Of a DNA stretch of 64,000 nucleotides, positions 1 through 64,000 are shown piece after piece. Location of the stretch: positions 4,355,001 through 4,419,000 of the forward strand of contig NZ_LT607413.1 of assembly GCF_900091495.1 (NCBI RefSeq), given 5' to 3'. The notes under the pieces were generated by a model. It made no database searches, was not told the DNA's origin, and was given only the letters and a program-made list of their open reading frames with translations. Position 1 is the stretch's first letter. Each line of letters starts with the position of its first letter. Both the position numbers and the translations under genes were made by a program. The stretch comes from Micromonospora echinospora (GTDB taxonomy: Bacteria > Actinomycetota > Actinomycetes > Mycobacteriales > Micromonosporaceae).

Positions 1-374
1 ACCGGCTCGGGCAGCCGGCCGGGATCGTGCCAGGACAACCGGCAGCCCCCGCCCGGCACCCCGTCCGGGGCGGTGCCCGTGACCCGGGCCCGGAGCACGT
101 GCACCAGGACGTCCGGCCGTGGACCGGCCCGCCCGGCCCGTGGCGCGTCGGGCGCCGCCGGCAGGTGGTAGATCCCGACCAGGTCCACGACCTCGACGGT
201 CAGGCCGGTCTCGGCGTGCACGTCACGTACCACCGCCTGGCCCGGGGTCTCGTCCGGCCGGGACCGGCCGCCCGGCAGCGCCCACCGTGCCGCCCGCCGG
301 CCCTGCCGGCAGAGCAGCACCCGCCCGGCGTCGTCGGTGACCACCGCGGCGACCGCCCAGGTGAGCGACCTCAT
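1..374 (-). CDS. Nudix hydrolase, 3' part missing at window edge
   Basis: The minus strand reads open from an ATG at 374 to the left edge (124 codons, no stop), so the C-terminus lies outside the window. The start (MRSLTWAVAAVVTDDAGR) is a typical Nudix first strand and helix. A Nudix box follows at about residues 39-61: G-x5-E, then x7, then RDVHAETGL. The canonical REUXEEXGU is degenerate here: the first two acidic residues are D and H/A, but the last E and the GL are kept. Nudix enzymes hydrolyse nucleoside diphosphate-X compounds; the substrate cannot be told. It is divergent from lgt. No good ribosome site precedes the ATG. Confidence 0.8.
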   Translation of the reverse strand, partial: MRSLTWAVAAVVTDDAGRVLLCRQGRRAARWALPGGRSRPDETPGQAVVRDVHAETGLTVEVVDLVGIYHLPAAPDAPRAGRAGPRPDVLVHVLRARVTGTAPDGVPGGGCRLSWHDPGRLPEP

Positions 375-476
375 GGACAAACAGCCTACGGCCACCCAAA
401 CCAGAAGTCACCCGGTGGCGATGGGCACCGGACCGGGATGTCACCGACACGGGTCACAGCGGTAGCGTGTGCACCC

Positions 477-1622
477 GTGACTCTCGCCTCGCTGACACCC
501 CAGGCGGCCCTGCCCAGCCCCAGCACCGCCGTCTGGCAGCTCGGTCCGGTCCCGATCCGGGCGTACGCGCTGTGCATCGTCGCCGGAATCGTGGTGGCCT
601 GCCTGGTCACCGAGTACCGGCTGCGTCGCCGGGGGGTGGCTCCGGGCGCGGTGTTGGACATCGCGGTCTGGGCCGTGCCGGCCGGCATCATCGGCGCGCG
701 GATCTACCACGTGATCACCTCCCCCGACAAGTACTTCGGCACCGGCGGCAACCCGGTGGCCGCCCTCTACATCTGGGAGGGTGGCCTCGGCATCTGGGGC
801 GCCGTCGCCGGTGGCGCGGTCGGCGCGTGGCTCGCCGCCCGGCAGCTCGGCATCCCGTTCGCCGTGGTGGCCGACGCCCTCGCCCCCGGACTGCCGCTGG
901 CGCAGGCGGTGGGCCGGCTCGGCAACTGGTTCAACAACGAGCTCTACGGCGGCCGGACCACCCTGCCCTGGGGGCTGGAGATCCACCGGATGGACCCGGA
1001 CAACCCCGGCCAGGCGCTCCGCGACGAGGCCGGCCAGCCGATCGTCGAACCGGGCCTCTACCACCCGACCTTCGCCTACGAGGCGCTCTGGAACATCGGT
1101 GTCGCCCTGCTGGTCCTCGCCGTCGACCGGCGGTTCCGGCTGGGTCGGGGCCGGGCCTTCGCGCTCTACGTGATGGGCTACACCGTCGGCCGGTTCTGGA
1201 TCGAGCTGATGCGGACCGACGAGGCCACCGAGATCCTCGGCGTCCGGCTCAACGTCTGGACCTCGGCCCTGGTCTTCCTCGGCGCCCTGGTCTACTTCCT
1301 GCGCGTCCGGGGGCCCCGCGAGTACGTGGTGCCGATCCCGGCCGACGCGCCGGTGCCGGCCACCGGCGGCGGGAACATCTCCCAGCGCGACCTGTCCCGT
1401 ACCGAGACCAGCCCCGACCTGGCCGCCCCACGCGGCTACCGGGTGGTCGACGAGGAGCAGTTCCGGGCGTACCGGGAGACCGGCACGATGCCCGACGGAC
1501 CCGCCGGGGAGGACGGCCCCGCGCGGGAGTCGGACGGCCCGGAGCCGGACGCCGCTCGCGACGGTGTCGGCAGCTCCCGGGACGTCGACAGCGGGCCGCG
1601 TTCCACCGACCGCGACGGCTGA
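477..1622 (+). CDS. lgt: Prolipoprotein diacylglyceryl transferase
   Basis: Lgt moves a diacylglyceryl group from phosphatidylglycerol to the lipobox cysteine of prolipoproteins in the cytoplasmic membrane. The protein (381 aa from GTG 477) shows the family signature around AVGRLGNWFNNELYGG, the conserved YHPTFAYEALWN segment and about seven hydrophobic helices. I chose GTG 477 because it gives the usual short N-terminus (VTLASLTPQAALPSPS); ATG 438 is the in-frame alternative. A hydrophilic acidic tail of about 90 residues follows the last helix, longer than in enteric Lgt but common in actinobacteria. The next gene starts 7 nt after the stop, so the two are probably cotranscribed. Lipoprotein clients in this window are those at 57737 and 59171. 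Confidence 0.95.
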   Translation: MTLASLTPQAALPSPSTAVWQLGPVPIRAYALCIVAGIVVACLVTEYRLRRRGVAPGAVLDIAVWAVPAGIIGARIYHVITSPDKYFGTGGNPVAALYIWEGGLGIWGAVAGGAVGAWLAARQLGIPFAVVADALAPGLPLAQAVGRLGNWFNNELYGGRTTLPWGLEIHRMDPDNPGQALRDEAGQPIVEPGLYHPTFAYEALWNIGVALLVLAVDRRFRLGRGRAFALYVMGYTVGRFWIELMRTDEATEILGVRLNVWTSALVFLGALVYFLRVRGPREYVVPIPADAPVPATGGGNISQRDLSRTETSPDLAAPRGYRVVDEEQFRAYRETGTMPDGPAGEDGPARESDGPEPDAARDGVGSSRDVDSGPRSTDRDG

Positions 1623-1629
1623 GGCGACC

Positions 1630-2829
1630 ATGGCAGTGCGGAGCGCCGTGGTGGTGGGCGCGGGCATCGGCGGCCTGGCGGTCGCCGGTGCGCTGGCCCG
1701 CTCGGGCTGGCAGGTCACCCTCCTGGAGCAGGCCGACCGGGTGCGCCCCGAGCCGACCGCCGTGGTGCTCTGGCCCAACGGTGTCCGGGCGCTGCGTGCC
1801 CTCGGCCTCGGCGCCGGTCTCGACGCCGTCGCCACCCCGCTGCCCGACGGCGGTATCCGCCGGCCGGACGGGCATTGGCTGGTGCAACCCCGCCCCGCCC
1901 CACCGGAGCGGACGCCGGTCGTGGTGCACCAGGAGGATCTGCACGACGCCCTCGTCGCCGGTCTCGACCGGGTGGACCTGCGGACCGGGGTGACCGTCCG
2001 CACGGTGCGGACCGGCGGGAACGGACGCCCCTCGGTCGGCGACGGTCACCACCAGTACGAGGCGGACCTGATCGTGGCCGCCGACGGCGTGGAGAGCGTG
2101 ATCCGTCGTCAGCTCGCCCCCGAGGCCGGCGTGGTGGCCTCCGGCAGCGCCACCTGGCGGGCGGTGGTCCCCTGGTACCGCGCGCCCCGGATCCCGGCCG
2201 ACCAGCCGCTGGGCGGGGAGATCCTCGGTGCGGGCTACCGGTTCGTCTCCGCGTCCCTGGGGGAGCGGGGCTCCGCCGGGGGGACCGCCCGGGGCGGCGT
2301 GTACTGGATGGCCACCGCGGCGGGCGCGCCCCGACCGGAGTCGGCGGAGACGCAACTGGCCCTGCTCCGTCGCTGGTTCGCCGGCTGGCCCGCGCCGGTC
2401 GAGGCGCTGCTCGCCGCCGCCGAGCCCGCCGACCTGGTGCAGCAGGAGGTCCGCGAACTGCGTCCGCTGCCCCGCCAGTACGCCTTCCGTTCGGGGCCCG
2501 GCGGGGTGGTGCTGCTCGGCGACGCCGCGCACGCCATGCCGCCGCACCTCGGGCAGGGCGCCTGTCTGGCCTTCGAGGACGCAGCGACGCTCCAGTCCCT
2601 GCTCCGGGAGACCCGGCTGCCCGACGCCGTGACCGGGTACGACCGCACGCGCCGACCCCGGGTGGCCGGCGTGGTCCGGCAGACCCGCCGGATGTCGGCG
2701 GTGCTCCAGACCCGGGGGCGGCTCGCCCTGCGCGCGCGGGACGCCGCGCTCGGCCCGATCACCACCCGCCTGCTGGGCCGCGCCGCCTCGTCGGCCGCCC
2801 AGTGGCGTCCGCCCTCCTCGTCGGCCTGA
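1630..2829 (+). CDS. FAD-dependent monooxygenase (PHBH-like)
   Basis: Class A flavoprotein monooxygenase fold of 399 aa. Visible motifs are the Rossmann FAD fingerprint GAGIGG near residue 9, the DG motif (AADGVESV) in the middle and the GD motif LLGDAAHAMPPHLGQGAC about 100 residues from the end, which binds the FAD ribose. Such enzymes hydroxylate aromatic or similar substrates with NAD(P)H and O2; the substrate is unknown. The ATG at 1630 is preceded by GAGG and lies 7 nt after lgt, suggesting one transcript, although no functional link to lipoprotein maturation is known. It converges with the GNAT gene on the other strand. Confidence 0.87.
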   Translation: MAVRSAVVVGAGIGGLAVAGALARSGWQVTLLEQADRVRPEPTAVVLWPNGVRALRALGLGAGLDAVATPLPDGGIRRPDGHWLVQPRPAPPERTPVVVHQEDLHDALVAGLDRVDLRTGVTVRTVRTGGNGRPSVGDGHHQYEADLIVAADGVESVIRRQLAPEAGVVASGSATWRAVVPWYRAPRIPADQPLGGEILGAGYRFVSASLGERGSAGGTARGGVYWMATAAGAPRPESAETQLALLRRWFAGWPAPVEALLAAAEPADLVQQEVRELRPLPRQYAFRSGPGGVVLLGDAAHAMPPHLGQGACLAFEDAATLQSLLRETRLPDAVTGYDRTRRPRVAGVVRQTRRMSAVLQTRGRLALRARDAALGPITTRLLGRAASSAAQWRPPSSSA

Positions 2830-2896
2830 CGGGCCCGGGAGGGCGGCACCGGCCCACCCCGGGGGCGTCGTCGGCCGGCTCGTCGCGGGAGTTGCC

Positions 2897-3742
2897 TCAG
2901 GGCAGCACGGCGGCGGGCTCGGCGATGCAGGCGGTGCCGATCCGGCGGAAGCCGACCCGGACGTAGACCCGGGCGATCTCCTCGCTGCCGGCGGAGAGGA
3001 AGACCAGGTCGGTGCCGGCCTGACGCAGCGCGTGGGCGAGGGTGGCGGTCACCGCCGCGCCGAGGCCCCGGCCCCGGGCCACCGGCAGGGTGGCCACTCC
3101 GGCGATCTCGGCCACGTCGTCGACGCGCATCGCCATCCCGCAGGCCAGTGCCCCCTCGGCGGGCGTGCCGGCGAGGGCCGAGATGCGCCGGCCGTCCGCG
3201 GTCCGGGACGCCTCCTCCTCGACCGCGGCGAGATCCAGTTCGTTGATCGCGGCGTCCCGCTCGGCCGGGCCGGCGTCACCACGGGCGGTGCCGGGCGCGC
3301 TGAAGCCGACCGCGGCCACCGCCCGACGGGCGGCCACCTGGGCGGCGAAGTCCGGTGCCGCCGGGTCCAGCAGCCAGACCGGTACGTCGGTGAGCCCGGC
3401 CGGGTCCGGGCACGCCGCCGGGTCGAGGACCAGCAGCGGGGCCTCCAGCACGGCCAGTCCCGCCGAACGGGCCACCGCCAGCAGGTCCGGCGTCGTCTCG
3501 TGGACCCACTCGAAGGCCTCCGGCAACCCCAGTTCGCGCTGCCGCGCCCGGACGTTGTCGATGTCGGCGACCGACGGCGGTCGGGAGGCGTCGCGTCGGG
3601 GGCGTGCGTAAAACGGCCATCCGGCACCCTCCCGGACGAAAAGCACCAGCCCGCCGAACTCCTCGGCACGGGCTGCGTCGCGGGGTACCGCGTCGTAGAA
3701 GCGTTCCAACCGGTCGAACAACTCAGCGGGTACGTGATCCAC
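2897..3742 (-). CDS. GNAT-family N-acetyltransferase
   Basis: A 281-aa protein whose C-terminal half is a GNAT domain. The acetyl-CoA pyrophosphate loop (RGRGLG near residue 223) follows a beta strand (AEIAGVATLPVA), and a C-terminal Y-V-R-V-GF motif closes the fold. The N-terminal half may be a degenerate GNAT repeat or a substrate domain. The acceptor is unknown. It is transcribed away from gltB; the 145-bp divergent gap (3743-3887) must hold promoters for both. Confidence 0.82.
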   Translation of the reverse strand: MDHVPAELFDRLERFYDAVPRDAARAEEFGGLVLFVREGAGWPFYARPRRDASRPPSVADIDNVRARQRELGLPEAFEWVHETTPDLLAVARSAGLAVLEAPLLVLDPAACPDPAGLTDVPVWLLDPAAPDFAAQVAARRAVAAVGFSAPGTARGDAGPAERDAAINELDLAAVEEEASRTADGRRISALAGTPAEGALACGMAMRVDDVAEIAGVATLPVARGRGLGAAVTATLAHALRQAGTDLVFLSAGSEEIARVYVRVGFRRIGTACIAEPAAVLP

Positions 3743-3887
3743 CGCGCGAGACTACACGTCCCAGATGCTGGAAGTGTGATCAATCCTTACTGGTCTTGCG
3801 TGTCGAGCCCTAACGTAGACTCAATAGACCCTGAAGGGCCGACGTCGTCCCGACCTGATCCACACCTGAGCGACGACAGGAGGCCCG
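3743..3887 (+). promoter_or_regulatory. gltB leader and divergent promoter region
   Basis: This gap is visibly less GC-rich around 3775-3830 (tgatcaatccttactgg, then ctaacgtagactcaatag), as expected of actinobacterial promoters. A plausible -10 hexamer is TAGACT at 3816-3821 with a weak TTGCGT upstream at sub-optimal spacing. The gltB ribosome site is AGGAGG at 3878-3883, five bases before GTG 3888, which fixes that start. No riboswitch fold is evident. Confidence 0.4.
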
Positions 3888-10047
<6,160 letters not shown>

Positions 10048-10059
10048 CCTGCTACGGGT

Positions 10060-10093
10060 ACGGCCGGCCGCACCATCCGGTGCCGCCGGCCGT
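10060..10093 (+). terminator. Hairpin terminator after gltBD
   Basis: A 15-bp stem (one mismatch) with a 4-nt loop: left arm acggccggccgcacc, right arm at 10079-10093. It is followed by a short pyrimidine stretch (tttccgtctg) rather than a long T run, typical of high-GC actinobacteria. It sits between gltD and the unrelated gene at 10264. Confidence 0.65.
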
Positions 10094-10263
10094 TTCCGTC
10101 TGCGTGGGCGTGTCGCGGGGCGGGGGACGTGCCGCACCGGACACTGTGGAGCTGCCCCGTCGGCGCGTCCAGCCGGAGGTACCGGTCGTCGGATCCGACG
10201 CTTGCCGGTCCGCGCGACACTGGGTGCTCTGGTGTTCACGCACGGCCACGTCGGAGGTGTCGG

Positions 10264-12960
10264 GTGCGGGAGTCCACAGCTCAGGAACAGCAGCCCACCC
10301 CGGGTCGGGACCCGCTCCCCGACGGTGGCCTGGATTTCCTCGCCCTGCTCGCCCGGCTGTTGCGCCGGCCGCGTCGCGGCGACCGGCGGCTGCCGGTGTT
10401 CTGGCTGGTGCACCCCACCGGCGCCGCCGACCTGATGTCCGTCCTGCGACGGCTGGTCGGGCAGAGCCCGCACCGGCGGGTGCCGCACGCCGTGGTCGAC
10501 GTCCGGACGCTGCCCGAGGGCGCGGGCCTGCCGGCCGTGTTGCGGGAACTGCACCGGCAGCTCTGCGTCGAGGCGTTCGGCGCCGAGCGCATCCGGTTCC
10601 GGCACTATCCGCTGGCCGACTGGTTGATGCAGCAGAGCCTGACCTTCGGCGTCGAGGCCGAGGACGGCCGCTCGGCGTTGGTGCGCCGGCTGCGCGACCG
10701 GCGCGGTCAGGGCATGACGGGGGAGCCGCTGGCCCCGGGTGGGGACGCCGCCACGGTCGTCTCCCAGGTGCTGTTCTGGCTCGTCCGGCGGGCGGTGCCC
10801 AGTGTGGTGTTCCGGATCGCGGTCTCCGGCCGGCTGCCGGTGCTCGGGCGGCCGTACTCGTGGTTCATGCGTCAGCAGTACCTCGCCCCCCAGCAGTCGG
10901 TGACCTTCCTCGGCTTCGCCGAGCGCCTCACCACCGGCTGGCGGGACGGGGAGCAGCCGGACCAGGTCGACAAGCTGCTGCTGCACGCCTTCCTGGAGGA
11001 CCTGCGGCAGGCGTACCGGCGGCGACCCTGGCGGCCGTCCGAGTGGCGGCGGACCACCTCGGTGGTGCTGCTGCTCGACCACGTGGTCCCGGGCGACCAG
11101 GGGCACCGGCTCGTCCGTCTGCTCAACGACGTCCGCAACGAGACGGGGCGTAACGACCCGCTGCTGGTGCTCGCGGTCGGGGCGGAGCCGCCGCCGGAAC
11201 CCGCCGTCGTGACGCCGTTGGCCGACGCCGAGGAGGCGTACGACGAATGGGTCGAGGGGGTGCCGGAGGCGCGGCGGTTGCGCCGGCCGGCGGCCTGGCT
11301 GCTCCCCCTGGAGGTCGGCGTCCCGGACACCGGCGCCCAGACGCGCGGCGCCCCGCGCGGGTTCGCCGCGCCGGATCCGCCCTGGTGGTCACGACGTTTC
11401 CTGCCCGCCGGGCTCTGCCTGGTGCTGCTCGCCGCGGGTGGCGCGTGGGTGGGCACCCGGTGGGGGTCGGGCTGCCTGCCGTCGCTGTCCGGTCAGGTGA
11501 AGGTCGAGCTGGTCGGGTCGGAGTGCGTCGGCTACAGCGACAGCGAGGCGCAGGTGTTCAACGACGACCCGGGGCAGGACCGGCTGCGCGCGATCCAGCG
11601 TCGGATCTTCGCGCAGAACCGGGCGGCCGAGCGGGCCTGGGAACGCAGCGGCAAGCGGCGGCCCTTCCTCACCCTGGTCTACCTGGGCACCCTGACCGGA
11701 AACCCGACCCGCGAGGACGAGGAGTCGTACGTCTCCGAGCGGGAGGAACTGGAGGGGATGGCGACCGCCCGTTACGCGTTGTTGCAGATCTCTGCCGGGG
11801 CCCCCGGCGCCGCCCTGCTGCGGATCGTGGTCGCCAACGGTGGCCGGCAGATGCGCCACGCCGGCCCGGCCGTGCGGATGCTCGCCGAGCTGGCCCGTGA
11901 GGACCGGACGCTGCTCGGCGTGGTCGGTCTGGTGGAGAGCCGGCGGAACACCGCCGAGGCGATCGGCGAGCTGAACCGGGTCGGCCTGCCGGTGATCGCG
12001 CCGAACATCTCCGGCGACGGGATCGGCAGCCGCTCGCGGCTCTACATCCAGGTGTCCGCGCCCAACACCGAACAGGCCCGCCTGTTCCACGAGTACGCCC
12101 GAGCACGGCGGCTGACCGACGCGCACGTCTACTACACGACGGGCGAGGGCAGTTCGCTGGCGGAGGACATCTACGTCAGCACCCTGGTGGCGGACCTCGA
12201 ACAGCGGTTCGGTGACCGGCTCGCCCGGCCGGTGCAGTGGCAGCCCGGCACCTCGATGGCCCGGGAGTGCGGTTACGCCGGCATGCTGGTCTTCGCCGGC
12301 CGGTGGTCGGAGTTCGACGGATTCCTGCGGGCGTTGCAGCGGGACTGCGCGAACAACCCCCCGCGCAACCTGGTCGGCAACGACTCGGTCAACCGCTACA
12401 TGGCCAACCCGCAGTTGCGCCGCAGCGCGCCGGGCAACCTGCCGGTGACGTACGTGTCGAAGGCCTCGCTGGCCACCTGCGCGGTGCTGCGGGCCGCCGC
12501 GTCGAGTGGCCGGGACGAACCCCGGGCCACCTTCCTGCGCTGGATCTCCAGCGACGACCTGCTCGACCGGCCGCGCTGCACGCCCGGCGGCGACCAGGTC
12601 GGCGAGCGCGTCAGCCTCGCCTACGACGCGACGACGATGGTGGTCCGCGCGGTGGAGAGCCTCGCCACCCGCCTGCACCACGGGGACGACAGTCCACGGT
12701 GGCGGCCCGAGGCGATCAACCCGGTCGGCATGCACGCCGAGGTGCTCCGGCAGATCGACGGGGATGGCTACCGGGGGATCTCGGGCCTGCTCCGGGTGGA
12801 CGTCGACACGGGTGTGCCGGCGCAGAAGCGGCTGGCGATGATGCGGGTGGAGCGGGTGCCCGACGTGGCGGACGAGCCGGTGGAGGTCTTCCACTGCGGG
12901 GTGGCCGACACGTGGCGGCCGGACCCGCCCTGCGCGGCCTCCACCCCGGCGACCAGGTGA
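10264..12960 (+). CDS. Membrane sensor: cytoplasmic NTPase-like part + TM + outside periplasmic-binding-protein fold
   Basis: The start GTG 10264 is set by GGAGGTG at 10253-10259. The 898-aa product has three parts. Residues 1 to about 370 are cytoplasmic: the fold resembles a STAND/AAA-type NTPase, but the expected P-loop position reads HPTGAADL without GK[T/S], while a Walker-B-like strand (TTSVVLLLDHV) is present. Residues about 378-398 form one hydrophobic helix (PAGLCLVLLAAGGAWVG). The outer ~490 residues look like a type I periplasmic binding protein of the LivJ class (GVVGLVESRRNTAEAI, LPVIAPNISGDG). There is no lipobox and no permease partner. I infer a ligand-sensing receptor rather than a transporter; the function is unproven. 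Confidence 0.65.
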   Translation: MRESTAQEQQPTPGRDPLPDGGLDFLALLARLLRRPRRGDRRLPVFWLVHPTGAADLMSVLRRLVGQSPHRRVPHAVVDVRTLPEGAGLPAVLRELHRQLCVEAFGAERIRFRHYPLADWLMQQSLTFGVEAEDGRSALVRRLRDRRGQGMTGEPLAPGGDAATVVSQVLFWLVRRAVPSVVFRIAVSGRLPVLGRPYSWFMRQQYLAPQQSVTFLGFAERLTTGWRDGEQPDQVDKLLLHAFLEDLRQAYRRRPWRPSEWRRTTSVVLLLDHVVPGDQGHRLVRLLNDVRNETGRNDPLLVLAVGAEPPPEPAVVTPLADAEEAYDEWVEGVPEARRLRRPAAWLLPLEVGVPDTGAQTRGAPRGFAAPDPPWWSRRFLPAGLCLVLLAAGGAWVGTRWGSGCLPSLSGQVKVELVGSECVGYSDSEAQVFNDDPGQDRLRAIQRRIFAQNRAAERAWERSGKRRPFLTLVYLGTLTGNPTREDEESYVSEREELEGMATARYALLQISAGAPGAALLRIVVANGGRQMRHAGPAVRMLAELAREDRTLLGVVGLVESRRNTAEAIGELNRVGLPVIAPNISGDGIGSRSRLYIQVSAPNTEQARLFHEYARARRLTDAHVYYTTGEGSSLAEDIYVSTLVADLEQRFGDRLARPVQWQPGTSMARECGYAGMLVFAGRWSEFDGFLRALQRDCANNPPRNLVGNDSVNRYMANPQLRRSAPGNLPVTYVSKASLATCAVLRAAASSGRDEPRATFLRWISSDDLLDRPRCTPGGDQVGERVSLAYDATTMVVRAVESLATRLHHGDDSPRWRPEAINPVGMHAEVLRQIDGDGYRGISGLLRVDVDTGVPAQKRLAMMRVERVPDVADEPVEVFHCGVADTWRPDPPCAASTPATR

Positions 12961-13176
12961 CCGCCTCTTCGTTCGCGGCGTTCCGTCGGCGCGGGCCGGT
13001 GCCTGGCGTGGTTGCTGTCGAGCTGCCCCGTCCGTGCGCCCGCCCCGCTCAGCCCATCTCGGCGTTCTTCCATATATCGCTATGTTTCGATAGCATTACC
13101 GCCTGGTAACCCCCCCCGGACCCAGGCCACGCGCGCGGCTGAAGGTTCCACCACCCCCACACGTGGAGGACCGTCC

Positions 13177-13974
13177 ATGCCCCACCGCCCGCTGGCCCGT
13201 GCCGTCACCGCGTTGGCCGCGCTGGTCGCCACCACCCTCGCCGTCCTGCTCGTTCCCGGCACCGCCCAGGCCGCCGCCATCCACTACGTCGCGCTCGGCG
13301 ACTCCTACTCCTCCGGCGTCGGAGCCGGGTCGTACGACCCGAACACCTGCCTGCGCAGCTCCAAGTCGTACACGTCGCTCTGGGCCCAGCAGCACGCCGT
13401 GGCCAGCTACAAGTTCCCGGCCTGCGGCGGGGCGAAGACCGACGACGTGCTCAACGAGCAGGTCGGATCACTGGACGCCACCACCACCCTGGTCACCATC
13501 ACCATCGGCGGCAACGACGCCGGCTTCTCCAGCATTCTGGAGAACTGCCGGTTCGGCAGCGAGTCGGACTGCGCCAACCGGGTGAACGAGGCGAAGACCT
13601 TCGCCACCACCGTGCTCCCCGGCCGGCTCGACACCACGTACGCGGAGATCCGCAACCGGGCCCCGAACGCCCGCCTGATCGTGCTCGGCTACCCGCGCCT
13701 CTTCGAGACCGGCTCGTGTGGTCTGCTCGGCATGAGCAAGTCCAAGCGGATCATCCTCAACGAGGCCGCCGACCTGCTCGCCCAGGTCACCGCGGACCGG
13801 GCGGCGGCGGCCGGGGCGACCTTCTCCGACACCCGCTCCTACTTCGCCGGGCACGGCGTCTGCGCCAGCACCCCCTGGATCAAGGACGTCACCGGGCTGA
13901 TCGAGGCCTACCACCCGAACGCCGACGGCTACCGCCTCGGCTACCTGCCCGCCCTCAACGCCGTCACCGGCTGA
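13177..13974 (+). CDS. Secreted SGNH/GDSL lipase-esterase
   Basis: A 265-aa protein with a Sec signal peptide (RAVTALAALVATTLAVLLV, cleavage near AQA-A at about 36). The mature part opens with block I HYVALGDSYSSGVGAG, where GDSY holds the catalytic serine; block III is TITIGGNDAGF; the C-terminal YHPNADGY carries the catalytic histidine. Paired cysteines fit an extracellular protein. It is most like Streptomyces SGNH lipases acting on fatty-acid esters. The ribosome site GGAGGA at 13165-13170 sets the start. Upstream, 13068-13100 is strikingly AT-rich for this genome (catatatcgctatgtttcga) and is the likely promoter. Confidence 0.9.
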   Translation: MPHRPLARAVTALAALVATTLAVLLVPGTAQAAAIHYVALGDSYSSGVGAGSYDPNTCLRSSKSYTSLWAQQHAVASYKFPACGGAKTDDVLNEQVGSLDATTTLVTITIGGNDAGFSSILENCRFGSESDCANRVNEAKTFATTVLPGRLDTTYAEIRNRAPNARLIVLGYPRLFETGSCGLLGMSKSKRIILNEAADLLAQVTADRAAAAGATFSDTRSYFAGHGVCASTPWIKDVTGLIEAYHPNADGYRLGYLPALNAVTG

Positions 13975-14000
13975 CCCCGAGCCTTCCCACCACCACCAAT

Positions 14001-14039
14001 CCGACAGCCGACGGTCCATACCGGACTGTCGGCTGTCGG
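14001..14039 (+). terminator. Hairpin terminator after SGNH lipase
   Basis: Perfect 12-bp inverted repeat (ccgacagccgac, and its complement at 14028-14039) with further partial pairing inside the 15-nt loop. It lies 26 bases after the lipase stop and before the FtsK-like gene. Confidence 0.7.
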
Positions 14040-14091
14040 GCACCTCCGCTACCGTTGCGCGGTACGACGGAAGGTGATCAGGAGGTGACGG

Positions 14092-16641
14092 ATGGCGCGT
14101 ATCGCGTCGGCGTACCGGCAGGCGGTCACGGCCCATCGGGAAGCCCGTGAGCGGCTCGGCCGGCTCACCCGGGCCCTTGCCGAGTGTCCCGTCCCGGCCA
14201 ATGGGGAGACCGCCGACCTGGTCGCCCGGCTCGCCCGGGTCGGCGCGGCCCTGGCCACCCCGACCCCCGGCGCGACCCCGCTGACCGTCGGACCGGTCCC
14301 GGTCCGGGTCGGCGAGGCGTCCACTGTGGACGGCGACTTTCCCGTGGTCGTTCCACTCGGCAGCGGCCGGCACCTGGCGGTCGACACCGACGCCCGCGAT
14401 CCCCGGGTCGCCGCCCTGCTGCGCGCCCTGGTGCTCCGGCTGGTCGCCACCGCGCCACCGGGCACCGTCCGGGTCGCCGCCCTCGACCCGGCCACGTTCG
14501 GGGCGGCCTTCCTGCCGCTGCGACCCCTGGTCGACGCCGGGGTGCTCGATCCGCCCGCCACCACCGAACCCGAGATCGCCAGCCTCCTCGACACGATCGA
14601 ACGACACGCCCGTCTCGCCCAGCAGGCCGGCCCGGACGCCGACCTGCCCACCCTGGTCGTGGTCGGCGCGGCACCGCCCCCGCCCCGGGAACTCGCCCGG
14701 CTCGCCGCCCTCACCCACGCCGGCCCGACCGCCGCGCTCTGCGTGCTGCTCGCCGGGCAGCCACCCCGGGACGCCGGGCCGCCACCCCCACCGCTGGCCG
14801 CCGCCACCCGGATCACCCTCACCGACCGGTACGCCCACGTCGGCGACCCGCCCGGCCTGCCGTACAGCCCGGACGGGACCGGACTGGCCGCCCCGGTGCT
14901 GCTCGACGGCGATCCGGCACCGGCCACCGTCGCGGCGCTCGCCGAACACCTCGCCGCCGCCACCCGGCAGGGCGCCGCACTCCGCTTCACCGACCTGCTC
15001 CCGGCCAACCACTGGGCCGAGTCGGCCCGCGCCGGCCTGCGTACGGTGATCGGCCGGGCCGGGCGTACCCCGGTCACCGTGGCGTTCGACGACGCCACCC
15101 CGCACTGGCTGGTCGGCGGACGGACCGGGGCCGGCAAGACGGTCTTCCTCCTCGACGTGCTCTACGGCCTGGCCACCCGCTACTCCCCGGCGGAACTGCA
15201 CCTGTACCTCCTCGACTTCAAGGAGGGGGTCAGCTTCACCGAGTTCGTCCCCACCGGGCGGGACCCGTCCTGGCTGCCGCACGCCCGCGCGGTCGGTATC
15301 GAGTCCGACCGCGAGTACGGCGTCGCCGTGCTCCGGGAACTCCGCCGCGAACTGGGTCGCCGGGCCGGCGCGCTGAAACGGTACGGCGTCACCAAGCTGG
15401 CAGACCTGCCTCGGGACACGCCGGCACCCCGCGTCGTGGCGGTGGTCGACGAGTTCCACGTCCTGCTGGCCGGCAACGACAGCCTCGCCCGCGAGGCGGT
15501 CACCCTGCTGGAGGAGCTGGCCCGCAAGGGCCGCTCGTACGGGGTGCACCTGGTGCTGGCCAGCCAGAGCACCGCCGGCATCGAGGCCCTCTACGGCAAG
15601 GCCGACGCGATCTTCGGGCAGTTCCCGCTCCGGGTGGCCCTGCCCGGTGGTTCCGGGGTGCTCGACCCGCTCAACCCGGCGGCCGACGCGCTGACCATCG
15701 GCACGGCGGTACTGAACACCGCCGCCGGGGCCGCCGGCCCGGACACCGTCATCCGCTTCCCCGACGCGCACGCCGACGCCGCCGACCTGGCCCGACTGCG
15801 CCACCAGCTCTGGCAGGCGCGGCCCGCCGGGAACCATTCGCCGGCCGTGTTCCGGGGGTACGAGGCCGCGCACGTCGAGGACGATCCGGTCTTCGCTGGG
15901 CTACGGCCCGGCGTCCGGCGTCCGGCCGCACTGGTCGGCCGGGCGGTCGATGTGACCGGCAGCACCGCCGCCGTCCCCCTGGACGCCACCCCCGGCCGGC
16001 ACCTGGCCGTGGTGGGCACCTCGGCGGCCGGTGCCCACGTGCTCCGGGCCGCCGCGTGGAGCCTCGCCCGGCAGCACGCGCCGGGCACCGCCCGGTTCCT
16101 GCTCGCCCCGCTGGTCGCCGCCGCCGACCCGGTCGCCGACGACCTTGGCACCGCGCTGACCGACGCCGGGCATCCGGTCGACCAGCTCGACGCCACCGGG
16201 CTGCGCGGACACGTCGGCCAGCTCGCCACCGCACCGGCCGCACCGCCGACCGGGCGGACGTACCTGGTGGTGTTCGGGGTGGACGCGGCCGGCGCAGTGC
16301 TCGGCCTGTCCGACCCGGCCACCTTCCGCACCGGGTACGACGACCTGCGCGCCGTGCTGCGGCACGCCCCCGGGTACGGGGTGCACCTGCTCGGCTGGTG
16401 GCGTGGGCTGCGCCGGCTCGCCGACGACCTGGGTGGCACGCAGAACCGGGACGACGTGGCCTGCCTGGTGGCGCTGAACGTGCCCGGGGCGGAGCTGGGG
16501 CTGCACCTCGGGGTGACCGACCTGGCGTACACCCCTCGGGCGAACCGGGCCCTGCTGGTGGACCGGCACGAACACCGCACCCAGTTGATCGTGCCGTTCG
16601 TCGGGGCGGGACACGAGCCGGACGAGGAGGGGCTGAGGTGA
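14092..16641 (+). CDS. Soluble FtsK/SpoIIIE-domain ATPase
   Basis: An 849-aa ATPase with an FtsK/SpoIIIE motor domain in the middle. Walker A is GGRTGAGKT at about 342-350, followed by the family's LLDFKEGVSF strand; Walker B is VVAVVDEFHVLL at about 448; the LASQSTAG segment (sensor-like) follows at about 490. The N-terminal 340 residues contain a helical start and a strand-rich region; a second, degenerate NTPase-like repeat makes up the C-terminal third. No membrane helix or gamma DNA-reading domain is seen, so this is not the cell-division FtsK. The site GGAGGTGA at 14081-14088 supports the start. It overlaps the next gene by GTGA, implying a complex with that membrane protein. The cargo (DNA or protein) is unknown. 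Confidence 0.75.
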   Translation: MARIASAYRQAVTAHREARERLGRLTRALAECPVPANGETADLVARLARVGAALATPTPGATPLTVGPVPVRVGEASTVDGDFPVVVPLGSGRHLAVDTDARDPRVAALLRALVLRLVATAPPGTVRVAALDPATFGAAFLPLRPLVDAGVLDPPATTEPEIASLLDTIERHARLAQQAGPDADLPTLVVVGAAPPPPRELARLAALTHAGPTAALCVLLAGQPPRDAGPPPPPLAAATRITLTDRYAHVGDPPGLPYSPDGTGLAAPVLLDGDPAPATVAALAEHLAAATRQGAALRFTDLLPANHWAESARAGLRTVIGRAGRTPVTVAFDDATPHWLVGGRTGAGKTVFLLDVLYGLATRYSPAELHLYLLDFKEGVSFTEFVPTGRDPSWLPHARAVGIESDREYGVAVLRELRRELGRRAGALKRYGVTKLADLPRDTPAPRVVAVVDEFHVLLAGNDSLAREAVTLLEELARKGRSYGVHLVLASQSTAGIEALYGKADAIFGQFPLRVALPGGSGVLDPLNPAADALTIGTAVLNTAAGAAGPDTVIRFPDAHADAADLARLRHQLWQARPAGNHSPAVFRGYEAAHVEDDPVFAGLRPGVRRPAALVGRAVDVTGSTAAVPLDATPGRHLAVVGTSAAGAHVLRAAAWSLARQHAPGTARFLLAPLVAAADPVADDLGTALTDAGHPVDQLDATGLRGHVGQLATAPAAPPTGRTYLVVFGVDAAGAVLGLSDPATFRTGYDDLRAVLRHAPGYGVHLLGWWRGLRRLADDLGGTQNRDDVACLVALNVPGAELGLHLGVTDLAYTPRANRALLVDRHEHRTQLIVPFVGAGHEPDEEGLR

Positions 16642-17432
16642 GCGGCTTCGAGGACTACGCGGCCCTGGCCCGGCACCTCACCGAGCAACGCCGGATCGCC
16701 GACCGGCGGGCCGACGCCGAGACCGGACGGCGACGACGCTGGCAGGCCGACGTCGACCAGCTCGACCAGCGTCTCACCGCCCAACAGGAGTGGCTGGCCG
16801 GGCTCGGCGCGGCGATCGGTGCACCCTTCCGCACGGCCGACCCGGTCGGACCGCCGGAGGACCGGGAGCCGACGACGGACGGGACGACGTACCAGGAACT
16901 GCCGGTCGGCCCGTCCCGCCCGGCCCTGCCGACCAACGACCCCGCCCGGGCCGGGGCCCTCCGCGCCGTCGACCCGGGTTCGCCGCCTCCGCCCGGTCCG
17001 GCCGCCCCGCCGCCCCCGCTCGACCCGGCCGAGGAACTGGCCCGGGTCCGATCCCGCGCCGACGAGGCCGACCGGTACGGCCGGCAGGTCGAGGCGTGGG
17101 CCGGGCAGCCCCGACTCCTGCCAAGCTGGTCACCGCTGCTCCGGGCGATCGTCGTCTACCTCGGTAGCGCCGTGGTCGGGGCGCTCGCGGTGGCCGTCCT
17201 GGTGCTCGTCGCCAACGCCGGCTGGATCGACTCGGCCACCCTCGCCATCTGGACCGGTGCCGGCATCCCCGCGCTCGCCTTCTTCGCCGGGTTCCTGCTG
17301 CTCGGCCGGTACGGCCGACCGGCCGTCGGTGGCGCATCCCCGCCCCGGCACCTGAACACCGGCTTCGTGATCTGCTTCCTGCTGCTGCCCGCCGTCTCCT
17401 GCGGCTACCTGCTCCTCGCCCGGGGCGGCTGA
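16638..17432 (+). CDS. Membrane partner of the FtsK-like ATPase (coiled coil + 3 TM)
   Basis: A 264-aa protein starting at GTG 16638, which overlaps the ATPase stop (GTGA). Residues 1-60 are charged and helical (likely coiled coil); residues 65-135 are proline-rich and disordered. The C-terminal third has three hydrophobic helices at about 168-192, 199-221 and 238-258, ending only 5 residues after the last helix. I recognise no named family. The coupling suggests it anchors the soluble ATPase to the membrane. Its last 303 bases are overlapped by the antisense gene ending at 17130. Confidence 0.7.
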   Translation: MSGFEDYAALARHLTEQRRIADRRADAETGRRRRWQADVDQLDQRLTAQQEWLAGLGAAIGAPFRTADPVGPPEDREPTTDGTTYQELPVGPSRPALPTNDPARAGALRAVDPGSPPPPGPAAPPPPLDPAEELARVRSRADEADRYGRQVEAWAGQPRLLPSWSPLLRAIVVYLGSAVVGALAVAVLVLVANAGWIDSATLAIWTGAGIPALAFFAGFLLLGRYGRPAVGGASPPRHLNTGFVICFLLLPAVSCGYLLLARGG

Positions 17433-17885
17433 CCCGGCGGTGTCGGCCGGCTCGCTGCCGTCCGTCGGCTCGGCTTCGGCGGTGGTCCAGGCGGCGGTGA
17501 GCAGGTCGTCCAGGTCGGCCGGGCTCATCCCCTCGTCCTCGAGGAGCCCGAGCAGCAGGAGCGTACGGGCGGTCAGCGTGGCCGCGTCGTCCGGCGGGGC
17601 CGGGCACTCGCCGAGCGCCGCCCGGATCAACGCCTCGGCCACCGTCGGGTCCACGTCCAGGCCGGTCACGTCGTACCGCTCCCGGGCCGAGGCGACGAAC
17701 CGGATCACCGCCGCCCGGTCCGCCCCGGGCGCGAACCGCCGCCGGGCGGCCACCAGCAACGCCCCGGCCAGCAGGTCCGCGTACCGCCGCCACTCCGGCT
17801 CGGCGAAACCGCGTACCCGCCGGTCGTGCCGGTCCACCCGCCCGTGCACCAGACTCCGCAGGGCCGTCCGCACGCTCTCCGTCAC
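17130..17885 (-). CDS. Hypothetical protein, C-terminus antisense to neighbour
   Basis: GTG 17885 overlaps the upstream stop by GTGA, which fixes the start; the frame runs 251 codons. Residues 1 to about 145 look real (VTESVRTALRSLVHGRV, then helical segments ending near LLTAAWTTAEAEPT). The last ~100 residues (Gly/Asp/Glu/His-rich) are read from the complement of the membrane helices of the 16638 gene and look like a shadow rather than a selected sequence. Either the tail is unselected, or the true stop was lost by an indel near 17435. No family recognised. Third gene of the minus-strand operon 18849-17130. Confidence 0.55.
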   Translation of the reverse strand: MTESVRTALRSLVHGRVDRHDRRVRGFAEPEWRRYADLLAGALLVAARRRFAPGADRAAVIRFVASARERYDVTGLDVDPTVAEALIRAALGECPAPPDDAATLTARTLLLLGLLEDEGMSPADLDDLLTAAWTTAEAEPTDGSEPADTAGSAAPGEEQVAAGDGGQQQEADHEAGVQVPGRGCATDGRSAVPAEQQEPGEEGERGDAGTGPDGEGGRVDPAGVGDEHQDGHRERPDHGATEVDDDRPEQR

Positions 17886-18673
17886 CGTCGCCACTCCCTG
17901 ATCACCTCGTTGCGTACCCACGTCCAGCGGCCGGGGCACTCCCGGCGACGCCGGGCCCGTACCAGATGGACCGCCGCCCGGACCCCGGCGGCGATCTCCG
18001 CCGGGTCGGCGCGCGTGCTGCCCCACGGCGGTGGTGCCGGCTCCGGCACGCCGGCCAGCCGTGCCGCGTACCGGTCGATGGTTCGTGCGCCCACCGCCAG
18101 CCGCGCGGCGACCAGGTCGAGCCGCGCGGACGCCGCCGCGAACCGCCGGGCCGCGACCAGGCCGTCCACCCGCCCGGTACGCCGCAGCCGGTCCTCGGCC
18201 GCGCCGAGCCGGTGCCGCACCCGGGCGGCGAGCGCGGCGGCCCGGTCCGCGTCGGCGCGAGCCAACCGCAGCCCGGCCAGCAAACTCGTGGAACCGGCCG
18301 GCGTGTCCGGATCGGCCCGCGCCTCGGCCAGCCCCGCGTAGACCAGCCCGAGCGCCCGCCAACACTCGGTCACCGCCTCCCGCCACGGATGCCGGGTGGG
18401 CGACCCGACCCCGTGCAGGTGCGCGCCGGCCCGGTCGTTCGCCGCGATCAGCGCCAGCCAGGCGGTCCGCAGGTCGTCGACCAGGTCATCGGTGAGTCGC
18501 ACGCTGGCATAGTGGGCGAGCCGGCCCTGAGCGGCCCGCCACTCGTCGCACGGGCCGGGCCGTCCGCAGGCGCGGCACACCCCGGTGTACGCGACGGTCC
18601 GGTGCGCGGCGAGCACCCGGCGCGCGTCGGTGATCCGCTCGTGCGCGTACGTGGTGAAGTGACCCTGGTTCAC
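17882..18673 (-). CDS. Hypothetical helical protein with a CxxC...C motif
   Basis: A 263-aa protein starting at GTG 18673, inside a GTGA overlap with the gene before it. Near the N-terminus is a possible metal-binding cluster CRACGRPGPC at residues 34-43; the rest is Ala/Arg-rich helix with many regularly spaced charges, and a basic tryptophan-containing end (GRWTWVRNEVIREW). I know no family for it. It sits between a 59-aa zinc-ribbon-like protein and the 17130 gene in a tightly coupled operon that converges with the FtsK-like pair, so the five genes may form one system. Confidence 0.65.
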   Translation of the reverse strand: MNQGHFTTYAHERITDARRVLAAHRTVAYTGVCRACGRPGPCDEWRAAQGRLAHYASVRLTDDLVDDLRTAWLALIAANDRAGAHLHGVGSPTRHPWREAVTECWRALGLVYAGLAEARADPDTPAGSTSLLAGLRLARADADRAAALAARVRHRLGAAEDRLRRTGRVDGLVAARRFAAASARLDLVAARLAVGARTIDRYAARLAGVPEPAPPPWGSTRADPAEIAAGVRAAVHLVRARRRRECPGRWTWVRNEVIREWRR

Positions 18674-18849
18674 CGGGTGCCGCCGCTGGTCGTGCCCTTG
18701 ATCATCTGGGCGAAGCGGACCTCCGGGCAGGGATGGTCCGCGCCGCAGGCACAGACCAGTCGGGTCACGGTACGGATGGGATGGGCGAAGAGGATGTCGT
18801 CGGCGTCCTCGACGTCCTGCGCGGACGCGAAGTCGGACAGGTGCTCCAC
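18670..18849 (-). CDS. Small 59-aa protein with CxC-x4-C motif
   Basis: GTG 18849 is preceded by GGGAGA seven bases upstream. The product begins VEHLSDFASAQDVEDADDI and contains LVCACGADHPCPE, a three-cysteine plus histidine cluster that could bind zinc or iron, then a basic C-terminus (MIKGTTSGGTR). The stop overlaps the next start (GTGA). It is the first gene of the minus-strand operon and is divergent from the GntR regulator at 19146, which is a candidate controller. Confidence 0.62.
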   Translation of the reverse strand: MEHLSDFASAQDVEDADDILFAHPIRTVTRLVCACGADHPCPEVRFAQMIKGTTSGGTR

Positions 18850-19015
18850 GGGTACGTCTCCCGTCTGCTCCTTGCGCGATGGGTGGGGTCGGTCTGGGCC
18901 TCGGTGTTGGTGTCGGTGGCCGGGCTGCGTGCGGGCAGGCCCCGGCACGCCCGGTCGGCCAGGGGGAGCGGCCGACCGGGCGCTTACTGCGGTGGGGAAG
19001 GACCAACTCCGGGGT

Positions 19016-19139
19016 TGCAGACCTGGGAGCCAGCCGAGGGTGGGCATATATAACAGGTCATACAAGCGCAAGCGGGCGAACTTGGTATCGCTTGCTATGT
19101 AAAGCTCTGCGTGATCGAATGGCGGTGCAGACCTGGGAG
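19016..19139 (+). repeat. 14-bp direct repeat, two copies 110 bp apart
   Basis: tgcagacctgggag occurs at 19016-19029 and 19126-19139. The second copy contains the GGGAG ribosome site of the GntR gene. The repeat could mark a small duplication or a recombination site, or the first copy may be a relic leader. Confidence 0.5.
19068..19095. promoter_or_regulatory. Inverted repeat, candidate GntR operator
   Basis: Arms gcaagcg (19068-19074) and cgcttgc (19089-19095) separated by 14 nt, in an AT-richer stretch that also holds atatataacagg (19046-19057). It lies between the divergent 59-aa gene and the GntR gene, 50 bases before the GntR start. Position and symmetry suggest autoregulation; binding is inference. 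Confidence 0.45.
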
Positions 19140-19145
19140 ACACCA

Positions 19146-19364
19146 ATGCCCGCCAAAGCCAAGTGGGCGCTGATTGCCGACGGCATCCGCGCTCAGATCC
19201 AGTCCGGTGACCTTGCGCCGGGAGACAAGTTGCCGTCGACCTCGCAGCTGTGCGAACAGCACGGCGTGTCCGCGATCGTCGTCCGCCAGGCGATCAATGC
19301 CCTCAAGATCGAGGGATTGGTCGAGGGAGTAAGCGGCGTCGGGGTGTTCGTCGCCGAGCGTTAG
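19146..19364 (+). CDS. Small GntR-family regulator (wHTH only)
   Basis: A 72-aa protein that is almost only the GntR winged helix: KWALIADGIRAQIQSGDLAPGDKLPSTSQL (two helices), the recognition helix SAIVVRQAINAL, and the wing EGLVEGVSGVGVFV. No effector domain follows, as in short actinobacterial GntR proteins linked to mobile or transfer loci. ATG 19146 has GGGAGA six bases upstream; ATG 19119 is an alternative. It is divergent from the 18849-17130 operon. Confidence 0.82.
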   Translation: MPAKAKWALIADGIRAQIQSGDLAPGDKLPSTSQLCEQHGVSAIVVRQAINALKIEGLVEGVSGVGVFVAER

Positions 19365-19408
19365 GCGCGGTCGGCTGCTCTGCCGGCTGACGCCCTGCTG
19401 TCCTCCTT

Positions 19409-19456
19409 GATCGTGGTGGCAAAGCGCCCCTATGGGGGCCGTTTCCCACCACGATC
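19409..19456. repeat. Large stem-loop (11-bp arms) after GntR
   Basis: gatcgtggtgg (19409-19419) pairs with ccaccacgatc (19446-19456); the inside also pairs (cgcccc / gggggc around the tat loop at 19431-19433). It may terminate the GntR transcript from 45 bases after the stop. Confidence 0.55.
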
Positions 19457-19495
19457 GATCGCGCGCCTCCACTGTTGCCCCTCACTCGCTTTGAC

Positions 19496-19563
19496 CCACT
19501 CCGTTTCGTCGATGTCGCGGCGTCGTCGAGCGTGCGATGCCCCGGATTGGCGAAACGGAGTGG
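19496..19563. repeat. Inverted repeat with 13-bp perfect arms, 42-nt spacer
   Basis: ccactccgtttcg (19496-19508) and cgaaacggagtgg (19551-19563); outward the match continues four bases with one mismatch. No gene lies inside. It sits 60 bases from the IS left end, with no terminator-like T run. It could be a small RNA, a recombination site or an old element end. Confidence 0.5.
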
Positions 19564-19623
19564 ATCAGTGGGGTCGGTGCGTCGTGGATTTGTCTCGGGG
19601 TGGCTTGTCCGTGGTTGATCTCA

Positions 19624-19635
19624 GAGGCCGGTTCG
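19624..19635 (+). repeat. IS left terminal inverted repeat
   Basis: gaggccggttcg, perfect complement of 21012-21023, next to TCA at 19621-19623. The passenger gene stop lies only 17 bases inside this end. Confidence 0.85.
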
Positions 19636-19640
19636 TTAGG

Positions 19641-20048
19641 TTAGGTCCGTTTCGGGGTGAGGGTGAACACTCCGGGTTGGTTCTCGGTCAGGACGTGATG
19701 CTTGACCATGCGTTTGAGCTTCGCGCGGGCGCTCTCGACGTGTTTCGGGATGGGGTCGACGCCGAGGGCGAGGCAGATGTCCTTGGCCCGCATGCCGGTG
19801 GTCGTGGTGTCGAGGACCGTCAGGATCTGCTGGTAGGGGGCGCTGGCTATCGTCGGGTCATCGGCGGTGAACTCGGCGGCGGTGAGGATGCGCAGCGTGG
19901 TGCGGGTGACCTTCAGGTCAGCCAGCTCGCCCTCGATGCGGGCGAGGTCGGCGGTGAGGGCGGTGATCTGCTCGCGTAGCCGGTCGGCGGCCTGATCGGC
20001 GGTGGCTTCGCGTGCGGTGATCAGGTCGAGGATCACGGTGAGGTTCAC
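19641..20048 (-). CDS. IS passenger: coiled-coil + C-terminal HTH-like protein
   Basis: GTG 20048 overlaps the transposase stop (GTGA), so translation is coupled. The 135-aa product starts VNLTVILDLITAREATADQ, has a heptad-rich coiled coil (DRLREQITALTADLARIEGELADL) at about 20-45, and a C-terminal winged-helix-like part (GMRAKDICLALGVDP, then ESARAKLKRMVKHHVL). It could help or restrain transposition, or bind DNA; no function is established to my knowledge. Similar small proteins appear beside actinobacterial IS5-like transposases, by recollection. Confidence 0.72.
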   Translation of the reverse strand: MNLTVILDLITAREATADQAADRLREQITALTADLARIEGELADLKVTRTTLRILTAAEFTADDPTIASAPYQQILTVLDTTTTGMRAKDICLALGVDPIPKHVESARAKLKRMVKHHVLTENQPGVFTLTPKRT

Positions 20049-20875
20049 CGGTGTCGCCAGGACGGTGTGCTGGTGCCGGTCAGCCGGCGCACGATGGTGA
20101 CCATCGACGCCCACAACGTTCGTGACACGGCCGATTCTGGGCGGCTCTCGTACTCGCGCACGAGCCGGCGGTGCAGCATCAACGTGCCGTAGGTCTGCTC
20201 GACGATCCACCGCTTGCGTACTGGCACGAACCCGGGTCGGGTGTCGGATCGTTTGACGACCTCGACGTCGATCCCGAGGACGGAGCCGTGCAGCGCGAGG
20301 TCCTGCTTGAACCCGGCGTCGACCCACGCCCGGGTGACCGTCGGGGCGCGCTCGACGACTGTGTCGAGCAGTCGGATGCCGATGGCGTTGTCGGTGACCG
20401 AGGCGGCGGTCACCACGACCGCGATGACCAGACCGAGGGTGTCCACGGCCAGGGCGCGCTTGCGGCCGGACACCTTCTTGCCGGCGTCCTTGCCGGTCGT
20501 GGCGGCCGGGACATGGTTCGCCGCCCGGACCGACTGGCTGTCCAACACGACCGCGGTCGGATCCTCGGTCCGGCCGGCCTTCTCCCTGGCCTGGCAGCGC
20601 AGCAGATCATGGATCGCCTGGTCGGTGCCGTCGTCCCGCCACAGGGCGAAGTAGTAGTAGGTCGCGGACTTCGGCGGCAGGTCGTGCGGCAGGTACGCCC
20701 ACTGACAGCCGGTCCGGTTCTGGTAGAGGATCGCGTTCACGATCTCCCGCAGGTCGTAGTCACCCTGATGCCCCGAGACCGAGACCCGCTTGGCCTTCCA
20801 CGCCCGCAGGAACGGCCCGATCAACGCCCACTGCGCGTCGGTGACATCGCTGGGGTACGGCTTCCGATCACCCAT
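20045..20875 (-). CDS. IS5-family DDE transposase
   Basis: A 276-aa single-frame transposase. The N-terminus (YPSDVTDAQWALIGPFL) is the DUF4096-type region typical of the IS5/IS1182-like actinobacterial group. Catalytic residues are D112 (VVLDSQSVR), D186 (AWVDAGFK) and E226 (WIVEQTYG), the DDE triad with normal spacing. Many IS427 members need a frameshift to make the full protein; here it is one frame. It starts at ATG 20875 and ends in the GTGA overlap with the passenger gene. Confidence 0.93.
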   Translation of the reverse strand: MGDRKPYPSDVTDAQWALIGPFLRAWKAKRVSVSGHQGDYDLREIVNAILYQNRTGCQWAYLPHDLPPKSATYYYFALWRDDGTDQAIHDLLRCQAREKAGRTEDPTAVVLDSQSVRAANHVPAATTGKDAGKKVSGRKRALAVDTLGLVIAVVVTAASVTDNAIGIRLLDTVVERAPTVTRAWVDAGFKQDLALHGSVLGIDVEVVKRSDTRPGFVPVRKRWIVEQTYGTLMLHRRLVREYESRPESAVSRTLWASMVTIVRRLTGTSTPSWRHR

Positions 20876-21011
20876 GAACGGCCTAACGCCACTACCGCCC
20901 GACGGTCACGACCAGGATTCACATTCCCCGACATCGAGAGACCGCTATCCGTGGCGAACCCGCTGAAGGACCCTCAACCGGACGCAAAGCATAGATCAAA
21001 TCAAAAGCCCT

Positions 21012-21023
21012 CGAACCGGCCTC
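21012..21023 (-). repeat. IS right terminal inverted repeat
   Basis: cgaaccggcctc, the complement of the left end; TCA target copy follows at 21024-21026. About 135 bp separate it from the transposase start at 20875. Confidence 0.85.
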
Positions 21024-21098
21024 TCATACGCTGCGTGGTGGTCCGCGCTGGAGAGTTGGCGTGGCCGCTCAACTCGGCTGACCCTGGGGGAGGGGTGT

Positions 21099-21365
21099 GT
21101 GAGTAGCGCTGCGGAGATGATCGCGAAGTTGAGTGCGGCGTCGCAGAAGTTGGAGGAGTCGCGGGCCAAGACGGCGGGTGCCGCTCAGGACGTCGCCGAG
21201 GCGCGGGCTCTCGTGGCGAGTGCGTTGGAGGGCGTGGGTGCTGGTCCGCTGGTCGGCGTGATTGACGCCTACCGGCAGGCGTTGATGCAGGCCGCGCAGG
21301 GCAGCGAGCCGGCCCGGCAGCATGTCCAGGAGACGATCGCGAAGATCCACGCGCTGGGAAACTAA
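21099..21365 (+). CDS. Small coiled-coil protein (DUF6244-like)
   Basis: An 88-aa protein beginning VSSAAEMIAKLSAASQKLEE from GTG 21099, with a GGGGGAGGGG ribosome site just upstream. It is nearly all helix with Ala/Glu/Lys heptads and a short apolar middle (GVGAGPLVGVID). It resembles the small proteins I remember as DUF6244 in Micromonospora; that name is from memory. No function known. It begins 73 bases after the IS target copy, so its promoter may have been altered by the insertion. Confidence 0.65.
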   Translation: MSSAAEMIAKLSAASQKLEESRAKTAGAAQDVAEARALVASALEGVGAGPLVGVIDAYRQALMQAAQGSEPARQHVQETIAKIHALGN

Positions 21366-21430
21366 CCGGGGGTGGTGGCAGCACAACCCGCCAGCCACCC
21401 CGGGCGGCTCCTCCGGTAATCCGGCCCAGC

Positions 21431-21718
21431 GTGCCACAGTGGGACGATGAGCCTCCCCGGAGGCAAGAACGCCGGGAGTCCCGGAATCGGGAGGGCACCG
21501 AGGCCCCACCTCCTGCCCGTCGGGAGCGGTTGAGTCCGGAAGCCATCGCACTTGGCGGGTCCGCTGCTACCACCGCATGGGCAAGCGTTGCAGAGTTCCT
21601 GCCGGCGCTGCCGAAGGCGATCGCGGGAGTTCTCCTTGGGTCGGTGGCCAGCTGGGGAGCTTTCAAGGCGTATAGGGCCAGAACAAAGGAGCGCGGAGGT
21701 TCGAATGAAGATCGATGA
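21431..21718 (+). CDS. Small hypothetical membrane-associated protein
   Basis: A 95-aa product from GTG 21431. The first 38 residues are charged and proline/arginine-rich; residues 40-80 form two short apolar stretches (AIALGGSAATTAWASVAEF and AIAGVLLGSVASWGAF), suggesting a hairpin in the membrane; the end is basic. No clear ribosome site, so the start is uncertain. It overlaps the next gene by 14 bp, so they may be co-expressed. No family recognised. Confidence 0.5.
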   Translation: MPQWDDEPPRRQERRESRNREGTEAPPPARRERLSPEAIALGGSAATTAWASVAEFLPALPKAIAGVLLGSVASWGAFKAYRARTKERGGSNEDR

Positions 21719-22151
21719 TCGGGTTGAACAGCTCGTGCGCGATACCCTGCACTGGGCTGTCAAGCGTAAGCCTGCCGAGTTCGGGGACGCGTTGCGTGCC
21801 TTCCCGGACGAGGCTAGTCGCCTTTCGGCGCTGGAACTGCTCGTAGCGATCTGCGGCTACACGACGGTTGACTTGTTCGGCCAGCGGCCTTCAGAGGGGC
21901 AGGTACGGGCACTGGCCACCGACATAGCGGAAGGCGAAGGCTGGTCATCGGTCACTATAGCGGAGGTTGCTGACTACATCGATGCGGTCCTTGGCGGTAG
22001 CCGAACGCTCGACACCCTCCCTCCGGAACGACTCGTGCCGCTTTCGTTCGTCGTTGCTGCCAACCTGTTGTCGTCCAAGCCCAAGGCGCCCGGCGAATGG
22101 TGGTTCAACTACCTGGACAAGGTAGAGGCCGCGATCGAGGCGGCGGGGTAG
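21705..22151 (+). CDS. Hypothetical 148-aa protein
   Basis: ATG 21705 has GGAGG at 21695-21699, a good start. The product (MKIDDRVEQLVRDTLHWAVK...) is mostly helical and acidic with aromatic residues near the end (GEWWFNYLDKVEAA). It has no signal peptide or membrane helix. I recognise no family. Codon use is less GC-biased than the backbone, as for the other genes between the IS and the restriction island, hinting at transfer. Confidence 0.6.
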   Translation: MKIDDRVEQLVRDTLHWAVKRKPAEFGDALRAFPDEASRLSALELLVAICGYTTVDLFGQRPSEGQVRALATDIAEGEGWSSVTIAEVADYIDAVLGGSRTLDTLPPERLVPLSFVVAANLLSSKPKAPGEWWFNYLDKVEAAIEAAG

Positions 22152-22153
22152 CC

Positions 22154-22310
22154 CGCCTATTGCTTGCGGAGGACCGGCCGCGCGCCCTCGTCCAGTGGTC
22201 GCCGGCGCGGGGAAGACCTTCACCGCTTTCAGCGCCAGCCACCGGCTGCTCAAGTACGCGCGGGCCGGTCGGATCCTCTTCCTGGTCGACCGGAACAACC
22301 TTCGGGATGC
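22154..22310 (+). pseudogene. Remnant of a type I restriction HsdR helicase (motif I region)
   Basis: Two plus-strand frames give a broken HsdR segment: RLLLAEDRPRALVQ (22154-22195), then after a 1-nt loss GAGKTFTAFSASHRLL and RILFLVDRNNL (to about 22300). The first joins the second as in intact enzymes of the type that read RALIQ-ATGAGKTFTA. Motif I (GAGKT) and Ia are recognisable; everything after is gone. It is on the opposite strand to, and differs clearly from, the intact hsdR at 24535-27735, so it belonged to another system. Confidence 0.72.
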
Positions 22311-22312
22311 CG

Positions 22313-24463
22313 TCAATCGACCTCGTTCGCTGGGCCGAGTTCGCGAAGGACTCGCCACGCGAGGTCGGCGAGGGTCTCCCCGGAGCTCACGGCCCACCGA
22401 GCGGTCCCTTGGTTGGCTACCGGCCGATTCTCCCAGCCGGCCAGCTCCCACATATGAGAGATCAGCCCGGACGGCGAGTACCGTTGACCGTCGGCCGCCC
22501 AGAGGATCGGCTTGCCGCGGTGCGGAACCCACGTTGCGCGTCCCCGCTTCGGGGTTTCGGCCAGCCAGTCGCGGAGTGCCTCTGCCTCGCTTGCAAACGG
22601 CGTGACGAAGGTGAGCGCCTCCCCTTCGGGGAGAACGGCCTTGTCGACGAGGACGGAGACAGCGTTCGGACGGCGCTTGCGGCCCGGTGGCAGTCGGCGG
22701 TACTTGTTCCCCGATGGCGAAGGAGTAGCTCCGGCCGGGTCAAGCACATGTTCAGCGATCTCGCGACAACGTGTGACGTCCGAGCAGACCACTCGGATCT
22801 GCGCGCGGTCCGTATACAGCTCGTCGATGGCCGCCGCCACTGTGGGCAACAACCCCTCAACCAGGCTTTGTACCTGTTCGACCGCCTGCTTCGCCCACTC
22901 CAACTTCGAGTCGGGCTCATCGATCGCCTCGGTGTCGAGTCTGCGGAACACGAGGTGGGCGAGAAGGTACCCGCCGTGTTCGATCAGTGCGGCGCCACGC
23001 CCGGTGTATAGCGGCCGTAGCTCATGCAGGACACGGCGTACCTGTCGCAGCACCAGAACAGCGTTCCAGAGCGCATAGACGCCGAGTTGTGGCCGGAACA
23101 GGACGTCGTAGATTCCTTGTGAGCCGCGCTCCCACAAGACATCGAGCGTGGTTGCGATCCGGGCCGCGTACTGGCTGTCGGGGTGGGCGCAGGCGAGTGC
23201 GCAGGCGGCCTCGACCACCGAACAGCCGGTGTCCGGCTGAGGTTCCAGCTCTCCCCGGCGGACGCTGTAGTCGAGCCCGAGCTCGGCCCGCATGTCTTCC
23301 AGGATGACTGCCTGCACCGGATCCAGGGCGATGAAGTCCCGAGCCTCGACCCGGTTCTGCCGGTTGGTCGCCTGGGTGGCCTGCTTCGCGAACTGAACGG
23401 CCTTGCCCGTCACGATGACGCGCACGCCAACCTGAGCGGAGCCGGATTCCTCGTCTGTGGAGACGGCCTCCGCAATGGACCGGACGGTCTGCGCCCCGTT
23501 CACCACACTGGCGTTGTGCAAGGTCAGCTTGATCGGTCGCGAGTGCGGCGACCGTATCGCCTGCTGGACGGACTCGACGGACTCGCAGAGGATGGTGACC
23601 CCGTTGTTGAAGTACCAGAAGTTTCCGGGCTCCCTCATCAGCGTGTCGATCATCTCGTTGTTGATCGGGGTACGGCCGAGGGGGTTGCGGATGTTCAGGT
23701 TGAACAGGTTCGTGCCGTGTTCAACCCACTGCGCCACTTGTGCGGCTTCTGCCACACCTTGATAGGAGACGTAGGGCGTGCTGACCGTGAACCACGGGAA
23801 CAGCTCAGCCTCCAGCTCCACGGGGCGTGGTGACATGTCCTCGCGGACCGAAGCCCAGACCTCGGGCGCGAGGATGATGCGGCTGTCGAGAACGTTGCCG
23901 AGGCGATTGAACTCCCGCTCCCCGCCACGGATCGCATCGAGGAAGCCGAAGGGCACGTCGTCGGCGCGCATCAGGACGACGACCTGCGTCACCGGAACCG
24001 GCCCCTGAGACATGACGTTCTTGGCCTGTTCCGCCAGGATCCGGCCGCGTAGGTTGAACGGTGCGAAGTCCTCGTCGTCGATCAGTCGCAGGCCGGCGAG
24101 AAGCTCCATCACCGCAGACCGGTCGGCGCTGGCGTTGCCGTTCTTGCTCCACTTGGCCTGGACCAGGTAAACATGCGGGTCGGGCTTCTCCACCACCGCT
24201 ATCGCATCGATGCCCTGGTCTGCGACGCCGTCGATGACGGTGAGAGCCGAGTCCTGCGGAGTCCACCCGGTGACGATACGAACGGCCTGCGCGGCGAGCG
24301 CCCGGGAGAGCGCCCGAGGGGTGCGCTCCTCATCCGGACGCCCCTCAAGATCTTCAAGATTGAGCAGGCCGTCGTTGATGTAGGTGGTGCGAAGAGCGGC
24401 CTCGACCTGGCGTACCTGTAGTGCCGTGTCGCGGGTGCCGGATCGGCGGCCGGCTGAACTCAA
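22313..24463 (-). CDS. AIPR-family abortive infection protein with N-terminal PD-(D/E)xK domain
   Basis: A 716-aa protein. The AIPR core is recognised by NLNIRNPLGRTPIN and FWYFNNGVTILCE (about 282-290 for the aromatic-NNG motif), the signature of abortive-infection phage-resistance proteins. Upstream, residues 82-104 read like a Mrr/PD-(D/E)xK nuclease: D-Q-G-I-D, a beta strand, then LVQAKW (Q-x-K). The start is TTG 24463, chosen because GGGAGG lies five bases before it. It begins 71 bases after hsdR on the same strand, so it is the last gene of the type I operon. Role in phage defence is inferred from the family and position; a trigger is unknown. Confidence 0.82.
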   Translation of the reverse strand: MSSAGRRSGTRDTALQVRQVEAALRTTYINDGLLNLEDLEGRPDEERTPRALSRALAAQAVRIVTGWTPQDSALTVIDGVADQGIDAIAVVEKPDPHVYLVQAKWSKNGNASADRSAVMELLAGLRLIDDEDFAPFNLRGRILAEQAKNVMSQGPVPVTQVVVLMRADDVPFGFLDAIRGGEREFNRLGNVLDSRIILAPEVWASVREDMSPRPVELEAELFPWFTVSTPYVSYQGVAEAAQVAQWVEHGTNLFNLNIRNPLGRTPINNEMIDTLMREPGNFWYFNNGVTILCESVESVQQAIRSPHSRPIKLTLHNASVVNGAQTVRSIAEAVSTDEESGSAQVGVRVIVTGKAVQFAKQATQATNRQNRVEARDFIALDPVQAVILEDMRAELGLDYSVRRGELEPQPDTGCSVVEAACALACAHPDSQYAARIATTLDVLWERGSQGIYDVLFRPQLGVYALWNAVLVLRQVRRVLHELRPLYTGRGAALIEHGGYLLAHLVFRRLDTEAIDEPDSKLEWAKQAVEQVQSLVEGLLPTVAAAIDELYTDRAQIRVVCSDVTRCREIAEHVLDPAGATPSPSGNKYRRLPPGRKRRPNAVSVLVDKAVLPEGEALTFVTPFASEAEALRDWLAETPKRGRATWVPHRGKPILWAADGQRYSPSGLISHMWELAGWENRPVANQGTARWAVSSGETLADLAWRVLRELGPANEVD

Positions 24464-24534
24464 GTCATCCTCCCAGGGGGATCGCGGAAAAGTGCAAAGT
24501 GGATTGTTGCACGAGAAATTTGATCTCAGGTCGT

Positions 24535-27500
24535 TTATCCGGCGGTGACGGTCCAATCGCTGGCGAAGGTCTCCATCTGGCGGATGACCAGGTCGATGGC
24601 GGCGCGTTCGTGGTCCGGCGGATAGTCGTAGCGGGCCAGCAGCCGGCGGATGTGGCTGCGTAGCTTCGCGCGTACCGGTTCACGGGAGAACCAGTCCACC
24701 GTGATCGACGACTGGATCGACTTGACCAGTTCCCGGGCGATCTCTGCCAGGGTGCCGACACCCATGAGCTCCGTGGCCGCGCCGTTCTGCGCGACGGCGT
24801 CGTAGAACGCCAGTTCGGCGTGGTTGAGTGGAGGGTCGAACCGCTGGCCGCGTCGAGCGTCCGCAGATACCTGCTTGGCCAGCTCGACCAGCTCGACGAT
24901 GAGCTGCGCGCTGGTCAACTGCTGGCGCATGTAGCGGTTCATCAGGTCTTCGAGCTGGGCAGAGAAGCGTTCCTGCCGGACCACGTTGTGTTTGGTGACC
25001 TCGCGCATCTTCCGCTGGATCAGCCGGCGCAGCGCCGAGGCGGCCAGGTGCGGGGTCTCGGAGTCCTGCAGGCGCTGCAACGCGACCCCGTTGAGCTCGG
25101 TGATGTCGAGCTTGCCGAGGCCCGCTTCCTCGTAGATGTCGGTGATGTCGGCGGCGTCGACCACCTCGGCGGCGAGCTGGGACAGGTAGCGTTCCACCTC
25201 GGCGGTGTTGGGCAGACCCTTGGCCTCTCGATCGGCGGCCTCCTCCTTGACGACCCAGACCCGAACGTCGCGGAAGTACTGGATGTCACGGCGTAGGCCC
25301 TGGATGTCGCCGGCACGTTCGACGAAGTCGCGGCTGGTGGCGCACAGCCGGTAGAAGCGTTCCAGTCGGCCTGCGGAGTCGCGGAAACGCTGGTGCAGTG
25401 GCTTCGTGCCGCGCTCGACGACGTTCCCGGGGGTCCGCGGGTCGCGAAGGAAGTTGGCGGATTTCCGCACCGCCCGACGCCAGCGGGCCGGATCGCCTTC
25501 GTCGTCGACGATCGTCCGCCACTTCACCGGCGCCAGCATGGCCTCGATGACGGAGATCTCGTTGCGCACCTCGCTGATGGCACGATCGATGTCCCGGCCG
25601 AGGGTCTGGTCCTCCTGGTCGCTGGGCGTGTACTCGGTGAGCGCCTTCCGCAGGTTCTCCGTCAGTGGGGCGTAGCCGACCAGCAGGCCGTCCTGCTTCT
25701 CCCGGAAACGCCGGTTGACCCGGGCGAGGGCCTGCATCAGGTTGGCGCCCTTCATCGGCCGGTCCATGTAGATCGTGTGGATCGGCGGCGCGTCGTAGCC
25801 GGTGAGCAGCATCGAGTGCACGATGAGCAGCTCCAGTTCGTCGTCCGGGTCCTTGGCGCGGGCCTGGACGCGCTTCTGCTGCGACGGCCGCAGGCGATGC
25901 GGGCGCAGCACCTCCTTGTCGCTGGGCTCCCCGTGGAAGACGATCTTCATCTTGCCCTTGTCGACGGCCGGGTCCGCCCAGTCGGGCCGCAGCTTCTCGA
26001 TAGCCTCGAAGACGCGAACGCAGATCTCCCGGGTAGCGCAGACGAGCATGGCCTTGCCCGGCCCACCGAGCTGCGGCCGCATCAGGTCGCGTCGCTTCTC
26101 CCAGTGGTCGACCAGGTCCTTGGCGAGGGTCTCAACCCGGTCGGGCGCGCCGTATACGGTGTTCATGGTGGCCGCGTACGCCTCGGCCTTGCGCCGCTCC
26201 GCGTCGTCGAGGCTGGCGGTGAGCGTCTCCACCTGCTCGTCGATGCTGTTCGGATCGATGTCCGGCGGCAGCGACACGGGGATGATCCGCGGCTCGTGGT
26301 AGACCCGTACGGTCGCCTCGTCGTCAACGGCACGCTTGAGGTCGTACACGTCGATGTAGTCGCCGAAGACGGCGCGGGTGTTCACCTCGGCGGTGGCGAT
26401 CGGGGTGCCAGTGAAGGCGATGAACGTGGCGTGCGGCAGCGCGTCACGCAGGTGCCGGGCGTAGCCGTCCAGGCTGTCGTAGTGGCTGCGGTGCGCCTCG
26501 TCGACGATCACCAGGATGTTGCGCCGGTCGGAAAGGAGCGGATGCGGTCGCCCGGCCTCCCGCTCCTCTTTCGTACGCCCGAACTTCTGCAGGGTCGTGA
26601 AGATGACGCCACCGGCGTTCCGGTTCGACAGCTTGTCCCGCAGTTCGGCGCGGGTTTCTGCCTGCTCCGGTGCCTGACCCAGCAGGTCCCGACTGTCAGC
26701 GAACGTGTCGAAGAGTTGGTCGTCGAGGTCGTTGCGATCGGTGAGCATCACGATGGTCGGGTTCTTCAGCGCGGGGTGACGAGCGGTCAGCGCCGACGTG
26801 CACACCATCTCCTCGGACTTGCCGGAGCCCTGCGTGTGCCAGACGACGCCGGCTTTCCCGTCACTCTGGGACGCCCGGACGATACAGTCGACGGCCCGGG
26901 TCACCGCGAAGTGCTGGTGCGCCTTGGCAATCCGCTTGGTCTTCGACGTGAAGTTGACGAAGCCGCCGGTCAGCTCCAGGAAACGCCGTTGGTTGAACAC
27001 GCCGTGGAGGGCGACGATCAGCGCCTCCGGGCCGTCGTAGTCCGGCGCGCTGGTGTCGACGCGCGCGCCCTCGTCGTCGACGTTCCAGGGCGCGAAGTGT
27101 TCATAGGGGGTGAACGGCGTGCCGTACTTCGCGGTGACCCCGTCGGAGATCAGGCACAGCACGGCGTGCCGGAACGCGAGCGGGAACTCCGCGAGGTACG
27201 TCTGGAGCTGCGCGTGCGCGCCAGTGATGGTGGCATTCTCGTCGGCGGCGTTCTTCAGTTCGACGATGGCGACCGGCAGGCCGTTGAGGTAGAGCACGAT
27301 GTCGAACCGACATCGGAGGTCGCCGTCGACGACCATGACCTGGTTGATCGCCCGGTAGATGTTGCGGCCGGGGTCGTGCAGGTCCGCAAAGCGCACGGTG
27401 GGGGTCCGCTCTGCGCCGAACGAGTCGGTGTACGGGATCGGACGGCCGTGTACCAGCCGTTTGTGCGCCGCCCGGTTCTCGGCGAACGCTTCCCGGGAGG

Positions 27501-27735
27501 TCACCTCGGTGGCGGCGCGCACCGCGTCGGCGACAGCCGTCGGCGGTAGGTCCGAATTGAGGCGTTCGATCGCTACCCGCAGATCCTCGAAGAGCACCAG
27601 ATCGGCCCAGTCCCGCCGCTGACCCGACCCCGGCGCGAACTCCTTCCCGGCACCCGGTTCCCACCCGAGCTCGCCGAGCTGTTCCAGCGCAAGCGCCTCC
27701 CAGTCGGCCTCGTTCATCCGCCCGTCCAAACCCAT
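24535..27735 (-). CDS. hsdR: Type I restriction endonuclease subunit R
   Basis: The motor and nuclease of the HsdRMS complex, 1066 aa. The nuclease domain has D145 in RFDIVLYLNG and E159-L-K161, the PD-ExK triad. The SF2 translocase has Walker A TQGSGKS (about 301-307), the LTDRNDL motif Ia, DEAH at 412-415 and motif III FTGTPI. The C-terminal ~300 residues are helical and would dock to HsdM. ATG 27735 is preceded by GGGAGGGG, five bases away. The gene follows hsdS by 32 bp. All motifs look intact. Confidence 0.96.
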   Translation of the reverse strand: MGLDGRMNEADWEALALEQLGELGWEPGAGKEFAPGSGQRRDWADLVLFEDLRVAIERLNSDLPPTAVADAVRAATEVTSREAFAENRAAHKRLVHGRPIPYTDSFGAERTPTVRFADLHDPGRNIYRAINQVMVVDGDLRCRFDIVLYLNGLPVAIVELKNAADENATITGAHAQLQTYLAEFPLAFRHAVLCLISDGVTAKYGTPFTPYEHFAPWNVDDEGARVDTSAPDYDGPEALIVALHGVFNQRRFLELTGGFVNFTSKTKRIAKAHQHFAVTRAVDCIVRASQSDGKAGVVWHTQGSGKSEEMVCTSALTARHPALKNPTIVMLTDRNDLDDQLFDTFADSRDLLGQAPEQAETRAELRDKLSNRNAGGVIFTTLQKFGRTKEEREAGRPHPLLSDRRNILVIVDEAHRSHYDSLDGYARHLRDALPHATFIAFTGTPIATAEVNTRAVFGDYIDVYDLKRAVDDEATVRVYHEPRIIPVSLPPDIDPNSIDEQVETLTASLDDAERRKAEAYAATMNTVYGAPDRVETLAKDLVDHWEKRRDLMRPQLGGPGKAMLVCATREICVRVFEAIEKLRPDWADPAVDKGKMKIVFHGEPSDKEVLRPHRLRPSQQKRVQARAKDPDDELELLIVHSMLLTGYDAPPIHTIYMDRPMKGANLMQALARVNRRFREKQDGLLVGYAPLTENLRKALTEYTPSDQEDQTLGRDIDRAISEVRNEISVIEAMLAPVKWRTIVDDEGDPARWRRAVRKSANFLRDPRTPGNVVERGTKPLHQRFRDSAGRLERFYRLCATSRDFVERAGDIQGLRRDIQYFRDVRVWVVKEEAADREAKGLPNTAEVERYLSQLAAEVVDAADITDIYEEAGLGKLDITELNGVALQRLQDSETPHLAASALRRLIQRKMREVTKHNVVRQERFSAQLEDLMNRYMRQQLTSAQLIVELVELAKQVSADARRGQRFDPPLNHAELAFYDAVAQNGAATELMGVGTLAEIARELVKSIQSSITVDWFSREPVRAKLRSHIRRLLARYDYPPDHERAAIDLVIRQMETFASDWTVTAG

Positions 27736-27767
27736 CCCAACCCCTCCCCGCGAACCGTTATTCCTCT

Positions 27768-28947
27768 TTAAACCGTTAGTTCGGCGACCTCTTCGGCGTC
27801 CTTGACCCGTAACCGCCCCGACATCAACTCCGGCAGTAACGTATCCCGAAGGGCTGCCAGCGCCTTCGACTCGTTAAGTGCCGCGTCCGCCCTCTCCTCA
27901 AGCGCAGACAGTCGATGCGCCAGGTCTTCCGTGTTTTTCGTAGGAATCTGCACCACGAGAGACGCCAGCTTGGAGCGGCTGAGCTCTGTTTGGCCCGTTG
28001 AACCTTCTCCCAGCGCTTCAATTTCTGATTGAGCCGCTAGTAGAGCAAAGCCGCCGATGATTGCTGGAAGTGGCGATGCGATCCTGATAATGGTGACGTG
28101 CGAGTCAGTGGTTGCTGCTATGGCATGAGACCAGATACCCACACGCCCCAGGGTCCCGACGCCAGTTGAGTTGACCAGAATGTCGTATTTATGCAGGATT
28201 CGATCCTGCTTGACGCGATTGGCCTCCGTGAGGCGTGCGGGTTCGAGAAGGATGCGGCCATCGCGGACACACTTTTGGTTCAGAACCGTGATGCCCGTGG
28301 AGTTGTCGGTGTATTTGGGTGCTTGTCCCCTCGTCAGTAATACTGCTATTCGGCCGACGGTCTCTTCCGTTCCTGACTCCGTTAAGGCTTCTCGGTATAG
28401 GGCCGTCCCGAGTTCGCGTGAAGCGGCGGCGATGCGGTCGTTGGTCGCAATCTTGTCATCCAATGCTCCCAGGATTGCAGATATGCGGCGCTGCGTTGGA
28501 ACGTCAGGTATCCTGATGGGCCATTTCGGAAGCTCCACCAGCGGAATTCGGTCTACGGTTGCTCCGTGAATCTTCCGCGCTTGGATCACCTGCTGGAACT
28601 CCGGCGACAAATAGGCCAACAGCAGGAATCTCGGTTCGACTATTTCGCGTCTCGGTCGGAGAAGGCCCATCCGGCGGCCTAGCGCCGCCCTGATTCCTTC
28701 GGGCATGAGTGCTGCCTCGCCGAGTCTCGTCTCGTAAGAGAAGAGAATGTCCCCTGGGCTCGGTGTTACTCTTCTGGTCCAGCGCTCGAAATCTTGTTCG
28801 GATAGGTGGGCTGATTGAGATAGTTCGAGGCGTCCGGAAATGAGGCTCGAAATACTTAGGAACCAGGGTCCTTTTTCGGTCTTGGTGGGGGTTGCATGAG
28901 GTCCGTCAAATACGTTAGCTACGTCCCCTAGGGCGTAGGTTCGCCAA

Positions 28948-28955
<8 letters not shown>
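27768..28955 (-). CDS. hsdS: Type I restriction specificity subunit S
   Basis: HsdS (395 aa) supplies sequence recognition through two target-recognition domains. The first TRD starts MSDWRTYALGDVANVFDG; the first conserved spacer helix (VPTQRRISAILGALDDKI) is near residue 155; the second TRD is about 195-330; the second helix ends LLPELMSGRLRV. ATG 28955 has AGGAGGG upstream and overlaps the hsdM stop by 8 bp. The gene is clearly poorer in GC than its neighbours (for example 28080-28360), the usual sign of exchange of recognition domains. The target site cannot be predicted. Confidence 0.93.
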
Positions 28956-30564
<1,609 letters not shown>

Positions 30565-30584
30565 TGTGTGTTCCGTTCTCTCGT

Positions 30585-32621
30585 TCAGGAGTTCGTACCG
30601 TACAAAGTCGTGAGGGTGCCGTCGGCGAAGCCCGCCACTGCGAGTTCGCGCAGTTCGGCGAGGAGGCCGGTCTGCCGCTGGAGTAGGCGCTCGCGCTGGT
30701 CGAGGCGACGCAGCACCTCATCCAGGCGGGTTGCCTCGTCCCGGTTCAGGTCGGGGATCGTCACATCCCGTAGCCGTGGGCCGCGTACCGCGCCAGGGCT
30801 GCGCGTGGTGTTGCGGGCGGTGTCCAGCAGCGCCTTCAGGACACGCGGGGTGAGGACGTCGCCGGAGGAGATGCGCAGGCCACGAGCCGGAAACTCGATC
30901 ACCGAGAAGCCGTCCTCGTCGAGGAAGGCACCGAACCGGGGAACCGTGGTGACCACAAGATCACCCGGGTCGGTGAGAGCGACGTGCGGGTACTCGGCGG
31001 CGAGGGTGAGCCGGTCCATCCAGCGCTGGGACGACTGCGCGACGACCTCCGCACTGCCGATGACCCGGTGGTGCCCGCGTGGCCCGGCATGCTCAGGTGA
31101 CAGGCGGTGCCCGGGAAGGGGGCGGACCCGGCGAGCCGTGCGCAGCGCCTCGAGAGAGAGTTCCGCAGGTCGGGTTCCGTCGCGCCGCACTGCCCCGGTG
31201 CTCAAGGGACCATGCTCTTCGGCGTGCCGGATGGCTTCTTGCCCGGCGTCGGTGAGACGGCGTTCGACCTCGCCGATCAGCGCGGGGCGGTCGGCGGCCT
31301 CACGGGCATGCAGGGTGACCGAGGCCGGACCGGGCGATCGCAGCGCCGCGCCCCGGCGCAGGTCGAGGGCGTCGAGCGGGACCACCTGGCCGGTGCGCGG
31401 GTCGTGGCCGTCGTGGCGGTACCCCTCGGCCCGCCACAGCAGGATGTCCTCGGCTGCGGTCTCCGCGATGCGCTGGTCGAGGGCCGTGCTGCTGACGTCC
31501 GCGACCAGCAGACGGCCCTGGGTGGCTGGAACCGGGTCGCGGGTGAGCAGCCACACGGCCGGGGAGTAGCCAGGGCGAGCCGGGAAGACACCGCCGGGGA
31601 GCCACACCACCGCCTCGACGAGGCCACTGGCCAGTAGGTCTGCCCGCTTGATGATCGCGGCGGGGTCGCGCAGGACGTTGACCAGGCTCGTGGCAGGGCC
31701 GACCACGACGGCGGTGCACCCCGGGCCGAGCCGGTCGGCGATGTCACTGATCCTGGCCAGGTCCTCGGCCGGGTCGCGCAGCTCGGCGGGCTGGTAGGGG
31801 AGCCGGGCCACGACCAGGTCCACCTCGGCGAACTCATCGTTCAGGTCGTCCGGGACCACCTCGATGTTGAACTCGGGGACGCCGGTCAGCAGCAGTCGTC
31901 GCCGGATCAGGCGAGCTAGCGCCGGGTCCGGCTGAGCGGCGTTGAAACTGAACGCCGCCGGCTCCTGGTCGGTCAGCAGGGCGGCGAGCAGGTCGCCGGA
32001 GCCCGCGTGAGGGTCGCCGACCGTGAGGCGGCCGCCCGCGCGCAACCGGCCGGGCACGTCGGCGGCGAGCCGGACCAGCGTGACCAGGTGTGAGGTGAGC
32101 GCGTCGGCGCCCAGCTCCGGCCAACCGAGTCGGGCGGAGCTGCCGAGCAGGAACTGGTACGCCCGGCTCGGGTTGTAGGCGCCCTCGATCAACTGCTCGA
32201 CCATCCCCGGAATATCGGTCAGCGCGGGAGCTTCCTGCAGGTCGGTGAGGAGGAACTCGTCATCGGGGTCGAGCCGCCCGGCCAGCGGCAGCGGGTCGGG
32301 CGGCAACGGACGCCCAGCCAGGTAACGCAGGCAGAGGGCAGCGCCCAAGGACAGCACCAGGCGGCGGCCGCCGTGCTCACGGGCGTACGCGGTCAGGGTG
32401 TGCATCGCGCGCTCGGCGCGCAAGCTCTCGGCATCGGCGTTACCGAGCTTGTGGTCCAGCAGCCAGGTGAGGACCGCGTCCGCAGGGAAGAGCATCTGCC
32501 CGCTGCTGCCGGGCACCGGAGTGGGGAAATCGGAGTACCGGCGCCGCCAGGTCGTCACCACGGGACGCTCGACCCGCGCCAACAGGGCGATCTCCCCGTA
32601 CGACATGAGTTCAGCGGTCAT
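30585..32621 (-). CDS. HTH-pseudomethylase-specificity fusion at head of type I operon
   Basis: A 678-aa protein led by a strong ribosome site (GGAGGAGG) before ATG 32621. Residues 5-50 form a MerR-like HTH (MSYGEIALLARVERPVVTTW). Then comes an N6-adenine methylase fold in which both catalytic motifs are eroded: motif I reads GDPHAGSGDLL (203-212) and the NPPF/Y position reads ARLPYQ (272-277), lacking the Asn-Pro-Pro. The C-terminal ~200 residues look like an HsdS half: a TRD-like part, then IPDLNRDEATRLDEVLRR and a coiled coil ending LAELRELAVAGFADGTL. I infer a DNA-reading but non-methylating protein, perhaps a regulator or alternative specificity subunit of the following HsdM. Confidence 0.78.
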   Translation of the reverse strand: MTAELMSYGEIALLARVERPVVTTWRRRYSDFPTPVPGSSGQMLFPADAVLTWLLDHKLGNADAESLRAERAMHTLTAYAREHGGRRLVLSLGAALCLRYLAGRPLPPDPLPLAGRLDPDDEFLLTDLQEAPALTDIPGMVEQLIEGAYNPSRAYQFLLGSSARLGWPELGADALTSHLVTLVRLAADVPGRLRAGGRLTVGDPHAGSGDLLAALLTDQEPAAFSFNAAQPDPALARLIRRRLLLTGVPEFNIEVVPDDLNDEFAEVDLVVARLPYQPAELRDPAEDLARISDIADRLGPGCTAVVVGPATSLVNVLRDPAAIIKRADLLASGLVEAVVWLPGGVFPARPGYSPAVWLLTRDPVPATQGRLLVADVSSTALDQRIAETAAEDILLWRAEGYRHDGHDPRTGQVVPLDALDLRRGAALRSPGPASVTLHAREAADRPALIGEVERRLTDAGQEAIRHAEEHGPLSTGAVRRDGTRPAELSLEALRTARRVRPLPGHRLSPEHAGPRGHHRVIGSAEVVAQSSQRWMDRLTLAAEYPHVALTDPGDLVVTTVPRFGAFLDEDGFSVIEFPARGLRISSGDVLTPRVLKALLDTARNTTRSPGAVRGPRLRDVTIPDLNRDEATRLDEVLRRLDQRERLLQRQTGLLAELRELAVAGFADGTLTTLYGTNS

Positions 32622-32694
32622 GCTCTCTCACCTCCTCCGCGATCAACGGGGTCCACTGTAGGCACTCATATTGCGTTCCGGGAGCACTACAGTC

Positions 32695-32710
32695 GATAAC
32701 CCGGGTTATC
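32695..32710. promoter_or_regulatory. 16-bp perfect palindrome upstream of defence operon
   Basis: gataacccgggttatc is a perfect palindrome 74 bases before the ATG of the HTH-pseudomethylase gene, in a locally AT-rich stretch (caatatgagtg on the minus strand, 32662-32672, could be the -10). The natural reading is an operator for the first gene's HTH, as C proteins act in restriction systems; this is inference. Confidence 0.5.
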
Positions 32711-32744
32711 AATGTTGGGCATGGTCGGACAGAATGCGGGTTGG

Positions 32745-33170
32745 CTGCGTTGAACGTGCTGCTGTACGGCATCGGTGCCCCGGCGGTGACTCGCTGATCG
32801 CGATCGAGAACGCGCTCGGCCGGGAGCCCAGTCGCCGCTACAGCCTGGTGCTGGCGAACCCGCCCTTCGGGCGTAGCTCCTCTAGAGCAGCTCAACGTCG
32901 TTCAGCACATCGCCTCGATGCTGGAGATCGACGGCCGGGCGGCGGTCGTCCTGCCGGACAACGTGCTCTTCTTCGAGCGGCGGCGTGCCCGACAAGGTCA
33001 ACCTCGACGTCACCTGGCTCAAGGACACCTCCCTGGAGGGCGCCGACGCGCTACTCCCGCCCGAGGTGATCGCCCAGGAGATCGTGGAGGACCTCCAGGC
33101 CGCGCTGCGCGAGTTCGCCGCCATCGCCGACGCCCTGACGGCTCGTGCCTCGGCCGACGGGGAGAGCTGA
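32745..33170 (+). pseudogene. Remnant of a type I HsdM from another system
   Basis: Plus-strand pieces of an HsdM appear in three frames: LNVLLYGIGAP and GDSLIAIENALG, then SLVLANPPFGRSS (with the catalytic NPPF near 32852-32863); then HIASMLEIDGRAAVVLPDNVLFF (32905-32973); then VNLDVTWLKDTSLEGADALL to the genuine-looking stop at 33170. Frameshifts and internal deletions break it. The VNLDVTWLKD end is typical of the HsdM class that pairs with the HsdR remnant at 22154, and both lie on the plus strand. Confidence 0.72.
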
Positions 33171-33201
33171 ACGACTGGCGTGCGCACCTGATTCCGAACG
33201 A

Positions 33202-33255
33202 CCGGCTCGCCAGGTGGGAGGTGCCAGCATCGCTCCTGCCCACCTGGCGAGCCGG
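33202..33255. terminator. Convergent hairpin terminator
   Basis: A perfect 17-bp inverted repeat, ccggctcgccaggtggg at 33202-33218 and its complement at 33239-33255, with a 20-nt loop. It lies between the end of the plus-strand hsdM remnant and the end of the minus-strand gene at 33261, so it can stop transcripts from both sides. Confidence 0.72.
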
Positions 33256-33260
33256 CGAGG

Positions 33261-33770
33261 TCACTTGTCGTCGGTCTTCGAGGTGTTGCCGTACTCGCTG
33301 AGGAGAAACGCCTCGAAGCCACTCCAGAGTTGGCCCACGGCACCCAGGCTACCCGGACTGACCTCGTACAACTCGGCCAAGATTCGCTGCCAGGAGTCGC
33401 AGGCTATAGACGTTTCCCGGGCTGCTTCCTTCGCGAAGTGGAACTCGCTGAGCGCTCGTTCGCGGTCGCCTCTTTCGGCGGCTGCCTGTGCTTCTCCGAC
33501 AGCGTCCGAGACCTGGTGAATCAGGCTGCGTATGCGGTGCCCTGCTTCGAATTCCCTGAGTTTCAACTCTGCGATGCGCTCTTCCTCGTCGTCCTCATGG
33601 TCCGGTGACGGGACTGGCTCGCTAGGGGAGGTGAAGGATTTCGTCGTGGTCGGGCAGGCGGGCTGATCGGGTACGCCGTGGAGAACACCGGCCAGCGTCG
33701 CCAGGGTGAAGAGATCCTGCTCGACGCCGTCCTCCAGGAGCGCGGCCACCTCGTTGGCTGCTTCCCGCAC
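33261..33770 (-). CDS. Hypothetical acidic coiled-coil protein, start unclear
   Basis: From GTG 33770 the frame gives 169 aa: REAANEVAALLEDGVEQDLF, a Pro/Ser/Thr linker, then a charged helical domain (IRSLIHQVSDAVGEAQAAAERG; LWSGFEAFLLSEYG). However, the same frame stays open and coding-like upstream to about 33950 (EQEKRDIEADGSETDSVIER, then ETEIAIRADVLSAVAGQIDD), a convincing coiled coil with no ATG, GTG or TTG. So either a rare start (ATC, ATT or CTG) is used, or a frameshift separates it from a start, or the gene is decaying. It lies directly downstream of the TerD gene and its 3' RNA on the same strand. Confidence 0.5.
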   Translation of the reverse strand: MREAANEVAALLEDGVEQDLFTLATLAGVLHGVPDQPACPTTTKSFTSPSEPVPSPDHEDDEEERIAELKLREFEAGHRIRSLIHQVSDAVGEAQAAAERGDRERALSEFHFAKEAARETSIACDSWQRILAELYEVSPGSLGAVGQLWSGFEAFLLSEYGNTSKTDDK

Positions 33771-33996
33771 GCGTTCGTAGTCGCACTCGGCGATCTGGTC
33801 GTCGACCTCGTAGTTGATATCGTCTATCTGGCCCGCGACCGCGCTCAGTACGTCTGCCCTGATTGCGATTTCGGTCTCCAGGCGTTCAATTACGCTGTCG
33901 GTCTCGCTGCCGTCGGCTTCGATGTCTCTCTTCTCCTGCTCAGATTGGGTTTGCCCAGCACCTCGCCGGCTGCCCGCTCGTCCGAGGCAGTTGGCT

Positions 33997-34116
33997 GAGC
34001 CGGCGAGGGCCGAGGAGAGCGCGGGTGCTGAATGCCAGATCCCCCGCAGTGGCGGAGGTTCCCGAATCGAACGGAATAGAAGGAAGCTCCCGCATGACCT
34101 CGGCCCTCGCCGACTC
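33997..34116 (-). ncRNA. Candidate structured RNA (long stem, T-arm-like hairpin) at the 3' end of the TerD gene
   Basis: The ends form a perfect 15-bp stem (cggcgagggccgagg at 34001-34015 with 34098-34112), extended by 3 bp past one mismatch to 33997/34116, directly abutting the TerD stop codon at 34116-34118. Inside, on the minus strand, are in order: ggtcatg, a short run, gcttccttct, then a T-arm-like hairpin (TTCCG-TTCGATT-CGGGA), then a CCGC-CACT-GCGG hairpin. The ggtcatg...gcttccttct block is the same as in the tRNA-like RNA at 36320-36451. Y-RNA-like tRNA mimics bound by Ro proteins have a comparable plan (known biology); identity here is inference. Confidence 0.55.
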
Positions 34117-36275
34117 TACCCAGGGATCAACTCACTGAGTCGGTCGAGAGTGTACGTCTCCGACCCGGCCGGCAGGCCCTCCGGTGCCTCGATGCCGACG
34201 TAGGTGACCGGCTCGGCCGGCAGCCGCCCGTCCCACATGGTCACCTCCGCCTTCGTGCGCCACCGGTCGACCAGGTAGGCCATGGTGAGGTACCGCCGCT
34301 CCACCAGTGCCCGTACCCGGTCGGCCGTGGTGAAGGTGTTGCCCTCCACCCGGTTGAACGAGGGCATACCCCGCAGGTAGAGGTGCAGCCAGACGGCCTG
34401 CCAGCCGTGCGCGTTCCGGGCGAACACCATCGGCAGCCCGACCCGGCCCTGGCCGCGCAGGTGCGAACGCGCCCGCACGGTCCGGGCGTCGAACGGTGCG
34501 CCGCGCTGGTCCCGGGTACGCGTCTGGTACCCGAACATCGACTCGGCGACCTCGTCGAACGACTCGCCCGCGTAGATGTTGACCTGCGGAACCACGTACC
34601 GCCCACGGACGGTCAGCGGCACGTCGATGAATTCGGTCGCGCCGTTCTTCGCATCGGTGATGTCACCGGAGTGCACCACGCCGTCGTGGCGGTAGTTCGT
34701 CCAGGACACCTGGCCCGCACTGTGGAACCCGTCGTCGAGCAGCAGCACCGACAGGTCGTAGTCGGTGCGCCGGCTGCTCTGCCGCCAGTACGTGAAGAAG
34801 CGCAGCAGCTCGCCGGAGACCGACGCCCGCGAACCCCTCGGCAGCACCGCGAAACCGCCCTCGGCCGCCTTGCCGGTCAGCGGCAGGGCGACGTCGAGCA
34901 CCTCCGGGTCCACCAGCAGCGGTCGCTCCGGTTCCGGCAGCCGGGCGGCGATCTCGGCGTCGAGCAGTGCCGACAGCTCGGCCACCAGTTCCGCCGGCAG
35001 CGGCGGCCGTTCGTCGGGTCCGACCCACGAGTTGCGCGACCGGCTGGCGTACATCCGGACGGACGCGGGCGTCAGCCGGTTGTCGACATGTTCGCGCAGG
35101 GAAAGGAGCACCCGGCCCGACGCCGAGCCGAGCGCGCCCGCGACGACGTCGACCACGGTGGTGCGCTCCGCCGCCGACGCCAGCCGCAGCAGCCGGTCGG
35201 CGGACCGCAGGAGCAGGCCCGGGGCGGCCGACAACACCGACGCGGCCGGGGCGACGGCCCCGGAGCGGATCGCGGCCTCCGCGCGACCGGCGAGGTTGGG
35301 TACCCGCCGCTCGCCACGGGCGACCGCGAACACCCGCTGCGCGTGCGGCCACTGGGCGTACTCGTGCGGGTGCAGCCGTTCCCCGAGCCGCTTCCACCGC
35401 TCCGCGTAGCGCGCGACGTCCCCGAGCTTCGCCGGGCTGGCCGCGACGACCTGGTCCAGCGCGGCCAGCAGCATCCGCCGCTCCGGGCGTCGGAAGGCAC
35501 GGAACCGGGTGGGGGTCCCGAGCGAGGGGTCCCCGTCGGAGACCTGGCAGGCCAGGCGTAGCACGTCGGTCGTGGTGTCCACGGCGACCAGCGGCCGGCC
35601 GAGGACGAGCCGGATCCCGTTGAGCACGGCCCGGTTCTCCCGTACCGGGATCTCGGCCGGCTGGGGGCCGTCCGCGCAGGCCACCGCGAGTTCGCCGAGG
35701 ATCGCCAGGTCCGCCTCGCCGTGCGGCGTGACGCTGCCGGCCAGCGCCAGGTAGAGCCGGGTCGTCTCCACCTCGGCGGTATCGCCGAGCCGCAGCAGGG
35801 TCACCCGGTCGCCGGCTGCGGCGACCAGGTCGTCGTGCGCGGCCAGCAGCTCGGCGTAGGTGTGCTGGTAGGTGCCGTAACCCGGCAGGTCGAGCAGGTT
35901 CACCCCGCCCGAGGTCACGGCCTCCCGCAGCTGCGCCTCGGTCGCCGTGCCCCCACCGGTGAGTACGGCCGCCCGGAGCCGGTCGGTCCAGAATTCGACG
36001 GTGTCCGGCACGTCGTCTGGGAAGCCGATGAAGTAGGCGTTGTGCTGGACGTGGTCACCCACCAGCTCGCGTACCGCCGTCACAACCGTGACGGCGAGGT
36101 CCATCGCCGGGCCGGGAGCCAGCGCGCCGACGTGCTCCAGCAGGGCCCGCGACGCCGAGAACCCGACGTCGAGCAGTGCCGCGTCCAGTTGCCGGGCCAC
36201 CGGCGTGCCGTCGCCGGCCGCGCCGGTGCTGACCGGTACGCGCAGTGTCTTCTGGATGATCAGCTTCTCGTTCAC
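34116..36275 (-). CDS. TerD-domain protein flanked by tRNA-like RNAs
   Basis: A 719-aa cytoplasmic protein from GTG 36275 (VNEKLIIQKTLRVPVS). Residues 30 to about 460 are a long helical region with the recognisable stretch FRRPERRMLLAALDQVV ... YAERWKRLGERLHPHEY, which I recall from TerD-linked actinobacterial proteins. The C-terminal ~220 residues are TerD-like: YDLSVLLLDDGFHSAGQVSW, then VVHSGDITDAKNGATEFIDV, the Ca-binding beta-sandwich signature of Ter proteins. The leader is the 44 nt after the tRNA-like gene; its stop touches the stem of the second RNA. A role in RNA or stress response is inferred from this arrangement. No RtcB or TROVE gene is present in the window. Confidence 0.72.
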   Translation of the reverse strand: MNEKLIIQKTLRVPVSTGAAGDGTPVARQLDAALLDVGFSASRALLEHVGALAPGPAMDLAVTVVTAVRELVGDHVQHNAYFIGFPDDVPDTVEFWTDRLRAAVLTGGGTATEAQLREAVTSGGVNLLDLPGYGTYQHTYAELLAAHDDLVAAAGDRVTLLRLGDTAEVETTRLYLALAGSVTPHGEADLAILGELAVACADGPQPAEIPVRENRAVLNGIRLVLGRPLVAVDTTTDVLRLACQVSDGDPSLGTPTRFRAFRRPERRMLLAALDQVVAASPAKLGDVARYAERWKRLGERLHPHEYAQWPHAQRVFAVARGERRVPNLAGRAEAAIRSGAVAPAASVLSAAPGLLLRSADRLLRLASAAERTTVVDVVAGALGSASGRVLLSLREHVDNRLTPASVRMYASRSRNSWVGPDERPPLPAELVAELSALLDAEIAARLPEPERPLLVDPEVLDVALPLTGKAAEGGFAVLPRGSRASVSGELLRFFTYWRQSSRRTDYDLSVLLLDDGFHSAGQVSWTNYRHDGVVHSGDITDAKNGATEFIDVPLTVRGRYVVPQVNIYAGESFDEVAESMFGYQTRTRDQRGAPFDARTVRARSHLRGQGRVGLPMVFARNAHGWQAVWLHLYLRGMPSFNRVEGNTFTTADRVRALVERRYLTMAYLVDRWRTKAEVTMWDGRLPAEPVTYVGIEAPEGLPAGSETYTLDRLSELIPG

Positions 36276-36319
36276 GTGGTCCCCCGAACGACTCCGGCCG
36301 TTGCCCCGCAGCGGCAGAG

Positions 36320-36451
36320 TGGGTCGCCGGGGACTCGAACCCCGAACCTTCCGATCCAACAAGGAGAAGAAGGAAGCGCCTCCATGACCGCAGGAGCGGA
36401 GAACGGACGCGCTACTCAGTCGGATGCTCTATCCAGTTGAGCTAACGACCC
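36320..36451 (-). ncRNA. tRNA-Arg-like RNA with a 58-nt insertion in the anticodon loop
   Basis: Minus strand, 132 nt. Every tRNA arm is intact: acceptor GGGTCGT/GCGACCC with discriminator A, D stem GCTC/GAGC, anticodon stem TCCGA/TCGGA, variable AGGTT, and T arm CGGGG-TTCGAGT-CCCCG. But the anticodon loop (36355-36419) is 65 nt, not 7. It starts CT and ends GGA, as in tRNA-Arg(ACG) (CTACGGA), so the insert replaces the anticodon. The insert can extend the arm: GCGC and TCC pair with GGA and GCGC around a CCGC-TCCT-GCGG hairpin. It then carries ggtcatg...gcttccttct, shared with 33997-34116. CCA is not encoded. No group I intron features fit its size. It heads the TerD gene by 44 nt. Confidence 0.75.
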
Positions 36452-36638
36452 AGGTGTCGATCATTGCACCGGTCGTGTCGGCCTGGCTATCGCGTTATCG
36501 CCGCCCGGGGACATCCGCCGCCCGACTGCTGGCCGTACGGGGGCAGGCGGACGAGCTGCTCGCCGAGGTCGGAGACAGCCGCGGGCGGTGGCTGAGGCAC
36601 AATTCACGCCGAGCTGAAACAGTCGAGAAAGGACAGTT

Positions 36639-36953
36639 GTGAGAAACGGTCTCCTGCGCGTACTGATGGTGATGAGCCTGGTGCTCGCCAGTGGCGCGGC
36701 GGTCGCCTCGCCCGCGTCGGCCAGCGAGGACCCCACCGGCGTCATCTGCGTCCTCAACCAGAACACGTGGCTGCGCGCCTCGGAGCACGGCACCGTGCTG
36801 CGTACGCTGACCGCCGGACGCGGGTTCCGGTCGCACGGCATCGGCAGCGACACCGGCTCGGGCGTCATGTGGATCTACGGGCACGGGGCCGAAGCACCCT
36901 GGCAGGACGGCTGGGTTCCCCAGAGCAACCTTTCCGGTTGCTACCAACCGTAG
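36639..36953 (+). CDS. Small secreted SH3-like protein
   Basis: A 104-aa protein from GTG 36639 with AAAGGA a few bases upstream. It has a Sec signal peptide (LLRVLMVMSLVLASGAAVA, cleavage near ASA-S at about 30). The mature ~74 residues (ICVLNQNTWLRASEHGTVLRT, then WIYGHG and DGWVPQSNLSGC) resemble a bacterial SH3 domain, closed by one disulphide. Such proteins often bind cell wall peptides. It is divergent from the tRNA-like RNA; the 187-bp gap between them holds both promoters. Confidence 0.72.
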   Translation: MRNGLLRVLMVMSLVLASGAAVASPASASEDPTGVICVLNQNTWLRASEHGTVLRTLTAGRGFRSHGIGSDTGSGVMWIYGHGAEAPWQDGWVPQSNLSGCYQP

Positions 36954-36977
36954 GACGCCGAGCAACGGACCGGTCAG

Positions 36978-37011
36978 GGGTCGACGAGGACGAGCCAGTC
37001 CTCGTCGACCC
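36978..37011. terminator. Strong hairpin terminator
   Basis: Perfect 14-bp stem gggtcgacgaggac / gtcctcgtcgaccc with a 6-nt loop (gagcca), 25 bases after the SH3-like gene and before the minus-strand SDR remnant. No T run on either side. Confidence 0.7.
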
Positions 37012-37025
37012 GGCGGGCGGTTGCG

Positions 37026-37238
37026 TCACCTGATCGGCGAGCCGCCGTCCACCGGGATGGTGTGGCCGTGGATGAAGGACGCGTCGTCGCTCGCGGCGTT
37101 TGCCAGGGAGAGGTCGGAGACGACGACCTTCGCCCCCTCCCAGGCGAGCTCCACGCACATGGATCGACCGAGGCCGGAACCCACCTGCTCGGGGCGGTAT
37201 CCACCTCCCGTCACCAGTGCGACCTTGTCCTTCAGTCC
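37026..37238 (-). pseudogene. Collapsed short-chain dehydrogenase/reductase
   Basis: The minus strand reads LKDKVALVTGGG ... GSGLGRSMCVELAWEGAKVVVSD, the NAD-binding start of an SDR, then jumps straight to DDASFIHGHTIPVDGGSPI, the normal last 20 residues, and a stop at 37026. The central ~180 residues, with the Ser-Tyr-Lys catalytic site, are deleted in frame. No start with a ribosome site is seen. It is a deletion relic. Confidence 0.8.
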
Positions 37239-37285
37239 GCGTACACCCGTTCCCCACTGTCTCGGTGGAGGAACTGTTCCGAACC

Positions 37286-37312
37286 GACCAGCACGAAACG
37301 TTTCGGCTGGTC
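37286..37312. promoter_or_regulatory. 27-nt hyphenated palindrome
   Basis: Central palindrome cgaaacgtttcg (37294-37305) flanked by gaccagc and gctggtc (37286-37292 and 37306-37312), one unpaired base between. It sits in a ~280-bp stretch (37239-37521) without a recognisable gene. It may be a regulator site or the relic of the promoter of a lost gene. Confidence 0.4.
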
Positions 37313-37450
37313 AGGGCCGTTCCGTCGAAGCCGTCTCTGCACGGTAACCGCTCACGCCGTCCGGGATGGCCGGATGGTCCGTCCGCACGTCCTTCGGGTG
37401 CCACGCAGACCGCCGGCGACCCCGTGCCGTCGGTCGGGTGACGCCCGATT

Positions 37451-37502
37451 GTCAATCTGGACAGCTACCGTTCGGAGGGGACGGTAACTGTCCAAGATTG
37501 AC
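37451..37502. promoter_or_regulatory. Long stem-loop upstream of the 37522 gene
   Basis: The 21-nt left arm (37451-37471, starting gtcaatctggacag) pairs with 37481-37502 (acggtaactgtcc ... attgac) with one bulge and one mismatch; the 9-nt loop is tcggagggg, a ribosome-site-like sequence held in the loop. It ends 20 bases before GTG 37522. It could attenuate expression or end an upstream transcript. Confidence 0.5.
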
Positions 37503-37521
37503 GGTGGGAGCGGAGGCGGGC

Positions 37522-37956
37522 GTGGGTGGATCCGGTGGTGGGGGGCGGTCCGGCGGGGAGTTGGACGGGTTCCGGATCGGCCACGTGCCGGCCGGGACCG
37601 GTGACCTGGTGTCGGACTTCGCCACCGAGTGGGACGACGTCCGGTTCGCCTCCCGGGTGTGGGAACGGGAGACCGCCGAGGGTGCCCGGGTCGACCTGCG
37701 GGTGCACATCCTGCGCGCCGACCGGCTCGCGACCCTCACCGACCTGCGTGACTTCCTCGCCGAATACCACGAGCGCGACCCCGCCGACGGGACGTTCACC
37801 GAGTTCCGCCACGGTGACCTGCCCGGCCTGGTCGGCGCGACGGAGGCGTTCTGGCTGGTCACGCCCGGGATCGCGGTCGACGTCCTGCTCGACGCGACGG
37901 TCGGCGGCCAGCCGGAGCTGCTGGCCGTCGCCACGGGGGTCGATCCGCTCGCCTGA
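37522..37956 (+). CDS. Hypothetical conserved protein
   Basis: A 144-aa acidic protein. GTG 37522 is chosen because CGGAGG is at the right spacing; GTG 37504 and TTG 37498 are in frame. After a glycine-rich start the sequence is alpha/beta: FRIGHVPAGTGDLVSDFATEW, ARVDLRVHILRADRLATLTD, LVGATEAFWLVTPGIAVDVLL. No signal peptide, no catalytic motif known to me. It reads like a widespread actinobacterial orphan protein. The stem-loop at 37451-37502 may control it. Confidence 0.65.
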   Translation: MGGSGGGGRSGGELDGFRIGHVPAGTGDLVSDFATEWDDVRFASRVWERETAEGARVDLRVHILRADRLATLTDLRDFLAEYHERDPADGTFTEFRHGDLPGLVGATEAFWLVTPGIAVDVLLDATVGGQPELLAVATGVDPLA

Positions 37957-38153
37957 CGGTGGACCGGCGGGTGGCGCCGCCGGGGGTGGCGCTGCCGTCC
38001 GTCGTCGCCTGGCCGGTTGGCGGTGATCCACTCGGGGTACAGGGGGCCGGCACGGTGTCGGGCCGCGCCGTGCAGACGCGGCCCGACACCGCATGACAGG
38101 ATCCGCCTGGACCGGGCGGACGACCCGGCGGTGATCAGGAAGTCGAGGGTGAG

Positions 38154-38975
38154 ATGGAGTTTCTGGCCAGCCCCGAGCTGTGGATCGCGTTCGCGACCCT
38201 GCTCCTGCTGGAGATCGTGCTCGGTATCGACAACGTGGTGTTCATTTCGATCCTGTCCGGCCGGCTGCCCGAGCACCAGCAGGCCCGGGCGCGGACCATC
38301 GGTCTCTCCCTGGCGTTGATCACCCGACTCATCCTGTTGGCCTCGTTGTCCTGGGTGATCGGCCTGACCGCTCCGCTGTTCACCGTCCTCGGACAGGAGA
38401 TATCCGGACGGGACCTGATCCTGCTGGTCGGTGGTCTGTTCCTGCTCGGCAAGGCGACGTACGAGATCCACGAGCACCTAGAGGGCGCCGACCACGCCCG
38501 GTCGGGCAAGGCCGCCTCGTTCGGCGCGGTCATCGCGCAGATCCTCGTCCTGGACATCGTCTTCTCGCTCGACTCGGTGATCACCGCGGTCGGCATGGTC
38601 GACGAGCTGATCGTCATGGTGGCGGCGGTGATCATCGCGATGATCATCATGCTGGTCTCGGCCGGCGCGGTCAGCAACTTCGTGAACCGGCACCCGACGG
38701 TCAAGATGCTGGCCCTGTCGTTCCTGCTGCTGATCGGGGCCAGCCTGATCGCCGAGGGCTTCGACCAGCACATCCCGAAGGGCTACGTGTACGGCCCGAT
38801 CGCCTTCTCGATCTTCGTGGAGTTCCTCAACCTGCGGGTCCGGTCCAAGCAGAAGCGCGAGGAGGCGAAGCCCGTGCACCTGCACCCGACGTACGTCAAG
38901 AACGGGCAGGCCGCCGCCACCCCGACGGCGGTCCCGCAGGCCCGTACGGCGACCGACCCGGCTCCGAAGGGCTGA
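38154..38975 (+). CDS. TerC-family integral membrane protein
   Basis: A 273-aa membrane protein with about seven helices. The TerC signatures are present: LEIVLGIDNVVFISIL near residue 19 and LDIVFSLDSVITAVGM near 133, whose acidic residues in the membrane (the GIDN and SLDS aspartates) bind or move metal ions. TerC proteins export manganese or support metal loading of secreted proteins in characterised bacteria. The C-terminal 50 residues are charged. It is not adjacent to TerD (1.9 kb away, opposite strand), but Ter proteins are often linked functionally. The next gene starts 2 bases after its stop. Confidence 0.9.
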   Translation: MEFLASPELWIAFATLLLLEIVLGIDNVVFISILSGRLPEHQQARARTIGLSLALITRLILLASLSWVIGLTAPLFTVLGQEISGRDLILLVGGLFLLGKATYEIHEHLEGADHARSGKAASFGAVIAQILVLDIVFSLDSVITAVGMVDELIVMVAAVIIAMIIMLVSAGAVSNFVNRHPTVKMLALSFLLLIGASLIAEGFDQHIPKGYVYGPIAFSIFVEFLNLRVRSKQKREEAKPVHLHPTYVKNGQAAATPTAVPQARTATDPAPKG

Positions 38976-38977
38976 CA

Positions 38978-39520
38978 GTGGCGAAACTGCTGTACTCCGC
39001 GTCGACGTCGACGGACGGGTTCATCGCCGGGGTGGGCGGCGACATGTCCTGGCTGACCCCGTACCTCGGTCCGAACCCGACGATGGACGACGTCGCCGCG
39101 CGCACCGGCGCGCTGCTCGTCGGCCGGCGGACCTTCGGCGGCGACGACCCGTACCGCGATCTGCCGGGGGAGGGGGAGGCGTTCGGCGGCGGCTGGGAAG
39201 GGCCGCAGTTCGTGCTCACCCACCGCCCGCCGGCCGACCCGGTGCCCGGCGTCACCTTCGTCTCCGACCTGGCGACGGCCGTCGCGCGGGCGCGGGAGGC
39301 GGCCGGCGACGGGTACGTCAACGTCCTCGGCGCGGACGTCGCCCGGCAGTGCCTCGCCGCCGGCCTGCTGGACGAGGTGCTGGTCTCCGTCGCGCCGGTG
39401 CTGCTCGGCGACGGGGTGCGGCTGTTCGACCATCCGGGCGGCTCGACCGTCCGGCTCGAACCGGTCGGCGTCACCCAGGCGCCGCCGGTCACCAACATCT
39501 GGCTGCGCGTGGTGCGCTGA
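38978..39520 (+). CDS. Dihydrofolate reductase family protein (RibD C-terminal domain)
   Basis: A 180-aa single-domain reductase: KLLYSASTSTDGFIAG, the LLVGRRTFGGDDPY helix, the GWEGPQFVLTHRP strand, then VNVLGADVARQCLAAGLLDE and SVAPVLLGDGVRLFD, all typical of the RibD_C/YyaP group that uses NADPH. Substrate unknown; true DHFR activity is not implied. GTG 38978 follows the TerC stop by two bases, so the pair is probably one transcript, ended by the hairpin at 39533. Confidence 0.88.
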   Translation: MAKLLYSASTSTDGFIAGVGGDMSWLTPYLGPNPTMDDVAARTGALLVGRRTFGGDDPYRDLPGEGEAFGGGWEGPQFVLTHRPPADPVPGVTFVSDLATAVARAREAAGDGYVNVLGADVARQCLAAGLLDEVLVSVAPVLLGDGVRLFDHPGGSTVRLEPVGVTQAPPVTNIWLRVVR

Positions 39521-39532
39521 GCGTCGGCGGTA

Positions 39533-39568
39533 CGAAAGGGGTCGCCCCGGATCGGGGCGGCCCCTTCG
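39533..39568 (+). terminator. Hairpin terminator after TerC/DHFR pair
   Basis: cgaaaggggtcgccccg (39533-39549) pairs with cggggcggccccttcg (39553-39568), one bulge, 3-nt loop. Starts 13 bases after the stop at 39520. Confidence 0.8.
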
Positions 39569-39718
39569 TGCTGTCCGGACACCACGCCACTCATTACTCG
39601 CCCGTAACTTTTCATTGACGTTTCCAAATTCATCCGGGCATCATGTGTCCACGATCGATCGGACGTCCCCCGCCAGCCTCCCGCCACCACCGGGACCACC
39701 CCCACGGAGGGCGCAGCC

Positions 39719-40519
39719 ATGCTGCTCCGAAAGATCCTCGTCACCGCCACGGCCACCGCCGCGTTCCTGCTGCCGGCCACCGCCGCCACCGCCGCCCCGA
39801 CACCCGTCCCCGACGGAGCCGCCAGCACGACGCCCGCGTCGACCGGGGTCGGCGCGTCCGCCACCAACCCGGTGATCGTCGTCGGCGGCCTCTCCGGGGT
39901 CGCCATCGCGTACGAGCCGCTCGCCGCCCGGCTGCGCGGCGACGGGCACCGGGTCTCGATCTACCAGCTCCCCGGCCTCGGCCTCGGGGACATCGCCGCG
40001 TCCGCCCGCTCCTTCAGCGGGTACGTCGCCCAGGTGCGCGCCGCCACCGGCGCGGCCCGGGTCGACCTGGTCGCCCACTCCGAGGGCGGCCTGGTCTCCC
40101 GCTACTACCTGAAGTACCTGGGCGGCACCGGCTCGGTCGGCCGGCTGGTCACCCTGGGCAGCCCGCACTACGGCACCTACGTCGCCGACATCGCGAAGTT
40201 CCTCGGGCTCGGCGACTGTATCGGGATCGTCGCCTGCCAGCAGATGACCATCGGCTCGGCGTTCCTCAACGACCTCAACGCCGGGGACGACACGCCGGGC
40301 GCGGTCCGCTACACCACCGTCCGGACCCTCCAGGACGAGCTGGTCCGTCCCACCCAGAACGCGACCCTCGCCGACGGGGCCACCAACGTGCTGGTCCAGA
40401 CCCCCTGCCCGCTGCGGATCGTCGGGCATCTCGGGCTGGTGCTCGACGGCACCACGTACACCGTCATCCAGGACGCGCTCGCCGACCGGGCGATCACCCC
40501 GAACTGCTTCGCGGTCTGA
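39719..40519 (+). CDS. Secreted lipase/esterase (alpha/beta hydrolase)
   Basis: A 266-aa secreted hydrolase. Signal peptide MLLRKILVTATATAAFLL, cleavage near ATA-A at about 25. The mature enzyme starts NPVIVVGGLSGVAIAYEPL (oxyanion strand) and has the nucleophile elbow VAHSEGGLVSRYY, an AHSEG variant of GxSxG; the C-terminal RIVGHLGLVLDG supplies a candidate histidine. Four cysteines fit two disulphides. It is like Streptomyces/Bacillus LipA-EstA type secreted esterases. GGAGG at 39706-39710 sets the start. A 198-bp non-coding stretch with the AT-rich ttactcgcccgtaacttttcattg precedes it. Confidence 0.88.
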   Translation: MLLRKILVTATATAAFLLPATAATAAPTPVPDGAASTTPASTGVGASATNPVIVVGGLSGVAIAYEPLAARLRGDGHRVSIYQLPGLGLGDIAASARSFSGYVAQVRAATGAARVDLVAHSEGGLVSRYYLKYLGGTGSVGRLVTLGSPHYGTYVADIAKFLGLGDCIGIVACQQMTIGSAFLNDLNAGDDTPGAVRYTTVRTLQDELVRPTQNATLADGATNVLVQTPCPLRIVGHLGLVLDGTTYTVIQDALADRAITPNCFAV

Positions 40520-40712
40520 CCCCACGCGCCACCGACCGGTACCGGCGGAAGCACGAAGCCCGGTGCCGGCCGGCGCGGTCACCCGTCGGCCCGGTCGCGT
40601 CGGCGGGTGTCACATCGCTGTCAGAGTCACTCCGGCCAATAGAGCAATTTCTATGCTCGTGGTGGTTCCCGGCGCGGTTGCCAGCGCCGGCTGTCCGTCC
40701 TGGAGGTGTGCC

Positions 40713-41264
40713 GTGCCCCCCAACCACGTCCTGCCCACGTTTCGCCACCGCCACCGCCGTCGTTCGTCGACCCTGGTCCTGCTGTTCGGGCTGCTGCTCG
40801 GGCTGGCCGCCCCTGCGGCGGTGACGACCCCCGCGTCGGCGGGTCCGGTCATCCAGCGGGACTCCAACTGCTGGTCCAGCGGGTGGAGCGTGCCGCCGGG
40901 CGTCACCAACCCGGTCGCCCTGACCTACTCGTGGATCGGTAGCCGCTCCAACGGTGGCTACACCTACCGGTACTGGATCGTGGAGGAGCCGGGCCCGTAC
41001 TACCGGAGCAGCTACGTCGCCAAGTGCAGCGGCGACCTCCTGGTCTCCACCTCGTCGCTCACGCCGACCAGCGGGTTCGGCACGCCGTTCTGCACCAGCG
41101 CCGGGGACATCTACCCGCCGCAGGCGGCTTACGCCGACCGCTACGTGGGGCAGCGCATCGCCTGGCAGCGGCCGTACCTCGGGAAGATCACCTTCCGGTT
41201 CTGGCACCGGGAGTGGCTCGGCCTGTCCTGGTACTACGACTCCAGTTCCGTGGTGCAGTGCTGA
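40713..41264 (+). CDS. Secreted hypothetical protein, tryptophan/tyrosine-rich
   Basis: A 183-aa protein from GTG 40713 with GGAGG six bases before. A twin-arginine-like basic start (RHRHRRR) is followed by STLVLLFGLLLGLAAPAAV and cleavage near ASA-G at about 45. The mature part has four cysteines and many aromatic residues (GYTYRYWIVEEPGPYYRS, FRFWHREWLGLSWYY), suggesting a small beta-rich extracellular protein. I recognise no family. The upstream 193 bp contain a short dyad gagcaatttctatgctc (40643-40659), a possible operator. Confidence 0.65.
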   Translation: MPPNHVLPTFRHRHRRRSSTLVLLFGLLLGLAAPAAVTTPASAGPVIQRDSNCWSSGWSVPPGVTNPVALTYSWIGSRSNGGYTYRYWIVEEPGPYYRSSYVAKCSGDLLVSTSSLTPTSGFGTPFCTSAGDIYPPQAAYADRYVGQRIAWQRPYLGKITFRFWHREWLGLSWYYDSSSVVQC

Positions 41265-41278
41265 CCCTGACCTGTCAT

Positions 41279-41323
41279 GGTGTGGCCCCGGTCGCGGACG
41301 GCCCGCCCGGCCGGGGCCACACC
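41279..41323. terminator. Bidirectional hairpin terminator
   Basis: Perfect 13-bp arms ggtgtggccccgg (41279-41291) and ccggggccacacc (41311-41323), loop 19 nt. It separates the plus-strand secreted protein from the convergent aldo-keto reductase ending at 41337. Confidence 0.75.
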
Positions 41324-41336
41324 GTCAGCCGGCACG

Positions 41337-42209
41337 TCAGGCGGCGCGACTGAGCGCCTCGAACTCGTCGTCGGTCAGGGTCACCTCGGCGGCGGCCACG
41401 TTCTCCTCCAGGTGCGCCACCGAGGACGTACCCGGGATGGGAAGCATGACCGGCGACCGGCGCAGCAGCCAGGCCAGCGCGAGCTGCGCGGGCGTCGCGT
41501 GGTGGTCGGTGGCGACCGTGTCCAGCGGACCGCCAGGGCGGGCCAGGGCGCCGGTGGCGATCGGGAACCACGGGATGAACGCCAGGTCGTGCCGCTCGCA
41601 GTGCTCCAGCACCGGCTCGGCCCGCCGGTCGGCCAGGTTGAACAGGTTCTGCACGGACACGATCGGCACGATCTCCCGGGCCTGCTCGATCTGCTCCACC
41701 GACACCTCGGAGAGCCCGATGTGCCGGATCTTGCCCTCCTGCCTCAGCAGCGCCAGCTCGCCGAGCTGGTCGGCGAGCGGCACCTGCGGGTCGATGCGGT
41801 GCAGCTGGTAGAGGTCGATGGTCTCCAGGCCCAGGTGCCGCAGGCTCAGCTCGCACTGCTGGCGCAGGTACTCCGGTCGGCCCACCGGCCGCCAGTCGTC
41901 CGGGCCGGAGCGGGTCAGTCCGGCCTTGGTGGCGATCACCAGGTCGTCGCGGTACGGGTGCAGCGCCTCGCGGATCAGCAGCTCGCTCACGAACGGCCCG
42001 TACGAGTCGGCGGTGTCGATGAAGGTGACGCCGAGCTCCACCGCCCGGCGCAGCACCCGGAGCGCCTCGGCCGGGTCCTTCGGGTCACCCCACACCCCCG
42101 GGCCGGTGAGCTGCATCGCCCCGTACCCGAGCCGGTCGACGGGCAGGTCCCCGCCGATCCGGTACCGCCCCGACGCCTTCGCCGGCTGACCACCCGTTCC
42201 GACTGTCAT
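41337..42209 (-). CDS. Aldo/keto reductase
   Basis: A 290-aa NADPH-dependent AKR barrel. The tetrad is visible: Asp in FIDTADSYG with the catalytic Tyr, Lys in VIATKAGL, His in [10 protein letters not shown]. The C-terminal [17 protein letters not shown] strand-helix binds the cofactor phosphate. ATG 42209 (MTVGTGG) is preceded by GGGAGG; upstream in-frame starts lack a site. Substrate unknown. Divergent neighbours do not suggest a pathway. Confidence 0.9.
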
Positions 42210-42378
42210 GATCCGGATCCTCCCGTACCTCGTCGTCCACCGGCGGTCGGCTCCGCCGTTCATGTCCTCCGTCGGTCTTACCCGACGCGCCGTCCCCGAC
42301 GCGCGCGGCGGATGTGAGGTGATCGCCATCCGGCTGGCGTGGTCGGGGTGGTCGGCGCTACTAGCGGGATGCTCGATC

Positions 42379-44022
42379 TCAGACGCGGGTGCCCAGGATC
42401 ACGTCGGCGGCGCGCCAGGCCAGCGCGGCCACCGGGCCGTTGATCCAGGCCGACACCAGCACCGGCAGCACCGAGGCGTCCACCACCCGCAGCCCGTCCA
42501 CCCCGCGCACCCGCAGGTCCGGGTCGACCACGTCGGCGTCGTCCGGGCCCATCGCGCAGGTGCCGACGGCGTGGTAGCCGCAGTAGCCGCGCGCCAGCGC
42601 CGCGTCGAGGATCTCCCGCTCGCCCCGGACGGCCGGGCCGGGCAGCGTCTCGGTCACGATCCGCCGGGCGATCGGCCCGGTCGCGAAGAACTCCCGCATC
42701 CGGCGGAACGTCGCCACCGCCACCGACCGGTCGTACGGGTCGGTGAGGTAGCGCATGACGATCCGGGGCGGGGTCGCCGGTGCCGGACCGGTGATCTCCA
42801 GGCTGCCCTCGCTCTCCGGCCGGGTCACCCCGCCGAGGCACATCAGCCCGGCCTCCCGTTCCAGTTCCAGCGCCCGGCCCGGCCGGGGCGGGGCGGCCGA
42901 GAACGGGGCCATCAGCAGGTGCGCGTCCGGCCGGGCCTCCCCGGGCGTCGAGCGCAGGCAGGCGGCCACGTCGTGCACCGGCAGGGCGAGCGGTCCCCGC
43001 TTGGCGACCAGCCAGCGCATCGCCGCCAGCGACTGCCCGAGGACGTTGTTGAGGAGGGGGTTGTACCCGATCTGGCCGGCCAGCCGGTACTGGAGGGCCA
43101 TCATCCGGTGCTCCCGCATCCCCTGACCCACCCGGGGCCGGTCGGCCAGCACCGTCACCCCGGCGGCCCGCAGCGTGTCCGCCGGCCCGATCCCGGAGAG
43201 CTGGAGCAGCTGCGGGCTGGCGATCGCGCCGGCCGCGAGGATCACCTCGGCGCGGGCGTACAGGTCGACGCTGCGCCCGGCCCGGTGCACCCGCACCCCG
43301 ACCGCCCGGCCCGCCGTCACCAGCACCCGCTGGGTCACCGTGCGTACCAGCACGGTCAGGTTCGGCCGGTCGCGCACCGGGTGCAGGAAGGCGTGGGCGG
43401 CGCTGACCCGCTGGCCGTCCCGGATGGTCGCCGTGGTGTAGCCGATCCGTTCGTCGTCGCCGTCGTTGAGGTCGTCGGTGCGGCGCAGCCCCTGCCGGAC
43501 CCCGGCGTCGATCATCTCCTCGCAGAGTTCGTTCGTGCCGACCGCCGTGGAGAGACGCAGCGGGCCGTCCACGCCGGCATCCGCCGCGCGGTAGGGGCTG
43601 TCCTCGATCCGCTGGAACACCGGGCGCATCGCGTCCCAGCCCCAGCCGGGATTGCCCCGGTCGGCCAGCGCGTCCCAGTCGGCCGGGGCGCCCCGGCCGT
43701 AGATCATGCCGTTGATCGAGCTGGAGCCGCCGACCAGCCGTCCCCGCTGCCACACCTCGCGCCCGCCGGGGGTGGTGGCGGGGTAGTGCCAGGCCGTGCT
43801 CCGGTCGTCCATGAGCTTCGAGAAGCCCTTCGGGATGCGGACGAAGAGGCTGCTGTCCCAGCCGCCGGCCTCGACCACCAGCACCCGGGTCGCCGGGTCC
43901 GCGCTGAGCCGGTGCGCCAGCACGCAGCCCGCCGTGCCCGCGCCGACCACGATGTAGTCGAACTCTTCCACACTGGACCCCCGGTCGGCGATCGATGGAT
44001 CAGACCGTAGCCGGTCGGTCAC
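42379..44022 (-). CDS. GMC-family FAD oxidoreductase
   Basis: A 547-aa glucose-methanol-choline oxidoreductase. The FAD fold is [22 protein letters not shown] signature 1 includes [18 protein letters not shown], and the C-terminal catalytic His is in [14 protein letters not shown]. The following [16 protein letters not shown] replaces the common GNTNAP motif but keeps the Asn. Closest by eye to choline dehydrogenase-like enzymes; substrate unknown. GTG 44022 gives a short tail before the FAD strand; GTG at 43971 (VEEFDY) is an alternative start. Confidence 0.88.
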
Positions 44023-44293
44023 TCACCCGGCGGCGGGGGGTCGGTCACCGTCCGTCGTCGGTCCGGTCGTGGACGACGATCCGGACACCGATCCCGCCGG
44101 GCCGAGGGACGATCCAGCGAAGCGCGACGGCGAGGAGTACGATTCCGGGCGCGCGGTCGCCGATGCCCGCCACCTCAACGTCCCGGTGCGGCGTCGCCCG
44201 CCGGCCATACGCGCCCCGCGCGTCGTTGGACAACTGTTCCGCATTCTGCAAGAGGGTCGGCACCCAGCCCGGCCCGGGGGAGAGACTAGCCTG

Positions 44294-45738
<1,445 letters not shown>

Positions 45739-45742
<4 letters not shown>

Positions 45743-46617
45743 CCGACGTCCTGACCGGCCAGGCCGCCGTCGACCAGCTGCTGGAGGTCCTCGACCTCGC
45801 GCCGACCGGCGCGACGACCTTCCGGGGGATCAGCCCCCCGGTCGGTCCGCAGCGGGTGTACGGCGGCCAGGTCGCCGGTCAGGCTCTGGTGGCCGCCGGC
45901 CGTACGGTCGACCCGGAGCGGTTCGTGCACTCGTTGCACGGATACTTCGTCCGCCCCGGTGACCCGAGCGAGCCGATCGACTACGAGGTGGAGAACGTCC
46001 GGGACGGGCGTTCCTTCTCGGTCCGCCGGTCGGTGGCCTACCAGCACGAGAAGCCGATCTTCTTCATGTCGGCCTCGTTCCAGCGCTACGAGGAGGGGCT
46101 GGACCACCAGGCCCCCACCCCGCCGGACGTGCCCGGCCCGGACGGCGTCCCCACCATGACCGACCGGCTCGCCCGCTACCCCGAGCGGCTCGGCATCTGG
46201 GCGATGATCCCCCGTCCGATCGACGTGCGCTACGTCGGCGAGCCCGGCTGGGTGCGCCCCGGCGACCGTCCTGCGGACCCGCACCAGCGGGTCTGGATGC
46301 GTATCGACGGCAAGCTCCCCGACGACCCGTTGCTGCACGCCTGCGCCCTGACGTACGCCTCCGACCTGACCCTGCTCGACTCGGTGCTGTCGGTGCACGG
46401 TGAGGTCTGGGGGCCCGGCGGCGTGGTCGGGGCCAGCCTCGACCACGCGCTCTGGTTCCACCGCCCATTCCGGGCCGACGAGTGGTTCCTCTACGACTGC
46501 TGGAGCCCGTCGGCCTCCGGCGGCCGGGGACTGGCCACCGGTCGGATGTTCACCACCGACGGCCGGCACATCGCCAGCGCGGTGCAGGAGGGACTGCTGC
46601 GCCGGGTGGAGGGATGA
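45739..46617 (+). CDS. tesB: Acyl-CoA thioesterase II
   Basis: A 292-aa double-hotdog thioesterase. The first hotdog has VYGGQVAGQALVAAGRTV and HSLHGYFVRPGD; the second ends ASLDHALWFHRPFRADEWFLYD and GGRGLATGRMFTTDG, with the D/T/Q catalytic network positions of TesB. It hydrolyses acyl-CoA to free acid and CoA. GTG 45739 is inside the pyk stop (4-bp overlap). This coupling is common beside pyk in actinobacteria, by recollection. Confidence 0.93.
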
Positions 46618-46668
46618 CGCGCCGGGGCGACCGGCCAGCCGTTCCGACTGGCCGGTAACCTGTCCGAC

Positions 46669-47136
46669 ATGCGTCTCTCCGCCCGGGTCGACTACGCGTT
46701 GCGCGCGACCGCCGAACTCGCGTCGGTCGCCGGTGACGGACCCGGACGGACCCGCCCGGTCACCGCCGAGCAGATCGCCCGGGCGCAGGACATCCCGCCG
46801 AAGTTCCTGGAGAGCATCCTGCTGCAACTGCGCCGGGGCGGCGTCGTGCACGCCCAGCGTGGCCCGGAGGGCGGCTACTGGCTGGCCCGGCCGGCGGCCG
46901 AGATCTCCCTCGCCGAGGTGATCCGGGTGATCGACGGCCCGCTGGCGCACGTCCGGGGGCAGCGCCCGGAGCAGGTCGGGTACCACGGGGCGGCGCGGTC
47001 GTTGCAGGAGGTGTGGATCGCCCTGCGCGCCAGCGAGCGGGAGATCCTCGAACTGGTCACCATCGCCGACGTGGCCACCGGGACCCTGCCCGAGCGGATC
47101 AACCAGCTCGCCGCCGACCCCAGAGCCTGGAGCTGA
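46669..47136 (+). CDS. Rrf2-family transcriptional regulator, no Fe-S cysteines
   Basis: A 155-aa regulator: MRLSARVDYALRATAELA and IARAQDIPPKFLESILLQLRRGGVVHAQRGPEGGYWLARP form the Rrf2 winged helix with its conserved GGYWLA wing. The cysteine triad that binds Fe-S or senses redox in IscR, NsrR and RsrR is absent: there is no cysteine in the whole protein, so it is of the CymR/RirA-unlike apo type. Target unknown; it follows the pyk-tesB pair by 51 bases and may be on the same transcript. Confidence 0.9.
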   Translation: MRLSARVDYALRATAELASVAGDGPGRTRPVTAEQIARAQDIPPKFLESILLQLRRGGVVHAQRGPEGGYWLARPAAEISLAEVIRVIDGPLAHVRGQRPEQVGYHGAARSLQEVWIALRASEREILELVTIADVATGTLPERINQLAADPRAWS

Positions 47137-47140
47137 CCCG

Positions 47141-47188
47141 CGCCCCGCGCCGTCACCGCCCCGCGCCCTCACCGCCCCGCGCCCTCAC
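47141..47188 (+). repeat. Three 16-bp tandem repeats
   Basis: Units of cgccccgcgccctcac at 47141-47156 (one base differs), 47157-47172 and 47173-47188. They fill the gap between the Rrf2 stop and the stop of the convergent decarboxylase at 47185; the copy number is likely variable between strains. Confidence 0.7.
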
Positions 47189-48621
47189 CGCGCCGGAGTC
47201 TCCTCGGCGAGCAGACTGTCCGCCGTGGCACGGAGCAGTTCCCAGGCCTCGTCGACGTGCTCCTCGCGGGTCTGCGGGGAGCCGACCGCCAGGCGTAGCG
47301 TGTACCGGCCCCCGACCCGGGTGTGCGTCAGGTACACCCGGCCGGTGGCGTTGACCCGCTCCAGCAGCGCGGCGTTCGGCTCGTCCGCGCCCCGGAGCCG
47401 GAAGCAGACCAGCGAGAACGGGTGCGGCGCAGTCAGCTCGAACCGGTCGTCGGCGCGGACCCGGTCGGCGAAGCGGGCGGCCAACGCCACCCCGGAGCGG
47501 ATGTGCGCCCGCAGTCCCTCGACGCCGTACCAGCGGAGCACGAACCAGAGCTTCAACGCCCGGAACCGGCGGCCCAGCGGCACCTGCCAGTCCCGGTAGT
47601 CGATCACCGCCCCGGACTCGGTGGCGGCGTTGCGCAGGTACTCCGGCAGCACGGTCAGCGCCTCGACCAGTTCCGCCGCGTCGGCCACCCAGAACGCGTC
47701 ACAGTCGAAGCCGGTGAGCAGCCACTTGTGCGGGTCGAAACAGTACGAGTCGGCGTACTCCAGGCCCGCGTGCGACCAGCGCAGCTCCGGGCAGACCGCC
47801 GCCGCGCCCGCGTACGCCGCGTCGACGTGCAGCCAGACGCCGTACTCGGCGCAGATCGCGCCGATCTCCGGCAGCGGGTCGACGGCGGCGGTGGAGGTGG
47901 TCCCGATCGTCGCCACCACGATCGCCGGCACCGCACCGGCGGCCAGGTCGGCCTCGAACGCCGCGCGCAACGCCTCCGGGCGCATGGCCTGAGTCTCCGG
48001 GTCCGCCTCGATCGGACGCACCCCCTCGTCGCCCAGACCGGCGATCCGGGCCGCCTTCTCGATGGAGGAGTGCCCCTGGGTGGAGGTGTACGCGCGGTAG
48101 CGGCGGTCGACGCCGACGGCCCGCCACCGGCCCCGGCCGGCCCGGTGCAGCGCCGCCAGGGTGGCGACCAGGGTCGCCGACGAGGCCGAGTCCTGGATCA
48201 CCCCGCCGCCCGGACCGGACGAGTGGAACCGCTCCGGCAGGCCGAGCAGCCCGGCCAGCCAGTCGAGCATCCGCGTCTCCAGCTCGGTGCAGGCCGGTCC
48301 GGTGGCCCAGAGCATGCCCTGCACGCCGAGCCCCGAGCTGACCAGGTCGCCCAGCACGCTCGGGCCGCTGGTGTTCGCGGGGAAGTACGCGAAGAACCCG
48401 GGATGCTGCCAGTGGGTGAGGTTCGGGGCGACCACCGTGTCGAGGTCGGCGAGCACCGCCTCGATCGGCTCCCCGACGGTCGGCGGACCGGCGGGCAGCG
48501 CGGCGGTGACCGTCCCCGGAGGGTCCTGCGAGGTCACCGGGCGCGCGTCGAGCGTCGACCAGTAGTCGGCGATCCAGTCCACCACCGCGTGACCGGCGCG
48601 GCGGAACTCCTCGGGATCCAT
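47185..48621 (-). CDS. Aromatic-L-amino-acid decarboxylase-like PLP enzyme
   Basis: A 478-aa group II decarboxylase. Features: MDPEEFRRAGHAVVDWIADYW start, HWQHPGFFAYFPAN substrate loop, VIQDSASSATLVATL, GHSSIEKAARIAG, the PLP aspartate in LHVDAAYAGAA and the Schiff-base lysine in FDPHKWLLTGFDCD. Homologues remove CO2 from DOPA, tryptophan or phenylalanine; which is unclear. ATG 48621 gives the normal N-terminus; GTG 48633 is possible. C-terminal codons overlap the tandem repeat at 47141-47188. Confidence 0.93.
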   Translation of the reverse strand: MDPEEFRRAGHAVVDWIADYWSTLDARPVTSQDPPGTVTAALPAGPPTVGEPIEAVLADLDTVVAPNLTHWQHPGFFAYFPANTSGPSVLGDLVSSGLGVQGMLWATGPACTELETRMLDWLAGLLGLPERFHSSGPGGGVIQDSASSATLVATLAALHRAGRGRWRAVGVDRRYRAYTSTQGHSSIEKAARIAGLGDEGVRPIEADPETQAMRPEALRAAFEADLAAGAVPAIVVATIGTTSTAAVDPLPEIGAICAEYGVWLHVDAAYAGAAAVCPELRWSHAGLEYADSYCFDPHKWLLTGFDCDAFWVADAAELVEALTVLPEYLRNAATESGAVIDYRDWQVPLGRRFRALKLWFVLRWYGVEGLRAHIRSGVALAARFADRVRADDRFELTAPHPFSLVCFRLRGADEPNAALLERVNATGRVYLTHTRVGGRYTLRLAVGSPQTREEHVDEAWELLRATADSLLAEETPAR

Positions 48622-49040
48622 GTGAGCTGCCACGCGACGAGTCGACCAACAATCCGTACGCCAGGCAAGGGTGTGTGACCTGTCCCAACGGCAGGCACCG
48701 GGCCACAGCCGCGGAATCCGCACAGCTGCGGCCCGGTGCACCACACCGCAGCACCCCCGACCCGTCCCGACCGGGGATGCCCTACCACCACCGGAACCAA
48801 CGTTAGGCGACCCCCGCCACCCGTGGGTGAAGCCGGTGTGAAGATCGTGTTTCGGGCATCTTGCCCCGCCCGGCCGGCGGGTGTTGTGCCGCACGACCGG
48901 GTCTTCTATCGTCCATCGTGCGTGGGGCCTTTCCTCCCGGCCGGTGCTGTCCCGGCCGGACCCGCAGCGCGGCGAGCGACCGTCGACCGGGCAAGGCGAC
49001 GGTGCCTTCGCCGTGCGCCCGACCTCCCCGAGAGGCCCGC
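48622..49040. other. Divergent intergenic region, 419 bp
   Basis: No gene, RNA or clear hairpin seen. It must carry promoters for the decarboxylase (minus) and the PL11 lyase (plus). The slightly AT-richer stretch 48835-48915 (gaagatcgtgtttcgggcatct, then gtcttctatcgtcc) is the likeliest lyase promoter; no reliable -35/-10 pair could be assigned. Confidence 0.4.
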
Positions 49041-51317
49041 ATGCGTACCCGAACCACCCGCACCGCCCTGCTCGCCGCCACCGCCGCCGGCACTCTCGCC
49101 GCCGGACTCCTGACCACCGTGGTCGCCTCGGCCGCCGCCGTCGGCTGCCGGGTCGACTACCGCGTGACCAACCAGTGGGGTGGCGGCTTCGGGGCCGACG
49201 TCGCCGTCACCAACCTCGGCGACCCGGTCACCGGCTGGACCCTCACCTGGTCCTTCACCGCCGGCCAACAGGTCGACCAGGCGTGGAACGCCACCGTCAC
49301 CCAGTCCGCCGACCGGGTCACCGCCCGCGACGTCGGCTACAACGCCGTGATCGGCACCGGCGGCACCGCCACCTTCGGCTTCAACGCCTCGTGGAACGGC
49401 ACCACCAACCCGGTCCCGGCGAGTTTCGCGCTCAACGGCACGACCTGCACCGGCGCGACTCCCACCACCCCACCCGGGACCACACCCCCACCGACCACGC
49501 CCCCACCGACCACGCCCCCGCCGACCACACCCCCGCCCACGACACCGCCGCCCACCACGCCGCCGGCCGGGGCCAAGCAGGTCGAGGACCTCGACCGGGG
49601 GTTGATCAGCGTCCGATCCGGCACCGGGAACCTCGTCTCCTGGCGGCTGCTCGGCACCGAGACCTCCGGGGTGTCGTTCAACCTCTACCGGGGCACCACG
49701 AAGGTGAACGGCACGCCGATCACGGGCGCGACCAACCACCTCGACAGCGGGGCCGCCGCCGGTGCCGCGTACACCGTGCGGGCCGTGGTGGACGGCGTCG
49801 AGCAGCCGCCGTCCGCGCCCGCGCTCCAGTTCGCGGGCGGTCACCTCGACGTGCCGATCCAGCCCCCGTCCGGCGGCACCACCCCCAGCGGCGAGGCCTA
49901 CACGTACGCCGCGAACGACGCCTCCGTCGGTGACCTCGACGGCGACGGCCGCTACGAGATCGTGCTCAAGTGGGACCCGTCCAACGCCAAGGACAACTCG
50001 CAGAGCGGCTACACCGGCAACGTGTTCGTCGACGCGTACACCCTCACCGGCACCCGGCTGTGGCGGATCGACCTCGGCCGCAACATCCGCGCCGGCGCGC
50101 ACTACACCCAGTTCCAGGTGTACGACTACGACGGCGACGGGGACGCCGAGGTGGCCATGAAGACCGCCGACGGCACCCGCTCCGGCACCGGCCAGGTCGT
50201 CGGGTCCTCCTCCGTCGACCACCGCAACTCCAGCGGCTACGTCCTCGCCGGCCCCGAGTACCTCACCATGTTCGACGGCCGCACCGGCGCGATCGCCTCC
50301 ACCGTCAACTACGACCCGCCGCGCGGGAACGTCGCCTCCTGGGGCGACAACTACGGCAACCGGGTCGACCGGTTCCTCGCCGGCACCGCCTACCTCGACG
50401 GCCAGCGTCCCTCGCTGATCATGGCGCGGGGCTACTACACCCGGGCGGTCATCGCCGCCTGGGACTTCCGCGACGGCACCCTCACCAAGCGGTGGACGTT
50501 CGACTCCAACACCTCCGGCAACGGCGCCGCGTACGGCCAGGGCAACCACAACCTCTCCGTCGCCGACGTGGACGCCGACGGCCGGCAGGAGATCGTCTAC
50601 GGCGCGGCCACCATCGACGACAACGGCCGGCTGCTCCACTCCACCGGCAACGGCCACGGCGACGCCCTGCACGTCGGTGACCTCGACCCGGCCCGCGCCG
50701 GCCTGGAGGTCTTCAAGGTCGACGAGGACGGCAGCAAGCCCAGCTCGTACTTCGCCGACGCCCGTACCGGGCAGATCATCTGGTCCACGCCGGCGTCCGG
50801 CGACAACGGCCGGGGCGTCTCCGGCGACATCTGGGCCGGCAGCCCCGGAGCCGAGTCCTGGTCGTCCGCCGCCAGCGGGATCGCCAACACCCGGGGGCAG
50901 AACGTCGGCCGCAAACCGTCCTCGGCGAACTTCCTCGCCTGGTGGGACGGCGACCCGGTCCGGGAACTCCTCGACGCCACCCGGATCGACAAGTACGGCA
51001 CCGGCGGCGACACCCGGTTGCTCACCGGCAGCGGCGTCGCCGCCAACAACGGCACCAAGTCCACCCCGGCACTGTCCGGCGACATCCTCGGCGACTGGCG
51101 CGAGGAGGTCATCTGGCGAACCAGCGACAACACCGCGCTGCGCATCTACAGCACCCCGACGCCGACCGCCACCCGGATCCACACCCTGATGCACGACCCG
51201 CAGTACCGCACCGCCGTCGCCTGGCAGAACACCGCCTACAACCAGCCGCCGCACCCGAGCTTCTTCATCGGTGACGGCATGCCCAACCCGCCCACCCCGA
51301 ACATCTACCCGCGCTGA
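49041..51317 (+). CDS. Secreted rhamnogalacturonan lyase, CBM2-linker-PL11
   Basis: A 758-aa extracellular pectin-degrading enzyme. Signal peptide residues 1-34 (TALLAATAAGTLAAGLLTTVV); CBM2-type cellulose-binding module about 35-135 (CRVDYRVTNQWGGGFGADV to LNGTTC, with cysteines at both ends); a Pro-Thr linker of TPPPT repeats to about 175; then the PL11 beta-propeller with Ca-binding DLDGDGRYEIVLKWD and YDYDGDGDAEVAMKTADG and the C-terminal GDWREEVIWR. PL11 enzymes cleave rhamnogalacturonan I by beta-elimination. ATG 49041 starts the signal peptide. Fits a plant-debris soil lifestyle. Confidence 0.94.
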   Translation: MRTRTTRTALLAATAAGTLAAGLLTTVVASAAAVGCRVDYRVTNQWGGGFGADVAVTNLGDPVTGWTLTWSFTAGQQVDQAWNATVTQSADRVTARDVGYNAVIGTGGTATFGFNASWNGTTNPVPASFALNGTTCTGATPTTPPGTTPPPTTPPPTTPPPTTPPPTTPPPTTPPAGAKQVEDLDRGLISVRSGTGNLVSWRLLGTETSGVSFNLYRGTTKVNGTPITGATNHLDSGAAAGAAYTVRAVVDGVEQPPSAPALQFAGGHLDVPIQPPSGGTTPSGEAYTYAANDASVGDLDGDGRYEIVLKWDPSNAKDNSQSGYTGNVFVDAYTLTGTRLWRIDLGRNIRAGAHYTQFQVYDYDGDGDAEVAMKTADGTRSGTGQVVGSSSVDHRNSSGYVLAGPEYLTMFDGRTGAIASTVNYDPPRGNVASWGDNYGNRVDRFLAGTAYLDGQRPSLIMARGYYTRAVIAAWDFRDGTLTKRWTFDSNTSGNGAAYGQGNHNLSVADVDADGRQEIVYGAATIDDNGRLLHSTGNGHGDALHVGDLDPARAGLEVFKVDEDGSKPSSYFADARTGQIIWSTPASGDNGRGVSGDIWAGSPGAESWSSAASGIANTRGQNVGRKPSSANFLAWWDGDPVRELLDATRIDKYGTGGDTRLLTGSGVAANNGTKSTPALSGDILGDWREEVIWRTSDNTALRIYSTPTPTATRIHTLMHDPQYRTAVAWQNTAYNQPPHPSFFIGDGMPNPPTPNIYPR

Positions 51318-51455
51318 CCCCGCCGACCGCCCTCCCGGTGTCCGCGTGCGCAACGCCGGACACCGGGGGAGCGGTGGGGTGAACGGTGGCGCACCAGGTC
51401 TGGTGCCGCCCGTTCACCAACGGCACCCGCCCCGAGCTCCCGGCGGGCCCGTCGG

Positions 51456-52466
51456 TCAGTCCGCGCGCCGCAGCCCGCCGGCCACCCGCTCCGCGACCAG
51501 CTCGAACGACCGCACCCGGTCCGCCACGTCGTACACCAGGGTGGTCAACATCAGCTCGTCGGCGCGGGTCCGCTCCAACAGCTCGCCGAGCTGCCGGCGG
51601 ACCGTCTCCGGCGAGCCCATCGCCTGGCCGTCCCCGCGCTGCGCCACGAACTCCCGCTCCATCTCGGTGTACGGGTACGCCGCCGCCTCGTCCGGGCTGA
51701 CCAGGGGTTCCGGCTTCCCGGAGCGCAACTTCAGGAACGACAGCGCGGCCGGGGCGGCCAGCCACCGTGCCCGCTCGTCGGTCTCCGCACAGACGGTGTT
51801 CACCGCCACCATCGCGTACGGCCGGTCCAGCCACTGCGACGGCCGGAAGCTGCGTCGGTACAACGCCAGGGCCGGCTCGGTGTTCGCCGCGCTGAAGTGG
51901 TGCGCGAACGAGAACGGCAACCCGAGCGCCCCGGCCAGCTGCGCGCTGAACCCGCTCGACCCCAGCAGCCAGATCGCCGGCTGCTCACCCCGCCCCGGGG
52001 TCGCCACGATCGGCCCCGACCGCTCCCCGCTGAAGTAGTTCATCAGGTCGGCCAGCTCCCGGGGGAACCCCTCCGCCGACAGGCCCTCCATGGTCCGCCG
52101 CAACGCCAGCGCGGTCAGCTGGTCGGTGCCCGGGGCCCGGCCGATGCCCAGGTCGATGCGGCCCGGATGCAGCGCCTCCAGGGTGCCGAACTGCTCGGCC
52201 ACCACCAGCGGCGCGTGGTTGGGCAGCATCACCCCGCCCGAGCCCAGCCGGATCGTCGAGGTGTGTGCCGCCAGGTGCGCGATCAGCACCGCCGGCGCCG
52301 AACTCGCGATCGCCGGCATGTTGTGGTGCTCGGCCACCCAGAACCGGCGGTAACCCAGTTCCTCGGTGCGCCGGGCCAACTCGGTGGTGTGTCGCAGCGC
52401 CGCCCCCGAGGAGGTCCCCGCCGCGACCGGAGCAAGATCAAGAACAGACAACGGTACGTCGATCAC
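51456..52466 (-). CDS. LLM-class flavin-dependent oxidoreductase
   Basis: A 336-aa luciferase-like monooxygenase. Start [57 protein letters not shown], and [18 protein letters not shown] are characteristic of the MsnO8/LuxA-like group. FMNH2 or F420 may be used; MsnO8-type members use FMNH2 (family knowledge). GTG 52466 gives the usual start; GTG 52475 and TTG 52478 are alternatives. It faces away from the Lrp gene's transcription direction neighbour, with 90 bp between their ends. Confidence 0.88.
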
Positions 52467-52556
52467 ACGCCTCACCAACCCGGTTCGCTCCCGCCTTGTT
52501 CCTGCAAGGGCACCCTGTTACCGCAATTTGATGAGCAGGGGTCCCCTGCTACCACC

Positions 52557-53036
52557 TCAGCCCAGCCCGCGCACCTGTTCGAAGATCAGGCTCGTGTGGG
52601 CGTGCTGCACCGCCGGGTCCACCGCCAGGTGGTCCAGCACGAAGTCCCGCAACGCGTCCCCCGACGCCGCCCGCACGTGCAGCACGTAGTCGTCCACCCC
52701 GGCCACGTGGAACACCGACACCACCCCCGGCAGCCGCACCGAGCGGGCCCGGAACGCGTCCACCGCCGCCCGCTCGTGCGCGGTCAACCGCACCGACACC
52801 AGGGCCTGCAACGGCAGCCCCACCGCCGCCGGGTCCACGTCCGCGTGGAACCCCCGGATCGCCCCGCACTCCCGCAACGCCCGGACCCGGCTCAGGCATG
52901 TCGACGGCGCCACCCCCACCCGTTCGGCGAGCGCGTTGTTCGGAATCCGTCCGTCCCCGGCCAGGACGGCGAGGATCGCCCGGTCGGTGTCGTCGAGGGC
53001 GGCGAAGCGCCGTACATCATTCGGTGCGACTGGCAT
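52557..53036 (-). CDS. Lrp/AsnC-family regulator
   Basis: A 159-aa regulator: HTH in LDDTDRAILAVLAGDGRIPNN and LAERVGVAPSTCLSRVRAL, then the RAM/AsnC ligand domain (GLPLQALVSVRLTAHERAAV; VSVFHVAGVDDYVLHVRA). These bind amino acids and act as octamers. It is divergent from the PLP lyase at 53138; the 101-bp gap holds AT-rich promoter sequence. In pseudomonads an Lrp protein (MdeR) controls the divergent methionine gamma-lyase, and a similar pairing is inferred here. ATG 53036 is preferred over upstream ATG codons lacking a site. Confidence 0.93.
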   Translation of the reverse strand: MPVAPNDVRRFAALDDTDRAILAVLAGDGRIPNNALAERVGVAPSTCLSRVRALRECGAIRGFHADVDPAAVGLPLQALVSVRLTAHERAAVDAFRARSVRLPGVVSVFHVAGVDDYVLHVRAASGDALRDFVLDHLAVDPAVQHAHTSLIFEQVRGLG

Positions 53037-53137
53037 CCATCCATGATCTACCGAACATCCGTCGACAGACATGCAGCGACACAGAATCTTCTACGGATTC
53101 CTTGCCCAGCATCGCCGGGATATTCGAGGCTTGCGCC

Positions 53138-54322
53138 ATGACCGCGCTGGACACCCGGGCCGTGCACGCCGGCCGCGACGACCTCACCGGCCTCGGCGTG
53201 CACGTCCCGCCCATCGACCTCTCCACCACCAACCCGCTGCCCTCGGTCGACAGCGGCGGCGACGCCTACCAGGCCCTCGCCACCGGAGAACCCCTCCACC
53301 CCGGCGGCACCGCCGTCTACCAGCGCCTCTGGAACCCCACCGTCGCCCGCTTCGAGACCGCCCTCGCCGAACTCGAAGCCACCACCGACGCCGTCGCCTT
53401 CGCCAGCGGCATGGCCGCCCTCACCGCCACCCTGCTCGCCGCCACCCGCGACGGGAAACGCCACCTCGTCGCCGTCCGGCCCCTCTACGGCGGAACCGAC
53501 CACGTGCTCGCCAGCGGCCTGCTCGGCACCGAGGTCACCTGGGCCCGTCCCGACCAGGTCGCCGCCGCCGTCCGCCCGGACACCGCCCTGGTCGTCGTCG
53601 AGACCCCCGCCAACCCCACCCTCGACCTCGTCGACATCGCCGCCCTCGCCACCGCCGCCGGCGGTGTCCCGCTGCTGGTCGACAACACCGTCGCCACCCC
53701 CGTGCTCCAGCAGCCCGCCCGGCACGGGGCGACCCTCGTCCTGCACAGCGCCACCAAGAGCATCGGCGGGCACGGCGACGTCCTCGCCGGCGTCGTCGCC
53801 TGCGACAGCGGCTGGGCGGCGCGACTGCGCCAGGTCCGTGCGCTCACCGGCGCCGTCCTGCACCCGCTCGGCGCGTACCTGCTGCACCGGGGACTCCAGA
53901 CCCTCCCGCTGCGGGTCCGCGCCCAGCAGGCCGGCGCGGAGAAGCTCGCGGCCTGGCTCGCCACCCACCCCCACGTCACCCGCGTCCACCACCCCAGCCT
54001 CGCCGACCCCGCCGGGCTCGTCGGCCGGCAACTGCGCGGCACCGGGAGCCTGCTCTCCTTCGAGGTACGCGGCGGCGCGCCGGCCGCCTCTGCCGTCGCC
54101 GCGGCCTGCCGGCTGATCACCCACGCCGTCTCCCTCGGCGGCGTCGACACCCTCATCCAGCACCCGGCGTCGCTGACCCACCGCCCGGTCGACGGCCCGG
54201 CCAAGCCGCCCGCCGGGCTGCTCCGCCTCTCCGTCGGTCTCGAGGACCCGGAGGACCTGCACGCCGACCTCGCCCACGCGCTCGACTCGATCCCGGCCGA
54301 AGATTCTGAAGCGGCGGTGTAG
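53138..54322 (+). CDS. Cys/Met-metabolism PLP lyase (trans-sulphuration / methionine gamma-lyase type)
   Basis: A 394-aa PLP enzyme of the cystathionine gamma-synthase/lyase family. Features: TRAVHAGRDD start, YQRLWNPTVARFE and AVAFASGMAALTATLLA (cofactor and phosphate contacts), PLLVDNTVATPVLQQP with the PLP-binding Asp, the lysine in HSATKSIGGHGDVLAG, and the C-terminal SLGGVDTLIQHPASLTH. Lack of the usual tetrad cues makes the exact reaction (gamma-lyase, synthase) open; the divergent Lrp regulator favours a catabolic methionine/cystathionine role. ATG 53138 gives the family start. Confidence 0.92.
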   Translation: MTALDTRAVHAGRDDLTGLGVHVPPIDLSTTNPLPSVDSGGDAYQALATGEPLHPGGTAVYQRLWNPTVARFETALAELEATTDAVAFASGMAALTATLLAATRDGKRHLVAVRPLYGGTDHVLASGLLGTEVTWARPDQVAAAVRPDTALVVVETPANPTLDLVDIAALATAAGGVPLLVDNTVATPVLQQPARHGATLVLHSATKSIGGHGDVLAGVVACDSGWAARLRQVRALTGAVLHPLGAYLLHRGLQTLPLRVRAQQAGAEKLAAWLATHPHVTRVHHPSLADPAGLVGRQLRGTGSLLSFEVRGGAPAASAVAAACRLITHAVSLGGVDTLIQHPASLTHRPVDGPAKPPAGLLRLSVGLEDPEDLHADLAHALDSIPAEDSEAAV

Positions 54323-54428
54323 TGGGACGCCCCTCCCGTTCGTCACCCATCTGACGGAACCTTCGTTGTCCCGGACCGGCGAACCCCGTTCGTCACCGGT
54401 GCCGACGAAGACCGAGAGGAGCGTGACC

Positions 54429-54482
54429 ATGAACCCGGTCACCACGAGCGCCACCGACACCGCGAGGAGAATCGCCCGATGA
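54429..54482 (+). CDS. 17-aa leader peptide, coupled to DGPF/YCII gene
   Basis: ATG 54429 follows GAGAGGAG (spacing about 8) and encodes MNPVTTSATDTARRIAR; its TGA overlaps the ATG of the next gene (ATGA). The arrangement is that of a translationally coupled leader. Short length means chance cannot be excluded. Confidence 0.45.
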   Translation: MNPVTTSATDTARRIAR

Positions 54483-54820
54483 GATACCTGATGCTGGTCT
54501 GCACCGACCCGGACCACCAGCCCGGCCCGGACGACGCCGTCCCGGACGTCGAGGACTGGGTCACCGAGATGGACGGTAAAGGCGTCCGGCTGATGGGCAG
54601 CCGGACCCGGCCGGCCAGCGACGCCACCACCGTCCGGGTCCGCGACCGCCAGGTGCTGCTGACCGACGGTCCGTACGCCGAGACAAAGGACCAGATCGCC
54701 GGCTTCGACATCATCGAGTGCGCCCACCTCGACGAGGCCGTCGAGGTGGCGTCCCGGCACCCGATGGCGTGGCGAGGGAAGATCGAACTCCGCCCGTTCT
54801 GGACCGACGACGAGGACTGA
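54479..54820 (+). CDS. DGPF/YCII-family protein
   Basis: A 113-aa single-domain protein with the family hallmarks MRYLMLVCTDPDH, VLLTDGPYAETKDQIAGFDIIE (the DGP[F/Y] motif) and a C-terminal HPMAWRGKIELRPF. The fold is a ferredoxin-like YCII domain. DGPF proteins are standard partners of ECF42 sigma factors, which follow here; their role is to sense or signal in that pathway (proposed in the ECF literature, mechanism unclear). GAGGAG precedes the ATG. It overlaps the leader peptide stop. Confidence 0.92.
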   Translation: MRYLMLVCTDPDHQPGPDDAVPDVEDWVTEMDGKGVRLMGSRTRPASDATTVRVRDRQVLLTDGPYAETKDQIAGFDIIECAHLDEAVEVASRHPMAWRGKIELRPFWTDDED

Positions 54821-54852
54821 CCACGGAAACGGAAGGCGCCGGACCGGCTGAG

Positions 54853-56058
54853 TTGACCGAACGCATCGCCGGCATCTACGCCGAGGCGTGGAGCCGGATC
54901 GTGGCCACCATGATCCGGCTCACCGGCGGCGACTGGCACCTGGCCGAGGAATGCGCCCAGGACGCGTTCACCCAGGCCCTGCGGAAATGGCCGGAATCCG
55001 GCGTACCCGACCAGCCGCTGGCCTGGCTGACCACCACCGCCCGGCATCGCGCGATCGACCGGATGCGCCGCGCGTCGACCGAGGCCGCGAAGCTACGGGA
55101 GATGGCCGCGACAGGTCCGGAGCCGCCGCCCTACCGCGGCGACAGCGACATCCCGGACGAACGCCTGGAACTCGTCTTCACCTGCTGCCACCCGTCGCTG
55201 AACCTCGACGCCCAGGTGGCGCTGACCCTGCGCAGCCTGACCGGCATGAGCACCGCCGAGATCGCCCGGGCGTTCCTGGTGCCGGAACGCACCATGGGCC
55301 AGCGCCTCTTCCGTGCCAAACAGAAGATCGCTCACGCCCGCGTCCCGTTCCGGGTGCCGCCGGCGCACCTGCTCCCGGACCGGCTGCCTGCCGTGCTCCA
55401 CGTGCTCTACCTGCTGTACAACGCCGGCTACGGCGACCCGGAGAAGGCCCGACTGAGTCGGGAGGCCATCCGGCTCGCCCGGGTGCTGACCGCCGCGCTG
55501 CCCGACGAACCCGAGGCGCTCGGCGTGCTCGCCCTGATGCTGCTGCACGACGCCCGGCGGGATTCCCGTACCGATGCCGCCGGTGACCTGGTCACCCTGG
55601 CCGACCAGGACCGCTCCCGCTGGGACCGGGAACGGATCGCCGAGGGCGTCGCCCTCTGCGAACGCGCCCTGCGCCACCGGCGCGCCGGACCGTTCCAGCT
55701 CCAGGCGGCCATCGCGGCGTGTCATGCCACCGCGCCGGTCGCGGCCGACACCGACTGGCCGCAGATCGTCGGGCTGTACGACCACCTCGCCCGCGTCGCC
55801 CCGAGCGTGATCGTGGACCTGAACCGGGCTGTCGCGGTCGGCATGGCCGACGGCCCGGAGGCGGCGCTGCCCCTGGTCGACGCGATCGCCGCCACCGGGC
55901 AGCTCGACGGTTACCACCTGCTGCACGCCACCCGCGCCGACCTGCTGCGCCGCGCCGGCCGGACCGTGGAGGCGGCGGACAGTTACCGGGTGGCCCTCGA
56001 CCTGGCCCCCACCGACGCCGAGCGCCGGTTCCTGCGCGGCCGGCTGGACCTCTGCTGA
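54853..56058 (+). CDS. ECF42-type RNA polymerase sigma factor with TPR-like C-terminal extension
   Basis: Sigma region 2 is GIYAEAWSRIVATMIRLTGG and ECAQDAFTQALRKWP; region 4 is LALRSLTGMSTAEIARAFLV-like (STAEIARAFLVPERTMGQRL). A ~200-aa DUF6596/TPR extension follows (YNAGYGDPEKARLSREAI; LNRAVAVGMADGPEAALPLVD), the mark of ECF42. Such factors have no classical anti-sigma factor; the extension is thought to regulate activity. The start is uncertain: TTG 54853 is given (401 aa), while a CTG at 54817 overlapping the DGPF stop would add 12 residues. No canonical site precedes either. Confidence 0.88.
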   Translation: MTERIAGIYAEAWSRIVATMIRLTGGDWHLAEECAQDAFTQALRKWPESGVPDQPLAWLTTTARHRAIDRMRRASTEAAKLREMAATGPEPPPYRGDSDIPDERLELVFTCCHPSLNLDAQVALTLRSLTGMSTAEIARAFLVPERTMGQRLFRAKQKIAHARVPFRVPPAHLLPDRLPAVLHVLYLLYNAGYGDPEKARLSREAIRLARVLTAALPDEPEALGVLALMLLHDARRDSRTDAAGDLVTLADQDRSRWDRERIAEGVALCERALRHRRAGPFQLQAAIAACHATAPVAADTDWPQIVGLYDHLARVAPSVIVDLNRAVAVGMADGPEAALPLVDAIAATGQLDGYHLLHATRADLLRRAGRTVEAADSYRVALDLAPTDAERRFLRGRLDLC

Positions 56059-56108
56059 CAGTTGTGGCTCGGCTGAAGGGGCCCGGCCCGTCCGGCGTGC
56101 CGACCCGG

Positions 56109-56858
56109 TCAGGACTTCGGGCCGACGTACCCGTCGAGTAGGGCGACCGACTGCCGCCGGGCCACCGACAACGAGTTGCGGCGGTTCATCCGCCAGGCCA
56201 CGCCGAGCAGGTCCAGCGCCCACCGGCACAGCCCCATGATGTCCGCCGACTCGTTGGCGAAGAGGTAGCGGGGATAGACGTACTCCCGCCCTTTGACGGT
56301 CACCCGGTTGGCCACCCGGCAGCCGTCGGAGTGGAACAGGCCCCGGACGAAGTCCCCGGCGTGCGCCGCGACGACGTCCCGCTGCCAGTCGGCGAGCACG
56401 ATCGGCCGCTCGTGCTTGCGGCCGGGCCCGTGCTGCGGTAGCAGACACGTCCAGTGGTTTCCGCTGCTCTCGACCGAGACACAGCCCTGCTTGGGGATCC
56501 GCTGCACCCGGGCGGCGAGCACGGCGAGCATCGCCTGCTCACAGGAGGTGATCAGTCCGGGATAGGCGTCGGAACAGGCGATCCGGAGGACCGGGGTCCT
56601 CGTCGACGTGACGAGGTGCCCGTCGCCGAGATAGAGGCCCAGCAGGTAGGCGTAGGCGTCCGGGGCCGCCGGAGGACGTGGGACGGGTGAGCAACGAAAG
56701 CACCGCAGGGCGGTGCCGGACACGACCGGTTCGGGCCGGTCCACGCACCAGTGCCAGACGGTGCTGTAGGGAAGTGAGAGGTGACGTGCGACCGATCGGA
56801 TGGAGTGCCCACGGGAGCGGAGTTCGCGGACGCGGGCACGCGTCTCAGGGGAGTGCAC
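56109..56858 (-). CDS. Free-standing LAGLIDADG endonuclease with N-terminal HTH
   Basis: A 249-aa protein. Residues 5-40 are an HTH (ARVRELRSRGHSIRSVARHL). Two LAGLIDADG helices follow: YLLGLYLGDG (71-80) and FVRGLFHSDG (170-179), each with the metal-binding acid. Both are preserved, so nuclease activity is plausible. It starts at GTG 56858 (VHSPETRARV), 33 bases after the 3' end of tRNA-Leu on the same strand. No intron or intein is visible in the window. Homologues of this type are common in actinobacteria, often without an obvious host gene (from memory). Confidence 0.85.
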   Translation of the reverse strand: MHSPETRARVRELRSRGHSIRSVARHLSLPYSTVWHWCVDRPEPVVSGTALRCFRCSPVPRPPAAPDAYAYLLGLYLGDGHLVTSTRTPVLRIACSDAYPGLITSCEQAMLAVLAARVQRIPKQGCVSVESSGNHWTCLLPQHGPGRKHERPIVLADWQRDVVAAHAGDFVRGLFHSDGCRVANRVTVKGREYVYPRYLFANESADIMGLCRWALDLLGVAWRMNRRNSLSVARRQSVALLDGYVGPKS

Positions 56859-56891
56859 ACCGTTACTATCGAACGGGCGTACGACAGGTTG

Positions 56892-56964
56892 TGCCCCCGG
56901 TGGGATTCGAACCCACACTGTATGGATTTTGAGTCCATCGTCTCTGCCGTTGGACTACAGGGGC
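56892..56964 (-). tRNA. tRNA-Leu(CAA), short variable region
   Basis: Minus strand, 73 nt: acceptor GCCCCTG/CGGGGGC, D stem GTC/GAC, anticodon stem ATGGA/TCCAT with loop CTCAAAA (U33 in place; anticodon CAA = Leu), variable ACAGT, T arm GTGGG-TTCGAAT-CCCAC, discriminator A. CCA is not encoded. A leucine anticodon on a 5-nt variable region is unusual, since most bacterial Leu tRNAs have a long variable arm; such a tRNA next to pdtaR is, by recollection, a regular actinobacterial feature. Confidence 0.9.
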
Positions 56965-57060
56965 ATTCCTCGGTCCGGCCCCATGAGAGTACCCACTACG
57001 CTAATGGCTGCGACACCCGGCCAGGCGGGTGTCGGGTTCAGACTGGTGGGAGTTGGACAG

Positions 57061-57681
57061 GTGGCCGAGACGCAGACGGATGCCGAGCGCAGGCGCGTGC
57101 TGATCGCCGAGGATGAGGCGCTGATCCGACTCGATCTGGCCGAGATGCTCGTCGAGGAGGGCTACGAGGTGGTGGGGGAGGCCGGCGACGGCGAGACCGC
57201 CGTCCGGCTCGCCGAGGAGCTCAAGCCCGACCTCGTCATCCTCGACATCAAGATGCCGATCATGGACGGCCTGGCGGCGGCCGAGCGGATCGCCGGGGCG
57301 CGGATCGCGCCGGTGATCATTCTGACCGCGTTCAGCCAGCGGGACCTGGTCGAGCGGGCACGGGCGGCCGGCGCGATGGCGTACCTCGTCAAGCCCTTCC
57401 AGAAGAGCGACCTGGTGCCGGCGGTGGAGATCGCCCTCTCCCGCTACTCGGAGATCTCCGCACTGGAGGCCGAGGTCGCCGGGCTGACCGACCGTCTGGA
57501 GATCCGCAAGACGGTGGAGCGTGCCAAGGGCGCGCTGATGAGCACGTACAACATGAGCGAGCCGCAGGCCTTCAAGTGGATCCAGCGGACGGCGATGGAC
57601 CACCGGATGACCATGAAGGAGGTCGCCGAGCGGATCCTGGCGGAGACCTCGGGCGGTGAGGCGGCGCCGTCCGGCTCCTGA
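57061..57681 (+). CDS. pdtaR: ANTAR-domain response regulator (PdtaR-like)
   Basis: A 206-aa regulator. Receiver domain: RRVLIAEDEALIRLDLAEML, phosphoacceptor in LVILDIKMPIMDG (Asp of ILD), TAFSQRDLVERA, and K in AYLVKPFQKSDL. The C-terminal ANTAR RNA-binding domain is TVERAKGALMSTYNMSEPQAFKWIQRTAM. PdtaR binds RNA to prevent termination, activated by the PdtaS sensor kinase (Mycobacterium, known). GTG 57061 follows GGGAG with spacing about 9. It lies downstream of tRNA-Leu, divergent from it. The target leaders are not in this window as far as I can see. Confidence 0.92.
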   Translation: MAETQTDAERRRVLIAEDEALIRLDLAEMLVEEGYEVVGEAGDGETAVRLAEELKPDLVILDIKMPIMDGLAAAERIAGARIAPVIILTAFSQRDLVERARAAGAMAYLVKPFQKSDLVPAVEIALSRYSEISALEAEVAGLTDRLEIRKTVERAKGALMSTYNMSEPQAFKWIQRTAMDHRMTMKEVAERILAETSGGEAAPSGS

Positions 57682-57736
57682 GCGCGGCGGTGTCGCCGGC
57701 CGCCCCGGCGGGGTCCGGACCGATAGCATCTCGTCC

Positions 57737-58909
57737 ATGTCTCGCCGGCGCGCGGTGGCGCTGCTCGCTCTGGTCGCCGTATTGCTGTCCGGCTGCGCAC
57801 GGTCGCCGGACACCGATGCCGACGTCCGGCCGCTGACGCTGGCCTGGCAGCCGCTGACCCTGCCGGCGCCGCCGGGGCCGCCCGGTCGCCTGCTGGTACG
57901 CGACGCAGCCGCCTGCGCCGACCGGTGGTACGTGGTGGGTGCGGTCGCCGACGCGGTCGGTGACACCCGGCCGGCGGCCTGGTCCAGTCCCGACGGTGTG
58001 ACCTGGACGGCGCTGCGGACGCTGCCGATCTCGCACTACGGTCGGCAGCACGTGCTGTACTCGGTGGCCTGCCGGGACGGCCGGATCGCGCTGCTGGGGG
58101 CGAAGAGCGGCGGCGCGCACGGCAACCCGCGTACGGCCACCTGGCGGCAGTCGCCGGACGGGACGCTGACCGAGGTGGCCGCCCCGTTCGAGTTGTTCGG
58201 CGGTCCCCGGGCGGTCAACGTGGCCCGGATCGCGGCCGGCCCGTCGGGTTGGCTGATCGCGGGCAGCCGCCGGGACGGCGCGGCCGTCTGGTCGTCGGCC
58301 GACGCGGACCGGTTCACGCTGCGTGAGGGGGCGGCCGAGCTGGCCGGCGACGGTCGTGGTCGTACCTCTGCCCACGACGCGGCGGCCGGACCCTCCGGTT
58401 GGTTCCTCGCCGGTTCCCTCCTGCCCACCGGTGGGACTTCCCTCCTGCCGGTCGCCTGGACCTCCTCCGACGGTGCGGCGTGGCGCCGGTGGATGCTGCC
58501 CGCCACGGCCGGCGGCGGCCAGGCGCACCGGGTGGCCCGGGTGGGGTCGGCCGTGGTGGTGGTCGGTTCCCGGGGCGACGGGTTCGGCGCGTGGCGGTGG
58601 GACGGGGCGGGCTGGCGGGAGGCGGGCGCGTTCGGCGCGGCGGCGGGGCCCGGGGTGGCCTGGGTGGACGGGCTGGCCGTGGCCGGGGAGCAGGTGGTCG
58701 CGGTGGCCGGGGACGGCGGCGGATACGGGATGTGGATCTCGCCGGACGCGGGCGGCTCCTGGCGGCCGGTGGGGCTGCCTGCGGTGGTGCCCGACGGCGG
58801 TGACTCGGCGGTGGCCGTGGCGGGTGCCGGCGACCGGGTCGTCGTGGTGGCCGACGACGGCGGTTCGTCCCGGGTCTGGTCCGCGTCGGTCCGCGACGTC
58901 GGTCGATAG
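57737..58909 (+). CDS. Lipoprotein with beta-propeller-like repeats
   Basis: A 390-aa lipoprotein: MSRRRAVALLALVAVLLSGCARSP with lipobox LSGC, so Lgt (477) would lipidate it. The mature part repeats a W/S-S-D-G motif (AAWSSPDGVTWTAL, AVWSSADADRF, VAWTSSDGAAWRR, GMWISPDAGGSWRPV), typical of BNR/Asp-box or sialidase-like propellers. No catalytic residues can be assigned. ATG 57737 starts the signal peptide. Function unknown. Confidence 0.82.
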   Translation: MSRRRAVALLALVAVLLSGCARSPDTDADVRPLTLAWQPLTLPAPPGPPGRLLVRDAAACADRWYVVGAVADAVGDTRPAAWSSPDGVTWTALRTLPISHYGRQHVLYSVACRDGRIALLGAKSGGAHGNPRTATWRQSPDGTLTEVAAPFELFGGPRAVNVARIAAGPSGWLIAGSRRDGAAVWSSADADRFTLREGAAELAGDGRGRTSAHDAAAGPSGWFLAGSLLPTGGTSLLPVAWTSSDGAAWRRWMLPATAGGGQAHRVARVGSAVVVVGSRGDGFGAWRWDGAGWREAGAFGAAAGPGVAWVDGLAVAGEQVVAVAGDGGGYGMWISPDAGGSWRPVGLPAVVPDGGDSAVAVAGAGDRVVVVADDGGSSRVWSASVRDVGR

Positions 58910-59170
58910 CCGCGCAGGTCGGCGCGCCTCGCCGGTGCCCGGGTCGGGAGGGGTACGTGGTAGGTGAAACGGCCACTCTTACAGTTATCGTCCTTGATTT
59001 ACCACGGTCTGTAACGGTTCGGTCAACGACAACTGCCGGGTCTTACGCCACAGCTCAGCGTGGGATAACGTCCCGCCCCAGACCGGCGACGACGGTCTGG
59101 TTCGTCCGTCCCCGCAAGAGCCAGTTTGAAGCGGGTGGTTCGGGCCATGGGACTGAGGAGGGTTCGGGCC

Positions 59171-60331
59171 TTGAGGCAGAAGCTCGCACGCGTGATCGGC
59201 GGCGTGGCCATGATGGCGCTCGTCGCAGGTGGTGCCGCGTGCTCCAGCGGTAGCGACGACGCCGCGTCCGGTGGGGACGCGTGCGGCAACAAGATCGCGT
59301 TCTTCGGCGCGTTGACCGGTAGCTCCGCCGCGCTCGGCATCAACGAGAACAACGGCGTGAAGCTCGCGGTCGACCAGTACAACAAGGCGAACCCCGACTG
59401 CAAGGTCGAGCTGGTTCCGCTGGACTCGCAGGGCAGCCCGGACCAGGCGCCGGGTCTGGCGCAGAAGGCCATCGACGACGAGAAGCTCCTCGGCATCGTC
59501 GGCCCCGCCTACTCGGGTGAGTCGGAGGCCGCCGGCCCGCTGTTCAACGAGGCCGGTCTGGTCACCATCACCCCGTCGGCCACCAACCCGACCCTCGCGA
59601 AGCAGAACTGGAAGACGTTCTTCCGCGCGGTCGGCAACGACCTGAGCCAGGGTCCGGCGGCCGGCAACTACATCAAGAACGTCATCAAGGCCCCGAAGGT
59701 CTACGTCATCGACGACCAGTCGGCGTACGGCGCGGGTCTGGCCGACGAGGTCAAGAAGGTCCTCGGCTCGGCGGTCGTCGGCTCGGACAAGGTCCAGGGC
59801 GAGGGCAAGCAGGTCGACTTCTCGGCCGTGGTCACCAAGGTCAAGGCCGCCGGTGTGCAGGCGATCTTCTACGGTGGCTACTACCAGGAGGCCGGCCTGA
59901 TCCGTAAGCAGCTCACCGCTGCCGGGGTCACCGCGCCGCTGGTGGCCGGCGACGGCGTGAACGACGCCGCCTACATCACCTCGGCCGGTCAGGCCGCCGC
60001 CGAGGGCACCATCCTCACCTGCCCGTGCCAGCCGGCCACCGAGGCGCGGGGCAACTTCATCGCGGACTACAAGGCGCTCAACGGCACCGACCCGGGCACC
60101 TACAGCGACACCGCCTACGACGCGGCGAACATCCTGCTCGCCGGCATCAAGGCGGGCAAGACCACCCGTCCGGCGCTGCTGGAGTTCGTGAAGGGCTACA
60201 GCGGCGAGGGCGTCGCGGCGAGCTACAAGTTCGTCGAGGGCGGCGAGCTGGACCCGGCGCAGGTCAAGGTCTGGGCGTTCAAGGTCACGGGCGGCAAGGT
60301 CGTCCCGGACCAGGAGGTCCCGAAGTCCTGA
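59171..60331 (+). CDS. Branched-chain amino-acid ABC transporter substrate-binding lipoprotein
   Basis: A 386-aa LivJ/LivK-type protein. The start TTG 59171 is preferred (GAGGAGGG eight bases upstream): LRQKLARVIGGVAMMALVAGGAACSSG, lipobox AGGAAC. Type I binding-protein core: IAFFGALTGSSAALGINENNG, LLGIVGPAYSGESEAAGPL, VYVIDDQSAYGAG, AIFYGGYYQEAGL. It captures leucine/isoleucine/valine or similar at the cell surface for LivHMGF. Expression is likely higher than that of the permease genes because a strong hairpin lies at 60369-60402. Confidence 0.95.
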   Translation: MRQKLARVIGGVAMMALVAGGAACSSGSDDAASGGDACGNKIAFFGALTGSSAALGINENNGVKLAVDQYNKANPDCKVELVPLDSQGSPDQAPGLAQKAIDDEKLLGIVGPAYSGESEAAGPLFNEAGLVTITPSATNPTLAKQNWKTFFRAVGNDLSQGPAAGNYIKNVIKAPKVYVIDDQSAYGAGLADEVKKVLGSAVVGSDKVQGEGKQVDFSAVVTKVKAAGVQAIFYGGYYQEAGLIRKQLTAAGVTAPLVAGDGVNDAAYITSAGQAAAEGTILTCPCQPATEARGNFIADYKALNGTDPGTYSDTAYDAANILLAGIKAGKTTRPALLEFVKGYSGEGVAASYKFVEGGELDPAQVKVWAFKVTGGKVVPDQEVPKS

Positions 60332-60368
60332 CGGCCGGTCGCTGCTACAGCGGTTGATTCGTGATCGC

Positions 60369-60402
60369 GGGTGCGGCCGGGAGCTCGCTCCCGGCCGCAC
60401 CC
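60369..60402 (+). terminator. Intercistronic attenuating hairpin in the liv operon
   Basis: Perfect 16-bp arms (gggtgcggccgggagc and its complement) with a 2-nt nominal loop, between the binding-protein stop and livH. No T run; reads as a partial terminator or 3' stabiliser that lets the binding protein be made in excess. Confidence 0.8.
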
Positions 60403-60436
60403 GAACTGTTTCCAGACCTGATGGAGCGTCCCTCCC

Positions 60437-61387
60437 TTGGACTTCGACGGCCTGTTCTCCAACTTCGGGGAACTCACCACGACCGGCCTGACGCAGGGCG
60501 CTATCTACGCCCTGGTCGCGCTGGGGTACACGCTGGTCTACGGCGTGCTGAGACTCATCAACTTCGCCCACTCCGAGGTGTTCATCGCCGGCGCCTTCGC
60601 GGCGCTGTGGACGTGGGGCGCGTTCGGCCTCAACCAGGACTCGGTGGTGACCGGGTTCGGCTCGATCGTGTTCTACCTGCTGGTGGCATTGCTGGCAGCG
60701 GCGGCGGCCTCGGCGCTGACCGCCACGGTGATCGAGCGGGTCGCCTACCGACCGCTCCGTCAGCGTAACGCCCCGCCGCTGGCTTTCCTCATCACCGCGA
60801 TCGGCGCGTCGATCGCGATCGCCGAGGCGTTCGGCATCTACACTCGCCGGCTCCCGCAGGGCATTCCGACCATCGTCAAGAACGACACGGTCTTCTCCAT
60901 CGCCGGGGTGCCGATCACCAAGGTGCAGATCCTGACCGTGGTCGCCGCGCTGGCGATGATGATCGCTCTGGACTTCTTCATCAACCGGAGCCGGATCGGT
61001 CGCGGTATCCGGGCAGTGGCCCAGGACCCGAACACCGCCGCTCTGATGGGCGTCAACAAGGACCGGATCATTCTGATGGTCTTCATCGTCGGCGGTGCGA
61101 TGGCCGGTGCCGCCGGCCTGCTCTACGACGTGCGGATCGGAAACCTGACCTACAGCGTCGGCTTCCTCCTCGGGCTCAAGGCGTTCACCGCCGCCGTGCT
61201 CGGCGGAATCGGCAACCTGCGCGGCGCGCTCGTCGGTGGTCTGCTGCTGGGAGTGGTGGAGAACTACGCCTCGGGCCTGTTCGGCTCGGAGTGGAAGGAC
61301 TTCGCGGCGTTCGCCGTCCTGGTGGTGCTGCTGATGTTCCGGCCGACCGGCCTGTTGGGCGAATCGCTGGGGAGGGCACGGGCATGA
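60437..61387 (+). CDS. livH: Branched-chain amino-acid ABC permease LivH
   Basis: A 316-aa permease with about eight helices: GLTQGAIYALVALGYTLVYGVLRLINFAHSEVF, the conserved LRLINFAH segment, RIGRGIRAVAQDPNTAALMGV (EAA-like loop) and TAAVLGGIGNLRGALVGGLLLG. It pairs with LivM to form the transmembrane channel. TTG 60437 is assigned from GGAG about ten bases upstream and the normal N-terminus. It overlaps livM by ATGA. Confidence 0.94.
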   Translation: MDFDGLFSNFGELTTTGLTQGAIYALVALGYTLVYGVLRLINFAHSEVFIAGAFAALWTWGAFGLNQDSVVTGFGSIVFYLLVALLAAAAASALTATVIERVAYRPLRQRNAPPLAFLITAIGASIAIAEAFGIYTRRLPQGIPTIVKNDTVFSIAGVPITKVQILTVVAALAMMIALDFFINRSRIGRGIRAVAQDPNTAALMGVNKDRIILMVFIVGGAMAGAAGLLYDVRIGNLTYSVGFLLGLKAFTAAVLGGIGNLRGALVGGLLLGVVENYASGLFGSEWKDFAAFAVLVVLLMFRPTGLLGESLGRARA

Positions 61388-62493
61388 CGACCGTTCTGGA
61401 GCGGGTGCGCTCCGGCCGTCAGGCGGCCGGGGAACGTTGGCGGGACATGCCGCGCTGGGTGCGCTGGGCGGTCCTGGCCGCGGTGATCGTGTTCTTCTAC
61501 GCGTTGCCGAACAAGGAGTTCTACCAGTACCTCGGGCCGATCCCGACCACCGGGTCGAACTTCACCCAGGTGCTCTTCACCGTCTCGATCTACGTGCTGC
61601 TCGCCGTCGGTCTGAACATCGTGGTCGGCTTCGCCGGTCTGCTGGACCTCGGCTACTTCGGCTTCTTCGCCGTCGGCGCGTACACGGTGGCGGTGCTGAC
61701 CTCGCCGGGCAGCGACCTGAAGACGCTCTGGCCGTGGCTGCTGGCGGTGCCGGTCGCGATCGGTCTGACGATGGTCTCCGGCGTCATGCTCGGCACGCCC
61801 ACCCTGCGGTTGCGGGGTGACTACCTGGCGATCGTGACCCTCGGCTTCGCCGAGATGATCCGGATCGCCGCGGTGAGCTCGGAGTTCCTCAAGGGGCAGC
61901 GGGGCTTCAACCAGATCCCGCACCCGCCCGGTGAGTACGCCGACGGGCGGCCGGTCTTCGGCGTGCTGGACGCGCGCCCGTACTACTGGCTGGTGCTGAC
62001 CCTGATCATCCTGGTGGTCATCGGGGTGCGGAACCTGGAGCGCAGCCGGGTCGGCCGGGCCTGGGTGTCCATCCGGGAGGACGAGGACGCCGCCCAGCTC
62101 ATGGGTGTGCCGACGTTCAAGTTCAAGCTGTGGGCGTTCGCCGCGGGTGCGGCCATCGCCGGCCTGGCCGGGGCGCTGTTCGCGGGTAAGCAGAACTTCG
62201 TCAACTCGCAGAACTTCGAACTGCTCAACTCGATCATCATCCTGGCGGCGGTGATCTTCGGCGGCTCGGGCAACATCGTCGGCGCGATCGTCGGCGGTGG
62301 CCTGGTCGCGTACATGATCGAGCGGTTCCGTGGCATCGAGCTGTTCGGAGTCGAGCTGTACGAGTACCGGTTCCTCTTCTTCGGCCTGGTCCTCGTCATC
62401 ATGATGATCTTCCGGCCGGAGGGCCTGATCCCGAACCGGCGACGAGCGGCGGAGTTCAAGGATCGCCGCAAGGAGGTGACCGTCGGTGAGTGA
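61384..62493 (+). CDS. livM: Branched-chain amino-acid ABC permease LivM
   Basis: A 369-aa permease. A ~25-residue cytoplasmic start precedes the helices (WVRWAVLAAVIVFFYAL; LLAVGLNIVVGFAGLLDLGYFGFFAVGAY). The conserved loop is RVGRAWVSIREDEDAAQLMGVP and the last LivM segment is IFGGSGNIVGAIVGGGLVAYM. ATG 61384 lies in the livH stop (ATGA). Overlaps livG by 8 bp. Confidence 0.94.
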   Translation: MTTVLERVRSGRQAAGERWRDMPRWVRWAVLAAVIVFFYALPNKEFYQYLGPIPTTGSNFTQVLFTVSIYVLLAVGLNIVVGFAGLLDLGYFGFFAVGAYTVAVLTSPGSDLKTLWPWLLAVPVAIGLTMVSGVMLGTPTLRLRGDYLAIVTLGFAEMIRIAAVSSEFLKGQRGFNQIPHPPGEYADGRPVFGVLDARPYYWLVLTLIILVVIGVRNLERSRVGRAWVSIREDEDAAQLMGVPTFKFKLWAFAAGAAIAGLAGALFAGKQNFVNSQNFELLNSIIILAAVIFGGSGNIVGAIVGGGLVAYMIERFRGIELFGVELYEYRFLFFGLVLVIMMIFRPEGLIPNRRRAAEFKDRRKEVTVGE

Positions 62494-63331
62494 GACCGAG
62501 CAGAAGCCGGTCGTGCCGGCGCAGGCGACCGCGCCGGCCGCCGAGACGCTGCCGAACCGCGAGCCGCTGCTGGAGGTGGACAACGTCACGCTCCGCTTCG
62601 GCGGCGTGGTGGCGTTGGACCAGGTGGACTTCACCCTCTACAAGGGTGAGATCCTCGGCCTGATCGGCCCCAACGGGGCCGGCAAGACCACCTGCTTCAA
62701 CGCGATGACCGGCATCTACCAGCCCACCGAGGGCCAGATCCGGTTCCGGGGCGAGAAGATCAGCGGCAAGAAGCGGCACCAGATCACCAAGATGGGCATG
62801 GCGCGGACGTTCCAGAACATCCGCCTGTTCCCGGAGATGACCGCCCTGGAGAACGTGCAGGTCGGCGCGGACGCGCACCACAAGACCAGCGTGATCTCGG
62901 CGCTGTTCCGGCTGCCCCGGCACCGCCGGGAGGAACGCGAGGGCCGGGAGAAGGCCGAGCGGCTGCTGGAGTTCGTCGGCATCCCGCACCGGCTGCACGA
63001 GTACGCCCGCAACCTCTCCTACGGCGAGCAGCGGCGGCTGGAGATCGCCCGGGCGCTGGCCACCGACCCGGTGCTGCTCTGCCTGGACGAGCCGGCCGCC
63101 GGCTTCAACCCGGCGGAGAAGGAGGAACTGCTCCAGCTCATCCGGCAGGTCCGCGACAAGGGCGTGACCGTGCTGCTGATCGAGCACGACATGCGGCTGG
63201 TCATGGGCGTCACCGACCGGATCGTGGTGCTGGAGTTCGGGAAGAAGATCGCCGAGGGGCTCCCCGCCGAGGTGCGGGAGAACCCGAAGGTGATCGCGGC
63301 GTACCTGGGGGTGCCGGACGATGCTGCTTGA
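62486..63331 (+). CDS. livG: Branched-chain amino-acid ABC ATPase LivG
   Basis: A 281-aa ATPase. After a 25-residue acidic start: Walker A LIGPNGAGKTTCFNA, signature LSYGEQRRLEIARAL, Walker B LLCLDEPAAGFNPAE, D-loop and switch His in LLIEHDMRLVMGVTDR. Energises LivHM together with LivF. GTG 62486 overlaps livM by 8 bp; its end overlaps livF by 11 bp. Confidence 0.96.
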   Translation: MSETEQKPVVPAQATAPAAETLPNREPLLEVDNVTLRFGGVVALDQVDFTLYKGEILGLIGPNGAGKTTCFNAMTGIYQPTEGQIRFRGEKISGKKRHQITKMGMARTFQNIRLFPEMTALENVQVGADAHHKTSVISALFRLPRHRREEREGREKAERLLEFVGIPHRLHEYARNLSYGEQRRLEIARALATDPVLLCLDEPAAGFNPAEKEELLQLIRQVRDKGVTVLLIEHDMRLVMGVTDRIVVLEFGKKIAEGLPAEVRENPKVIAAYLGVPDDAA

Positions 63332-64000
63332 GATCGAGGACATGAGCCTGCTCTACGGGCGGATCAAGGCGCTGCACGGCATCAGCCTGACCGTCGACGA
63401 GGGCGAGGTCGTCGCGCTGATCGGCGCCAACGGCGCCGGCAAGACGACCACCATGCGCGCCATCTCGGGCATCCGGCCGATCGCGTCCGGGCGGATCCGG
63501 TTCGCCGGCGAGGACATCTCCAAGCTCCGGGCCGACCTGCGGGTGCGGCGGGGGCTGTGCCAGGCGCCGGAGGGCCGGGGCATCTTCCCGGGCATGACGG
63601 TGCTGGACAACCTGGACATGGGCGCGTACACCCGCCGGGACCGGGCCGGCATCGCGCAGGACCTCAACCGGGTGCTGGAGCTGTTCCCGCGCCTGGCCGA
63701 GCGGCGCAAGCAGGCCGGCGGCACGCTCTCCGGCGGTGAGCAGCAGATGCTGGCCGTGGGGCGGGCGCTGATGAGCCGGCCGAAGCTGCTGTTGCTGGAC
63801 GAGCCGTCGATGGGTCTGGCCCCGATGCTGATCCAGCAGATCTTCTCGATCATCACGGAGATCAACCAGCAGGGCACCACCATCCTGCTCGTGGAGCAGA
63901 ACGCGCAGCAGGCCCTAGCCCGGGCGCACCGCGCGTACGTGCTGGAGACCGGCCGGATCGTCAAGAGCGGCACCGGCACCGAACTCCTGCACGACCCGGC
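63321..64000 (+). CDS. livF: Branched-chain amino-acid ABC ATPase LivF, cut by window edge
   Basis: ATG 63321 begins MLLEIEDMSLLYGRIKALHG, and the frame is open to the end (226 codons), so the last few residues are missing. Walker A LIGANGAGKTTTMRA, signature LSGGEQQMLAVGRAL, Walker B LLLLDEPSMGLAP, switch segment ILLVEQNAQQALA. Partner of LivG. 11-bp overlap with livG. Nearly complete: typical LivF is about 235 aa. Confidence 0.96.
   Translation, partial: MLLEIEDMSLLYGRIKALHGISLTVDEGEVVALIGANGAGKTTTMRAISGIRPIASGRIRFAGEDISKLRADLRVRRGLCQAPEGRGIFPGMTVLDNLDMGAYTRRDRAGIAQDLNRVLELFPRLAERRKQAGGTLSGGEQQMLAVGRALMSRPKLLLLDEPSMGLAPMLIQQIFSIITEINQQGTTILLVEQNAQQALARAHRAYVLETGRIVKSGTGTELLHDP

Follow-up and report, generated by a model that had tools for sequence, protein, structure and literature searches.

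The closest described system to the locus presented here is YrlA (RF02553) together with Rsr/Ro60, in which a small RNA likewise adjoins the gene of a ring-like protein and a tRNA-like domain is joined to a stem on its anticodon side. According to a suggestion in PMC7790460, this tRNA-like domain might inhibit an anticodon nuclease. The MXAN_6230/SCO0854 RING proteins (NF041916) are also related, and their Streptomyces members possess an RNA module of the kind described below, there situated upstream of the gene.

In the window (64,000 nt of the Micromonospora echinospora contig NZ_LT607413.1, positions 4,355,001 to 4,419,000), a preliminary description had noted a complete tRNA body whose anticodon loop measures 65 nt, situated 44 nt from a TerD-domain gene on the same strand, and had proposed, as one of several possibilities, a tRNA mimic preserved for a purpose other than decoding. 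The body (by cmscan) and the distance are confirmed, and the comparative data support the reading as a preserved, non-decoding mimic tied to the TerD gene: the intact tRNA body holds a conserved module in place of the anticodon loop, and RNA and gene occur together. Judging from its sequence, the same module also exists as a stand-alone, circularly permuted element after or before relatives of the TerD gene in Actinobacteria. We consider it fairly probable that the chimera RNA serves as a Y-RNA-like partner for the protein encoded immediately 3' of it, which is Ro60-like and contains TerD. Since a tRNA with a conserved hairpin directly precedes the gene for a protein whose model resembles Ro60, the RNA seems to belong to a new family of RNA-protein particles displaying a tRNA.

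Structure and distribution of the chimera RNA

The chimera RNA (36320..36451, minus strand) scores 148.9 bits with the covariance model R1 and, as a tRNA body in cmscan, 49.6 bits. The 5' strand of the acceptor stem (36445..36451) pairs with 36321-36327, followed by a discriminator A at 36320. The D arm (36426..36442, GCUC...GAGC) carries GG in its loop and the T arm (36328..36344) the loop sequence TTCGA, both found in 74/74 copies; concerning the other tertiary residues of the cloverleaf, A14 is present in all 74 and U8 in 73 (six decayed or cut copies being left out of these counts). The 5' strand of the anticodon stem (36420..36424) pairs with 36350-36354, and four of its five pairs exhibit double compensatory changes among 79 distinct rows. 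The loop enclosed by this stem measures 65 nt instead of the usual 7 nt; a 7-nt loop with an anticodon is absent, and no anticodon is conserved across the copies. The full cloverleaf was the minimum-energy fold in none of the six copies folded.

The inserted module (36368..36413, minus strand) consists of helix 2 (36404-36413 with 36375-36384, one mismatch), an internal loop UUCU/UCA, a tetraloop-closed helix 1 (36396-36399 with 36388-36391), and the motif UCCUUCU (36368-36374). The general order of the inserted form is helix 2 (10 bp), CUCU, helix 1, loop, helix 1, UCA or CCA, helix 2, and UCCUUCU. Directly 5' of the RNA, a block conserved in the alignment of 77 upstream regions (36452..36500, minus strand; GAAAC..GATAGCC / ATGATC) is probably its promoter.

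The R1 alignment comprises the window copy and 79 other matches, a few of which are decayed, and has 79 distinct rows. Standard pairs fill 97.4% of the pair cells, and the search for homologues with compensatory changes, as proposed in the preliminary description, yielded double changes at 15 of the 35 pairs (73 cells vs 18.5 in shuffles; 23 at one pair of the anticodon stem), in an alignment that was fitted to the model and thus leans towards the structure.

A second copy, 88% alike, exists in the same genome, and BLAST found full-length copies in 8 of 37 genomes of the genus, its own included. The covariance model used for genome searches, built from nine copies, matches 37/160 genomes of the genus and 78/354 of the family (12 of 44 genera); among 397 genomes sampled from the order, it matches one that lies outside the family. 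Long chimera copies score between 78 and 163 bits with this model, ordinary tRNAs up to about 73 bits. In Actinophytocola, Kineosporia, and Allokutzneria, which lie outside Micromonosporaceae, named loci likewise carry the chimera.

The stand-alone form of the module

A motif search revealed the same module as a separate element directly 3' of the stop codon of the downstream gene. This element (34009..34104, minus strand) begins 11 nt past the stop codon and comprises helix 1 (GCCGAGG/CCUCGGC), a UCA/CUCU loop, a 10-bp helix 2 with one mismatch, UCCUUCU, and two more hairpins. The order of the stand-alone form (helix 1, CCA, helix 2, UCCUUCU, loop region, helix 2, CUCU, helix 1) reads as a circular permutation of the insert. 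Under one rule, the stand-alone module was found at 68 of the 80 named loci (the best 80 of 431) and, within the family, at 54 of the 61 loci whose gene is full-length; as controls, other loci totalling 315,720 bp gave no candidate, and mononucleotide-shuffled loci gave 36 in 12.9 Mb. From 174 distinct candidates, 51 were dropped and 123 lay within the pairing limit; the latter contain 285 double-change cells (shuffled mean 99, maximum 124), a comparison in which selection by pairing favours the structure. The tried loci matched no Rfam family.

Concerning Streptomyces (three fragment loci left out), the module lies 3' of the gene at 11/11 TerD-type loci and 5' of it, with a larger internal loop, at 14/16 SCO0854-type loci. 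A looser scan, run without a control of its own, gave candidates next to homologues: three good ones on an uncultured phage contig of 485 kb, two on a faecal phage contig, and one on a plasmid of Niallia. At a Rhodococcus phage locus and a Variovorax plasmid locus, it gave none.

The TerD-containing protein and its co-occurrence with the RNA

The gene starting 44 nt past the chimera (34116..36275, minus strand) encodes a 719-aa protein with a helical region and a C-terminal TerD domain (about residues 485-657), which shows the TerD fold. As modelled, the helical region resembles Ro60, a ring protein to which Y RNAs bind. The protein has no Pfam match to the TROVE profile at E<=10 (hhalign probability 0.1%), no C-terminal vWA domain, and no Pfam match to a RING finger; Prok-RING_4 was found in a relative (P0241). 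Against NF041916 it scores 326 bits, below the cut-off of 600 bits. Further downstream, the window contains type I restriction-modification genes (22313-32621, minus strand; HsdR, HsdM, and a 678-aa protein without Pfam match), in the same interval an AIPR/AbiU-like gene, and at 20045-20875 (minus strand) an IS4/5-type transposase.

A full-length gene on the same strand is present at 61 of 80 RNA loci, in all 61 beginning between 1 and 101 nt past the RNA (median 51). Among the 354 family genomes, 69 combine the RNA with a protein match of at least 72% identity, whatever its length. The RNA occurs without the gene in 9, the gene (broken or partial) without the RNA in 3, and 273 have neither; these are raw counts uncorrected for relatedness. 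Among the named loci (best 80 of 431), the chimera lies within 3 kb at 39 of the 42 with an identity of at least 76%, and in the other three further away or on another contig of the matching genome. That the TerD homologue always carries the chimera, as had been considered, does not hold: it occurs at 0/38 of these loci with an identity of 63% or less, and 34 of the 38 carry the stand-alone module. At seven of these 38 (L253, L254, L261, L263, L265, L268, and L287), ordinary or odd tRNA genes precede the TerD gene in the same orientation, ranging from one Arg(ACG) in Actinokineospora to arrays in Amycolatopsis and Kutzneria. At the three phage loci covered, tRNA genes lie inside the homologue or no more than about 2 kb from it. 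A Variovorax plasmid relative (L343, an SCO0854-type gene) lies near rtcR, which activates RNA repair operons.

Possible explanations and comparison with known systems

The modules might be cis elements of the TerD mRNA, in which case the protein would bind its own message at the tRNA-module on the 5' side and at the module on the 3' side and thereby control translation or decay, with the tRNA serving as a cutting signal for RNase P/Z. Modules on both sides of the gene, at short distances and on the same strand, would fit this explanation, which we nevertheless regard as unlikely: 3 to 24 kb of other DNA separate RNA and gene in four genomes (L204 in G084, G175, G179, and L205 in G124), in three of them 7-24 kb, and no such gene follows within 8.7 and 9 kb downstream of the second copy of the own genome and the L076 copy, respectively. 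The only TerD gene match near the second copy is a partial one (residues 3-367), which lies on the opposite strand at a distance of about 8 kb (G000:C1:6186215-6187309 and 6195198-6195327). Moreover, G257 possesses four tandem module candidates (three over the pairing limit), and the conservation of acceptor, elbow, and discriminator would exceed the needs of a cutting signal. Still less probable is a trans-acting antisense RNA, whose UCCUUCU would pair with an AGAAGGA Shine-Dalgarno sequence and whose tRNA or stem-loop would only stabilise it; UCCUUCU is indeed strongly kept, in 92 of the 123 stand-alone modules and in plasmid and phage candidates, but variants with UCCUGCU and UCCUCCU exist, and conservation extends to the lengths of the helices, to the internal loop, and to the link with a single protein family.

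The preliminary description had also considered a functional tRNA precursor, cut and rejoined by a ligase. The tRNA body is intact, and RtcB lies 3 kb beyond the homologue at one phage locus, yet the residues adjoining the anticodon stem differ in length and sequence between copies, and the segment separating CUUCCUUC from the last 36 nt has 46 forms in up to 74 copies; therefore no fixed splice site and no anticodon are seen. Since the insert, in addition, stands alone elsewhere, this reading finds no support, and we hold a small intron to be very improbable; the genome has ordinary tRNAs for all 20 amino acids anyway, including two Arg(ACG) (ARAGORN). A decaying pseudogene with a chance insert, suggested by the partial loss of the body in a few copies (L182, L183), is refuted by the covariation over 79 distinct rows and has practically no probability left; a structured insert that recurs is not the unique, unstructured one among normal homologues that a pseudogene would imply.

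If the chimera RNA is a Y-RNA-like partner of the protein, the operon would start with the RNA, which RNase P and RNase Z would excise and to which CCA would then be added. The protein ring would bind the module, and the anticodon-less tRNA body would be displayed to tRNA-recognising enzymes. A role as decoy for anticodon nucleases or sensor of RNA damage, as put forward earlier, is possible: like the YrlA tRNA mimic beside Rsr, the RNA might act either as such a decoy or as a handle by which enzymes of tRNA metabolism or exonucleases are recruited to the particle when tRNA is damaged. Tentatively, and with somewhat more doubt than confidence, a second class of Ro60-type particles may be envisaged that has an RNA family of its own, present in Actinobacteria and probably also in phages and on a plasmid of Bacillota. 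In this view, TerD takes the place of vWA as the signal-reading domain, and a single lineage would have inserted the module that binds the ring into an intact tRNA ready for CCA addition, so that the particle offers a whole tRNA as bait or sensor in conflicts over tRNA cleavage.

Despite the general similarity, there are several differences from the known systems. Compared with tRNA (RF00005), the chimera shares the cloverleaf, the D and T loops, and the discriminator A, whereas the anticodon is lacking and the 65-nt loop contains a structured module. Compared with the SCO0854 family, to which the window protein is about 30% identical, that protein lacks a RING match, and the RNAs of SCO0854-type loci were seen without tRNA and with a larger internal loop. 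The own genome also possesses, at G000:C1 about 5198265-5199710 (L045, L300), an Rsr gene (PF05731 match) preceded by two YrlA-like RNAs, which match RF02553 with 48.6 and 34.2 bits, both under the cut-off of 69 bits; with this locus as control, RF02553 has no match at E<=10 in window positions 33900-36500. About 18 kb from Rsr, a tRNA-like sequence (G000:C1:5217808-5217880, L035; 39 bits) has a four-base anticodon (gcaa) according to ARAGORN. Unlike Rsr/Ro60, the window protein has TerD where vWA sits and exhibits no detectable TROVE sequence similarity. By inspection, the second YrlA-like RNA consists of a T arm, a tetraloop-closed acceptor, a D arm, an anticodon arm, and then a stem, the same circular order of parts as in the chimera but opened elsewhere: the chimera has an unpermuted tRNA with an open acceptor and a permuted, closed stem.

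If the proposed partnership is true, Ro60 with its Y RNA would be one case of a wider design of ring proteins with small RNAs displaying tRNA, Rfam would gain a new family, and the uncharacterised SCO0854/TerD proteins would have an RNA partner that can be put to the test. The finding would also bear on why Y RNAs resemble tRNA at all: the same arrangement would then have been reached by two RNA families that differ in their motifs and are opened at different points of one circular order.
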